A stretch of 64,000 bases of DNA from Adineta ricciae (taxonomy: Eukaryota; Rotifera; Eurotatoria; Adinetida; Adinetidae): assembly GCA_905250025.1 (NCBI GenBank), contig CAJNOJ010000070.1, forward strand, positions 335,186-399,185. Reading direction: 5' to 3'. This document shows, one piece after another, positions 1 to 64,000 of this stretch (the stretch's first letter is position 1; every line of letters begins with the position of its first letter). The notes below the pieces were generated by a model that ran no database searches, was not told the origin of the DNA, and worked only from the letters and a program-made list of their open reading frames with translations. Position numbers and translations under genes: made by a program.

Positions 1-1781
1 GGAAAACATCGCCATACAATCGACCTAAGTTCACAACGATCGGAGTCGATGCAGCCACTGTTGCAGCATAATCCCACTGAGGGATCAATTTCAAATAGCC
101 GCATAACAATAACCAGGGAACGAGCATGGCAAAAATCTTATACGATTCCTCACCAACTGCTGCATAGATCGCATATGCCCACATAGAACCTAAAATTTAC
201 AATGCGAAAACCGATCAAAACCATTCAACTGGTTTCTACCGAGTAAAGTGCCAACTAATCTCAATTTCATCGTTGTCAATGCTCCACCAACCGTATCACC
301 TTGTGTCATACAAAGACCAATAAGGATCCATTGTCCATTAGCAAAACTATTTGCGAGACTAGGAACCATAACAAAGATTGATCCGACTCCAATAATTAAC
401 ATACTTTTGAATGCTGAAATAATTCTCGGCCAATCAAAATGAAATTTACAATAATCTTTCAGACATGTTCGAACTTGAGTGGTTTTCGATGTTTTCTCTC
501 GTTGACGGTTGATTGTAGTTATTTGTGTTAATAAACGAGCGATTGCGTCAAGTTGAAAGAAGAAGAATGTATGAGAAAGATGGTCGTCGGACTGTGTCTT
601 GGTACCTGTGAGAAAAACCTCTTCAATACGATGAAGACGAACTTGTTTGTACGCCGAATTCAACGATTCTATTGCTAATTGTAAATTAGTTAATCGGTTA
701 TGGAATGTATCTGTATTAACTAACGACGAGGAAATCAAACTATCAATAACCATCGATTGATTCGATATGAAATCTAATAAATTTGATTCTAATTGCTTGA
801 CCAGATCTTGATGATATTTATTAAACGTACATTGTTCAATCATAGCTTGTAACGAACAAACATGGAACATCAACGATGTGATCAAATCTACCTGTTGTTC
901 AATCGATAAACTGAAAATCTCATTTCGATGTCGAGTAAATATCCATTGTAATAATCGACACGGTTCGAGATAAACTTCGTTGAGTCGTTGTCTCGTTTCA
1001 TTCATAGTGTTTCTCAATCGTCGTTCGACAATGGCAGCACGAGCTAATGAAACTTTCGCAGCTGTTGAGTCATAACAGAGAAATGCTTGAATAAGAAACG
1101 CTTGCATTTGATCGAGATGAAATAAACAATAATTGACACGATTTTCGATATCTAATGTGGCGAAGAGAGGAAAGAAAAGAAGAGAAACAAGCACGGCGAC
1201 GAACATGCCAAGAACGAAATCGGCAAGTAATTCGAAAGCAAATGTGGCACGAATTGTTTGTTCGTTGATAATACTAACAAAAAAGATGGCATTGAACCAA
1301 AGAGAAAGTTTTCGAAATTGTAACTAGAAAAAACAAAGAAGGTTGAGAGAAGAGGAAACAGAAGATCGAAATAGAATCTTACTGTTCGACATCGATATGA
1401 AATACAAAACGAAGAAAGAAGCAATAAGATTTCTCCGACGAGATAATTTTGATAAGACAAGCCGAGTGTTTGAATAAGAAAAAGAAACATCGATAGCGGA
1501 ATGATCACTGACGTGACATGAAGTGTTGTTGATAGAGTTGCTCCAAATGTTTCTTGTATACATAAAACTCCTAAGTTTGGTATCATGTAGATTTGTCCTA
1601 AATGAAGACGTAATGGTGTGGCGTAAGCAACGAAACTACCGATGAGAAATGTAAGAACTAATCGAAAGGCATATTGTAGACGACGCGTAAATGCGGAATG
1701 AAGATAGATTGAAGATGTTTTGATATGATAATAGTTGAAGTAAAAACGACGAATGGAACGGAAAATTGTTGATAGCGTCAT
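1..1781 (-). CDS. FUSC-family (fusaric acid resistance / aromatic acid exporter-like) membrane protein, 3' partial
   Basis: Multi-pass membrane protein resembling the FUSC/aromatic-acid-exporter superfamily, which moves organic anions or aromatic acids across membranes in bacteria, fungi and plants; the substrate here is unknown. Three exons join in phase: 1781-1383, 1323-240 and 189 to beyond base 1, separated by introns of 59 and 50 bp with GT-AG ends. The protein has an N-terminal block of hydrophobic segments, a long helical middle of about 200 residues, and a second membrane block beginning with the motif GDTVGGALTTMKLRLVGTLL, which is the typical start of the second FUSC repeat. The start is the ATG at 1781. 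The 3' end lies outside the window, so it is truncated by the edge rather than broken. FUSC proteins are scarce in animals, so acquisition from a non-animal donor is possible. I am fairly sure of the family and unsure of the substrate. Confidence 0.72.
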
Positions 1782-2511
1782 AGACTGTTTTCGATATCGA
1801 AAGGAAAATAGCTTTTGGATGCGTCACAATTGTGAATGTGATATAGTGCATACGATTGTTTCGTTAGAATAGGGTATTGTACGTATCGGGCTTTTCTTTT
1901 TCTTATCAAAACAAAAGGAAAGAAAGAAATGTGACTTTGCAATGAATTGAATTGATTGGTATGATAAATCTATGATGAGTTGCATTTTAGTTATCGAACC
2001 TATGACACTTATTCAGTGTTTTGTTCGTGAGAAATCAACGTTATCTTTGATCTGTATGATAGCCTTAGAGAAAAATTTTCGAGAATACCCTATATCAGAA
2101 ATGATGATTCGTTCGTGTCAGTATAGACTATGCTAGCGAGATATTCCGAAGCGAAAAGAAATGTAATGATATTTTCTTGTCTTACTTGATAAACGAACAA
2201 TGATGCTGTGATATTTATTATGCTTAATTCTGGAAGTATATGTTTTGAAAGTCGATGAAAATGATAAGAAATAGAAAAATGTCTGCCAGCCGTAACGCAC
2301 ACAACATCTCTGAGCTTTCGAAAACATAAATTTGGATTTAATATCTTCCTACAACTAGTTCCATAAGCCCGTATGTTTCTGTTTTTGAATATTTCCGTCA
2401 ATGAATGGCAAGTGATCATTTGTTCTCTTTGTACTCAAGGTGATCCAATAAAAAAAGTAATCATATGAGTGTACGTATCCATGCTAATCTCATTGATCAT
2501 ATTGGATACGA
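1782..2511. other. intergenic, no gene seen
   Basis: Only short ORFs without protein-like composition occur here. It probably holds the promoter and 5' UTR of the leftward FUSC-like gene. Confidence 0.5.
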
Positions 2512-3230
2512 ATGATAAATTTACTTTTATTTCTAGGTCCAGAAGGTCTTAAATGGAACACCACAGCGATTACAGTTTTAGATGAGACTAGTTTAAGCGC
2601 GTTAGGAGTTCCTTCAAGTATTTTGATTGAATTTAGAACACAAATTCTATATGCTGTCGATGTCGGTGACAAACGAGTATTGAAGCGTTTTTCAAATGAT
2701 GAAATAAGTGTGGCAGCTCGCCTAGCCAATGGTATCAGAGGATCCACGCTTGAGACTCTTTGAAATCCTGCTCATGTTGTTGCTGATGCTAATGAAAATG
2801 TCTTTATCGCTGATTGGAATAATCAACGCATTCAGTTTTGAGAAAGAAATGCTAAAAGCGGACAAACAGTTGCCAGAAATATGATACGCGGATCCGCTCT
2901 CATTGAATTCGAAAACATCATTTGGAAAAATAACATCGGTGAGTATAAAATTCCCTCAGATTTTCATCTTCATCTATCACATTCTTCAGGATGGTAATAA
3001 TGCAGGACTCAATACTTATCAGCTGAATTATTCGTTGCAATTTTACTATGAAAAAGCGAATCCAATCTATTACATTTTAAACGAACATTCGCATTCTATA
3101 GCGCAACGAGTTATTGGTACCAGTTCCACTCAATAGGAATATCCAAGTGGCTTACAACTAGATCAATATGGTAACTTATATGTTTCAGACACATTCAATA
3201 ATCGTATACAAAAAGTTCACAAGAATAAAA
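2512..3230 (+). pseudogene. broken NHL-repeat protein gene
   Basis: Pieces of NHL beta-propeller repeats can be read on the plus strand, but they are interrupted by stops and frame changes. The first piece (2512-2763) carries an NHL-like stretch around 2650-2700 (LYAVDVGDKRVLKRF) and ends in a stop. The same frame resumes directly with a repeat containing ENVFIADWNNQRIQ and meets another stop near 2840. A third repeat, with LYVSDTFNNRIQKV, is found near 3170-3215 just after a stop at 3134. No splice pattern repairs all of these. An intact gene of the same family lies at 37120-38553 on the other strand, so this is best read as a decayed family member. Confidence 0.72.
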
Positions 3231-3923
3231 TAAATACTCGTGGTACTTTTTTCATTTTTCAGATGTTCTTAAACTTCGTAAATACATTGAATCTGAATAG
3301 AAATTCGTTTTTGCTGGTTCAGCGATCATTTCAAGATATCTTTTTAACCTGATATCAAAGAACGTCATATTATTCTATTTCCACATTGATTCCGTTGATC
3401 TAATGTTAATTATGCCTAATGTTTATAAAATTAAAGAAGAAGTTCCTCGTCAACTGATACATTATATCATTAAGATCTCCTTCTTGGAGATATAAGCTCT
3501 AATGGCAAAGATCAGTAAATACAAACATTGAGTAAAAGCTGTAAGCGCTAGGCGTTCTCCTCTCAAAAGCGAATTACCAAAAGAGTAGTTATTTTACTTT
3601 GAATAACACATAACTCTATGAATAATGTGCAAATATAAAACGGCATTTCATTCGTCACGTAAGTTAAAGGATGAAGACATTGAATACGAAGTTATTTATT
3701 GTTTTCTACGCTGCTGATTTCATTTCAGACTCTGTTATATTGTTATAGAGATTCTGAATGACTTGAGGAGGAAAGAATAATGTCAGTAACATCACTTGGA
3801 TCCATAACATCAACAGGAAGTGCTAATCCGGCTTTTTCACCGCAGGTGTAACTATTTGATTGGCAACTGTCAGTGTCGTTGATCAAACGCGACGTTGAGA
3901 CACGTGACATATATTTAGAATTG
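3231..3923. other. intergenic, no gene seen
   Basis: No convincing ORF, repeat or RNA gene. It may hold further decayed tail of the NHL pseudogene, but I could not recognise any more repeats. Confidence 0.4.
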
Positions 3924-4142
3924 TCAAAGATTCGAAAGTAAACATTTATAACGAAGGGAAAATGACGCTAATCGAACAACAAGACCAGAAATGAGAGTGA
4001 TGAAACTAGCGACGAATGAAGCAAGAGTTTGTTGTGATAGAACAAGGCAATTGAGAAGATTGCGGACAGTACAAAATAGAAGAGTGAAAATCGATAAGTA
4101 ACGATTGAGATCGAAGGAGAGAATATTCAAATAATTAATCAA
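3924..4142 (-). pseudogene. possible fragment of a rhodopsin-like 7TM receptor
   Basis: A 72-residue frame contains a hydrophobic segment followed by RNLLNCLVLSQQTL and another hydrophobic run. This resembles the first transmembrane helix and first intracellular loop of the small rhodopsin-like receptors common in rotifers. Nothing downstream supplies the other helices, so if real it is a relic. Based on family resemblance only. Confidence 0.33.
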
Positions 4143-4729
4143 GTTCGCCTCTGTTGAATTCGATATCTTTTTGACAGGAACTCGTTATTAGTGAAAGAAA
4201 TATTTAAGACAGGAATGGAAATGAACTTTAGCATATGTTCAGATACTAAATAGGAACTTCAATCTTATTCAGGTAACTTCTCTAATATAAATGAAAGAAA
4301 GAAAGATGTTTCCTTCAAGTAATTCATTTGCACTATCAGTGGCAAAAGGTCATATTTTCGCAGTTAACAGATCGAAAATTCTTGATGATGGCTAGAAGAA
4401 GAACGAGAAAATGAAAGACTCAAAGCCAGACTAACATTCAGCAGTCCTTTTTCTTTACGTATCAAGCTGATATTCCATCCCATCCATCTCATTCTAATTA
4501 AACTTCTCGCAAACTGAATGCATGTTTTCAACGAATCTACCTCTCTAGTTATACAATCAATGTAACAATGACTCCGTGTCGGGTAGGTACTTTCTTATAG
4601 ATAAGTTTTTTGTTTTCATGGGAATAACTACTCATGCATAGCAAATTTGTTTTATTCTAAACATCGTAAGACAGATATTTATTAAATACACACAAAAAAT
4701 CGATGAAAATTGATTAACATTGTTTTTTT
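4143..4729. other. intergenic, no gene seen
   Basis: No coding pattern found. The bases just left of 4730 are the 3' flank of the leftward beta-helix gene. Confidence 0.5.
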
Positions 4730-7261
4730 CTACTGTAACATATCACGACCCCATTTAATAATAGTTTGAACATCAGGAGTAACTTGAACAATCGTATTTC
4801 TATCTAATCCATATGATTGCCATTGTTTCAAACTAAGTTTTGTTAATGTACCATTGACTATACATGGAAACACGGCATTCATACCAGAGGGAATATAAAT
4901 TTTATTATCAGCTAAGTATGGAACAAATAAATCAGCAGTATCACAGGCACCAATCAGATAAGGTATAGAATCATTGTAAAGTATACAAGTATTATTAATA
5001 AAAACTTCATTCCATCCACTGGAACCACGTTGAGGTGCGTAATCACCGAGACATACGTTACTACCGAACTCACCTTTACTAGCATCTGCATAAACATAAA
5101 TTTCATGATGATCGATTTTCGAATGACCCAAATAGTTTTTCTTTCCACCGTACATCATAAAATTATAACTATCTTCATAGAAACAACTTCCGTCATCGTG
5201 ATCGATTGGCCAAAGAGAATTGTAATTATTGAAAATAGTATTATGATGAATATAACTATAATGTTGCCAAAGTGAAGGTGAACCGTGTTGAACAGCATCA
5301 CTTAAAAATGGTTGTCGATCCCATGAATTAATCGGTCCATGATCACTTGTTTCTCGTACTGTGTTAAACAGGACATTCCAACTGAGAGTATGATTGCCAT
5401 AGTAACCATCATTGATATTAATGGCTGCGCGTGGTACGTTAAATATTAAGTTACCGATCACAGATGTGCTTCGACTAACAGCTATCAATACCGGAGATGA
5501 TTGTTTAATATAAATTCCAGTTTCATGTATAACATTCGATTGTATTAGCACATTAGCAGGTTGACTAGTAACACTAAAACCATCAATACCATTTGTACTG
5601 CCAACGAGTATGATAGCTGAATCGGCTAACCAAACGAATTCATTCAAAGTAATTGATGTCATTTCGTTCGAATCGATTAATGCTACACCATTACTACCTA
5701 ATTGTGTAAATAAATTACGTGTTATGATTACGTCCTTTGTATTTGTGAGATATATTGTACCACCACGATGAACAGACCAATCACCACCGCCTGGTACCAT
5801 GTAATCACTCATATATGTGCTACTTGTTTCTGTAAATATTAGACCTTGGATCAGAATGTTATTAATGGGATTGTTAATACTGCTGCCACTCATCGATATA
5901 AGACAAGGAATTTGACTTGCAACAAAGACACCGGGCATGGTATCGTTCGGCATGAAATAGAGAGTACGAGTATTTTTATCTAAATACCATTCATTCGGCG
6001 AATCGAGTTCTTCTAAAATATTAGATACATAATAAGCACCACCACTATCCATACCGCGTGCTTCTTGGAATCCTCCTCGGCCGAACATGATTGTATTTTC
6101 TGTTCGATTGATCGATTCGATTTCAAATACCCAACTGCCCCAATAACCACCATGAAAAGCATGAACGAAGCCCGTAGTCGGATTGCTCCAATTTTCTAGA
6201 CGAGGTAGGGTTTCGTTAGGTAGTGTAAAACCGCGAGGTGTACGATAATTATCACCAGCTGCCGGCTGAAATCCACTCCAGAAGTTAGTCGGCGGATTAA
6301 ATACTGAAGCACCACCACCAATACCAAGTTGATAATAAGGAAAAACTGTTCCATTACGATAGGGTTCCTGAATAAGTACTTGTACACTTGGATTGTAAGT
6401 TGATGGCAACCATTTTTGTACATCGAAAGCAAATCCTGGAGTCTTCGCATATAAACCTTGAGTAGAAGGATCACCGTTTGGATATTTAGCAATAATTGCT
6501 CGTTTTCCATCGATATATAATTCATTGAATAGGTCAAGTCTAACGTCCGATGGTATTTGAGCTTGCATAATTGTACCGTTATTTCCGAGTGTTCTATAAG
6601 CAGACCAATGCAAATCTAACGGCCAACCACCACTCAATACCACACGTTCATCTTGATAATTTTCAATGACTAGATTATCATCATTCACAGTTAATGCAAT
6701 AGCACCTATTTGACTGCTCGTCGTTGTTGCACTCATACCGAGATAATAAATTCCTTCACGTATAACGATGCATAAGAGTGAATCTTTACTGTACAGACGT
6801 CTTAATGAACGGCTCATTGAGATTGCTGCGGGAATAGTCTTTAATGGCTTATCGAATGTTCCATTGTATGAATCATGACCTAAGGAACCATGTACAAATA
6901 TCCGATACTGACAATTGCTCTTTTGTCTTTCTGGTGTCACTTGAAATGATCGATCAGTATCATGCATTGCCGTCGTTATATTACATTCGTCCATTTGAAA
7001 AGCATCTCTACTAAGTTTTATCCATTTCTCTTTCCAAAATGAAGGTGCAATATAACCTGCCATTTCAATGGTAAAAGATCGTAACGCACAATCGTTCGTC
7101 ACATTAACGACAGGATTATTGACATTACCATTGCGAAGATCAGATACAAGCGTAGCTGATGAGATGAAATCCTTTTCCGCACAAGAATCATCACCATAGT
7201 ACACGTACATCAACAATATTATCACAATAAGACTACAGAATGTATATACCATACGTGTCAT
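4730..7261 (-). CDS. secreted right-handed parallel beta-helix protein
   Basis: An 843-residue single-exon protein that opens with a hydrophobic N-terminus (about residues 5-22), read as a signal peptide or signal anchor. From about residue 120 it has the sequence pattern seen at the start of many extracellular beta-helix proteins: HGSLGHDSYNGTFDKPLKTI, then a VLSGG-type turn near residue 210. Several Pbh1-like coils rich in Asn, Ile and Val follow between about 470 and 650 (for example VIITRNLFTQLGSNGVAL). Proteins of this fold bind or cleave polysaccharides (pectate-lyase-like or GH141-like), but I cannot place a catalytic residue. Many N-glycosylation sequons (NxS/T) fit secretion. The lack of introns in 2.5 kb, among neighbours that mostly have them, is unusual. 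The start is the first ATG, and the stop lies before an AT-rich 3' flank. Confidence 0.72.
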   Translation of the reverse strand: MTRMVYTFCSLIVIILLMYVYYGDDSCAEKDFISSATLVSDLRNGNVNNPVVNVTNDCALRSFTIEMAGYIAPSFWKEKWIKLSRDAFQMDECNITTAMHDTDRSFQVTPERQKSNCQYRIFVHGSLGHDSYNGTFDKPLKTIPAAISMSRSLRRLYSKDSLLCIVIREGIYYLGMSATTTSSQIGAIALTVNDDNLVIENYQDERVVLSGGWPLDLHWSAYRTLGNNGTIMQAQIPSDVRLDLFNELYIDGKRAIIAKYPNGDPSTQGLYAKTPGFAFDVQKWLPSTYNPSVQVLIQEPYRNGTVFPYYQLGIGGGASVFNPPTNFWSGFQPAAGDNYRTPRGFTLPNETLPRLENWSNPTTGFVHAFHGGYWGSWVFEIESINRTENTIMFGRGGFQEARGMDSGGAYYVSNILEELDSPNEWYLDKNTRTLYFMPNDTMPGVFVASQIPCLISMSGSSINNPINNILIQGLIFTETSSTYMSDYMVPGGGDWSVHRGGTIYLTNTKDVIITRNLFTQLGSNGVALIDSNEMTSITLNEFVWLADSAIILVGSTNGIDGFSVTSQPANVLIQSNVIHETGIYIKQSSPVLIAVSRSTSVIGNLIFNVPRAAININDGYYGNHTLSWNVLFNTVRETSDHGPINSWDRQPFLSDAVQHGSPSLWQHYSYIHHNTIFNNYNSLWPIDHDDGSCFYEDSYNFMMYGGKKNYLGHSKIDHHEIYVYADASKGEFGSNVCLGDYAPQRGSSGWNEVFINNTCILYNDSIPYLIGACDTADLFVPYLADNKIYIPSGMNAVFPCIVNGTLTKLSLKQWQSYGLDRNTIVQVTPDVQTIIKWGRDMLQ

Positions 7262-7956
7262 CTGAATGAAACATGATGAAGTTATAAAATGACGATTGAT
7301 GATCTTTCATTACTTTCGTTTTTGTTGGATGATCTGGTACGAAAGATAATCTCTCGTTTGTCATAAATGGTTTTTCAACATCAGTCATGTTCGTATGCGA
7401 GGACATTCTAAGAATAAACCTTCATTTTGTTCCTGATACATTGAACTCTTTTACGGGTACCTGAATCTAGATCATCTTTCCATTAGTGACAATAAAGGAT
7501 AATTCGAAAAAGTGCATTCAAATTAGTCACACATCGTACAGATGAAGTAAACAAAGAACAGAATTGTCAAAGAATTAACCAATAACAAAACACGAAAAAC
7601 AAACAGAAGTCGCTTTATATTTTATTTACAATTTACGAATATTTCCATGAACACACTTCGTAGGACACATTATCTCACATCAGAATATGGCGTGCAATTA
7701 CCGGTAGGTTTCATGTTAATTTTTGGTAATCATTCATCTGTATTTGATGATTTCACACGACTGCACCCATTTAGGTGAATATAAGCTGAAAAGTAATGGG
7801 AACTTGATCTAAAATATTCTCTTCAAAGAAGTCCATAACTTAAAGACAATAATTTCACATAAATATTTCTCACTTGTTTATATCTGCGTTTTATTTGAAT
7901 GAGAAAGATTTACTATACATTTTATTTTCAAATCACTACAAAGAGAAGATACTTTG
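7262..7956. other. intergenic, no gene seen
   Basis: Upstream region of the leftward beta-helix gene and 3' flank of the leftward nuclear receptor. No ORF with protein-like composition was recognised. Confidence 0.5.
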
Positions 7957-9261
7957 TTAACCGGATATAGTCAGAATATCTTCCGTTTTTTGCACAAATG
8001 AATCGATCATATTTGTGAACCATTGTATTCGTTCGATTTCAACCATTGCTTGATTGACTGCAAACACACATCGAATCATGTCCGAAAAACATCGAACAGC
8101 TTGTTCGTAACTATATTTATAGATCAAATATTTCCATGTTAATTCAATATAAATATTTTGTATATTTAACAATTGCTTAACATCTGAGATATTTTCTGTC
8201 GGCGCTTGAGAATAAACGGTATAATGAATAGTTGAGAATGATAAAATTGCTAACATTAATTTCATAACTACGACATCAAAATCCAATCGTGTAGCAATAC
8301 GCTTCGCCGTTGGAATTAAACTTGGATGTGTGATGATTTCTAATGAATTATAATATGCGGCGCTGTTCATCAAGCCAATTTTATACATAATGAAATTTGA
8401 AGATACACTAGCTGTATATGGGGTTGTTGAATGAAGTAAAGACGATCGATCTTCGAGTGATAGAGTAAGAAAATCTTGATTATTTTTATACAACAATTGA
8501 GCTCCTTCAAACACCGAATTGATAAAGGCTAACATAGGCGCTGTTTTGAAACGTAATTTAAGTGGTAGAGATTCTTGTTCGGTCATGTAATACTTTCCTT
8601 TCATCAATCCACTATGTTCATTATAACAATTCGATACATTTGAAAGAAGATTCCATTCTCTATTGGTTAAGTTTGATAAATCAGCCTGGACAAGATTTAA
8701 CATGTAAGGCTACAAGTCATAAACAGAATATACACTAGCTATTGCTAATAGGAATTTCTTGGGAGAAAATCGCTATCGGAGAAATAATATTTTCTTTTTT
8801 TTTATATAAAATACCTGTTGGTATTTATTTGATTGAATTAGGACGCTTGACTTCTTTTGTCTGATGTCATTCGATGATGATTTGTGTTTGTTGCTTTTTT
8901 TCGGATGTGATGATCGAATCATTTCAACTAACATTCCACGTTGAAAACATTTCATTAATCGACAGTATGAACATTCGAATCGATTGTTTAGATTTGCTTC
9001 ACATTGTTTATCGAATTGACATTTCAAAGCATCCTAGAAAGGAAAAATGAAAACGAATTCAGATGAAAATCGATACACAACTCAGATAAATACTCGTCCT
9101 CGTTCAGCATTTCGTTTGAAGAACATTTTACATGAATTACACGATCGAACTCCAAAGAAAATATAACGCGCGTCTTTTCCACAAACTCGGCATTTATTTG
9201 ATAGTGGAACTATGGCATTTTCTAAGTTTTCGGCATGTTCTACTAAGCATGTACCCAGCAT
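7957..9261 (-). CDS. nuclear hormone receptor (divergent P-box)
   Basis: Three exons (9261-9094, 9033-8815, 8709-7957) join in phase 0 to give 379 residues. The first exon carries zinc finger I (CRVCGKDARYIFFGVRSC followed by NSCKMFF). The second carries finger II with C-x5-C-x9-C-x2-C spacing (CQFDKQCEANLNNRFECSYC) and the RLMKCFQRGM helix. The third is an all-helical ligand-binding domain. The protein should bind DNA in the nucleus as a transcription factor. The P-box reads CNSCK rather than the common CEGCK, so its DNA half-site is probably not standard. The start ATG at 9261 has an in-frame TGA six bases upstream of it. It lies close to a divergently oriented receptor at 10311, which suggests local duplication of the family. 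The ligand is unknown. Confidence 0.88.
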
Positions 9262-10310
9262 GGCTATTCAAGGAGAAATCTAGAAAGAAAATGCAGTAAT
9301 TGCACTATTGTTTCCAACAACTGAGATGCTTTATTAAAGGAATATGAGATACAAATCTTCTGTTAGTCAGCTCGCTGAAGAACGCAGACAACCAGCGGAT
9401 ATTTCTTTTCTGCTCTTTATCATTTTCTTTCTTTGAAAAAGCACACTGATGTGTCAAGAGAAAAATAATAACTCCATACTTGAAATGAAACATGAAAACG
9501 CCTCCTTTCTTAACAGAAACATAAAAACCAATAATTCACAGCACACACACACGCCAAAATTCATTTTCAAATGCGTTTCCGTCATTCATCATAGCTTTAA
9601 CAAAAATCATATCGCCAAGAATAGAACACGTACTGAATAACTTCATTCACAACCCCAGTGAAGTATGCGAATATCATTCTCAGTTTTTGTTCATAGCAGG
9701 CCTACTAGAGGGATTAAGTCAGTGAGATAATTGCACGAACGACCGGATACTTCATATATAAAGGAAGAACCGTCATCATCTGCCTAGATTTGAATATACA
9801 GCTAAATACAAGAAGAAATTCTTAAGCATGATGCACTTTTTCTTACATGATATTAAGGTAAATTATAGATGATCCCGTCATTCATTACTGACTGACAATG
9901 GAAAGTATTATTATTGCAAGTTGAGTCATAGACGACGAGGAGGAGGTAACTTTCGACGCACCTATTCTTGGGGAATGACTCGCATAGTCGAGAAAATTAT
10001 CGTTTTGCGTCGTTATGTTAGTCATAATCGCAAAGTAACTTGATGACGTACACAGGACGTACGAGAGAAAAGGAAAGAAAACATTGCGATTTTGTCGTTC
10101 TGCTAGAAGAAAATATAGAAAGTACGTTAAAGACAAAAGCCACATTTCTCATTCCTAATAAAAAGAAGAATATTAAAAGGACCTTAATAAGTTTTAGAAA
10201 AGACTTTCCCTTCTAGACTATTCCAGAGTAGAGTATAAAACTCTTTCCATTCATCGCATACGTGAAGAGTACAAATATTACCTTTATCTTAAACAGTCGA
10301 GTTCTTCTCA
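9262..10310. other. intergenic region between two divergent nuclear receptors
   Basis: About 1 kb that must hold the promoters of both receptors. The short frames at 9305-9493, 9449-9640 and 9885-10145 lack recognisable protein features. Confidence 0.5.
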
Positions 10311-11499
10311 ATGAACCAAATTCAGAAGACAAAACCGCTGTCAAAACACTGTCAAATATGTGGAGCACCAGCACAATATTCTTACTTTGGTGTTGTCTCA
10401 TGTCATTCGTGTAAAATGTTTTTTAAACGTAATGGTACTTGTAAAAAGGTAAGTTCAAAGGAGCATTCATTGATAGTAAACAAATGTTCGGTTTGTTCAT
10501 GATAGGATACGCTAAAATGTGATTATAACAATAATTGTGAAATAAATCTTCATACTCGGCATTTGTGTACGGCATGTCGACTTGCCAAATGCTTTCGATT
10601 TGGAATGACTACAGATCGATTTCGTCCGTCAAGGCAAATGAAACCGACAACAAAAGGATTAGTCAATACACAAGTGAGTTGACGTTATATAAAAAAAAGA
10701 ATTACTTGACTATTTATATATTCACGCACAGATCTCAACGTTAAACCTTGTACAATCCGATAATTCGTTATTAACTCCAAGCCAGTGGACTCTGCTATCG
10801 AATTTATATCATAGTTACAATGAATCAGAACTTATCGTAAACGGTCATCGTTTAGCTGATTTCTATATTAAGAATAAATCGTTTCACATGACTGACCCAA
10901 CCTGTGTCAAAGAGTTCTTAACGTCAATCTACCAAACAGCAGGAAAATATTTATGTTCGAATGGTGATATCGGTAAATTATCAGTGGATGATCGCTCGTT
11001 AATACTACGCGGAGCTGCCGACAATGTAGCATGTATAACCGGTGTATTTTGTATGAATCATTGCCAATTATATAATCTCGACAGTTTTCTTCACATGATG
11101 ACATCGAGATATGGCGTACAAACAGTATCCATACATCAGCGAGGGAAGAAATACATAGATTCTGATATCGTTATAGGGAAACTAGCAATATCATTATTCG
11201 CTCTTACACAACACACTTCTATACATTTATCGAACGTATTGACCAATCTAGTCAATCCCGTTATCCTTCTCCAGATTCAGAATACTTATGCTGAAGTGAC
11301 ATGGAAGTACCTTGTCTATAGGTACGGTCTTCTCGAAGCTGTTCGACGTTTTCTTAATTTAACACTTTGGCTACGAGCAGTGACGATGCTGACACATCAT
11401 GCGCAGACCCTTACGGCTCATGTATACGACGTCGATACCCTTGTCGATGATATCGAGTTCAAACTCTTGCTAGACGATATCGATCAAATGGCTTCTTAA
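10311..11499 (+). CDS. nuclear hormone receptor (divergent P-box)
   Basis: Three exons (10311-10448, 10506-10673, 10732-11499) join in phase 0 to give 357 residues. Exon 1 has zinc finger I (CQICGAPAQYSYFGVVSC then HSCKMFF). Exon 2 has finger II (CDYNNNCEINLHTRHLCTAC, then RLAKCFRFGM). Exon 3 begins with the linker SLLTPSQWTLLSNL and continues as a helical ligand-binding domain. Intron positions match the other two receptors in this window, which supports common descent. The P-box is CHSCK. The introns are 57 and 58 bp. It is a predicted DNA-binding transcription factor; ligand and target genes are unknown. Confidence 0.87.
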
Positions 11500-11807
11500 A
11501 ATCTTTTGTTGTGAAATATATGTGTAAACTTCCAGTTGTTGTTGTTATTTACTTATTGAAAAAAAACACACGACAATTTTACGCTCACGCTTCAAATCGT
11601 ATGTAGATATAAGGTGAAGACCGCAGTCCATGTCGTTAGTAGATTGTTTTTTTTCTTCATTTTCGTTTACACGTGATCTTGTTTATGAAGATAGACGTTG
11701 CTTGTTAAAATAAAGAAAAAGAAAAAAATTGTGTCATCGGTAGATGTCACGCGTCGGTTTTCAAGTTACAAATTAAGTTGTTGTTTTATTCGCAGAACAT
11801 CGTTTCA
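11500..11807. other. intergenic, no gene seen
   Basis: AT-rich spacer between the nuclear receptor and the glycoside-hydrolase-like gene. A sequence resembling an acceptor site (TTATTCGCAG) just before 11795 may mark a 5' UTR intron. Confidence 0.4.
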
Positions 11808-14593
11808 ATGAAGAAATATTCATTGTTTTCAATCAATTTTGTCGTTCTCTTCACAATTTTTATTCTACCAATAAGTTCTTATGAATTATCCAATGAATTT
11901 CTAAATGTTCGATTTAATTTATCAAACGGACAAATAGTTTCTTGGAATTATAAGTTGCAATCAACGAATGTAACAAACGAAAAGAGTACTATTGCCATCA
12001 ATGGAACTACCATCGATTGTTCGAAACTATTCAACTATCAACAAGATGTTCAGTCGATTAATTTCACGTATTCATGTTCCGATCAATTCGATGAGCAATT
12101 AATCACAATCTATACACTTCGACCTCAATGGGAGTTTCTTAACAAACAAATTTATTTCACCAATAAATATAATAGAACTATAACATCGCTTCAAACGACA
12201 TTTTCAATCCTGAATTGGAATATCACATCTGTGTCTATCATTGAAAATCAACAAGATTTAAGTAAACAACACACGGCTTTCTTGCGAACCAATTTGAATT
12301 CTGCTTTGGGAATATTCACCACATGGCAAAATCCTTTCGGCTCTTATGCAGTTACATCCAACAATCAAACCATTACCAGTTCTTACAACATAGGAATGAA
12401 TGTCCCATATTTAAGTGAAGGTTTTCTGATTGGTTTCTATCAATTATCTCTGTATTGGCATACAAACGAGATTAACTATAATGAAAGAATTGCTTATGAA
12501 AAAGCGACAAGTTTCTTCTATCCAGTTCCACAACGTCAACAATCGATCAAGCATGCAGTCGGTTGGGATAGTAATGATTATCAAATCGATATTTCAACAT
12601 CTCATGGTGTCGACGAATACAAACGTTTGATCGACCGATGTGCTCAGCTCGGCATTAATAGTATCACATTTGCACCATCGAATGCCAATGTGTCGAGTCG
12701 TGATCGTAGCACTGATGATTGGAACTGGGAGAGCGTTTTGTTTTTAACATTAGGACAACAAATTCGTCTAGAACAATGGAAACCATATCGTGATCCAATT
12801 CCTGCTACGATCGAGCGACTGTTAGACTATGCTGCATTGAAGAATGTTAAATTAGTTCCGTACGTTTATCCACCGTTAGGTTATCGAGCTGCCGGAAGAG
12901 ATCAAGCATGGTTATTTCCAAGTCCACATTGTCGAACTGTTTGTGCATCGTTAGCAAGTATTGAATTTCAACAATACTTTCTTCAATTACTGATCGATTT
13001 CGCACAAGTAACAGGTGAGAGAAAGAAAAAAAGTCTCGGAAATATTTTTATCTTTTCTGATTGACTGTAGATATTGGCGGCTATGCTTGGGATTATAATT
13101 TCTTCTACGATTCTAATCACACGGCATACAGTCAATGGCGCGGTTGGCAGTGGGTTCGCACCGAGTTACTTCTTGCCTTACCCCATCTGATTATGGATCA
13201 TCGGTATTCATCCCAATTCGATGGACCATGGTCATGGATAACACTCAATGGTTACACATCACCTCTGTTAAGTGATGAGAATCCGGAAACATATCCAATT
13301 CTATACCCATCATTACATTCTGATAAAATATCTGCTGATTTTATGCGACAAGGCAATGTTGAACTACGTATTAAACACTTTGCGGCAATGGATGCTATAC
13401 CTGGTTTCATCGGTCATCAATCAGAACGCTCTGCAGCAGATGGGAGTTTACCATGGGTTGATAATAACTTACGAGATTTTGATTACATGGGCTTTCCATA
13501 TTCATTATTGTCGAATATCGCCACATCGGGTCTCAATCTGATTCATACGTTGCTACCAGCAAGAGATGTCGAAGAATTCTATTTATTGCCAGCAGATTTC
13601 ATTCAGTTTTGGTCGTCGTGGTTAAAATGGACCGATGAACACATAGAGGAAATAAGAAATGCTATTCCTTTCAATGCTGAACAAGATTGGTCATTAATGA
13701 AATGCAATGGTCATGATGGATTTCTGTTCCTGTTCAATCCAAGCTATAAACAAGTCACTCGCACGATTCAACTCGACGGAAAACTAAATTTACGTTATCC
13801 TGATCAACAAGGCTACTGGCTATTAAAAGAGATCTATCCTCAAGAAAGATATCTTCAATTAGTTGAATACAATCAAACTATAAGCTTGTTATTAGATGGA
13901 CAAAGTGTCACGGTCTATGAATTAATATTTCCTTCAACAATTGATCAGGCAATTCTTGTTGGAATCACCGGTCAAGCTTACTTTGCTAATGAATATACCT
14001 TAATGATCGACGGTGTTTATGGTGAAGTGGGAACCGAGACTACAGAGTCAGTATTTATTATTTTACCAAGTATAAAATCGATTACAAATGTTTATTTGAA
14101 CGGTATTGAAAAACGTTTCGAACAAGATCGTCAATTTATTCTCTTAACTGACTCATTAATCTTCCCTGGTTTATATTTACCACGTTCAGCTGAAGTTTTA
14201 AATAACTCAATTCTAGTCAGTGATCTTTTACTCGAACAATTAGCTCAACGCCAAGCTCAATACCCGCTTCCATGGCAAGAAAAAGAATTGAACGACGCAT
14301 CATGGCTAGGACCACATCGTCTTCTTCTATTCATTTCTATTCTCAATCCCAATGACCAATGGAATATTACAGCTGAGATCAATCACACTCCCATTCAAGT
14401 ACACAAAGGCTACAATACGCGTGATCATATCGATCGAGATCGTTTTATGGGTTACTACTTAGATTTGACTGGTGTTGTGACACAAGCTAATGTTGGCTAT
14501 GAATTAACATTAAAAAATATGCCAACACTTAATCCTGGACAGTTGCAGGGCCTGTTTTTAGAAAATATCGAAAGAATTCTTGTTCGACCTTGA
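11808..14593 (+). CDS. secreted TIM-barrel glycoside-hydrolase-like protein
   Basis: Two exons (11808-13014 and 13071-14593, 56-bp intron, phase 1) give 909 residues. A signal peptide (MKKYSLFSINFVVLFTIFIL) leads into an N-terminal beta-rich region. A central region looks like an (alpha/beta)8 sugar hydrolase: repeated strands ending in acidic residues, such as NVKLVPYVYPPLGYR, DIGGYAWDYNFFYD and QFDGPWSWITLNGY, and later DGSLPWVDNNLRDFDYMG. The C-terminal part is again beta-rich. Many NxS/T sites fit secretion. It is probably an alpha-glycosidase-type enzyme, but I cannot assign a GH family or name the nucleophile with confidence. The start at 11808 was chosen because it gives a clean signal peptide; the frame extends upstream to 11778 only by way of a TTG codon. 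Confidence 0.6.
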
Positions 14594-14649
14594 ATATTTA
14601 TTTCAAATAAAGAATAATACTGTGATTTCATACAAATAATTGCGTTTAT

Positions 14650-15597
14650 TCAACGTCGCTGAGCGACTTTTGTTTGAGTTAATGGTAATGTCGGGTGAGT
14701 CTGTTGATGATTTCGTTTCCGTAATTGATGTAAACCATTCAAACATAGAAATGGAGTTAACAATGGTAGAAGGTAAACGATGTAGATGAGATATAGAATT
14801 TGAATGTCGACAGCAAACGTTGGAAGAAATAACTGAACAATACCTATGATAGTCGATGGAGTATCGAACAATATGTAGAGAAAGGAAATGCTTAATAATT
14901 GAAGAATCATATGCCGATGTTGCCGCCATTGGATTTGTTGTTGCATACGATATTTTTGTCGAATAACACGAATGATTAAGGTTACACTGAGAAATAGAAT
15001 CGATAATGTTGGAATAACAGAAAATGTCAGCCAGTTAAAGAAAACCAATTGATCATTTCGTGCATAACAACACCAACCGCAAAAAAGAAAGGTTTGATAG
15101 AAAGTATTCACGCATGGATAGAAGAAAATCAGACTGATATAATACGACCAAGGGAAAAATATTGAGCAAGCTAACGGGAGATAGTGAAGAGCAAGTCTTC
15201 GACGTGATGTCTTCATTAGATTATCATGAAAAATCAACAAATGTCGTTCAAATGACGCCCAAGTCATCACCCATATGCCAACAGCGTAGTTAGAAAGAGC
15301 AAAAAAGTTCCATAGGAGACAAAAAACTGTTGTAGGAGCTTGACCTAAGTGTAAATATGCCAGTACCATTGGAAGATCAGAAATAGTTTGAAAGAAACTG
15401 ATCAATCCAAGGACGATAATTGTATGATTATGTAGAGGTCGATAAAGTGCAGACTTCGTCAGCAAGTTAAATAGAAGAAAGATCGAACAACTTATTGAGA
15501 TGATTTGAAAAACGAGTATAATAGTAAATTTGACAGTACGAGAAGTCGAAGTTTCATAGGAAGGAATTTCGTAAGATGAACTATTCGAAGATGCCAT
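14650..15597 (-). CDS. rhodopsin-like 7TM G-protein-coupled receptor
   Basis: A single-exon protein of about 315 residues with seven hydrophobic segments. The N-terminus is short with an NxS sequon (MASSNSSSYE). An ERH motif (SFERHLLIF) sits at the end of helix 3 where rhodopsin-like receptors have DRY. The cytoplasmic tail is basic (QLRKRNHQQ). The ATG at 15597 was taken as the start; an upstream GTG at 15606 is in frame but unlikely in a eukaryote. Small intronless receptors of this kind are numerous in rotifers. The ligand is unknown. The gene converges with the glycoside-hydrolase-like gene, the two 3' ends being 56 bp apart. Confidence 0.8.
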   Translation of the reverse strand: MASSNSSSYEIPSYETSTSRTVKFTIILVFQIISISCSIFLLFNLLTKSALYRPLHNHTIIVLGLISFFQTISDLPMVLAYLHLGQAPTTVFCLLWNFFALSNYAVGIWVMTWASFERHLLIFHDNLMKTSRRRLALHYLPLACSIFFPWSYYISLIFFYPCVNTFYQTFLFCGWCCYARNDQLVFFNWLTFSVIPTLSILFLSVTLIIRVIRQKYRMQQQIQWRQHRHMILQLLSISFLYILFDTPSTIIGIVQLFLPTFAVDIQILYLIYIVYLLPLLTPFLCLNGLHQLRKRNHQQTHPTLPLTQTKVAQRR

Positions 15598-15888
15598 GAA
15601 TTTCACTTGAACTCAAGGATAAAAAGATGTGCAATTAGAATTCCTATCGTCGATATTTCTTTTGCGAAAGTGTAATGAGAAAGTGCATATTCAACATAGT
15701 AGAAAGGATGCTGCTGAAAGTCAGCTTTTATGAAAATGAAACAAGAAAATTAATTTGTCATTTCCAGATATAAACTCTATTCTTAGATCTAGCTCGTTTA
15801 CGTCATCATATTTTTACGGATGAGCTGAATAAACTTCAAAGTGATGCTTCTTTGATGCTAGTCTTTTAACATGAGAGAATACATGAGG

Positions 15889-16887
15889 CTATACTAGTCG
15901 AAATGTTGCTGCAATCATTAGATGGTCCGATGGATGAGTTTCATCTGGATATGATTCACTGGCCGGACGTTCTGGTACATCTAATACATCTTGTACCGTA
16001 AGATCGCCGCGGTAGAATATGTAATCGAGTGTTCCACAATATGTCGATGATTTGATTATGTTCGAATAATTTGTGTACGAAGGTTCTTGACCATTCTTTT
16101 CTCGATACGCACTTTTCAAGGTTTGTTCACTATTTAATTGATAAAAGATTTCATAAGAGCTCGATACAGGAAATTTATAACCAGAAACATCTTTTCCGGT
16201 TAACATATTGTAACAAGAATTATGCGGTTCAATATTGAAATCGCCTGCTAGGATTAAATCTTTGCCGTCTGCTAGTTTAAACATGAGATCTTTAACAATC
16301 GACGAATGGATCATCATGACGTCAGGAGTTTTATATAAACACGGCATATGATATACTCCAATGTATAGCGATTTGCTGTCAACCGTCACCTGAAGACAGA
16401 TAAGTGTATTATTTTTACTCATTGCTGTTTCCCATGGATCATTCGTACTTTGAGAAAGAGTTCCACTTATGAAATTATACCAAGGCCGTATCCATGAAAA
16501 TATACCCGAGAGCGTTTCTCGAGGTCTACTCAATGACCGTATATGATCGGAGATCTTGAGCATTGACATGTGATTGATTTCTATGGATGCTGGTACGGCA
16601 ATACCTACGCCCATATAGTTATTGTATATTTGACCATACAGATCGTAATAGAACGTGTAATTTAATTCGCGAAAGAATTCCTCACACTTTGAAATCAATG
16701 TTCGAGACAGTTCTTGTAAACAAATGATTGTATTTTCATGGTCATTGATCTCTTGCTTTAATTGTGACGTAATTAAATTCCATCGGTAATCAGTTTCGAG
16801 GTATCGTCGTTCTGATTTATGATAATAATAGGGTAGAGAAGCATATATTGGAACTAAAATATTGTATGAAACGATGCGAATAGTCAT
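15889..16887 (-). CDS. endonuclease/exonuclease/phosphatase (EEP, CCR4/nocturnin-like) protein, copy 1
   Basis: A single-exon 332-residue EEP-fold enzyme. All the hallmark metal-site motifs are present: RIVSYNIL near the N-terminus, ICLQELSR (the metal-binding Glu), GVYHMPCLY, LILAGDFNIEPHN, TLDYIFYRG and the final SDHLMIAATF. EEP enzymes cleave phosphodiester or phosphomonoester bonds in nucleic acids, nucleotides or phospholipids. The opening and the GVGIAVP stretch are closest to the CCR4/Angel/nocturnin branch of RNA deadenylases, by eye. The ATG at 16887 begins directly before the conserved strand; the frame extends upstream only through a GTG. It lies in tandem with a close paralogue at 17217-18212, same strand, 329 bp away. 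Confidence 0.82.
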   Translation of the reverse strand: MTIRIVSYNILVPIYASLPYYYHKSERRYLETDYRWNLITSQLKQEINDHENTIICLQELSRTLISKCEEFFRELNYTFYYDLYGQIYNNYMGVGIAVPASIEINHMSMLKISDHIRSLSRPRETLSGIFSWIRPWYNFISGTLSQSTNDPWETAMSKNNTLICLQVTVDSKSLYIGVYHMPCLYKTPDVMMIHSSIVKDLMFKLADGKDLILAGDFNIEPHNSCYNMLTGKDVSGYKFPVSSSYEIFYQLNSEQTLKSAYREKNGQEPSYTNYSNIIKSSTYCGTLDYIFYRGDLTVQDVLDVPERPASESYPDETHPSDHLMIAATFRLV

Positions 16888-17216
16888 TGTAAAAGAACTG
16901 TGAAGTAGTGTGAGAAAAAGTAGATGATTATAGTTTATATATATAGATGCCACGTGTATATTACGTTGTTATTAGATGACTCATCGTATTTGATAATAAT
17001 GACGTAAGAATAGTGTTGTAGATATAAGCATTTCTTTACGATTTCATGAATGGCTCGATGTGCAGCGTCGTTCATGACATCTGTTCCGAATACTGGTGAC
17101 ATAGGTATAATTTATGTCTATCGAAAGTAAAACTATTGGATGAGCTAGTTCTGAGCAACTGTATTTTCTTATTAATATGAAAAAAATCTTCACGGAAAAA
17201 TATTTTTTGAGAATTA
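16888..17216. other. spacer between tandem EEP paralogues
   Basis: Promoter and 5' flank of copy 1 and 3' flank of copy 2. No other feature seen. Confidence 0.5.
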
Positions 17217-18212
17217 TTATAAAAGAAGTGTTGCCGCGATCATAATATGATCCGATGGATGAGTTTCATCCGGATAGGATTTACCCGTAGCTTCATCGGG
17301 TAGTTTCAAAACATTTTGCACTTGTATACGACCATTGAAAAATATATAATCAATCGTTTCACAAAACAATGGCATGCCAGATGGATGTGTATAATTCGTG
17401 TATGCAGGTTCTTTGTTATTCTTTTCTCGATATGCACTCTTCAAGATTTGTTTAGTATGCGGTCGATAAGAGATTTCATAAGAGTTCGATGCAGGAAATC
17501 TATAGTCGGAAAAATCTTGTCTAGTCAGTATGCGATAGCATACATTGTGTGGTTCGATATTGAAATCACCAGTAAAAATAAAATCTTGACCATCTGCTAA
17601 ATGAAACATGAGATCTTTGGCGACCGATACGTGAATGATCATGACATCAGGAGTGTCATATAAACAGGGCATATGATACGTGCCAATACAAAATGATTTA
17701 CCATTGAAAGTGACGTGCAGGCAAACAAGTGTATTATTCCTGGCCATAGCAATTTCCCATGGATCTATTGATTGTTTGAAAGGCTTGCGAGCGAGGCGAT
17801 CACACAAGGATCTTATCTGTGAAATTATATTGGCGGCTGCTCCTCTAGGTCTGGTCATAGATCGTATGTAACTGCCAATTTTGATCATCGATCTCTTGTT
17901 GACTCGCACCGATGCCGGAACTGCAATACCTACACCCATATAATCGTTATGTGGTCCACCATAGAGGCAATAATGTAATGTATAATTATATTTGTTAAAG
18001 AGTTCTTCAAAATTTGATAGAAGAGTACGGGATAATTCTTGTAGACAAATGATTGTATTCTGATGATTGGTTATTTCTTGTTCTAACTGAGATTTGATTA
18101 AATTCCATCGGTAATTTGTCTTCAAATATCGAGGATCAGAATGAATATAAAAATCTGGTTGATCAGCATAAATAGGCACCAGCACATTATATGACACAAC
18201 ACGAATAGACAT
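17217..18212 (-). CDS. endonuclease/exonuclease/phosphatase (EEP, CCR4/nocturnin-like) protein, copy 2
   Basis: A 331-residue single-exon paralogue of the adjacent gene, collinear along its whole length. Catalytic motifs are intact: RVVSYNVLVPIYA, ICLQELSRT, GTYHMPCLY, FIFTGDFNIEPHN, TIDYIFFNG and SDHIMIAAT. The two copies differ mostly in the middle loop after GVGIAVPASV and near the C-terminus, so they have diverged while both appear functional. The ATG at 18212 matches the start used for copy 1; an upstream TTG at 18254 is rejected. Head-to-tail arrangement suggests a local tandem duplication. Confidence 0.82.
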   Translation of the reverse strand: MSIRVVSYNVLVPIYADQPDFYIHSDPRYLKTNYRWNLIKSQLEQEITNHQNTIICLQELSRTLLSNFEELFNKYNYTLHYCLYGGPHNDYMGVGIAVPASVRVNKRSMIKIGSYIRSMTRPRGAAANIISQIRSLCDRLARKPFKQSIDPWEIAMARNNTLVCLHVTFNGKSFCIGTYHMPCLYDTPDVMIIHVSVAKDLMFHLADGQDFIFTGDFNIEPHNVCYRILTRQDFSDYRFPASNSYEISYRPHTKQILKSAYREKNNKEPAYTNYTHPSGMPLFCETIDYIFFNGRIQVQNVLKLPDEATGKSYPDETHPSDHIMIAATLLL

Positions 18213-18920
18213 CGTATAAGATTGGTATGAAAACTCCGACGTGTAAAACTTCAAACAACGTTAACATAACTAAAAACAGAAAAAGAATTCATAAACAAGT
18301 AGGTATAAAAGAAAAACAACGTGCTGATGACGTTGCCATAAAGAGTGAGTCACACAAAATGAATCATGACGCGTTCTCAACAGTCTAACACAAAATAAGT
18401 AAATACATCTATATGCAATATTACCAATGTTTTTGGTGGATTCGAATGAATCCCAATAGCGTGTTAAGAGCGAAATAAACAATGGACATTGTATACTCTG
18501 AAGCGAAGACTTCGATTTGTGTATATAGCTTGTTAGACAGATATGGTCAAGGGTCGTTCGTTATATTGCAAATGTCATGATGAGAGGCAAACAAACAGAC
18601 GATAAGTTATATAATTACGCATATCGTTTTTATCTTTAAATATTTCATACAGATATAAATCGATCAAAAACTTTTGAACATTAAAATCACAAGGTCAATG
18701 ATACACATTCGTCTGTCTATCAAACAATACCGTCGATAAATTTCAATCGTGCTTATTGCAACGCGAATGGACTTTCGACGTCTTTTGCAAGATGATTTCG
18801 ATGATGATAACGAAACGAAAGGCGTGTCATCAATGACATGTAGAAAACAAAAGATAAGGAGGCATATTTAAAGTCGTGTATTTCTTCACAAAGTTTCATG
18901 TTCACTGATCTTTTTATATC
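18213..18920. other. intergenic between divergent genes
   Basis: Must contain the promoters of the leftward EEP copy 2 and the rightward dioxygenase-like gene. An AT-rich element (ATATTTAAAG) lies about 55 bp before the latter start. No gene seen. Confidence 0.45.
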
Positions 18921-19625
18921 ATGCTTCGTTGTCTTGCATTGATCTTAATTGTTCTAGCTGTGGTAAACTGCCACAGTTCTCTCCGAAATGACTACATTCG
19001 TGCAAGAGCTCGCGCATCGATACGGAAACCATTGAAGGAATCGGTTGCCACTCAACGCGTTGTGGCAATTAAAGCTGGTGAAACATCTCCGGAAACACAT
19101 GCTGATCTCTTCTTTCCACCATTACCTGGTCAACCAAATAACGACTTTCATCCACAATTACGTCATTTGCCTTCCGGAAACGAAACACTCTACTACTATT
19201 CATGGCATATCCATGTATATTTCTTTCATGAGAACGTCAATGTTACAACACGTGCCCTTGCCATACGTCAACAATTTATGAGCTATTTCAATATTGAAAA
19301 ATGTCTCGGCAACTGCTTTATGGGAGGTATCTTCGACAATTGTACACGCATGTGCGTATGGGATCCAGTTATGGGTGTCGACGGTCCACATCCATATGGA
19401 CAATGGGGTGTTTATTTACCAAATGAATTGTTGATGGATACACTTTCATGGATGTCAGCGAACCATGGCGAATTTGAAGTGTTATTCCATCCAAACACCG
19501 GTGAAATGGTTGGCGATCATGATAGTCAACGTCGAGCCATGTGGATTAAACAAACCGTACCGCTTGATTTAGATTTCTTGAGATGGTTACAATGCAAATG
19601 GTTCGGATGCAGCGAAGGTTTTTAA
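18921..19625 (+). CDS. secreted DOPA 4,5-dioxygenase-family protein
   Basis: A single-exon 234-residue protein. An N-terminal signal peptide (MLRCLALILIVLAVVNCHS) is followed by a DOPA 4,5-dioxygenase-like domain from about residue 90: YYYSWHIHVYFFH carries the metal-site histidines, then GPHPYGQWGVYLP, and EVLFHPNTGEMVGDH near the end. Fungal, bacterial and plant members open the ring of DOPA-type catechols. The HxH and HP..GP motifs are kept here, so activity is plausible. A cysteine cluster (CLGNCFMGG, CTRMCVW) inside the domain and the signal peptide suggest an extracellular, disulphide-bonded form. The next gene is almost 900 bp away. I am fairly sure of the family; the true substrate is unknown. 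Confidence 0.78.
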   Translation: MLRCLALILIVLAVVNCHSSLRNDYIRARARASIRKPLKESVATQRVVAIKAGETSPETHADLFFPPLPGQPNNDFHPQLRHLPSGNETLYYYSWHIHVYFFHENVNVTTRALAIRQQFMSYFNIEKCLGNCFMGGIFDNCTRMCVWDPVMGVDGPHPYGQWGVYLPNELLMDTLSWMSANHGEFEVLFHPNTGEMVGDHDSQRRAMWIKQTVPLDLDFLRWLQCKWFGCSEGF

Positions 19626-20506
19626 ACGCTCGTTTCGTTTGTAATAAAACTGAATTTTTGAATATTTTCGAAACGGAAAGTATCTTAAATAAAATATATT
19701 CGCCACAAGTATGAATCTGTTTATATTCATATGCTGTCACATGCAAAAGTCGTTTCGAAAAAAACGACACATGTGCTTCATTTCGTTCTATTTTCGAATA
19801 CGTCGACGTGTATTGACACAACCGTAGACATGTGTTTCTTTTCAATGACTATCGAGTTGGAAAAAACCCAGTGAGTGACGTTGTGGGTCGATAATAAAAG
19901 TGGATTACACCACATTTCTAACATATTGAAACACGTTGTGACATGTATTCACCGAGGATATTTCCATTCTTATCACATGTTCTCTCTGTTACAATTCTCT
20001 GACATATTTCTTTCTTTTGTTTCTCGTATAAATATACAGTAAGCCCCAGCTCGTGTTTTCTTGGTCTTTTCCCATGTGTCTCTTATATATGCGATAGTAT
20101 AGGTTTTTCCCAGGTAATCACCTACTTGAAATATACATTGGTGGGATACATATATAAATGCTCTTATCTTCTGTCGTTCGATCGTTATCCGTTGTTAAAG
20201 ATTTATCCTTTATAAAACAACGTGACCAATGTACATGTTATTATATTTTTAGTTCTCGTCGTTTTTTCCATTGTTTGTGATCTAGCTTTCTTTTTTACCT
20301 ATCGTGGTGAAATGACTACAAGAGAAATTACACTCACCGAATAAAAGTACGTGACTTTCAGGCTTGTGTGGTGCGTGGTGCAAGACCTATACATATAAAT
20401 ACTTTCGCTTTTTAAAACGTGGTATTCTGGCCATTTCAGTGGTTTCTGACTTCGTTTGTAACATATCTATTTACGTTTTGTTTTAAGATAAAGCTTCTTC
20501 GACGAG
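19626..20506. other. intergenic region with TATA-like elements
   Basis: No gene seen. A polyadenylation-type AATAAA occurs just after the dioxygenase gene (19643). TATA-like strings (ATATATAAATG near 20150, ATATAAATA near 20390) precede the E2-like gene. Confidence 0.45.
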
Positions 20507-22605
20507 ATGAGTTTAACTTTCAAGCCTCAAAATGTCAAAACAGCTGCAACAAAACGAATTATGCGGTATGTGACGAGAAATATACATATCTGTTCATTGT
20601 TTTGTCATGTAGAGATTTGAGAGATTTGGATAGAAATCCAATACCTGGCATTGGTGTTACCTGTCCAAACGAATCCGATCCATTCGTTTTACATTGTAAT
20701 GTAGGTATTGATAATCTTTGTTTTCATACAAAGGCCATCCTCTCTTCAATAGATATTAATCAACGATGGGCCTTACAAAGATATTATCGTCCATTTAATT
20801 CTCCATATTCCTGACAACTACCCGTTGACCGGTCCAGCCGGGAATGTCGCACCGGGCTTAGAATTCAATTCTCGCTATCATGCACACATACATGACGATC
20901 ACAGGTATGCTTATTGTTATTCTTATCGATCAATTTCTATTGTTGGTTTATATATATTCAGCAACGGCCATGCTTTGTGTAACGACTTGTTAACCAACTA
21001 TGCCGTACATTTTCGTATGGTTGATGGAGGTGCTCAGAAACAAGGGAGTGGATGGAGGTGATAAAAAAACGTTTTTTCGCTTCGAATTTCGACGTTCGTA
21101 TGTCTTCTTTCTAGTCCGGGATATACTCTTTCTACTGTTCTTCTTCAACTCGTTACGTTTTTTGCGGATCCGGACTTCCACTATGCTACTATTTCACCTG
21201 AAAGTATTGCCGCACTAAAACGTACGGTAGAAGCTTTTCAATGTGCAACATGTGGTCATACATATGCACAACCCAATCCTGCTATTGTTGATTATAATTC
21301 AGCAGAAAAAGTTGGTCAAGATCAACAATCAAATAAAAACAATCAGGAAGAAATGCAAAATCTAGCGGAATTAATGGAAAAACTGACATGTGGTGTTACT
21401 AAACAAAATCTTTTCGACGACAAAATTTGTTTAGGCTATCCGTTGCTCATCAAACGTGATTCATATGGTCGTCTTTGGTCAGATGTCGTATTGGAATTGA
21501 TTTCGTACGATGCCTACGTCGCCGAGATCCAAAAATCAGGCGGACATAAGTTGGATTTCTATGAACGTTCGAGATTTCGTTCTGTTACCGGCAAAGATTA
21601 CAATCATTGGCTACCGATTTACATCAATGATGAACATTTTCGACAGAGTCGGACCTTGATTGAAAACAGTCTCAGTATCATTCAAACGGGAACTGCTTGT
21701 GGAAGTAAAACAAACGATTTCAAACCAATCATGGCACTGAATGTTCTGACATCATTGATGAATAAATCTGGTGTGCAACTATTCAATGGACAAATGTTCG
21801 AATCTAAGCATGCTATTGAAGCATATTGTCATTTTTTGCGTTTACTAATGCACTTCATTGATATTTATCCTGAATTAAGTAAGTCGATTCGATCTTAAGG
21901 ATGAATCGTTCTTCATGCGTTTGTTTTAGGTCAACAAATTGACAATCGAATCGAACAATTCACCAAAGATCTAGCGAATCGAAATAAGAGAGTGATACCG
22001 GATATCGGTGAATTTCTTATTCAAGTCGCTCTTTCACAAAAATATCAATTTGAACAAATTCGAACATACATTTACGAAGAATACTTCGCTCGACAGATCT
22101 TTTGGATTCAAAAAAATGGTCGTATACCGGATTTGCGCCAAATGGAAACCGAAGATCTATTCACAGTCTTCGAAGCTTCGAAAGTATCGAATCATTTGCT
22201 AGTCTTCAATCTACAAATGGCACAAACATTCATTGTGCCTGATGTAAAACGGTGCGTAGTATCTCATACGAATCTTCTCATATCGAGCGTTCTTTGTATT
22301 TCAGACGTTTGGATCGACGTTATGGTTATCCACCAGACACGATCGTCGAAAATTTCCAGCAGAAGCTTAAAGCAATTAAAACATTGGATCGATACAGCGA
22401 ATTTGTCAAAGCAATCAGAATGGATGATACGATAAAAACACCGAAAGATGTGATTAACTTAATCGAACGTTCAGTTGAAATCTCAGATAAACAAGGGTAT
22501 ACAAAACCTTTATCAACAGTTGTTCTACAAGATCCACCACCCATTAATGAACGACCGCGATACAACCCGCAACAACGATATTATCGTCCGACGCAAAGAA
22601 GATAA
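20507..22605 (+). CDS. UBC (E2-like) domain protein with long C-terminal extension
   Basis: Seven exons join in phase: 20507-20565, 20613-20700, 20753-20904, 20962-21057, 21115-21878, 21930-22251 and 22305-22605, giving 593 residues. Residues 1-155 form a ubiquitin-conjugating-type fold: helix 1 (ATKRIMRDLRDLDRNPIPG), the GPYKDIIVHLILHIPDNYP strands, the SNGHALCNDLL active-site segment, and WSPGYTLSTVLLQL. The cysteine (about C106) sits one residue later than in the usual NGxxC order. A possible half zinc site (CATCGH) follows at about residue 174. The remaining 400 residues are mostly helical with a Pro/Arg-rich tail and match no domain I know. The start gives the standard E2 helix; a longer frame from 20419 begins with GTG and is rejected. 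Predicted to carry ubiquitin or a ubiquitin-like protein, or to be an inactive E2 variant. Confidence 0.82.
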
Positions 22606-22961
22606 ATTTCTCTTTTCTGTATACAGAAACATCCTCTGCCTCGGTCTTTCTCCTCGATTTGATTAGTTAATAAAAGTTTTGTATGCTAAAAACAAATATT
22701 CCCTTGATGCAAGATGAAGTATACCTGTTCAAATATTTTCCATCATGTAACTTTGATAAGAGAACTTCTAAACATTTGATTTAAATGCGGACAAAACAGA
22801 TGAACTAACACACGTTTAGTGTTGCTGTTATGAACAAACTCGCTTGCGATTTTATTCTCTGTATGACTATACCAAGGAATAGACTTGTTTCTCGCGCATA
22901 ACTCACTGAGCAGTTAACTCTTTTTATCGTTGTAACGTAAGATTTAAAGATTAAAATTAAC
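22606..22961. other. intergenic, no gene seen
   Basis: 3' flank of the E2-like gene (an AATAAAAG string lies near 22671) and promoter of the next gene. Nothing else recognised. Confidence 0.45.
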
Positions 22962-23817
22962 ATGTTTGCTCTACCTACAAATTCCAATTCGATATTTATA
23001 CCTACAATTCAGAGTAAAACATTTACATTGTTTTTCAATCGTTTGAATGTTATTTTTAGCGGGATGTTTGAAAGCAGAATTCGATTCAACTTATCCCGTA
23101 CATCTGCAAGGCATCATCAATCCAGAAGAATTTCAACAATCGATTCAAAAAATTAACCGAGCAATCTCTTCGAGTGCGTGGATGATGATCGTCGGACTGC
23201 TTTTCGCTGGTTGTATCATCGGTGGTATGATATGTTTTATTGTTGGTGGAATACAAGGAACTAGATCACGTGAATTTGGATTTCATGCATTGATTGGCGT
23301 TGGTATTGGTTTAACATCGTTTGGTTCAATTGTATTCAGTGTTGGATGTTGTGTCATACAGACACAGCGCTCCGCACGAATGCGACAAGCTATTAGTCAA
23401 GAGTCAATGAAGTATTCAGCTAGGTCGCCAATACCGTGCAGTTGGAGATTGAACATGACAAGAGGTTTGATCGGTTCTGCGTACATCCATAGTCATCATA
23501 ATCAAGTGATTTATCAGGTGAGTTCTCGATACTTTCAAACTGTGATTATGTATATTTCTTTTATCATTCAGATTGTCATCGATGTTGGCCGAGCCAATGC
23601 ATCTGAATCCGGAACTGCGGTATACTATTCAAATACAGTTTCCTCTACTGCACCAACTGTTTTTATTGGTCAACCACCTTGTTACATGCCATCGCCGCCA
23701 CCACCACCACCTTATAGTGTCGATACAATAGAAACCTGTCTCAAGTGTGGACTCGTTCGTCAGGATCTTACAGCTAAATTTTGTTCATCATGCGGAGAAG
23801 CATTTGAGAAATTTTAA
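22962..23817 (+). CDS. Golgin A7/ERF4-like two-helix membrane protein with zinc ribbon tail
   Basis: Three exons (22962-23013, 23060-23517, 23572-23817) give 251 residues. The N-terminal part resembles the Golgin subfamily A member 7/ERF4 domain: an FIPTIQTGC strand, then FDSTYPVHLQGIINPEEFQQ. Members of that family partner with DHHC palmitoyltransferases. Two hydrophobic helices follow (about residues 65-90 and 105-125), then a PCSWRLNMTRG strand. A poly-proline run comes next (23694-23714), and a C-terminal zinc ribbon has two CxxC pairs (CLKCGL, CSSCGEAF). The second intron is 54 bp with no stop, so skipping its removal would insert 18 residues in frame. The first exon rests on splice signals and resemblance. 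The family call is likely but not certain. Confidence 0.6.
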
Positions 23818-24194
23818 AATAAATTATATAAACCCTTTGAAAGTCTGACTGTCATAGTTTCATTCGAGTGCATGTAACGCAGTTCAAATTATTTTCTAGT
23901 CGAAGACGATACGACATAAATATTTCAGAAAATTAATTCTGTCAATCATTTCTCCGTACGCATATGTTATATTTTTAGTCATCAACTTGCGAATAAATCA
24001 ATGTTAATTACAATCAAAGAAAATTAATTTTGTTTCCCTATTTATAACATAAAATTGCATATATAGATCAATTAATTTGATAAATAATGCGTCGTTCTTT
24101 AATATCTGTGTGTCTATATATACTCGATGCATTCGTAATGATATGTCCATGAAATTCGGAATAAAACTTCACCTCTCCTGAATATTTTGTTCAA
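23818..24194. other. intergenic, no gene seen
   Basis: AT-rich spacer between two rightward genes. No RNA gene or repeat recognised. Confidence 0.45.
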
Positions 24195-24563
24195 ATGGGT
24201 ATTGAAAATTCCAAACCAAAACGAAAGAGTATCGACGAGCATATTTCGAAGAAGAAACGACCGTCATTTGTGTTCAAATCACACGGTTAGTTTCGCTGTG
24301 ATATTCGATGATTTATTCGTCATTCTTTGTATTGTAGAGAAAAAAGCGAACGATAAAGATTTCGATATAAGTAGAGAAGGTAAGAACATACTGGATAATC
24401 AAGTGAGAAAGTGACATCTTTCTTTTTATATTCTAGAGTATCGAAAACTTATCGAGGTAAAACAAAAAAATTGTAATTGTCGTCTATTTCTCATTTCGAT
24501 GTTTAGGCTGCCCGTCGTGCATCTCTTCCAATGGTTAATCCTGCCTTTTCTTTTGTATTATAG
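24195..24563 (+). CDS. small basic protein, four exons, 69 residues
   Basis: Four short exons (24195-24285, 24338-24379, 24437-24456, 24507-24563) join in phase across three introns of 50-57 bp, all with GT-AG ends. The result is a 69-residue protein with no stop until the last codon. It starts MGIENSKPKRKS, which places a Gly after Met and could be a myristoylation signal. A lysine-rich segment follows, then a short amphipathic helix (EEYRKLIEAARRASL). It is too short and too spliced for a simple ORF scan. Four consistent junctions in such a small gene make chance unlikely. I do not recognise the family. Confidence 0.62.
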
Positions 24564-25313
24564 CTTTTTTTTTCACCCTCATATTCTCGCAATGAACGAA
24601 GTTGTATATATATGTGAAGCGTGAATAAATCTTCTCGAATGACGGAAATATCTTCTACCGCTTTTTTTCATTAACGCAAAACTGTCCTTTTGTCTAAGCT
24701 GTCTGGTTTTCCTAGAAAGAATCAATAAGTCTGCACGAAGAAGCGTTATTCTAAAACAAAAAAGAACTCATATTGAACGTCGTCACTCATATAATCAATG
24801 TCATGAGAGCGGTTCTATAAATAAATGTTCTCCGAAAAGGATCGTTGTTGCTTTTTTGAACTCGGAAGTAGAGGTTATGCTGCCTGCTATTACCGATCCG
24901 TATTTATTCCAAAGTCTTTGGATAATCTATCAACATGAATTACTCGATGAGATTCCATTGTCGCCATAATGTGAGGATGAACGAAAATCCGGGTCTTGTT
25001 GTTTTCGTAAACAGATATTAAAATCGAGATTGATTAAGAAAAGAAAAAAAATATAAAGGTTCTGCCGAGGAAAGAACGCAAGAGAGAAAAGACTAGAAAA
25101 TAAGTGTGTTCGATGAGCAAGCATATGGAAGGAAAAAAAACACATGACGGAGAGAGAAAAACAAAAGAAGAAAAAGAAACAACACGGTTAGTCAAGTAAG
25201 GAATGCATGCTGACGAATAAGAAAAGTAATTATGTCGTCTTTGAGTTTTAGTACAATAATATGTTTATTTACATTCATCGTATCTATAAACCAGATATAT
25301 TTGTATTTTTTAG
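24564..25313. other. intergenic, no gene seen
   Basis: Purine-rich on the plus strand around 25030-25180. The leftward frame 24930-25145 is a low-complexity shadow. A TTTTTTAG right before 25314 may be the acceptor of a 5' UTR intron in the next gene. Confidence 0.45.
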
Positions 25314-26501
25314 ATGATATTCGAACGATCATTGTTAGAAGCAAATCTCGTCTTTGACAGAAATGATTCGATGACATGTCGAGTGTGTGGTGATAAAGCT
25401 CGCATTAAATTCTATGGTGTGTTGTCATGTCAATCATGTAAAACGTTCTTTCGTCGATATAATTTACATCCTGAAGTCTGTCAATTTACATGCATTGTTT
25501 TCCCATCGATTGATGGATTCTTTTCACTTTAGATTGTTCGATCGTGTCAATACAATGATGAATGTGAAGTGAATATGTTAACTCGACATACATGCGCCGC
25601 ATGTCGTCTAGCAAAATGTTTTTCCACTGGAATGAAGGCAAATCTTAATCGTAAAGATAAACGCAAAGCTTCAACACAAGCAAACTATCAAATAGTTCCT
25701 CTAGATCTTTTAACCAATGATCGTTCGTTACTGACTCCAGCACAATGGACATTGATTTCGAATGTTGTACATGCTTTTGACAGATTTGGAATAATGTCTA
25801 AAATGAAATACCTTGCTCAAAATGTTTCGTTAACAAACTTAAAAACGCAATTTACTCAAGACAATGCTTTTAAAATGATCGGCTCGGCGTATATGTCAAT
25901 GCAGTCATTAATTGATTGTACACCTGAATTTCAAGTACTTTGTATCAATGAACAGAAATCTCTTCTCCAGCGTAACTTACATGGGATTGGCTGTTTCTAT
26001 TCAAATCTTCTTTATCGTGATAGTGAAATATTCGATAATAGTGCGTGTTGTCTAAGTTATGTATTAGCTTATGGATTTAATAACATTGAACAATCGAAGA
26101 TTCTAGTTAAACGTCTCGATATTGACTCTACATTATTTCAACTGTTACTTATTATCATCGCGTTTTCTTCCAATTGTTTTATTGTCGATTTTGACAGTTC
26201 GAATATTCTTCATGATAGTTTTCTATTCGGAACATTTCGTCTATTTGGAAGTCAAAATATTTATGTTGAACTGCTTTGGAAATATATGAACTATCGGTAC
26301 GGTTATAATGCGACGATCATTCGATTTAGTAAACTTATTGGACATGTAGTGAATATGTTGGGATATATAGCAGAAGTTTATACAACTCATTCGGTTCATC
26401 GGACTTTTGTTGATGAAGTCGTTGAGGAAACGAAAGATATCTTAGATGTTAGCCAAAACCAACCAGTAGCTCTTTGGGGCAAAATAGTTGGCACAAGTTA
26501 A
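25314..26501 (+). CDS. nuclear hormone receptor (divergent P-box)
   Basis: Two coding exons (25314-25475 and 25533-26501; 57-bp intron with a GT-AG pair) give 376 residues. Finger I reads CRVCGDKARIKFYGVLSC then QSCKTFF; finger II reads CQYNDECEVNMLTRHTCAAC then RLAKCFSTGM. The linker SLLTPAQWTLISNVV and the helical ligand-binding domain align with the other two receptors here. The intron in the finger linker is at the same place as in those genes, but the hinge intron found in them is absent. The P-box is CQSCK. A broken relative of this gene lies about 1 kb downstream. It should act as a DNA-binding transcription factor with unknown ligand. Confidence 0.86.
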
Positions 26502-27440
26502 ACGCATCGCTTGCTTGATTACCGATGTATGTATGTTTATCTAGTTTCAAATTTGTATGTCTGTTTACATGTGGACCAAATCTATGAACTATCTCAAATA
26601 AAATTGATCGTCGATTTCAAGTACACTCCCTTTGTTGATCGTCGGCAAATCTTATTTCGACTAAGCGCGACCTTTTTTTTTGTTTACACCGACATTTAAG
26701 AGCGCAGAGAAAGATAACTTGCGTCTATTCTGTGTAAGATTTCAGATGAACACATAACGAGGACAAATAGACGTCAGCAATGCGTGACAAAACTATGTAG
26801 ATACCAGATTTCCTTTTGAGAAAATTGCCCTGTCGACAGGGAAAGAAAGGAAAAGCGGATGTGTCTGAAACAGAGATTACATTACCTGTCGGATAGAAAG
26901 TCAAATGAAGGTATTCTTGACGGGAAAAAATAAATCCGACTAAGATGACGGCACAGAAAAAGAAATTTATATTACATTAAAACAGATATTTAATGTTTTC
27001 TCAAATATTTCTATGGATCCATTGTCACTAGAATCACGATTATATAGTCCGTAATATTTTTTAATTATATAGCGCCCTAGATTATAAAAATGACGTATGT
27101 AGTAAGAGCGGGTAGAACGCTTCCATTAGATTAGGTATTATATAATGAGGCAAGTGAGACACCTAGAAAATCAGAATGAAAATGTGAATATGGAATTTAA
27201 GTAGCCAACTTGATCATTTTCAAGACTTTACTCTTTAAATCGTATTTCTTAAAGCTTCTTTGTTTTTATTTAATGACCAACAGAGCGTGGTTACTCATTG
27301 AATTCACATTTGAACTTGTTTTTAGAATAGTGCATACTCAAAAGCATTCCGTTTGAAAGAATCTATTCGCTTGAAAACGCCATCAAAACGATCTTTATCA
27401 TTAACATTTGAATTTGGAGAAAATAACGGTAAAAAAGTCT
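26502..27440. other. intergenic, no gene seen
   Basis: No protein-like frame beyond short low-complexity ones. It may contain the decayed upstream part of the receptor pseudogene that begins near 27441. Confidence 0.45.
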
Positions 27441-28130
27441 TTTCTCACAGTGTAAAGTCTGCGGCGACAAGGCTTTTATCATAAATTACGGTGCACGTTC
27501 TTGTGAAGCATGTAGAAGCGGTAGCATTGAAGACGACATGAAAATCACACGATCGAGCAAAACCGGTAGGATTTTTCGTGTTTTAATTGAAAGTAATCTG
27601 TGCGTTGCTTTGGATTTGTAGCCCACTTGTATTTTACCAGCATTAGATCTTCTTCAAAATGATCATTTCTCGTCGAATTTCGCGATGCTGACGTTTCCTA
27701 CAATCGTGCATGTTCGGAAAGCTATAATCACGTTTATGGGTCAGAAATCATGGAGCAATCTTTTGCTCTTACAAAACGACTTGACCTTGATTGATCGTTG
27801 TTGAAGATCATGTTTATTATTCTTATATACTTATCCAGCTGTTGTCTTGTTTACATGTCTGGAAAAACATCGAACGATAGTTTTCTGTTAGGTACATTCC
27901 GTCTATATGGAAGTCAAAATAGTTGTGTAAAGTTATTACGGAAATTCCCAATCGGTACAACGTTTTGTTGGGCTCATTAAGAATATTTTCGATGTTATTG
28001 GCAATGTTGCAGATATGTATTCCAATAGTGAAATTCACCAAAACTGCGTCGGTGATGTAGTAGAGAGAATGACTGAAACGTTAACTATCAGTCCAAATGA
28101 ATCGGTGGCTCTATGAGGGGCAAAAGCTCG
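27441..28130 (+). pseudogene. decayed nuclear hormone receptor
   Basis: Remnants match the receptor at 25314-26501 in order. Near 27455-27520 there is half a finger (CKVCGDKAFIINYGARSCEA) that runs into a stop. Near 27870-27930 comes a ligand-domain stretch (SFLLGTFRLYGSQNSCVKLL) that aligns with the same region of the intact gene. Near 28000-28115 lies a tail containing VVERMTETLTISPNES and a stop where the intact gene reads on. The frames change between these pieces and much of the ligand domain is missing, so no functional protein is expected. It probably arose from a local duplication. Confidence 0.8.
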
Positions 28131-28421
28131 TTATCGATTTAGAACGTTCAGGTGTTGTTGTTTTGTATCAGAATGAATTAATAACTGTTTTTCTAGACCA
28201 TAAACGGAAGAAGTGATACACACAGATATGCAGAAAACTTCTTATATAATTACTCACGCACCTAGCCATCGAGGTCACAGAGTTGATAGTAGGAAACAGT
28301 TGGTGTTCTCTCTTCATCTTTAACAAATGATGATCGAATATGTCAGCATAGAAGTGTCGAGAATATATCATTTATTGAACAGACATCAAAATACAATAAA
28401 GAAAAAGTTATCAAACGCTAA

Positions 28422-29177
28422 TTATGATCCACTTTGTCTTAAGAATAGTTTCAGAACCGGATGCTGGTTCGAAGTAGTCGTAAACATACTCGCAAATGTG
28501 TTCCACACCTGGAAATTTCTTTGTATCTGTTCGATTTCTATTTCCAGCGGTTTTAAAGTAGCACCAATAGTCTCTTCCGATATGCAGCTAGATAATAATG
28601 TTTCCAAAATGTTTTCCCTCGTTTGTTTTCGTTGAGTCAAAGTGTCCTGTACAGTTTGTAATATGCCATTGATATTTGAACCGAGTTTTTCCACAAATGA
28701 TGTGGTACACTGCGATGAACAGTTGGATGATATTTCATGATGATCACCCTCGAAATGCTCGATACAAAGGTTTGAAAGTCTTTGTAGGACATCCATTTGC
28801 AGTACAGGCAGTTGCTCGATGAATTGACGTAATTTTGTTATATCCGTGTTGTCGACTGATTGATTCTGAGTGTTGAGACGAGAAAGTTTTTTTTCTAACG
28901 CGGCACAATTTTGCTCACTGGTAGTCAGCTTCTGGTGTAATAGATAGTTTTCTTGTTTTAGTGCATTTATTTGGTTTTTGTGAATAATTGATGAGAGTGC
29001 AACGGTATATCTATGCCAACAAGAATCACAAAAAGAAAAGACCCAGTCCGGAGTAGTAGCACATAAATATCCACTGCTGATATCAAAGCAATTCGTAGCT
29101 TCGAAATGAGGCGAATCAATGACATACACATACCACGAACAATTCAAAGGTCTTCGGCATCCATAACAATCAGCCAT
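28422..29177 (-). CDS. zinc-finger-like and coiled-coil protein of unknown function
   Basis: A single-exon protein of 251 residues. The N-terminal part has two CxxC pairs (MADCYGCRRP at the start, FCDSCWHRY at about residue 50) that could bind one zinc. A predicted coiled coil follows (NALKQENYLLHQKLTTSE), then a mainly helical C-terminal half. Related architectures act as scaffolds, but I do not recognise the family. The ATG at 29177 was preferred because the frame beyond it starts at TTG. The gene lies tail-to-tail with the nuclear-receptor pseudogene. Confidence 0.6.
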   Translation of the reverse strand: MADCYGCRRPLNCSWYVYVIDSPHFEATNCFDISSGYLCATTPDWVFSFCDSCWHRYTVALSSIIHKNQINALKQENYLLHQKLTTSEQNCAALEKKLSRLNTQNQSVDNTDITKLRQFIEQLPVLQMDVLQRLSNLCIEHFEGDHHEISSNCSSQCTTSFVEKLGSNINGILQTVQDTLTQRKQTRENILETLLSSCISEETIGATLKPLEIEIEQIQRNFQVWNTFASMFTTTSNQHPVLKLFLRQSGS

Positions 29178-29445
29178 TGTCTCTTCGAATTCAAAAATAT
29201 CCAAAGAAGAAGAACTGGTATTACTACTCAATGTTTTCAGCAAAATATTCTTGCTGTGCGTGACTCACCAACGTCATCTTATCGGTTGCTAACAACAAAT
29301 TTCTTAGTCAGTGTATCAACATCACACACAGTCAAATAGAGAAGAGATCGTATTCGAAATTTTTATTGAAATATTCATTCATAAAAAGAGAAAGAATCTT
29401 TTTAATAATTTATCGTGAAAAATAAATAAATAATTGTCATTTTGT

Positions 29446-30867
29446 TCAATTAACTGGTGGTGGTGGAATACTTGAATTCCAAACTGGTTCGTTTTGTGCT
29501 TGAGTCGATTCAACATATCTATCGGGTTCAATCAATAAAACATCTAAGTTATATGTTAAATATGCTTTATTTCTTTCCGATAAATCTTTTAGCTGATTTA
29601 TTTGCGAAAGAATCGGTTGAGTCGAATCTCGAGCAAGTACTGAACGAACTTTCATACGACACAATTGCTTCAATCGAAAGCCTCGTTTCATACGATCACG
29701 AAGTTGTTGGAATAATGGTTCAATGAGAGAAACATGCTGTTGTCCACTTTGTCGAACTCTAAATCGAAGTAAATGACATGTCCTTTGTCTCATTTATCGG
29801 AAAATCTTACATGTTCATCTCATACTGTTGCTGATCTAAGTACGATTGAAAACCTTTTGTTTCACATAAAGGTTCGATAACGTCCATCAGATTGACGCGT
29901 ATATTTGGTACACGTAAGTAAATTGAAAAACAAATTTTGATAATATGTGCGAAATATTTGCGAACATTTATCAATCGAACGATTAGTAATTGTGCGAGAT
30001 AAACGCGTGCAACTGAATACGACTGATTGATACTCGAAGGTCCAAGGACGTGATAGAAAATTTCCATGTTTTCACTCGATAGAAACTGAGATTGTTTCGA
30101 TAAAAGTTGGTACAGCTCGTCTAAATACGCCGCATGACATGTCAATGGAAGAAAAATACAGCCGATCAATAGAGCGCGAAAGATTGTTTGTTGTGACGAA
30201 AGATACGGATCAAGACGAAAGACAAGACGACGATAAAGTGTCCGGGATGTGATATTGTAGAAGTATCGAGCTAAAGAAAGGAATATGCAATGAGTTTTCA
30301 GCTTGTTGATGTTTTTCTCTACCGGCATCTCGAAGAAAGAGATCGATCTTCGCTTGATCAGCCTCGGAATCTTCTTTCATCAATGGAAATCGAAGGACAG
30401 GTGAATCTTCGATGATGCTCATGATTTGAATTTGCAATAGAACTGGATAGGAGATGAAATGATCGGTTAAATCCGCATACACAATTTGCTCGAGATAGTT
30501 GTTAATCAAATGTTCGTATTTTGCATTCTGATGAAGTTCAATCAACTCATCGAGAAATGAGATAAAATAGTGAACACGTTCGTAGTATTTACTTGAACAA
30601 AGTGAACCGATTTCGGCGACAGTCGATAGAAATAGTGAACGTTCATATGACAAATACATGCTAGCAATGTTTGTCAATGATATTAAGTACGAAGGTGAAA
30701 TTAAGTCTGTCATTGATTGGGAAATATCTTTGTTCTACAAGGAGAATCTGGAAAATGGATGAGAATATCAAAGAAAACAATCAAACCTCGAGAAGATCAT
30801 CAGCAAATCGACGTGCACATTGAATTGGGGTTAAATAAGTCGGTTTTTGTTGAATGACGATCTCCAT
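29446..30867 (-). CDS. SOCS-box-like protein with helical N-terminal region
   Basis: Four exons (30867-30787, 30734-30323, 30270-29811, 29758-29446) join in phase to 421 residues. The C-terminal part contains a SOCS-box-like stretch: GFRLKQLCRMKVRSVLARD, then KAYLTYN, as in proteins that recruit Elongin B/C and Cullin 5. The preceding 300 residues are helical and may be a degenerate ankyrin or other helical repeat; the first exon (TPIQCARRFADDLL) hints at an ankyrin turn. The predicted role is a substrate-recognition subunit of a ubiquitin ligase, which is inference from the box. It is divergent from PIBF1 at 31214, with 346 bp between the starts. Confidence 0.62.
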
Positions 30868-31213
30868 TTGTTGGCAAATTCAATGAAAATATCGATCACC
30901 TTCGCTTCGGACGCACTATATTTTATCGAAGGTAATAGTGTATTTGACATTCGCTATCTCCAGTCAGGAAGACCGATAGATGTCGCTGTAACGAAATATT
31001 TCTAAATTCAAATGTAATCTTGAATATTCGATCCGAAATTAAGTTTTCTCTTCTTAGAAAATAATCAATATCGAATAACTTACGGTTGAGAATTGAACTA
31101 GTCCTCTGTTGTCATAGGATCGATTATCTTCCATGGTGGAACAGAATTGGATGAATAAAACGAGAACGAGCTGATCGACTGCCTCCATTCTTCTGCGGTT
31201 TCTTAATAGAAAA
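30868..31213. promoter_or_regulatory. divergent promoter region between SOCS-box gene and PIBF1
   Basis: Both flanking genes start outward from this 346-bp interval, so it must hold both promoters unless an unseen 5' exon intervenes. No core element stands out. Confidence 0.4.
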
Positions 31214-34200
31214 ATGTCGAAAAAGTCCAAGAAGAAATCAACGAATGGCTTCGATGATGCTGATAGTGATTTAGACTTCAATAATGATCACGATAGTTCA
31301 GAAAGTACTCTACCAACTGATCCAACCTTTCCTGGATTAGCTGGACTTTCTCTTCTTGACGTATGTATTATATTTTTAATTTATAGAAAATATTTCTCAT
31401 CAGTGAAAAGTGTTGACCATAAAAATATCCAACGTTTATATTTTCGAACACATTGCTGGGCTTGTAGTTCGAAGTCGACTTCTTGGTTGATTGCATCGAT
31501 CTCGCCTAGTTTTCTTGTTTGATCTAGAATAAGCATGCCTTGTTCGATGACTTTCACCAGAGATTTCTTTTGCCATTGATCATCGATTTCATCGGGTATG
31601 ATTGGAAACGATGATTCGTCGTTAGTGAACTGTGATACAGTCGAAAGAGTTTTATTTTTTAAGAAATTTTGTTTGGCGCGAAGTGTTGTAGTTAAAATCG
31701 ATGAGCGAATGACGGAACTGGTGTCTTCAGTCAAACTTGGTTGAAGTGCTCGCACCGATATTGATCTCCATTGAGGGAAATGGTTCGTTAATTCATCCTC
31801 GATTGCATCATGATACGCTTTAATCAATGAGAGTTGACCTTGAAATGAAAGATTTTCTCGTAGAAGACGATGTTTACGTGAAATATCATCAGTGGGAAGG
31901 ACACTGCCGTATAAACGTTCAAGATGTTGTTGTTGTTCAGTTTCTTGATTATTCTTGTCGATAATGGAAAGTAAATGTTGACGTTGTTTGCGTTCTTTAA
32001 CAGTTAGTTGTATGTTATTGTCGAAGAGTCGCTTCGGCCAGAGAATCACTCCGACGTGGATTAATGTCGGAAGTAATTGATCAAATTCTTCGGGAACTTG
32101 TTGACGAATTTCGTCGAATCGCTTTCGATCCGATTCAGATAGACTTGGATTCAATTCGAGTGAAGACAATGGCAACGGCCGATCTCGATTTGTAGTCGGT
32201 GTACTAATATAACTTCGTGCTACTTCGTTGGACGGTGCACGAAAGAAGAAATTAGATGCGACTGCTTGCGGTGATGGTATAATTGGTGACTGACGCGTAC
32301 GCGGCGATAATATTGATGATCCTGTACTTGAAATAGACAATGCTTTCTGAGAAGTGGTACGATAGAATTTGGCTTCGGTCGTCGCAGCAACGTAGGGATC
32401 ACGTGGCTTCGCCGATTTGTTTTCGATCTTGATTTCTGAAATAGAGATCCAAGATAGCTGTCCGTAGAGATAGTTCGTGATTTACCTGGAAGAGAAGCTG
32501 TTACAGTTGGCGGTGGAGGTTGTTGATAAATATTTCGTAAACGAGGACTTGATGTCGCTTGTCGTTCACTAGTTTCTTCTCGTGCGAATTGAACATGTTT
32601 ATTCGCTTCTGGTTGATCAAAAAGCCATGTTTGAACCAGGTCATTTGAATCTGGCGAGAGAAGATCATCTTGACTTAGAGTTTTAAAAAACGGTGAACGC
32701 TTTTCAGTAATTGTTGGCAGTGTTCCTTCGTTTCGAAGTTGCGGTAGTAACATCGTTTTTGGTCGTTCTAAACTTCTCGGCCTAAAATTTGATATTCAAT
32801 ACTTTCATAATACATCTAATCTATCATTACCCCGGAGTTGTTTTTATTGTATTCATTTATTCTAAAAAAAACGACTATTCATTTAAAGATATGAAGAAAA
32901 GCATGTCAGCAGTTTTTAGTAATAAAAAAGATAAATGTTATCAAAAAACAATATGTAAATATTTATAGGATACTTCTCCCACGGGTGCAGCCGGGAACGA
33001 TTTTGACGGTTTCATATCAACACCTCGGACTACTTTGGACAACAATGTGATGAAAAATGTTATCGAATCGAAAAAACTACTGCACAGCCTTCAATTACTG
33101 AAAATCGAATTGAATCAACGTGATCTTCTCATACAAAATTTGAAGATCGAATATGAGGAAAAGTGTGAAGATTTGCAAGAGAAACTAGCTGATATGACTT
33201 ACCAACGCGATCTGTTGCAAACTAAACTCAATTCTCAACTTCAAGTAAGACTAAAGACCAACATCAATGATTAAAAACAGCATTTTTGTTGTAGGTCGAA
33301 CGTGAATTAGCACTTCGTTCACAAGATGAAGTTCGTCAACAATTAACACATATTATGGAACGACAGCGACAATTAGAAGACGTGAATGCACGTTTAGTAT
33401 CAAAATCGAATGAAATTCGACACAATTTACAACATAAAATTCTTCCAACTGACGAAGAATATCGAATATTAAAGTCAACGAATATCAATTCGGAACAAAT
33501 GCCGTTAAAAGACTTCATTATGGTTTGTACTTCCGAAAAGAATCAAAACAAAGATCTATTTTGAATATTTCAGATCAAATTCTACGAAACAGTACGTCCG
33601 ATCGAAATGGAATATGAAAATTGTAAAAGAACGCAAAACATCTTGGACAGTAAACTGACCGCAACAGGACAGGACCTTCTTCAAACTCAAAAAGTAAAAC
33701 ATTAGCGAGTGAGTTTGTCAACTAAATCTATCCTTTCAGGCATTAGATGAAGAACGTCGCTCAAACCATACTGTTCATATGCAATTACAAAAGACGACCG
33801 GAGAGCTGAATGAATACAAAAACTTGTGTGAACAGAATGAATTCAAGAAGCAAAATTATGATCGAATTAAAAGGTAATGTACTTGTATTGATAGCCGAAA
33901 ATAACTTGGCTCTTTACTTAAGTGAACGAGATCAATATGAACATCGTATTGTTGAGCTCGATCGACAAATAACACAGAATGAATTACACATTCAGACGCA
34001 AACAAAAGAAAAAGAAAATTTACTTTTACAAGTAAAATACATAATTGAATTTACATAAAAGAAGATAGTTTTTGTTCATCATATGTAGTTGGCGGAATTA
34101 CGTCAAGAAATAGTTGTTCTACGACAAGATAAAGAATATTTAACGCGACAATATAATGATATTCAACATAAATTTTATTCAACGGAAGAGAAACTCTCAA

Positions 34201-35990
34201 CACTTGAAGCTGCACTTGATGAAACCAAACGCGCCAAGGAGCTTCTCTATGAAAAACATATCTCAACTAGGTATACATGCATAAGATCACATTAAGCATC
34301 GACTTTGATTACGGAATTCTAGAGATGCGTATAAAACTGAATATGAGAATAAATTATCCGTCGAATTGGAGCAACTTCGTTCGAAAACAACATTGGAAAT
34401 CGAAAAATTACGCGATGGAGTAAAGGAAATGTACGAACGAGAAAATCGGTAAGTAATCTCTCGTCAATATTCATTCGCTTCCCTATCAGTTCGTATAGAT
34501 CGTTTCAACATGCACGTGACGAAGCATTGCTCGAACGTGACCGACATATTCAACTTGAACGAGATTTGCAACGGAAATACGATGTATTATTGAACGAGTA
34601 AGAAGATCTATTGCCTTTTTTTCTAAAGTGATTTCTTATCGTTGGTAAATAGATCTCGTCAATATCAAAGCAATGTTGAAGTTCGACTAGGTGAACTACA
34701 GGCAGAAGTAAAATTGAAAACTTTCGAGTCGGACCGCGTTCAATTGTTATATGAAGAGAATTTGAAGACCTTGAAAGCGACACAGATCGAAATTGAAAAA
34801 TTACAGAAGAAAAATGATGTATGGTTACTCATGAAAATCATCTTCTCTATTGATTTGTTTGTTGATTTAGTTAATTCAAAAAGAATATTTTAATCTACAA
34901 GTTCAATCGGACCGACGTTTGATGGAGATCGATACAGAACTGAATGAAAAACGAACCAAACTACAAGTTTATGAAAAGGTTGAACAAGAGTTAGACGAAG
35001 TTGTCATGCAAGCAGCGCAAGGTAAGTGCAAAATTTCCCTTAAAATTATTCGAAGATCGTTTGTCAATTAGTTGAAAATGATGGCGAAGCGGAGAAGGTG
35101 TTGTTTTCTTATGGTTACGGTGCATCATTACCAACGTCAGCCAAACGACGTCTCCAGCATTCCGTGCATTTAGCTAAACGTGTTATTCAACTAGAACAAG
35201 CAAATACGTCGTTACGTTCGGAATTAGAACGAGAACGAAAGACGAAGAGCGAACTTCATCGTGACGTATGTTTGATTTACAGGCGTTCGAGATTGGATTT
35301 GATTCAGTTCTGTTTTAGTTGGACAATGCAAATAAAATACTTGATCAAGCTCAGCAACCGTACGATTTTCTCATTGCGACAATTCGTAACAAAGACGCGC
35401 AGTTGAATAAAGTACAAAGTACTATTGATCAACTAGAAAATCGACTTCGGTATGTGATGAACTTAGTTGTTCTCGTCATGAACGGATTTTTTCTTTTAGA
35501 GAATCGGAAAATGATCGACAAACATTACTGAAAACAAATAATCAACTAACAAAAGATATTGAAAAACTATTGGAATATCAAGAGGTGATATTTCTGAATT
35601 GAAAAAAGAAATTAACAACTTCAAATCCCCTATTTTGTAGCCGTTGAAAGTAATGAAAAGTGTTATCACGAACTTACAACATCAAGATCCGCAAAGAACA
35701 ACTCGTCGTTCACCATCGCCTCCATCCAACACTAAATATCGTTCACTTACACCACCAACTCATCAGTCCAAACGCTCTGTCGCTTTTGCAGATCAATTCA
35801 GTGTACACAATAATCCACCGCCGATGGTTTTCGTATGTGAAGATTTACAATTTTCTCATTCAGCATCGAATTTATTCATATTTAGACCTCAACAAACAAT
35901 GCACGAAGTCCTTCTTCGAACACTATTCGAGGTCCACCTGCCTCTCAACAAGGAAAATATCGAAAAATTTACAAAGTAACAAACAATTAA
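31214..35990 (+). CDS. PIBF1: PIBF1/CEP90 centriolar satellite coiled-coil protein
   Basis: Sixteen exons join in phase to 814 residues: 31214-31360, 32969-33244, 33295-33522, 33574-33693, 33740-33873, 33923-34031, 34089-34270, 34323-34448, 34499-34597, 34653-34818, 34871-35021, 35072-35265, 35319-35449, 35500-35584, 35641-35832 and 35886-35990. The protein is coiled coil nearly throughout and collinear with vertebrate PIBF1. Diagnostic parts are [20 protein letters not shown] near the start, [32 protein letters not shown], and [16 protein letters not shown]1 works at centriolar satellites in centrosome and cilium assembly, which fits a ciliated animal. All introns are about 50 bp except the first (1608 bp), which contains another gene on the opposite strand. 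The first exon is assigned by phase and by its MSKKSKKK start. The family call is firm. Confidence 0.9.
31381..32856 (-). CDS. uncharacterised protein nested in PIBF1 intron 1
   Basis: Three exons (32856-32831, 32781-32486, 32435-31381) join in phase to 458 residues. The whole coding region lies inside the first intron of PIBF1 on the opposite strand. The N-terminal 200 residues are Ser/Pro/Thr-rich and look disordered. The C-terminal half (from about [20 protein letters not shown]) is helical, with charged stretches such as [21 protein letters not shown] do not recognise the family; the style resembles ciliary or cytoskeletal coiled-coil proteins, but that is a guess. The first exon (9 codons) rests only on a GT-AG pair and phase. 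If it is wrong, translation would start at the ATG at 32753. Confidence 0.6.
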
Positions 35991-36107
35991 TCGATCGTCT
36001 TTTCTCATAGCGAAAAACATGTTTCGTTCAAAATGTGTTGTTGTTTTTTTTTTTGTAATTATTTCTAACGTCTAGATTAAATAGATATATACATATTCCA
36101 AAGGATT

Positions 36108-37081
36108 TCAATCTGGTAAATTCGCTTTTGAATTGTGTTGAACAATTTCTGGATAAGCCGGAGGCGCGGAATTATACACATTCGGTGGATATACTGTCGG
36201 TGGTTGATAATTCACAAATACTCTCGACTGATTCCTTCGTGTTCGTTCCCGCTTAAGTAAAATGACGTATATCCAAGATAAAATGATCGCCGCTGTTGTC
36301 AGACATACTAAGACGCTTTCCATGCAGACGAGAGGAACAACACGCTAAGACTTACCATTGATCGCGAATACTAAAACGACAAAGAAAGGTAGAAATGCTT
36401 AGTCTCGACTGAAGATTTCTTTACGTATGAATAATAGAGTACGATACTCATTGAAAAATACGATACAAGGTGCATGACTATTGATTATATAAACAATTCT
36501 GAAATGTAGAATTCAACTCGGCTAATACTTACCGTAGTTCAAGCGAGGGATACCATTGTTCAACGTCTAATCTACAATTTCGGTGAAAATAGGTGTTAAA
36601 ATATGTCCATTCCGACTTCAATAGATTATTATTATAATAAAAACCGCAACATTGCTTGATTTCAATGATATTATAGATAAATGCCAAATGAGGTTCCGTT
36701 GGTGATGTACCATCGCGATATTTATCTATGAGTTCCAAGTAATTTTGATGAACATCGTCAATATAGTTGGATATAAAGTTCATATCGAAACAAAACGCGA
36801 CGAATATAATAACTTGATAGAACAACAAGAGTTCATCTGATATGCAATCGATTCAACAAACTTGTTGAAGTGAATACAATGCGTTGTAGAAATTTCGCAT
36901 CTTCTGTTGAACAGAAGAAAAAACTTGAAGTCAACTTCATTAGACATGAGACTATTGTTGGAAGGTATGCAGAGAGAATGGCACGAGCAGGAAGAGCTCG
37001 AAATACAATTGATATAGGAAGATCTAATAATAGGAAAAGTAGGAAAACAATGAGAAAAATACGTAAAATAGAAAGAAGCAT
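36108..37081 (-). CDS. tetraspanin-like membrane protein
   Basis: A five-exon model (37081-36925, 36836-36533, 36498-36425, 36370-36356, 36307-36108) gives 249 residues. The large extracellular loop is clear: YNIIEIKQCCGFYYNNN holds the CCG motif, with further cysteines in HRNC and HAPC. The last helix (LTTAAIILSWIYVILL) is followed by a basic stop-transfer segment and a cytoplasmic tail rich in Pro/Tyr (YQPPTVYPPNVYNSAPPAYP). Tetraspanins organise membrane microdomains by binding other membrane proteins. The downstream exons, including a 15-bp microexon, are well supported. The 5' part is weaker: helices 1-2 are poorly resolved and the first donor is non-ideal. It may be partly misassigned or degenerate. 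Confidence 0.6.
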
Positions 37082-37119
37082 TTGAGAAGAAATTGTTTAT
37101 GATTGGCGCGTTTTTTATT

Positions 37120-38553
37120 TTATAGACACTCATTTTTATCAAGATTGAATTTTTCAACTCGATTTTTGCCGTAGAGACATACGTAAATATTGCCGTTTGC
37201 GTCGAAATCCAAATCCGTCGGTTGACTGAGCGTATATTGTTTTTCACCGATGATAACTGTGCCATTCACATCATTTGGTGTCCAACGTATCACTCGACTG
37301 TAATAACTGTCAATAGCATAGACATTTCCGGATGAAGTAACACGAATTCCTTTCGGATAACGGATGTTTCCAACAAGGATTCCTTCGGTAGCACCTTTTG
37401 GCCACTTAACAATTCGATTATTGGAATTATCACTGATGAACAGAGTTTGATTTTCATCAACAAAGATGTTCATTGGTCCATATAATTGATCGAGTCTGTT
37501 ACCTTTACCATTATTTCCTGCTACAATACTATCAAATTTTAGATTGGATTCTAATGTCCACCGGGTCACACGCTGATTTTCAAATTCAGTCATATAGAGA
37601 AAACCTTGCTTGTCCAATGCTAAACCACTGCAATAAATATTGTGTGCAAGGATTTCTCCGTCTATAACACCCGGGTACCAACGAACAATTCGTCGATTTC
37701 TTGCATCGCAAACGATTAAACTTCCATCTGCTGGATTCAATACCATACTTGATATCTATTAGATAGACAAGTTTTCGTATCTGATTAAAACCATCGATGT
37801 TTCATACCCACTCGAATTGATTAGATCGGTTTCCGTTTCCGTTGCCTCCTGCAACAAGCATTCCATAATCTGCATCGATGTGCCAGGTTACAATACGAGC
37901 ATTGGTTGTGTCCGCAACATAGAGAGTATCGGTCTTGGAGTCGAAAAGAATGGCCGTTGGATTTCGTAGTTGATTTGTTGCATTGCCAGTGAAATTACTT
38001 CCTGCTACTGTTTTACCCACTTGTGACCAACTAACGTTGGCACAAAGTTCTTCCACAGATATCGATGTAACTGTCGTCGTTATGGTGGTGGTTGTCGTCG
38101 TCGTTTCAGATGATGCTAGTGAAAATCATAGAGAACCACTAGAATTGAAGTTATAGAAAGTACTATCTTCTTACTCCAACTGTGATCTAAAGGTGGACAG
38201 ATGTCTAATGAAGCCATACCAGTTGGATAACACAATGGTTTTTTCGTCGCTAAACTTGGATGATGAACACACACTGTGTATGGCTGATCACAATAATAAT
38301 TATATTCGTTGCACGCGCGCAGTTTCGTTGGATTTAGATGAAGGTAAGCACAAATACCACTTTGATCATCAACTGATGAGAATGGCAGACAGCCACAGTC
38401 GGGATTCGTCGAGCAACGAGCATAAAGAGGTAAGTTTCGACAAGTTTGACCCGCTGTCAAAGCTAAAAAATCAACCTCTTATAGTTTCAAATTATAAAAA
38501 TCTCAACAGCAATCCCTACCAAATAAACCGAATAAAATCGAAAGAACTATCAT
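37120..38553 (-). CDS. secreted NHL-repeat beta-propeller protein
   Basis: Four exons (38553-38520, 38462-38175, 38115-37808, 37755-37120) give 421 residues. The first exon supplies a signal peptide (MIVLSILFGLFALTAG). A cysteine-rich domain of about 80 residues follows (for example CSTNPDCGCLPF, CNEYNYYCDQPYTVC). Next is a short poly-threonine linker and about six NHL blades with the repeated pattern LYVADTTNARIVTW, LIVCDARNRRIVRWYPG, LFISDNSNNRIVKWPKG. NHL propellers bind proteins or RNA; a secreted form should bind extracellular ligands. No catalytic domain is attached. Rotifers carry many such genes, and a broken member lies at 2512-3230 in this window. Confidence 0.85.
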
Positions 38554-38794
38554 TTCACGTTTGCTGATATGATTGCACTCGATGTCAGCTAACTGCTTTT
38601 TATTCTTCGGTATTTATTGTCATTCGATACTGATTAATCCGACAGCTTTGTGTGTTTTCATCAATCCATTGCATGACGATGATGCTTCTATCAAGTAGGG
38701 AGCAAGTAAAATCGCTTGATCATCATTACTTTTGGACAGTAGTATTTCACAGATATACTTTCATCATTTTTTATTTCAATGAGAAAAATAACAA

Positions 38795-39607
38795 TCAACA
38801 ATTATCGTCGTCATCTTCTTCTTCATCCTCTTCTAGAATAGGATATTGTTTCTCATAACAACTTTCACATATACATTGAATTAGATCATTCAATGAACAT
38901 GTATGCAATGCCACGTGTCGACGTCGTATCGCACTTTTACAGACAGTACATTCAAATTGTAGTTTATTTTTGTTCGGATAACGTAAAGCATATTGACATC
39001 GCCCATGCAATTTTGTACATTCTTTGTTCATTGTATGGCCTTGGTTAATGAAAGCAAAAAGAAATTCGATATCATTCGATTGCTTTTCAAGTTTTTCTTC
39101 AAGTTTTTCCTGAATCTTCAATGATGAATCTAATTGTATCTGCAAATGATCTACAATGGGTCGAACTTGTTGAAACACGCATGTTTTCACGTGTAGTTCT
39201 TGTTCATCTCGTGGTCCTCTCCATAGGCAATGAATATCCGCTGCTGAACATGCCACTAACTTCTTCGTACACTTTGATTCATGATCACGAAAGTTTCCTC
39301 GTGCGATATTCTCTTGTTGACATTGATTACATCGAACAAGTAATCGATCCAATTGATTGTTCACAATTTGTGTATTGATCGGTGAATATGTTTCCTCCTT
39401 CAAATGAAAACACTCCCGACATATTGGACATGAACAATTTTTATCCAGCCATTGTTCGATACATTCACAGCAGAATGTATGTTGACACGAGAGACTTACT
39501 GGTTTCAGGAATGGTTCAGTACAAATTGTACATTTCAATTCCTTGTCAATTGCGCTTTCATTCATATACTCGTAAGTATTCATCAACGATTTTGATGCAG
39601 TCGCCAT
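38795..39607 (-). CDS. RING finger and TRAF-type zinc finger protein (probable E3 ubiquitin ligase)
   Basis: A single-exon 270-residue protein. The RING domain comes first (CTICTEPFLKPVSLSCQHTF, then CCECIEQWLD and CPICRECF), giving the eight zinc ligands. A region with TRAF-type zinc-finger spacing follows (CNQCQQENIARGNFRDHESK, CSAADIHCLWRGPRDEQELH). Then come a short coiled coil (LKIQEKLEEKLEKQSNDIEF) and a C-terminal Cys/His-rich segment ending in an acidic tail. This domain order is that of TRAF-like E3 ligases. The ATG at 39607 matches a normal start; the frame extends further without support. The neighbour downstream on the same strand is the VWA protein, with its own promoter. Confidence 0.83.
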   Translation of the reverse strand: MATASKSLMNTYEYMNESAIDKELKCTICTEPFLKPVSLSCQHTFCCECIEQWLDKNCSCPICRECFHLKEETYSPINTQIVNNQLDRLLVRCNQCQQENIARGNFRDHESKCTKKLVACSAADIHCLWRGPRDEQELHVKTCVFQQVRPIVDHLQIQLDSSLKIQEKLEEKLEKQSNDIEFLFAFINQGHTMNKECTKLHGRCQYALRYPNKNKLQFECTVCKSAIRRRHVALHTCSLNDLIQCICESCYEKQYPILEEDEEEDDDDNC

Positions 39608-39721
39608 TTGTATCGACGTGTTATCTCTGTGCCAGCTGTTTTCAAAAACAAAAAAAAACGCATCGATTCGCATTTGGAATAACCCTTCTTTATTATAGTG
39701 AAAGAAAAACAAAATGATATG

Positions 39722-42562
39722 TCAATGTCGATCATTATAACCACTGAATTTATATATATTATTCATATTCGGATTGTAGTTACCATAGCCATGGTGATTT
39801 AATATGTTCGATACTCGGTAACAATGCAGCACATCGCTTCCCAGGTTTCCTTTTTCAATTGCGCGCAATTCCGTTTTACCGACAATTTCAGCTAATGTAT
39901 CGATATTCACATCAGCTAACGGTTGCCAACAGAATCGCGAGATTGCATTGGTGTATAAATTCGAATATCCGACTTTGTTCGTTAGCAAAGAGACTAATTT
40001 CTCTTTGTTTAATGTGGCATTTTGAACAGTCGGTGGAACGGTTAATAAACCTTTGACTAATTCGGTAAAAACAGGTCCACATCGTTTTGGACAATACTTT
40101 CTCAATAAACCACCGAAACCTTCCAATGTTTTCGCTGTTAACAGTTTATAGGTGACGATACGAATTGTTTCTGAAGTGAAGTTGAACATGACAGAATTAT
40201 CCCGATTACCCTGGAGTTTCTCATCGACGAATGTCAGGACGTTCGATTTAGTGACATTGTTTGGAACAATAGCATCGAAATGTAGAATCATCAATAATTC
40301 TTTTCGTAACTCATCGTAATCAAGATTGTTTTCAACATAATTCTCATCCATTTGAGCGTATTTCAACATGTTTTTAATCACTGCTGGTACATCGAGATGA
40401 TGCGTTTGTAGGAAGTTTTTTATGAAATCGTTTTCCGCATCTGGACTGATCAGTTTTCGATCTTCACCACTGTTTGTTTCGGGAATCAATTCCAACGGTT
40501 TGCACATTTCATCGTGAAAGTATTTGATGAAACTTTCTTCGACATAATCAGGATCTTGTTCATTGATGTTGACGAATGTGGTATCTGCATTATTAGCTAC
40601 TCGCTTCTCGCGGCGACTCTCATCACCGTACAATAAACGATCGATGATGGCATTTCTATCCGTTGGTGGTTTCTTTCGCAGACATTGACGAATATATTCG
40701 TAGTAAACAGGCATGAGAACATTTTTCAAGTCGTTTTTCAAATAACCGATCATTAATGGAATACTCAAGTCATACGTACTTATCTGTCGACCGTGAATAC
40801 TTTGAAGATAGTTGTCGTAAGTTTTCTCTCCATATGCCGATTTGAAACCAATCGATTCTGTGATGATAAAATGACAAACCTTTTCCAATTCTTTAATGAT
40901 CTGTTGACTTCGCGTAGTTTCTTCACGAACCATAATGATATCATGAAGTAACTTCAACAGACCGATTTCTTGCTCTCTATCATAACCATAGGAATCTAAG
41001 GTGTACAGGTATCCTAACCAAATACCTTCTAAGATTCGAATTCGTTTCATGTGCTCATAGTTGATGTAAAGCGGAATGACTGCATTGATTTTCTCATGTG
41101 ATTGTCCAACAATATGACAGATACCATTGGTTTCATTAGTTTGTTGTTGTTGTTGTTGTTGCGCAGAATTTTTTGCATAAGTCATTGCTGCAATAAATGC
41201 ATCGTATGAAATGATTGTATTCGAAACATCGAGTAATTTCAATCCTTTTGTCGGAGATGTAATTGCTTCTTCATTCTGTTCAATGAGAATACCTAAACAC
41301 ATGATGTTATCTGGTGATTTGCGCATCATTTCATATATATCATCTTTTGAGTACGAGCAAACCCAATCGGCTTTCTGTTCTTTAATATCATTCCAGCCTT
41401 GTTGATCAATACTTTTCTTATAACCTTCTAAAATTCCACTGATATCTGTTTTACGAAAGTAATCTACGTTCTTATTGATACGTAAATCTAATTTCTTTCG
41501 ACGTTGAGCATTAGCGAATGTGGCATCGTGCCGCAATGCGCTTAATTTCAATTTGACTTGTTCAGGTACTTGTCCCATTTTGATTTGGGTGAATAAATTT
41601 GTATATTCCATCATTCGCTCGTCGATTTCTTTCTTGATTTGCTCTAGTTCGAGTTTTTCCATGAGGTCTCGACTACCAGTTGGAACGATCGAGTTTAGAA
41701 ACGTGCGAATCTGATGTACAGTTTCTGCATTGTCTGGTGAAACTAAATTCAATGCTCGAACGACTTGGATCGGACGAGGATTTTCCACTAATACTAATGG
41801 AATTTTTGATTCGCTATCCGACGATTTCAATGTAATTTCTGTTGTTGTTGTTGCCGCAGTATCCATATTTAGATTTTCGATCAGAAATCCGACTGTTTCG
41901 TCATTGCTATTTGCTGTGTAAGATTTGCCATTGATCACAATAGTGTATTCTTTTGCTGACATGGCATACTCAAACATGTCATTGAAGTTGTTCTGTAATT
42001 CAGCTGATGCAGTGGAATAACGAAATAGACCTTCTTTATTACCGAATTGCCGAACTTCATTCAAAAAGTCATTATTCACATCGCCAAAGCCAATTACATG
42101 AAAGACGACTGTCACTGCTTTTGATAGTCCACTGATGGAAAATTTCAACATTTGAATCGCTCGTTTTAAAGCTTCTTTAGAGTCAGTATCTTGACCATCG
42201 GTCATGAATATGAATGTTGTGGATTTTTGATTGTTTACCAAATGATTCTGTATAGCAGTAAAGACAGAACTGAAACTTGTACCACCGTTAGCAACTAAAT
42301 CTCGGTTTTCGACCGATTTTATCGTTTGTGTCGTATTAGCCGTGGTATTGTAGGTAAATAATGGGTATTCAATTTGTGTACGTCTGTAAATATCACGTAA
42401 AACCTCGCAAACATTTCGAATAGGAGCGCCACTCATTGAACCTGACACATCAACACAACAAATGATGTTGTTCGATGATGCATTGTCCAATTTTGGTACT
42501 TTCAATTCAACGTAATGCGTTGGTTCACCGATCGTGAAGGGCGTTTTAAAATACGTTGCCAT
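39722..42562 (-). CDS. large von Willebrand factor A domain protein
   Basis: A 946-residue single-exon protein. An intact MIDAS metal site lies near the N-terminus: DVSGSMSG (about residue 38), then NGGTSFSSVF and FMTDGQDTDS. VWA domains with a complete MIDAS bind protein ligands through a divalent metal. The remaining 700 residues are mostly helical without a domain I recognise, apart from a glutamine run (41141-41160). There is no signal peptide, so it is predicted intracellular. The start at 42562 was chosen because the longer frame to 42643 has no start context and the protein then begins MATYFKTPFTIGEPTHYVEL. The intronless structure over 2.8 kb is unusual among its neighbours. Confidence 0.75.
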   Translation of the reverse strand: MATYFKTPFTIGEPTHYVELKVPKLDNASSNNIICCVDVSGSMSGAPIRNVCEVLRDIYRRTQIEYPLFTYNTTANTTQTIKSVENRDLVANGGTSFSSVFTAIQNHLVNNQKSTTFIFMTDGQDTDSKEALKRAIQMLKFSISGLSKAVTVVFHVIGFGDVNNDFLNEVRQFGNKEGLFRYSTASAELQNNFNDMFEYAMSAKEYTIVINGKSYTANSNDETVGFLIENLNMDTAATTTTEITLKSSDSESKIPLVLVENPRPIQVVRALNLVSPDNAETVHQIRTFLNSIVPTGSRDLMEKLELEQIKKEIDERMMEYTNLFTQIKMGQVPEQVKLKLSALRHDATFANAQRRKKLDLRINKNVDYFRKTDISGILEGYKKSIDQQGWNDIKEQKADWVCSYSKDDIYEMMRKSPDNIMCLGILIEQNEEAITSPTKGLKLLDVSNTIISYDAFIAAMTYAKNSAQQQQQQQTNETNGICHIVGQSHEKINAVIPLYINYEHMKRIRILEGIWLGYLYTLDSYGYDREQEIGLLKLLHDIIMVREETTRSQQIIKELEKVCHFIITESIGFKSAYGEKTYDNYLQSIHGRQISTYDLSIPLMIGYLKNDLKNVLMPVYYEYIRQCLRKKPPTDRNAIIDRLLYGDESRREKRVANNADTTFVNINEQDPDYVEESFIKYFHDEMCKPLELIPETNSGEDRKLISPDAENDFIKNFLQTHHLDVPAVIKNMLKYAQMDENYVENNLDYDELRKELLMILHFDAIVPNNVTKSNVLTFVDEKLQGNRDNSVMFNFTSETIRIVTYKLLTAKTLEGFGGLLRKYCPKRCGPVFTELVKGLLTVPPTVQNATLNKEKLVSLLTNKVGYSNLYTNAISRFCWQPLADVNIDTLAEIVGKTELRAIEKGNLGSDVLHCYRVSNILNHHGYGNYNPNMNNIYKFSGYNDRH
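41141..41160. repeat. TTG trinucleotide run encoding poly-glutamine
   Basis: A pure run of six to seven TTG units inside the VWA gene; on the coding strand it is CAA, giving consecutive glutamines. Length variation is likely between individuals. Confidence 0.75.
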
Positions 42563-43087
42563 TTTTAATAACAATCTAGAAGAAAATCGAAAAATATTTT
42601 GCAAAAGCTTCGGTCTCCTTATATAAAAGTTAACACATTGCACAATAACAGGAAAGTTAAGGTACGGTGTTCGTCTTTTTATATATACGTTGCAAGTTGT
42701 GTAATTACAAACGAGTGTTTTCTCCCTTTCTCTGTCAAAACATGACTGTTTGGAGAATACCGAATGAAAAAGTGTTGATGAAACGACACGTCTGGTCTTA
42801 GATTCCTTGTCGTAAAGATTTCAAAGCAAATTTCATCAATTCTTTCTCGTATTTTCTTCTTGAAACGTCTAGAAACGATCGACTTAATACTCATACGATA
42901 TCAAGAGACATCTGTATATGTTTTGGTGTGTGTGGGAAAATATATACACAGAACAGCAGAAGCTCTTTTTGTTGCTCGGCTTCCATCGAATCAGGCGTCA
43001 TCATGCTCTACATTCTTATCACGTGTGTATCGTCTTAAGCAATATACACATATAATCAATCCGATTCGAGGCATCACGTATTAGAAA
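42563..43087. other. intergenic between divergent genes
   Basis: Promoters of the leftward VWA gene and the rightward gene at 43088. The sequence TTTTTATATATACG (42677-42690) is TATA-like for the leftward gene. No gene seen. Confidence 0.4.
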
Positions 43088-43891
43088 ATGCAGGTAATGA
43101 CGTCTCCTACTGTTACTCCTATTATACCGGGGGAAAACCGAAGTTATGATCCAAACCAATTCATAGCTTGGTGTGACAAACACATCAGTCAACCTGAAGA
43201 ATGTATTATGTTAAAAGCCACATTTATTCTCGCTTTGAATCACATGACCGGTTTATTCGAGAGAAGTTTACAAATTTCTGATATAGATCGTAGTATACGT
43301 TCGGATGCTCCGATACTTGTACGTATGGATGAAGTTGAATATTGGTTTCAAGCATTCGATGACATTGAAAAATGCTTCGACGCTATTGAAAAGAATATTG
43401 GACTTAACAAACACATTACCCTCATTACATCCGGCTCCAAAGGAAAAATTTTAATCCCAGCTTTGAAGGCTAATTTCCCGAATACGTTTATCGATGGGTA
43501 TTGGATGTATGTTTTTTGTGCCAATATGAATATGCGCTCAGTGGGCGACATCCATCCAACCAATGAATGGGCACTGGACTATGAGAAGAATATTTTAATG
43601 TATAACCATGAAAATGACTTGTTAACTCGTATGGTGCTTGAAAGTGCGCGTCGTTTTTCGAGCAAAGCAGACGATTTACAAAAAGAACAACATTTAAGCA
43701 ACCAAGAACAAGAATTAAATGAGAATGAACGCCTTCTGAGTGCATTACAATACTTACGTTGGGCAGAACAAATGCATGAACGCTATAAGATAATCTCGAC
43801 GGAGCCTGGAATTCAAACTTTCGCAAATATCAATCAACGTATCTCTGACCTCGAACGTAATCTCGGTCTGTTTCATGAGGCGTCTAATTAA
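43088..43891 (+). CDS. protein with the N-terminal domain of rotifer ART-TPR proteins
   Basis: A single-exon 267-residue protein. Residues 88-155 (QAFDDIEKCFDAIEKNIGLN, ITLITSGSKGKILIPALKAN, GYWMYVFCANMN) match the opening domain of the ART-TPR protein encoded at 53798-55894, where the same order reads VFEDVAQCEQYIQST, FIFIVSGKLGQEIIP and IYMIYVYCVNK. The pattern of alternating strands and helices suggests a small alpha/beta domain resembling a receiver or Rossmann fold. No catalytic residue is obvious. A helical tail follows. Unlike the ART-TPR gene, no transferase or TPR follows, so it is either a truncated relative or a stand-alone adaptor. No signal peptide. Confidence 0.6.
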   Translation: MQVMTSPTVTPIIPGENRSYDPNQFIAWCDKHISQPEECIMLKATFILALNHMTGLFERSLQISDIDRSIRSDAPILVRMDEVEYWFQAFDDIEKCFDAIEKNIGLNKHITLITSGSKGKILIPALKANFPNTFIDGYWMYVFCANMNMRSVGDIHPTNEWALDYEKNILMYNHENDLLTRMVLESARRFSSKADDLQKEQHLSNQEQELNENERLLSALQYLRWAEQMHERYKIISTEPGIQTFANINQRISDLERNLGLFHEASN

Positions 43892-44644
43892 TGACCTCAT
43901 CTACGTACTTTTTCTCATTACTTATGAAACTATTCTGTACTCAAAAATATTCTGAAAAATAAAAAAGATTAGTTTTCTAGCACTTGCTGTCGTAGTAACT
44001 TACACAAATCTTACATTGAATCAACAATCCCGATTACATAATAAATGTCATAATTAGTCGAATTCCGACACAAAAAACACAGTATTTACCACGAACTTTT
44101 TCTTGCTGATATGATATGAACTTCGCTATAAGTAGGTCCTGTAAATGAACTTATTTTCATCAGTTTTGAGCCAATTGTCCAAATAAGTTATCCGTTATAC
44201 TCTTGCTTGTGTACTTCTAACAACGAATACGGTGGATAGAAGAGAGAAGATGAAGTGAATGAAAGTATATTGTACTTTCGTCGACATTTAATGACTTTCA
44301 TCATGTACCCATTCTTCATTAAAATGAACCAATAGATAAAAAAGACCAGAAGTTAATTAATATTCCGTCAACACAATTGAACACTTCTAGTAAACAAAGA
44401 AAATGACCTAAGTCATCGTGTTACGTAAAGGTATGTCCAGAACTAAAGTGCATCCTATGTTACACGTGCAGAAGATTAAATTTCATTGTGTCTGAAGTCA
44501 ACTTGGCCGAAGTAGCGGAATTCAATTTCCATCACTGTCACCTATAAGAGAATATAAATGAAAATTGTGACAAAGGACAAATACTTACGTTATTGAAATA
44601 AACGCTCTTGCAAATATCAACTTGATAAAGTTGACGAAATATCA
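43892..44644. other. intergenic, no gene seen
   Basis: AT-rich sequence without a recognisable frame. Confidence 0.45.
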
Positions 44645-45420
44645 TGTCGACTAGCAGCATGATTACCTGGACTTCCGCGTATGTTCAATCAGAAAATAAC
44701 TCAGACCGAAAAGAATTCAGATACTCCAGTAAATATGTAGGTTCCCTTGAAGCAGTCACTTTTTTGATTACAATATGTATATCATTGCCGCACTTTGACA
44801 CATTATATTGACATACCAATTGATGATAAGAAATGCAATTCAGTTATAGATTTTTGTCAGCTGTTAGAACTCATCGAGCGAAAGACGCACGCTACTTTAT
44901 CCGTGCAGCAAGTGAGAATTGATTGAGATGTATTTTAAAAACCATGTCAAATTATTTTCTTATAGGCTGTATTTCTTCTAGACCACAATCAATAACTTTG
45001 CTTATACTCCTATCTTTTCTCGAGTTCTTCATTGATTTGACGTGAAATTAATTATCTTGCCATAGATCGCTATTATTATCTAATTCTTACTAATACTGGC
45101 GGTGTGATATCAGTTTTTGTTCTGTGTTACGTGATATCGGTAATTCTATTGATATTAAATTATTGCGTGATCGTAAAATACATTCGGCGATATTTGGATG
45201 AACAACTATACTGATGATTGAACAGCGACAAGAACGAGATTTACTGGTCATTCAACGGATTCGTATCGTAGTTTTTTTAATGATCTTTTTTGTAACAAGT
45301 ATCAAACATCCACTATAGATGTGTATTACACGGTTTCGATCAGTTCATCAATGGTATCACTTCTATCGCAACTGAAAAGCATGGTGTGAAGAAATCTTTA
45401 TCTTAAGTTCAAAACGAAAC
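44645..45420 (+). pseudogene. relic of a rhodopsin-like 7TM receptor
   Basis: Pieces of a receptor can be read in order, separated by stops. Near 44645-44809 an N-terminal tail with a possible sequon (SENNSDRK) leads into a hydrophobic run (VTFLITICISLPHF) and a stop. Near 45107-45217 a helix (GVISVFVLCYVISVILLILN) followed by YIRRYLDEQ looks like helix 5 and loop 3. Near 45215-45320, IEQRQERDLLVIQRIRIVVF starts a helix-6-like segment, again broken. Frames disagree between pieces. The resemblance is to the small receptors typical of rotifers and is judged by eye only. Confidence 0.4.
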
Positions 45421-45769
45421 TAGTGCAATATTGTTAATGATTAAGCTTTCTATTCGTAACCATAAATGTGTCAGATTTCTTCCAGATGTAAAATGGTTAA
45501 TCTTGCCAACATAAGTACTGAAAAGACAAATATGTCCATTGAAAAAACATTTTCAAACAACTGCATCAGTAAACCCCTTCTTTTTCCTGTGCTTTCTTAA
45601 AAAGAAGCCATTACAAACATGCGGTGAAAGACAAATAGTGTAAAAAGAAAGAAAAAAACCTCTTCTCCACACGTTATGTTTATTGCATGTTGGTTTTTTC
45701 CAACACATGGTGTATAAGATAAAATTCTCTCCGTCGTAAAATACAACATTTGAGGAAGAACCTACAACA
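45421..45769. other. intergenic, no gene seen
   Basis: Upstream region of the UBL-PARP-like gene. The leftward frame at 45553-45894 has no protein features and overlaps the next gene. Confidence 0.45.
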
Positions 45770-46726
45770 ATGTGGACAAACTCAACGGAAAACGATGGTG
45801 ATGAATTATTAGCTGCAGCATTATCATCCATCCTAGGCAAAGAAATCGTACCCGAGTCAAGTGTACTCAAGCAGACACAGCGGCACGTTAGCAAAATTTC
45901 ATTACTTAATCAACATGTAGCATCACTAGTTTATGGCAAAGTCGGACGAGATGATAGCAGCACTAATAAGTTGTTATTAACAGTATATGTAACTGTTTTA
46001 GCAACGAAACAGAAATTCTCTTGTGTGATTGAACGTGATGCGAGTGTTGATAAATTAAAACAATGGATCTTTCAAAAGACAAATATTACATGTGATAAAC
46101 AAAATCTTATTCATTGTGGAGAAGAGATGGATGAAGGTCATCTGTTGAGTGAATATAATGTTCAAGATTCAAGTGAAATATCCGTCATTCGTTTAAGAGC
46201 AATGAATGCCAACGATATTTTAATATTGGATTCGAGCACACGAGATTCACACTATGATTATGATTTTACTAATATTGATGATACAGGCAAATCTTTTACT
46301 CGCGCCAACGTACAATATCGTCGACCGTGCGGATGGAGACGTTTTGCAATTCGAGTTTGTGGAAAATATGAAAATGAAATTTGGCTCGGCTGCGATAATA
46401 GGAATGGCGAGTGGCCAGTTTCATATCATGGAACTAAGCATGATGCAGCTATTTCAATTGCTCAAAGTGGTTTTGACTTAAGCAAGCATAAACGATTTCT
46501 CTATGGTCGTGGTGTTTATACGACACCAAATATTGATATAGCAGAAACTTTTGCAACACATTTTACACGCAACGGTCGGAAATTTTGTGTTGTTATACAA
46601 AATCGAATCAATCCAGAAACTGTAGTTAAACTGAGTGCTGATCAGGACGGAGTTGACGACTATTGGATATCGCCCAGCGCTGATGATGTTAGACCATATG
46701 GCTACTGTATAAAGAGTATATCGTAG
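45770..46726 (+). CDS. ubiquitin-like domain fused to PARP-like (Gig2-type) domain
   Basis: A single-exon 318-residue protein. Residues about 65-140 resemble a ubiquitin-like fold (VYVTVLATKQKFSCVIERDA, QNLIHCGEEMDEGHLLSEYN), with the hydrophobic spacing of UBLs. From about residue 210 the sequence WPVSYHGTKHDAAISIAQSG, FLYGRGVYTTPNIDIAETFA and FCVVIQNRINPETVVKL follows the H-G-T / G-x-Y / NAD-fold pattern of PARP-like catalytic domains, as in Gig2-type proteins. Whether it transfers ADP-ribose is open, since the usual catalytic Glu cannot be placed. The protein lacks a signal peptide. Gig2-like proteins are antiviral in fish, but that role cannot be assumed here. Confidence 0.66.
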   Translation: MWTNSTENDGDELLAAALSSILGKEIVPESSVLKQTQRHVSKISLLNQHVASLVYGKVGRDDSSTNKLLLTVYVTVLATKQKFSCVIERDASVDKLKQWIFQKTNITCDKQNLIHCGEEMDEGHLLSEYNVQDSSEISVIRLRAMNANDILILDSSTRDSHYDYDFTNIDDTGKSFTRANVQYRRPCGWRRFAIRVCGKYENEIWLGCDNRNGEWPVSYHGTKHDAAISIAQSGFDLSKHKRFLYGRGVYTTPNIDIAETFATHFTRNGRKFCVVIQNRINPETVVKLSADQDGVDDYWISPSADDVRPYGYCIKSIS

Positions 46727-47085
46727 CATGCTTTTTGGTTGTTGCTTGAATAAATGTTGTTGACAGTGACCTGATGTTGTTACTTCAAAACAGATTTTTA
46801 TTTCGACTGATGAAATATTTTTGTTTGATTTCTACTATCGAAGAGCTTCTGCACCATCCGATCAGATTTCTATTTGTGTTCTTGAAGTGCGTAATTGATA
46901 TGTGAGTAGAAAATATTCGGATATCAAATATCGACTCGTTTTGATCAGAAGTAGAACGACGAAAGTGATTATGTACAAGATTTGCGATGTTGGAGATGAT
47001 CGAATCAATATTGATCGAATGGAGGATCTGGTATAAAAGTGACGAGATGACGTTTTTCGATCAGATTAGCTTTGTATCAGTGTGA
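46727..47085. other. intergenic with promoter of the trypsin-chain gene
   Basis: No gene seen. It contains a good TATA box at 47032-47038, annotated separately. Confidence 0.5.
47032..47038 (+). promoter_or_regulatory. TATA box of the trypsin-chain gene
   Basis: TATAAAA lies 54 bp before the start codon at 47086. This spacing leaves room for a short 5' leader and supports 47086 as the first coding exon. Confidence 0.6.
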
Positions 47086-50000
47086 ATGGAGTGGCGATTA
47101 AAACTGATTTTACTTGTGAATGTTGCATTGTGTTCAGCGATTCGGTACGAATGTGAGAAAAGTAATGTTTCATGTGGATGTGCTTTCAAAAATGTTGAGG
47201 TTGGTGATGATCTCGAAGAAGCAATACCGTACAGTTGGTCGATGATGGTATCAATTCGATATGATTGTCGACAGAATGGAAATTCATCGACACATTGCTG
47301 TGCAGGAACAATTCTTAACGAAAGATATATTTTAACAGCTGCACGTTGTTTTGATCCAGCAGAAAATTCTTCGTTGAGTGCTGAAAATATAACAATTGCT
47401 GCTAACATTCATCGTTTATCGCAAAATTGTCCAACAATTCGAACTGTTGAGCGAACTTTTCTGCATCCAAATTGGTCGGCAACGAACGAAGCGTTACATA
47501 ATATCGCGATACTTCGTCTAGCTGAACCGCTTGATTTCCAAACTGATTTTACTCTCAGCTCAGCTTGTCTTCCATCTCAAATGAATACTTCTGTAGAGAT
47601 GATATCGAATACAAGTTTAGTTGTCGTTGGATGGAGTGTACTCAGCAATACAGAAGAGAATTTACAACAGTTAACTGTTTACCCGATTGATTTTAATGAT
47701 TCGATGTGTTCACGAGCAAGCAATGATCCGAAGTTATCGTTTTGTGCAGGACGATATGGAGGTTTGTTAGTCTTTTCCTTCTCTTCTACATTATAATTGT
47801 TTGATTTTCTTTGAATTTTTCTTAGCTGCATGTTTCCGTAAGTAAGATTCGATACTAGTTGAAATATTTTCATTCATTCATTCTCATTCGTTAGCGGAAG
47901 TCGGCGGCCCTGCATTTCAATGGAGTGGAACGCATTGGGAATTAGTTGGAATTGAGTCGTACGCTTTCGATGGTTGTCCACGTGTCGGTTATAAAGGTCT
48001 TTTTGTACGAGTTGCTGCGTATTTGGATTGGATTGAATCAATTCTAAATATTCATACTGCAATGACATCAACTACACCTGAACCGCCTATCTATAATTAT
48101 GAATGCGATCGCAATATGCCGTGTGGATGTGGTTATACGGACGTTGTTTTTCGACCAACTCGTATTATGGGCGGTGAAGATGCAATTGAACACAGTTGGT
48201 CCATGATTGTTTCGCTTCGTTTCTATGGAAGTCAAGAACATTTCTGTGCTGGAACACTCCTTTCAAGTTCGCATATTCTAACGGCAGCGCACTGTGTCGC
48301 TCAATTTTTATCTTCTCGACCAGTGAATATTAGCATTATTGCTGGTATAACAAATCGATCAGATCCTGAAGCCTATCAGAGAAATATCGATCGTATTCAT
48401 ATACATGAAAATTATACCGATCGACCACATTATCTGAATGATATAGCTATATTACGGATGGATCGTCCATTGTATTTCCTACACAACCCGATTCTGGCAA
48501 AAACGTGCGTAAATCCTAGGAATATATCGATGATGGACATGCATCAGTATCCTAAACCGGGAACGCGTCTTGTAGTTATCGGATGGGGTGCGATGAAACC
48601 GGGAAGTTTCCTTCAGTCTGAATACTTACAACAGATACGTATATCGACTATCGACAATCAAGATCCCATTTGTCAGAAAATAGTCAGTAGTAAGGAACAT
48701 CAATTTTGTGCTGGGTTGTATAACGGCGGAAAAGGTAAATCTCCATTTGAATAGTTTTCATCGATAATTCATATTTATCTTTTTCTTTTGCGTAGATGCT
48801 TGTCTGGGTATGTGTTATATTCTTTCAGCCTATTTCCATCGCGCATACTTGCCGTTTTTCGTTCAGGTGATTCTGGTGGACCAATCTTGCAGTGGACTGG
48901 GCAGTATTGGGAACAGGTGGGCATCATTGGTCACAATTTTCAATGTGGACGACCTGAGTATCCAGGTGTCTATACTCGTCTAGGGCAATATTTACAATGG
49001 ATTGCGAAAATTCTCAATGAAACCAATGAATATTTGGAACCACAATGGCCTCTTCGAACGACGACGACAACGACGACTACTCGTCGTCCCAACACGACCA
49101 CTACTAGACGAACGCGACCACCTACAGCTACATCGAATAGATTTTCTTCATTTTCAGCAATGATTACTGACATACTAAGACGGACGGATTCGTTTACAGC
49201 CCACGTACCATTGGTAACTATGCCTTCGGATATTCCTAGAGCACCAACTGGTTACTTCCATACGTCGAGAATTTTAAATACGATTGCTCCATTGTCACTA
49301 TCACTAACCGTTACTTCACAGATACTACCAGCCAAACTCTCCACTTCTGCTATGTCGATCACAATTCACCCGTTTACTAGCATGACATCAGCAGTAACGA
49401 GAGTAACGTTGGACACATCAAAAATGATAACCGCAACGACCACCAGAACTTCTTATGCACCACATTTCACAGCAGCAATAACTACAAATAGATTACAACC
49501 GACGTATTCTGCGAGAACCGATACAATGATCACTACTAATTTATTTCCATCTCATCTCACAGCAGTAACGTCTATTTTTCGTAACAAAATAACCTATGAA
49601 TGTGATCGAATTCAAAATGAATGTGGATGCTCCTTAGCAAATGTTGTCTTATCCTATGATAATCAACGAACATCACCAATTGATACTACAAACGAAGATG
49701 CCTATCCTTATAGTTGGTCAATGGTAGTCTCTATACGTATAAATAATACAAAGCATATATGTATGGGTACTATCCTATCCGATTCCTTTATTCTGACGAC
49801 TGCTCAATGTGTTAACAATTATCGACAAAATCCGAATAATATCACTATTGCAGGTGGTGTGCATAGTCTTTCACAGTATAGTGCATCGCATCGAACAGTT
49901 GTCGAAATTCATATTCATGAGAATTATACGACTGACAGATCACATTTGCACGACATTGCTATTCTTCGTCTTGGACATCCATTGGATTTGATAACACAAC

Positions 50001-50684
50001 CAATCTTTGCAAAAACATGCCTGTCGAATTCTTTGTCTCCTAATCTAACGGGAGACACGACATTAGTGACGATCGGATGGCAAAATTCAGCTTTTGAAAG
50101 AATTGTACTCGATACACTTCAACAAGTATCGACGAAATCAATGAATGATTCAGATTCATCATGTTTCAATTCAACTTATGACAATAGGTATCAATTGTGT
50201 GCAGGTGCACCATCTGACAAAACAGGTGAGTCAAATTACACGTGTTATTCGATCTAATTATTATTATCTTTATTCAAATTTAGGTACATGCAACGGTTAG
50301 TACATTTATTTTGAAATACTTATCATATCAAGTATTTAAATTCTAGGCAATTTCGGTGAACCGATTTTTGTTTATAGAAATAAATATTGGGAGCAGGTGA
50401 GTATAAGAAACAAGAGAAAATGTATAGAGATCTTTCTTTGATTACATATGTGTTTATATATATAGGTTGGAATGCTTTCTAAAACTCAAAGTTGTACTGT
50501 AATTGGCCATTCCGGTGTCTATACTCGACTTTCCGCATATACAAAGTGGATACAACATCTATTGAAAACTACACCAATACCTTCACGTCGACCAGCGACT
50601 ACTAGTGACAGTTCAAAGATACAACGGAACTTTCTTTCACTGAGCAGTCTTCTCCTCATTACTAAACTTTTTACTCGCAACTAA
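47086..50684 (+). CDS. three-domain trypsin-like protein (polyserase type), only central domain intact
   Basis: Eight exons (47086-47761, 47826-47837, 47895-48734, 48796-48807, 48867-50225, 50284-50295, 50347-50396, 50466-50684) join in phase to 1059 residues. A signal peptide (MEWRLKLILLVNVALCS) precedes three S1 domains, each opened by a Cys-rich CGC-type motif; a long Thr/Ser-rich linker separates domains 2 and 3. Catalytic residues differ. Domain 1 has Arg87 for His, Asn139 for Asp and Val232 for Ser (TAARC, HNIAILRL, PEVGGP). Domain 2 is complete: His362, Asp412, Ser516 (TAAHC, NDIAILRM, GDSGGP). Domain 3 has Gln827 for His, keeps Asp876, and has Phe973 at the Ser position (GNFGEP). So one active protease is flanked by two pseudoproteases. 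Each domain has a 12-bp microexon just before the serine loop. Probably extracellular; the substrate is unknown. Confidence 0.88.
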
Positions 50685-50714
50685 AATTTTTATTTGTATT
50701 AAAAATAATATCAA

Positions 50715-51506
50715 TCAACTATTGTATGCTAGTTCTGCAAGAACTGGTAAGTGATCCGATGGATAATAGTTATTGTCGGATTCAGTCAAATGAGCATGTT
50801 TCAATACTTTGAAATGCGATGGAGTAATAAAAATATAATCAATTCGATCACCTATGCCACTAGCTACATGAAACGTACTCCAAGTACCTTGTGGACCCGA
50901 ATGAGATGATTCGGATAATAACTTAGCGTCTTTGAGCACGTCTGTCGATAGAATTGTGTGGTAGGCATCGGATTGAGGCCCTGTATTGAAGTCACCAGTT
51001 AATATTGAAGGTATGGTCGATCCAGCGATTTGTTGGATGCGAGTTAGAATGAAACGAGCACTTTCTCGCCGAGCAGTATTTCCTTCATGATCAAAGTGTG
51101 TATTGAAATAGCAAAGTTCCTTGCCGGTTAAACGATCTCTAAGTTTTATCCAACTACAGATACGAGGCAGAGCAGCATCCCAACCTCGGCTACCAGGTGT
51201 GTCTGGCGTTTCCGATAACCAGAAAGTACCTTTGTCAACAAGTTCAAAGCGATCGTGACGATAGAAGACAGCAGAAAACTCGCCACTGTCACGACCATCA
51301 TTTCGACCTACACCATAGGAACCATAATCAGACAAATTACTTTGTAGATCGGACATCTGTTGTGATAGAGCTTCTTGAACACCAAGTAGACCAGGTGCAC
51401 ACTGACGAATTAGATTGACGACACGATCTTTACGTCGGTGCCATTGATTTGGACCATCTGCTGGTGTATCCATACGGATATTGTAAGTCATTACACCGAA
51501 CGACAT
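50715..51506 (-). CDS. bacterial-type endonuclease/exonuclease/phosphatase (EEP) protein
   Basis: A single-exon 263-residue EEP-fold enzyme with all metal-site motifs: VMTYNIRMDTP, LLGVQEALSQQ (catalytic Glu), CYFNTHFDHEGNTARRESA, SILTGDFNTGP, DRIDYIFI and PSDHLPVLAEL. The stretch FWLSETPDTPGSRGWDAALP is a hallmark of a bacterial subfamily common in Bacteroidetes and Planctomycetes; I know of no animal family with it. Function there is unproven but likely phosphodiester hydrolysis. There is no signal peptide. It differs clearly from the CCR4-like EEP pair at 15889-18212. No intron and a bacterial-type sequence suggest horizontal transfer, while the flanking genes are ordinary animal genes with introns. 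It converges with the trypsin-chain gene. Confidence 0.85.
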   Translation of the reverse strand: MSFGVMTYNIRMDTPADGPNQWHRRKDRVVNLIRQCAPGLLGVQEALSQQMSDLQSNLSDYGSYGVGRNDGRDSGEFSAVFYRHDRFELVDKGTFWLSETPDTPGSRGWDAALPRICSWIKLRDRLTGKELCYFNTHFDHEGNTARRESARFILTRIQQIAGSTIPSILTGDFNTGPQSDAYHTILSTDVLKDAKLLSESSHSGPQGTWSTFHVASGIGDRIDYIFITPSHFKVLKHAHLTESDNNYYPSDHLPVLAELAYNS

Positions 51507-51834
51507 GATGTTTTATAAAGATATAATGTAATTGTCGGCTATCTGAATTGTGTCAAAGTAAATCGAGAATGACTGCTTTCGTCTTGTGCAACTCAATACA
51601 CTAAAAAACCTTATTAGTCAAAAATTGAATCACTAAATGCACTCTGCCCCAAATATTTGGAAGAACCTACCGACATCTACATTTATCAGTTACCTACTAC
51701 ACGATAAATAATGTTACAGTAGTAGTGATTGAAGCAAAACGTATTCGTATTTATGTAAATTTATTACAAAGAATCGTCAAAAAAAGAGCATTCGATTGCA
51801 CATTATTAGATGTTCATGTTTCAGTTCGATCGGT
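51507..51834. other. intergenic, no gene seen
   Basis: Promoter side of the leftward EEP gene and 3' flank of the leftward cathepsin gene. Confidence 0.45.
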
Positions 51835-53066
<1,232 letters not shown>

Positions 53067-53797
53067 TATTGAGAGTGTATTACTCGTCTGTTGTCGAAAC
53101 GCAACTAAGGCTTGACGACGTCCGTCGATAAGTCTATATACATGGGCTGGGAGCAGTACAAAGATAAGATGAAGCTCGTTTTTGCTTGATCATTCAAGAA
53201 AAGAAAGGCTGTGTAGTTTACTAACAATGTCGCAGCAAAAATCATCAAACATGCTTCTTTATCTTTTTTATCAACATTCTCGCAGGTGACCAGATTCTCG
53301 ACACCAGAAATGCAAGTTGTTTTGTATAGATATGATCTTTCTACATTATATTTTAGACACACCTTATGGGTGAAATTAATTGGGCAACTTTTTTTGTTGT
53401 AATTATTTGAGTGAAAAACTGTTTTTTTTCGTCATATTAACATCAAAAAGAATAGATGTATGTGTATGCGATTATAAGTACAATATCTGCGATAACTTCA
53501 TTACTGAATCTTCCATGTCAAATTTCGACAGGAACCAATTCAATTAACGAAATTGAAATCCAACAAATTGAATATGCACAGATTCTTATTTGTACCAATT
53601 GGAGTTTTTCAATCTATCGAAACTTTTCTTTCTACTACTATTCAGTAGCTGTCGTTCATAGTGTTTAGCTATAAAACGTGAGATCAAGTTTGTTCAGTTG
53701 AATCAACTAGCTCTCTAGTTTATTTACAAAAAAATCAATAGTTTCGTATATGTATACGTACCAAAATACATTCGTGAATCGAACTGTTCGATACATA
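53067..53797. other. intergenic, no gene seen
   Basis: Promoter of the cathepsin gene and 3' flank of the ART-TPR gene. Short frames at 53105-53362 and 53456-53668 have no recognisable features. Confidence 0.45.
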
Positions 53798-55894
53798 TCA
53801 GTTCTTTTCAGTTTGTGACGATAATGTGCGTTGTAAGTTATTATCTTTCTTCAATTTCAATGAGATACGTTTCACATCGCGTTTGGCTTCGATCACATCC
53901 GTATGTAACTGGAAAGGTGATTTCTGTCGAATGGAAAGTGCTTTTTCATAACAAATCATAGCTTCTGAAAGATTGTCTTCGGTTTCATAAACAAGACCGA
54001 TGTTTTTCAAAGTCGTTGCTATAGATGGATGATCAGGCGGGAGAGATGTGGTATAGATATTTTTTGCTGTCTGGTAACATTGTACTGCTTGTTGATATTG
54101 ACCGGAATAATAATGTGAATTGCCTAAGTTAAGGTAGGCATTCCCCATGCATGGATGCGACGGTGGCAAGCAAGAGTTTTTCATTTTCATAGCTTTCGTT
54201 AGATATTCCAATGCTTTACTGTATTCTTTATGTGTATTATAAACATTTCCGATATTATTCAAACACCATGCTATATACTGAGGATCGAGATCTTGATATT
54301 TCGACCAGACTTTCAATGCTTTCTTGTAGGAATCCAACGCTTCATTCGTTTTGCCTATTTTCTCATAAACTTCGCCCATACTTGTATAAATGAAGCCAAG
54401 ACGTGGATGATTCTTGCGCAGTGTTCGTTGTGCGATATCTAATGCTCGTTGCAATTTCTTCAGACTGAGTTCATACGCACCTTTCTCACAAGCGACTTTG
54501 GCTAACGAATGATAACAAAGAGAAACATCGGGATCATCGTCTGATAATTGTTTCAATAATCGATAGTAGTACTTTTCCGCTTCGTGAAAACGAGCCATAT
54601 CAACGAGAACATGACCGAACAGCAGAAGTCGAGTTTGTCCGGATCCATATTGACTTCTCATGGAATCAACAACAGCTTTTAAGTCATGGTCATCATCACT
54701 GCACAAGGTCATTTCGATAACCCAGGTGTGATATTGACCGAGATGAATTCGATCGAGTCGAAAAACGGATCCTAACATCATAAGAACTTCGTTTTCGTCT
54801 GGAAATGCACTGAATTCCGAAACGTTCGCAAACGGTTTCATACCAGTTCGACTAGGATCTGCATAGATTTGGAAAATGACGGACTTGTTTCTTGAGCTGG
54901 CATTTTGTGGATTTGGTGATGTAAACGAAAGCCACGCAATATCATGTTCGGTTGTTGTAGAAAGAAAAGAATTCATGGAAATTAATTTGCCAACCGATTG
55001 CTTCAAAATTTCCAATTCTTCGTCCAATATTAATTGGCTACGATAGAGCGTCACCGGCGATAAGCATTGATACTCTTGAAGGTGCTGTTGAATATCACGA
55101 ATTAAAAATCGAAAGGCAAATAACAAATCAATATCTTGTGTTCGAAGACTTTTATTTAACAGACGATAAACAAATGCTTCTTTTGTATACCAATATATAG
55201 CAGAATCAGCGCTATAGCTTTCTGTGAAGTCCTCACTGTATTTCGATATGTCGAGTGATGCATCGGGATACTTTTCTAAACATAAATTGATTAAATCCTC
55301 TTTATCAGTGTCTGAGACTATTGTCTGCATGCGAAGTAAGCAATCGGTTAGTAACTGTGAATGAACGAAACGACCATCCATATGACTGGTCGATTGTTCG
55401 TTATCCATCGTTCCATTTAAAATACTCATCGAAAATGATTCATTCGTATCCGATTCTACCCGTCTTCTTTGATAACTGCTTATAAGCTCGAGCAATCCTT
55501 CGAAATGATTGTATATACCTTTGATCTAGTAATGCAAAAGCAGTCTTTTCTCTACTGAATGTCTTTCTCTGCTTACTTTAGGATATTCCAGTGACCAGAC
55601 TTGATAGAAATCTTTATTGACACAGTAGACATAAATCATATATATGGTTGAATATTCATGAATTCGTGGTATGATCTCTTGTCCTAATTTTCCGCTGACA
55701 ATGAAAATGAATTGATTTGTGGGAAAAGTCGATTGTATGTACTGTTCGCATTGAGCGACATCTTCAAACACTTGTAAATGAGTTACTATCGATCGAAGTC
55801 TATCTTGTAGGTTCGCATTCTGTTTCGAATGAATCGATTTATCCAACCAAATAACATTATAATTAGAGATGTTTGATCTATTCTCGATATCCAT
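53798..55894 (-). CDS. arginine-type ADP-ribosyltransferase fused to tetratricopeptide repeats
   Basis: Two exons (55894-55577 and 55525-53798, 51-bp intron, phase 0) give 681 residues. Domain 1 (about 1-106) is a small alpha/beta unit also found in the gene at 43088. Domain 2 (about 210-380) is an ADP-ribosyltransferase of the R-S-E type: LYRSQ supplies Arg (about 268), MNSFLSTTT supplies the Ser motif, and FPDENEVLM supplies the E-x-E (about 350-352) that marks arginine-specific enzymes. Domain 3 (about 400-660) holds six or so TPRs of the 42-residue kinesin-light-chain kind (for example YIAWCLNNIGNVYNTHKEYS). It should modify an arginine on a protein held by the TPRs; the target is unknown. 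No signal peptide, so it acts inside the cell. This architecture is frequent in bdelloid genomes. Confidence 0.85.
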
Positions 55895-56253
55895 TCAATT
55901 CTTTTACAACGAAACTTCGAAATGTCTACGCACAATGTGCTTTTTTAGCCTAGAATGCATGAAAATATTTGCTTTAGATAAGTTTAACGACTCGTGAGTA
56001 TTTTATCAACTAGACGAAAAATATTCTTACTCAACGGGTGATACATACAATCGAGATCGCCACCACCGTCGGTTTTCAACAATCACATCTATTTACTCTA
56101 CTAAAGCTATATACCTATCATTGCTTCTGGAGTTTTTTTTCTCTTTCTGTTCTTTGTCTACGACGAAAATAGCATTGCAAACAATGTTGTCGTGCTTTAT
56201 CAATGTATCTGTGCGTAGAGAAAAGAAAAAAAAAAGGAAGAAAAAAGGGTAAA
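55895..56253. other. intergenic with tRNA downstream flank
   Basis: No protein gene. The A-rich tract on the plus strand around 56221-56246 is a T-run on the minus strand just past the tRNA, fitting a Pol III terminator. Confidence 0.5.
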
Positions 56254-56342
56254 TCCGAACTCCCAGACTTGAACTGGGGACCTATAGGTTACTATGAATA
56301 CACCATTACAGCCTACCGCTCTGCCAGCTGAGCTAAGTTCGG
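56254..56342 (-). tRNA. trnY: tRNA-Tyr (GUA) with a 16-nt intron
   Basis: On the minus strand the sequence folds as a full cloverleaf. The acceptor stem is CCGAACT/AGTTCGG with discriminator A; the D arm is GCTC/GAGC; the anticodon stem is GTAGG/CCTAT; the T arm is CCCAG-TTCAAGT-CTGGG. The loop reads CTGTAA, so the anticodon is GUA. A 16-nt intron sits after position 37, the canonical place, leaving a 73-nt mature tRNA. Most eukaryotic nuclear tRNA-Tyr genes carry such an intron. A T-run for Pol III termination follows. The 3' end may be off by one base. Confidence 0.93.
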
Positions 56343-56435
56343 ATGTTGAAGCAAATTGTAAACGCGTATCACATTATGTTTTTTCACTGAAGAAAAAAAA
56401 TTGATTTATTGAGTAAAATATAGTCAATGAATTGT

Positions 56436-58168
56436 TTATGATCGATGTGATAAATGCGTAGTCGATCCAAGACGACGTCCATATGCATTTCGTCCACATC
56501 CTTCGATAATCAAAGCAAATATCTATAATTCGTATGAAAAAACAGTGCTGATTATCATACTAAAATTCAAATAATTTACTTTATTCTTATTTTGTAAGAT
56601 GAAATACATTGTAATAACCAATACGATAAAGATAAGGAAATATGTTACAAGATTATTTGTCAAATCGTCATAATCACCGCCGTCATCATCGTGTAAACGA
56701 TGCGATCGGTGTCCTTGAATATGAAAAGAAATAACTTTTCGAAAAAAAAGTTTCGTTCAATCTTACGGAGTGAAATCTTTTTTCGATTTGCGTGTCTAAC
56801 AGACCTGATCTCATCGTATTTCGACCAAGCCTCGGCTTTCACTTCCATCGGACGTTTCCCTACGAAGAAAAAGTTTATTCGTGAAGGAATTTTATCTAGA
56901 TATCTATTAATACCGTCAATCCATTGGTGTTCACGGCGTCTGTTAGCATCTGGCGGATCCAAATCTATGGAAAAGGCTTGTTTGCGTAAATCTATTTAAG
57001 TGAAGTAGTTTTACTCGATTGTAGTTTGCTTTCTACAAACAAGATTATTTTGATGAACAAGTAAAAGAGAATTTATATCTACCTGCATTTTCTTTTCGAA
57101 TTAGGTTTACTGCAGGTATAATCAAAGAGAAATCGATGATGATTTCAAAGGAAATAAGAAATATATATGGCGTGAAATATTGTGATTAGTCTTACCTTGT
57201 TGCTGAAATGCTTTTCTCTTCTTCATCATCGTTTTCTGTTGAATATCAGCGAAATCGAGTAGGTTTTCTTCATAACGATCGAGAAAATGTTTTCCTAAGA
57301 GAAATCGTTTAGATTTATAAAGAAAAATCTTTTCGAGACATCGGTTTACTTAATCCAAAATTCTTTCTTGTTGTATCTGGAAAAGAAAGAATTGTTTCAA
57401 TTCGGAGAGAAAATTTCTGATAAATTTACTCGATCGAGATCGTTTGACGTCGGAACCGAATATCGAACGTCGTCGACCTTGTCTTACTGGAATAGTTTTA
57501 GGTACTTCTCGTGCAATCGATGAATTTCGCACTGTTTGACTAACGTATAATGAATATGTCGTTTCCTCAATTGTTGAAATTGATATCGAAGAATTTTGTA
57601 TTCGTATAATTGGTGTTGCTGCATTGGATTCTTGAATATGTCTGATACGAGGTGCAATTTTATAGAAGAATCGTGTTAACCGAAGTGTCGAATTTCCCGA
57701 TGTCAATTTTGGACATAATTGCACCCATGATGAACCAATCTGCGCTTTTTGCTTCTTGGTTAATTGTTCCCAGATCCATTTATTTGTATAGACTATTTTA
57801 TGCATCGAACAGATTTGTGAGGGTGTGTAGACAGGTGTGTATTTGACTGGCGCTGGACGCGTTGTGTTCGGTAATGTACAGGCAATTTCCAGTGCAATCG
57901 AAATCATTCGACATAGAATTGGAGTGAAATCCGTTGTGACAGATTCGGAACAATGTTTCGTTAGATCATGTATGAACATATTATATTCCTTTTCGGGCTT
58001 ATCAACAGATGTAACGAGATCGTGCAGATCACATACGATCTTTTTTTCTTTTAATACTCCGAGAACATCAACACCTATCTCATCGGTCACATCTCCTCTG
58101 ACAGAACCACAATAGAAAATTAAGCTTAAAATAACCGCTACGATAATCATGAGATCGAATCTAAACAT
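56436..58168 (-). CDS. type I membrane protein of unknown family, seven exons
   Basis: Seven exons (58168-57430, 57376-57350, 57294-57196, 57109-57083, 56991-56767, 56713-56580, 56522-56436) join in phase to 445 residues. A signal peptide (LMIIVAVILSLIFYCGSVRG) leads into an ectodomain with several cysteines and NxS/T sites. A basic, charged region follows (RKHFLDRYEENLLDFADIQQ). An Asp-rich stretch then precedes one transmembrane helix (LVTYFLIFIVLVITMYFILQ). The short cytosolic tail contains ALIIEGCGRNAYGRRLGS. Two exons are only 27 bp long. Each junction has GT-AG ends and consistent phase, and the helix appears only after splicing, which supports the model. I do not recognise the family; the conserved-looking tail suggests a binding site. 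Confidence 0.6.
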
Positions 58169-59148
58169 AAAAATCAATGTGAAACATACCGATACGTATT
58201 ACGACTCAGATAGAACGAAGAGAAGTAATGATCACATTCAGTCATTCAAGCGTAAATGGTCGTCGAAAGTATTGTTCACGCGTTGTATCGACAAATTAAT
58301 AGAGAAAAAACTTTACTTTGTAGGCACGTTTTAATCCTGATTGAACCGTTCTGTATACATATACAGTACCTCTCAAAATGAGTGTTTGGTATACAAGTGA
58401 AATATTCTTAATAATTTATTTCATTTAGACACTACCGTGGTTAATTTATTGACTCAATAATTTTTCCGAGTGTTCGATACGGTGCACTAAACTCACATGT
58501 TTCATGACGAGAAGAGCATTTTCGATTTGAAAAGATAGAGAGCATCTCCTTTTAGTGCATGATCACATAAGAAATCGAGAGATATGTTTGTTTATATTGT
58601 CACGATAATTGCATTAGTTCTAATTCTCTCGATAGATGACGCTAGAAGACATCTTGCACATAAAATAAAAACACGATTTTCAAAGATTGTCATTATCAAC
58701 CATTGAGGACCGTGTGGGACAAGTTGATATACACTAGGATCGAAATAAGCTGTCGAGCTATCTGTAATAAAATAATTATTTGGAAAAAACCAAGTTCACA
58801 TTTATAGAAGTCGGAAGACGAAGAAGAAGAAGAAGAAAAAAAAGTTGCTTTTTTACTTTCTTCGGAATACGAGAGAATATTGCAGTATGTTTTTGTTGAT
58901 GAGAATGATTCTACCTGGCAAAGCGAGAGGAAGGAAAGAGAAAGAAAACGTAGTCGACGAATTGCGTTTGTTTGTGGAGGAGCAGAATAGACGTCCTCGT
59001 GTTGTTTCGAAAGTTTGTAAAAGAAGTTTTCCTTTCATTAAATGGTTTCTCTTACTTTTGTTTTATGTGCCACTGAAAATTTCTGAATTCTAGATGGTTC
59101 CATTCGTTTGAAACAAATACCTAATTCATCATTGGGAGAAGTTTTCGC
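58169..59148. other. intergenic between divergent genes
   Basis: Almost 1 kb without a gene. It contains a purine-rich simple repeat (GAA units, about 58816-58842). The frame at 58845-59093 has no protein-like features and is rejected. Confidence 0.5.
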
Positions 59149-61710
59149 ATGTCGTCGTCTGATGCAGATCGTGATCATGTTTGCGATAATCCTGATTGTC
59201 CAATACGCAATAGAGATCATCAGGTTATGAGCCTGATATTAAGCTATACGGATAAAAAATATGATATAGCATTACATGCACATGTTCAGTCCCCACCATT
59301 CTTGACCGTCGCTCAAATTATAAAAGATGCGAGAGAATTTTTATTTCTTAATGACATGCCTCTGGAAGATATTCGTCTTGTTGGATTTCACTCTAAGACC
59401 GATTATACTACGGTAGGCGACAGTGACAAAAATGCAAGTCTAGAACAAATAGGTGTAACGAGCGGTTGCGTACTTGATTTTGAACCAACATCTAATGCAG
59501 TTCCACCAAAACAATGTGAGTTAACTATTGTTGGACCGGATCAGATGAAAACAGTTACTTATGAATGGTACAGAGCAACGACAAAGATAAGAGACCTCTT
59601 AGAACATATTATCGAACAGTTTTCGCTGCAATCGATTGATCGCAATCGAATTCATTTGTTCACAATTTTCCAGGAATTAAATTTAATTGACGGCATAAAT
59701 TTACGAATGAGCGAATTAGGTCTACATACTCGAATGAATATTCACGTTGAAATTATTCCACCGCTATCGTCAACTGAACTTCGAGACGATGCAGACGTCC
59801 GTGTTGAATGCAGTAATGAAGAAGAAGAATTTGTTTTAAACGTATCGAAGAGAAAAACGCTTGATAACTTAAAACAGAAGGTCCAACAACGTTGTAAAAA
59901 TCGAACACCACTTAATTTTACAATACGAAACGAAGCGAACGAGGAGATTTCATTGGTGGATAGTGACAGAACTTTGCAATCGATCGGTATTAAATCCGGT
60001 CATACGATCTACGCTACTTTTCGCCTGAAAAATCAACAATCGTCAGCGACTACTACAAACGAAGAACAACTATCCAGTCCATCGTCCGACGCTAATGTAA
60101 AAAACGATAAGATTACAGTTATTTGTCAATTGCCAACAGAAAATCCGGTGACTACTCAACTACCCATCAAAGACACTGTCGGTCGATTATTGAAATATAT
60201 TGACACTCTTATAGTTCACCGTCGGTTGGTGATATCCAAGATAAGTTCGGACAAGATTTCGATCAATCGTGACGAAAACCGATCTCGATGTTTTGTCGAC
60301 ATGGGGTTTCAACCAGGTGATGTTATCTACGTTTCGACAAAAGACAGAACACCTGTTCGTTCAACAATCGTAAGCGATCGCTCATCATCACCACCTGAAA
60401 TAGAAGAAAAGCCGAAGAGTCTGAAGAAATTACCTATAGGCCTAGACAATCTCGGTAATTCATGTTATATGAGTAGTGCATTTCAATGTCTTGCTCATAT
60501 TTCACCTTTAACAGACTTCTTTCTGAACAATATTGACCGTGCTCATCTTGCTAATAAGAATACTGATGACTTGAATCCGTTTGATGAGGTAGGATATGTA
60601 ATTGGCGCCTACGCTGATCTACTTTGGAATTTATGGCGATGTGATGAGGTGGATCATGGTGGTTATTCATTTAAACCTACTCGTATTAAAGGATGCATGG
60701 CAGACACACATCCACGTTATGGTAGACAAGATCAACAAGATGCTCAAGAGTTTATGAGCTGCTTTCTCGAGATTATTCATCAGGAAATCAAAAAATCGAA
60801 TAAAAACGAACGAGATACAATTATTAAGCAATTGTTCTTTGGTCAAATAACATCAATCATCACATGTATGAAGTGTCAAAAAGCCACATCAATCACACAA
60901 CCGATTAGTTTTTTATCAATTCCTCTCAATCGTCAAGAACGTACATTTTGGATTAAGTTTATTCCGATGCAAGGAGAAGACATGGAAACATATATTGATG
61001 TTTCTGTAAATGCTGAAGTTGGACATATTGTTGCGTTTTTTGCAGAGAAATTCAACGATCCACCGTTGTTCTTCCATATACTTGCTATGTTACCCGAGGG
61101 TGAGGTGGACCTTCGGACGCCACTCAGAGAAATCCTTACCGATGAACTCATATTTATGGAGCAAGAGCAGCGTACGAAAAATAAATTTCCACCGCCTTTG
61201 AACATACCAAAAAGAGCGCCCACACTGGAAAATTGTCTCGAAGATTTTCTTTCTCCCGAAATTTTAGAGGAAGAACGATCGTGTTCATATGAAAAATGTA
61301 GACAAAAAGCACAAGTGATAAAACAACTCAAATTCCATACGCTTCCGTCAGTATTAGTTATTCAATTTAAACGATTTTTACACGAAAATGGTTTACATCA
61401 GAAAATTCACACGCATATCAATTACCCAATAACTGGACTTGATCTTAATCGGTTTTTACCAACACCATCAGCAGATGCAATTTATGATTTAGTTGCAGTT
61501 TGTAATCACTCAGGAGGAGTTGCTGGCGGTCATTACACCGCATGTGCTCAACATTCATTCGGAAATAAGACAAACTGGTATAAATTCGATGATGCGTATG
61601 TGAATCGAATCAAACCTGACGATTATGATTTTGAAATTGTCACTCGTAAAGCATATCTTCTGTTTTATGTTAAACGAAGTTGTCTGCAAAGCCAATCAGC
61701 AACAGAATAA
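59149..61710 (+). CDS. ubiquitin-specific protease with N-terminal ubiquitin-like domains
   Basis: An 853-residue single-exon protein. The N-terminal 400 residues look like a row of ubiquitin-like domains (for example ELTIVGPDQMKTVTYEWYRA, ITVICQLPTENPVTTQL). The USP catalytic domain follows: Cys box LDNLGNSCYMSSAFQCL (Cys about 439), QDAQEFMSCFLEIIHQEIKK, zinc-ribbon cysteines (CMKCQKA, CSYEKCRQKA), LPSVLVIQFKRF, and the His box GGVAGGHYTACAQH (His about 795), then WYKFDDAYV. All triad residues are present, so it should remove ubiquitin from proteins. A start-proximal CDNPDC motif may bind zinc. UBLs before the catalytic core recall the USP4/USP15/USP47 branches, but the exact orthologue is unclear. 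No introns. Confidence 0.87.
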   Translation: MSSSDADRDHVCDNPDCPIRNRDHQVMSLILSYTDKKYDIALHAHVQSPPFLTVAQIIKDAREFLFLNDMPLEDIRLVGFHSKTDYTTVGDSDKNASLEQIGVTSGCVLDFEPTSNAVPPKQCELTIVGPDQMKTVTYEWYRATTKIRDLLEHIIEQFSLQSIDRNRIHLFTIFQELNLIDGINLRMSELGLHTRMNIHVEIIPPLSSTELRDDADVRVECSNEEEEFVLNVSKRKTLDNLKQKVQQRCKNRTPLNFTIRNEANEEISLVDSDRTLQSIGIKSGHTIYATFRLKNQQSSATTTNEEQLSSPSSDANVKNDKITVICQLPTENPVTTQLPIKDTVGRLLKYIDTLIVHRRLVISKISSDKISINRDENRSRCFVDMGFQPGDVIYVSTKDRTPVRSTIVSDRSSSPPEIEEKPKSLKKLPIGLDNLGNSCYMSSAFQCLAHISPLTDFFLNNIDRAHLANKNTDDLNPFDEVGYVIGAYADLLWNLWRCDEVDHGGYSFKPTRIKGCMADTHPRYGRQDQQDAQEFMSCFLEIIHQEIKKSNKNERDTIIKQLFFGQITSIITCMKCQKATSITQPISFLSIPLNRQERTFWIKFIPMQGEDMETYIDVSVNAEVGHIVAFFAEKFNDPPLFFHILAMLPEGEVDLRTPLREILTDELIFMEQEQRTKNKFPPPLNIPKRAPTLENCLEDFLSPEILEEERSCSYEKCRQKAQVIKQLKFHTLPSVLVIQFKRFLHENGLHQKIHTHINYPITGLDLNRFLPTPSADAIYDLVAVCNHSGGVAGGHYTACAQHSFGNKTNWYKFDDAYVNRIKPDDYDFEIVTRKAYLLFYVKRSCLQSQSATE

Positions 61711-61869
61711 GATGGAAGATTTCTTTTCGATTACATTCTATTCATAAAAATACTAGTTTTTTTTTCTCAGCTTTGTAAAAAGGATTGATTTATATTTCGA
61801 AATGTTTGTAAACGTCTTTCTTTTCTCTCTCCAAAAGAAAATAAGATTTTATTCAATCAATGACACTTT

Positions 61870-62459
61870 TCATTGTTGCATAACAATGGCATCAGCTTCG
61901 ATTTCAACACGCATATCTGAATGAACGAAACCACTAACTTGCACAAGTGTAGCAGGTACTCGAATACCATACGAATGAAATGTTTCCTTAAATGCTCGAC
62001 AAACTTCATCTTGATCGGCAATATCGATACTAAAGTAAATCGAATACGAGTCAAGTCTAAACAATTACTATAACTATCTATACACACATGAACATTCGCA
62101 CACGAACAACATCTGTTAATTGAGCACCGATCGTTGTTAATGCATGTTTGATGCGTTCAAAGATAACTACAGCTTGATTGTAAGTACTTGTAGGCTAATG
62201 TAAAACAACCGATATCTTAGAGAAACGATTGCATGATTGAACCTACGTGAAGAACTCCTTTTGTTACATCACTAGCTGTTGTACCAGCGATGATAACAAA
62301 GGGGCCACGCCTAACAGCACGTGTATGACCACAAATTTCTTCCCATGGATTATCGGTACGTAATTCAAAACGGCCAGGTAATGTTTCGACTACTGTTCCA
62401 GTTGGTAGATGATCAGATTTGATCTGTTCCACATCAATTGGAGCTTGTTTATCGGTCAT
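61870..62459 (-). CDS. RidA/YjgF/UK114-family protein
   Basis: Three exons (62459-62247, 62194-62088, 62029-61870) join in phase to 159 residues. The core has the family signs: FVIIAGTTASD near residue 55, YNQAVVIFERIKHALTTIGA, DVVRVRMF, ATLVQVSGFVHSDMRVEIEA at the C-terminus. RidA enzymes hydrolyse reactive enamines and imines made by PLP enzymes, in the cytosol or mitochondrion. The critical Arg of RidA is usually in an R-x-R-x-F position near DVVRVRM. The sequence is longer than RidA (about 130) at the N-terminus, as in the YjgF subgroup with an N-terminal extension. Introns are 52 and 58 bp. Confidence 0.85.
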
Positions 62460-62814
62460 AGTGCAATTTGCCTGTTGCAGGAGGAGAAGAGTATGATGAA
62501 TGAATCATATTTGACCTCCTTTCCATTTTTTTTCATATTGTCCTCTGCCCAAATGATAAGTATGTAACTTGTATATGGTAGTAGAACAGAGCGAAACAAT
62601 GAGATGTCGTTACTCGACGTATCCGTGGTTGATTCTCATCGAAAAATCAGTAATGAAACAAATCAAAGGATGAGTGTCTTCATTGTATATAGTTTCGAAG
62701 TAGTACATTACACGCCTGCTGTTATTTAAGCAAGGGATGATGAATAGAATACCTCGCGTGTTTTTTGTGTGAAACCACTACAGCTGTTCTATAAACCTCT
62801 CTTTTCATATATTT
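62460..62814. other. intergenic between divergent genes
   Basis: Promoters of the leftward RidA gene and the rightward sialidase-like gene. No other feature seen. Confidence 0.45.
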
Positions 62815-63945
62815 ATGAAATTTATTTTAAATAAAACCAAAAAAGAAATGGTCTTATTAGAATTAGTACTTCTCGGTGTCATACAATCAGCGACAGCAGC
62901 TATATTCGATGGTATCATTCATCGAGCATCCGATGGTACTTCTTATGCGTACCTTGCTCCGCCACTCAAAGGCAACCATGCTTCGTCTATTGAGAAACTC
63001 ACACCCTCGGACACTCTAGCTATCGCATGGTTTACCGGTGGTGAAGGAACACCCAATTGTTCCATTGCAGTCTCGCTTCTACAACGAGGATCTCAGCAAT
63101 TCACTCCCGGTGTCATTGTTAGCGAACGAGTCAATTATTCCAATCAAAATCCAGTCCTTTACTGGGACAGTCAAACACAAATACTCCATCTCTATCATTC
63201 TTCGCAATTGGGAAATGCAGGTGAAACGAATTCTGAACTTTGGCATGTTCAAAGTGCAGATCGAGGTGCAACCTGGTCCCAACCTGAATCGTTCTATACA
63301 GTAGCTGGCGCCTTTGATCGAAACCGTATCATACCAACATTCAACAATAATGGTCTCATTTTCCCATGTTATAACTCTTCACCAGACACGGACTATTCAT
63401 TTATACTTCGATCGTCGTCGCCATCGTCCGGATGGACTCGAATTGACATGACAGCAAGTGATGAACTCATTCAACCAACAATTGTTCGAATAAATAATTC
63501 TCCAAATCTACGCGCCTTCTATCGAGACGAAAACAATGTTGCTATCTACTATGCTGACAGTTTCGATGACGGTTTAACATGGTCTAAACCTTTACAAACA
63601 GTCTTGCCAAATAATAACGCCGGCATAGAAGCTTACGTATTAAAAAGCGGTGCAATCATCATGTCGTTTAACAACATCAACGGTACGAAACATCCACGAT
63701 CACCACTCACTGTAGCGCTTTCCTACGACAATGGAGTGACATGGCCGTACAAACGAGATGTTCAAGTTCATAATGACGACAATAGTACCATTGTTGGTGA
63801 ATATTCCTATCCGTCGATTTTACAAAGCGATTGGACTGAAAGTGATGATAATGATATTCACTTGGTATACACATATGAAAGACAAACAATCAAATATGTT
63901 CGATTGAATGAAAAATGGATTCGACAAGGACAAAATATGCTTTAG
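62815..63945 (+). CDS. secreted sialidase-like (BNR/Asp-box) protein
   Basis: A single-exon protein of 376 residues. The hydrophobic N-terminal segment (VLLELVLLGVIQSATAA) is a likely signal peptide. The body has the exo-alpha-sialidase beta-propeller layout, with Asp-boxes of the S-x-D-x-G-x-x-W form: SADRGATW, SFDDGLTW and SYDNGVTW. It matches the BNR-repeat sialidase-like family (Sialidase_2), in which many members hydrolyse sialic acid or other sugars from glycans. The FRIP-type arginine motif is not obvious, so activity is uncertain. Several NxS/T sites fit secretion. No introns, and the family is mostly bacterial, so horizontal acquisition is possible. Confidence 0.74.
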   Translation: MKFILNKTKKEMVLLELVLLGVIQSATAAIFDGIIHRASDGTSYAYLAPPLKGNHASSIEKLTPSDTLAIAWFTGGEGTPNCSIAVSLLQRGSQQFTPGVIVSERVNYSNQNPVLYWDSQTQILHLYHSSQLGNAGETNSELWHVQSADRGATWSQPESFYTVAGAFDRNRIIPTFNNNGLIFPCYNSSPDTDYSFILRSSSPSSGWTRIDMTASDELIQPTIVRINNSPNLRAFYRDENNVAIYYADSFDDGLTWSKPLQTVLPNNNAGIEAYVLKSGAIIMSFNNINGTKHPRSPLTVALSYDNGVTWPYKRDVQVHNDDNSTIVGEYSYPSILQSDWTESDDNDIHLVYTYERQTIKYVRLNEKWIRQGQNML

Positions 63946-64000
63946 AATCTTTTTTTTTCTTTCTAGTATGGATAGTATTAGTAAAGAGAAACTGTGTTGG

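Follow-up and report, generated by a model that had tools for sequence, protein, structure and literature searches.

The window analyzed here is a 64,000-nucleotide stretch of the genome of the bdelloid rotifer Adineta ricciae, and its forward strand carries a trypsin gene (positions 47086–50684, on contig C70) that we model with eight exons of 676, 12, 840, 12, 1359, 12, 50, and 219 bases. All introns are of the GT-AG type and 51–69 bases long, and the spliced frame of 3180 nt encodes 1059 amino acids with no internal stop, in agreement with the eight exons put forward by a prior sequence-only reading of the locus. A candidate TATA-like box, found by motif match (TATAAA, 47032–47037), is 54 bases 5′ of the start codon, and the hydrophobic N-terminus of the translation, judged by eye, provides a putative signal peptide of residues 1–18 (47086–47139). 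On the 5′ side of the gene an open frame (45740–46723) contains a ubiquitin-like domain (PF00240, 1.2e-10); the part past this domain looks ADP-ribosyltransferase-like by eye, and Pfam reported none. On the other side, a single open frame on the minus strand (50718–51512) encodes an Exo_endo_phos protein (PF03372, 4e-23) that is convergent with the trypsin gene, the two stop codons being 30 bases apart, and beyond it a papain-family cysteine protease (PF00112; 51838–52659, minus strand) is spread over two open frames, so that this gene has at least two exons.

The genome was also searched with a 23-mer that we take to be the bdelloid spliced leader. It has 41 matches, each with the same single mismatch, and none in a reversed control, which supports a rotifer source; 28 of them form 14 divergent pairs that are 151–154 bases apart and located on contigs C6, C8, C43, C77, and C99. 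A trans-spliced leader of 23 bases is reported for bdelloids, and a monogonont rotifer showed none (PMC1925144).

The trypsin gene encodes three trypsin domains in series. Domain 1 (47140–48049) is contained in exons 47140–47761, 47826–47837, and 47895–48049, domain 2 (48077–49036) in exons 48077–48734, 48796–48807, and 48867–49036, and domain 3 (49589–50573) in exons 49589–50225, 50284–50295, 50347–50396, and 50466–50573. Each domain has a 12-base exon at its Cys191 (47826–47837, 48796–48807, and 50284–50295, respectively), and domain 3 has an extra phase-0 intron following Trp-Glu-Gln (50397–50465), at a place common to five other domains of the family described below. Domains 2 and 3 are separated by a Ser/Thr-rich linker with an open frame (49037–49588; 36% S+T over residues 571–757) that contains three dibasic sites and, at 552 bases, is far longer than the corresponding junctions of seven other three-trypsin chains (3–72 bases). 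Pfam finds the Trypsin family (PF00089) in three stretches of the chain (1.5e-104; 349 bits vs. a curated cut-off of 20.6), and reports only trypsin-type families together with a weak DUF316 match over the linker and domain 3; no LDL module was reported by Pfam in the window chain.

The chain ends in a C-terminal tail (50574–50681), followed by the stop codon (50682–50684), and the end of the tail is moderately hydrophobic (LSLSSLLLITKLF, mean hydropathy 1.78, taken as the best 13 residues among the last 26). A hydrophobic C-terminal stretch is present in all 12 chains measured (mean hydropathy 1.5–3.2), and that of the window gene is the second lowest. Judging from these tails, anchoring through a lipid or in the membrane is plausible across the family and uncertain for the window gene. 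We rejected the hydrophobic tail as a hallmark of multi-trypsin chains, as the control finds many such tails in trypsin genes elsewhere in the genome; some of the other trypsin genes end within ten residues past the domain.

The three domains share exons in a way that bears directly on whether they form one protein. Exon 3 (47895–48734) holds both the end of domain 1 and the start of domain 2, joined by 27 in-frame bases, and exon 5 (48867–50225) holds the end of domain 2 and the start of domain 3, joined by 552 in-frame bases, with no stop in either connection, so the earlier statement that all three domains are in frame stands. Separate mRNAs for each domain are unlikely because the domain borders fall within shared exons. 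The model was also compared with the output of a spliced aligner written for this analysis, in which single domains of the window model were used as queries. With domain 2 as the query, the aligner recovers the inner exon borders of the model for domains 1 and 3, agreement for domain 2 itself being by construction. Domain 1 and domain 3 as queries each find all three domains, the former missing the 12-base exon of domain 3 and the latter that of domain 1, and the domain 3 query gives an extra, weak fourth match in the linker. One chain with three domains is the simplest reading of the predicted gene, and an additional intron within the linker between domains 2 and 3 may be conceivable. As modeled, the gene has the polyserase-like arrangement, that is, two or three S1A domains encoded by one open frame of one gene.

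The three domains differ in catalytic state. The complete triad that had been assigned to domain 2 (His362, Asp412, and Ser516) is present in the translated model, and domain 1 indeed has none of the triad residues (R87, N139, and V232), while domain 3 retains only the aspartate (Q827, D876, and F973), as had also been read. Domain 2 is the only one in which the His57-Asp102-Ser195 triad, Gly193, Asp194, and an activation site at positions 15–16 occur together. Domains 1 and 3 each retain all 10 cysteine columns of the trypsin fold with 0/3 and 1/3 triad residues, respectively, which is the pattern of serine protease homologues; the 20/20 cysteines against 1/6 triad residues support their proposed status as pseudoproteases. 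The propeptide-like openings ascribed to all three domains are there in part. Specifically, a Cys...Cys-Gly-Cys opening is found in each of them, but the activation site (R319/I320-M-G-G) is found only in domain 2.

The window gene is one of a family of such chains. A trypsin profile matches 172 places in the 130 Mb genome with 150 of 213 candidates scored, so the trypsin family may be larger, and twenty stretches were fetched and modeled. The first spliced models bridged neighboring domains by long introns and were replaced once intron length was penalised. At least seven further three-trypsin chains are present in the genome, giving at least eight with the window gene. Their triads in order are HDS-HDP-QNA (C23A), HNV-GDL-HDS (C23B), NDF-SDP-HDS (C23C and C404A), NDL-SDP-HDS (C404B), and HDS-NDN-RDV (C257A and C257B), where some of the dead readings depend on the alignment (the first domain of C23B, C23B1, is also read as HD-gap, and the serine column of the second C257 domain as N or Y) and are complete in none. 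All 14 domain junctions of the seven other chains (3–72 bases) are in frame with no stop. Each of the eight chains contains exactly one complete triad, and the complete domain is the first in three chains, the middle one in the window chain, and the last in four. Four two-domain sets (C72A, C72B, C139, and C101) are all of the form dead then complete, where the single-chain status of C72A, C72B, and C101 rests on an inferred linker intron and the C139 link is in frame, with poor models for both of its domains (gaps of 280 and 212 bases). The second C139 domain is 36% identical to that of C72A, compared with 66% for C72B and 58% for C101. Two further candidates were set aside: a pair on C8 (complete, dead) is not one chain, as a stop lies six residues past the first domain, and a second place on C139 was not counted, as it has just the final two fifths of one domain, including GDSGGP.

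The probability that one live domain per chain arises by chance is 0.009 if the eight chains are independent and 0.08 if related chains are merged to five, and because of this latter value the regularity is suggestive only and is treated here as a hypothesis. One could imagine a rule with a movable slot, in which each chain is held at one working protease, activity is passed between slots as domains shuffle, and dead domains persist because a chain requires a single protease along with its partners; we consider this possible but tentative, and on balance would not expect it to hold.

A tree of 42 domains, without vertebrate rows, was used to examine kinship, and the protein searches covered the same genome and the PDB. 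Domain 2 of the window chain joins the domains that stand last in C23B, C23C, C404A, and C404B (support 100/98), and the triad is complete in all five members of this alpha lineage. The chains that include an alpha domain have a dead first domain, and those that do not (C23A, C257A, and C257B) have a complete first domain. Window domain 3 clusters with its third-position counterparts in C23A, C257A, and C257B (92/73, which is not firm), and window domain 1 is placed close to first domains from other chains, again with no firm support (p 0.25 in a one-clade test of the first-domain group). The phase-0 intron after Trp-x-Gln occurs in 6 of 24 domains, namely domain 3 in each of the window chain, C23A, C257A, and C257B, and the first two domains of C23B, where 21 of the 24 domains were surveyed together and the three C404B domains were read from their exon lists, which have no such exon; a one-clade test for the six gives p 0.13. 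We rejected the idea that the three domains of the window gene arose by a recent triplication within it, as the AU test refuses their constraint to one clade (p 0.008). If these groupings hold, the window chain would be a different cut of the same domain lineages: the order would be first-type, alpha, third-type in the window chain, first-type, second-type, alpha in C23C and C404, and first-type, second-type, third-type in C23A and C257. Unequal crossing-over is a plausible source of the different orders, as C23A is in tandem with C23B at a distance of about half a kilobase.

Whether the dead domains are maintained was assessed over 40 columns (10 cysteine and 30 other) that are shared by at least 90% of 19 domains with a complete triad; the triad itself and nine further columns concerned with the active site or activation were set aside. 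The cysteines, which the domains had been said to keep, are all retained in the two dead domains of the window chain (20/20, 10 columns each), as are 49/60 of the other conserved columns, compared with 1/6 triad residues (Fisher p 9e-5), and the 16 dead domains of the eight chains together retain 142/160 cysteines, 366/480 other columns, and 15/48 triad residues (Fisher p 2e-14); these p values overstate the contrast because a domain is called dead only if it has lost a triad residue, which by itself accounts for the loss of at least two of the six triad residues in the window chain's dead domains. The recent pair C257A–C257B gives dN/dS values of 0.20 for the complete domain and 0.21 and 0.22 for the dead ones (dN 0.022, and 0.034 and 0.045, or 0.4–0.8 of the intron rate), and C404A–C404B gives 0.32 for the complete domain and 0.43 and 0.57 for the dead ones (the latter for the dead second domain, with an interval to 1.31), although in such recent pairs exons are barely more similar than introns (94.3% vs. 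94.5% identity for C257 and 95.1% vs. 93.8% for C404) and intron divergence is lower than dS, so that the ratios may overstate constraint. The window gene itself has no near copy in a DNA search of the genome, where the best-scoring other match is 71% over 195 bases and another is 82% over 60, and hence no close-pair dN/dS is available for it and the constraint on its dead domains is judged by distant comparisons. The dN/dS per domain that the sequence-only reading had suggested as a check is 0.28–0.34 for the window's dead domains against distant relatives (dN 0.51–0.61, dS 1.6–1.8), values that are indicative only.

Based on the domain inventory and the family data, we put forward a mechanism in which the gene encodes a bdelloid polyserase-like secreted protein with three S1A domains, where a candidate protease, domain 2, is located between two conserved pseudoproteases that would serve as binding modules, and we assign this reading a probability of about 0.6. 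We propose that the chain is made as a zymogen and that a trypsin-like enzyme cuts between R319 and I320, which would activate only domain 2, the other two domains being without an activation site. Within each domain, a disulphide would link the Cys-Gly-Cys opening to the Cys122-type cysteine, and domain 1 would therefore stay tethered after the cut at R319, while domain 3 would be suspended from the long linker rich in Ser and Thr. The two dead domains would then act as fixed modules that bind a large substrate, a partner, or an inhibitor, and binding by them would narrow what domain 2 cuts, or where. The regulation of domain 2 by the dead domains, for which the sequence-only reading had suggested positioning or inhibition, is an inference from this arrangement.

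The dead domains might instead be the passive remains of tandem duplication, kept in frame only to spare domain 2 or the C-terminal tail. Such remains require an open frame and not cysteines or a low pN, and the 20/20 cysteines of the window's dead domains are not what is expected of them. The C23C–C404A comparison is divided on this point, as the dead second domain (pN 0.28, 0.25–0.32; pS 0.76) is about as constrained as the complete third (0.25, 0.21–0.29; pS 0.71), but the dead first domain is looser (0.35, 0.30–0.39), with pS ranging from 0.58 to 0.76 over the domains and both second domains sharing the same dead triad. Dead domains are also looser than complete ones in C72A–C72B (pN 0.33 vs. 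0.21) and in C23A–C257A (0.35 and 0.37 vs. 0.31), and pairs involving C139 were left out because its models are poor. In the tree, the end branches of the dead domains 1 and 3 of the window chain (1.14 and 1.26) are longer than that of the complete domain 2 (0.76). The two exon indels between C404A and C404B (12 and 3 bases) are both in the dead first domain and both multiples of three, which an open frame alone would explain too. The strongest resemblance to decay is in C23B1 (L016, 4977–5711), with 2/10 cysteines, 15/30 other conserved columns, and no Cys-Gly-Cys opening, and in the third domain of C257B (L018, reverse strand, 7110–7985) one exon is a single base shorter than in its sister, in genes whose exons are 94% identical, so that either one copy has a broken frame or the assembly is in error. 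The claim that the loss of the triads is not accidental decay is hence supported for the dead domains of the window chain and for constrained dead domains in several paralogous chains, but not for C23B1 and C257B3, and for the window gene we regard passive remains as unlikely.

A different concern is whether domain 2 is itself a competent protease, as it too might be on the way out, leaving the whole protein as a binding or matrix protein. At positions 214–216, on the substrate strand, where Ser214 and Gly216 are usual in active S1A enzymes and not strictly required, domain 2 has Gly535-His536-Asn537 (exon 48867–49036), and in this it is the sole exception in an alignment of 20 complete-triad domains, as the other 19 all have both residues. 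Pairwise alignments give Ser-Trp-Gly in TMPRSS11D and Ser-Phe-Gly in enteropeptidase-1 at these positions. Because of this departure from its family, the activity of domain 2 is less certain than its triad implies, and the domain may be slow, narrow in its specificity, or itself failing. Complete-triad trypsins outside that alignment also depart, however, with Asn214 in L005 and L006 and Ile216 in L008, and in domain 2 the triad, Gly193, Asp194, Asp510 at position 189, the activation site, 10/10 cysteines, and 29/30 of the other conserved columns are intact. The best solved matches of domain 2 in the PDB protein search are TMPRSS11D, enteropeptidase, and plasma kallikrein, which are active enzymes, and its solved relatives begin at residue 320. 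We therefore consider the complete absence of a competent protease quite improbable. The dead domains could also be decoys that bind protease inhibitors and thereby shield domain 2, and they do retain the fold cysteines though catalysis is lost. Canonical inhibitors use the substrate strand 214–216 and position 189, but in both dead domains the strand (Ser-Tyr-Ala and Ser-Lys-Thr) and position 189 (a gap and Gly) are altered, and a mature binding surface would not be expected to form normally in domains that have no activation site. Decoys therefore seem very unlikely, and a candidate protease flanked by conserved binding modules is the reading that we prefer.

The proposed protein can be compared with human polyserase-2, which we take to be the product of PRSS36, and with human polyserase-1, presumably TMPRSS9. 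As described in the literature, polyserase-2 is secreted and has three tandem S1A domains of which only the first is active, the two inactive ones being without triad residues and without the Arg-Ile-Val-Gly-Gly motif (PMC1435904). The likeness to the window chain is in these same features, three S1A domains on a (predicted) secreted chain with one active and two without triad residues and activation motif, but the active domain is the first in polyserase-2, the middle one (as a candidate) in the window gene, and the first or last in its sister chains. The Cys-Gly-Cys openings and the 12-base exons also set the rotifer chain apart from polyserase-2. The likeness is one of architecture, and we do not claim that the two chain plans share an ancestor. 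In the same report, polyserase-1 has three tandem S1A domains in one chain with the first two active, together with a type-II membrane anchor, an LDL-receptor module, and domain release by processing (PMC1435904), whereas Pfam reports no LDL module in the window chain. In polyserase-2 and -3 the domains remain in one polypeptide after processing. The insect polypeptidases (Tenebrio pSerP, Anopheles SP(H)-SPH-clipE-SPH, and Nudel) also combine active and inactive S1A domains in a chain, and seven are reported for Tenebrio, four of them active-then-dead, with the dead domains proposed as binding modulators of the active one (PMC11172050). These chains carry Sushi, LDL, or clip modules (PMC11172050), unlike the window chain with its trypsin-type matches and the weak DUF316 match. 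By architecture, the window gene may work like polyserase-2 and the insect SP-SPH polypeptidases.

Our literature search, judged by titles and the start of abstracts, found no report of a tandem protease or polyserase in a rotifer. The kind of gene is known already from vertebrates and insects and is seen here in another lineage, and what is new is the series of at least eight chains with one complete site each, in three positions. Eight chains in one genome, with three live positions and two recent duplicate pairs, form a natural series for comparing chains, and this series allows one to ask whether selection holds each chain at a single active site and what role its dead domains play.
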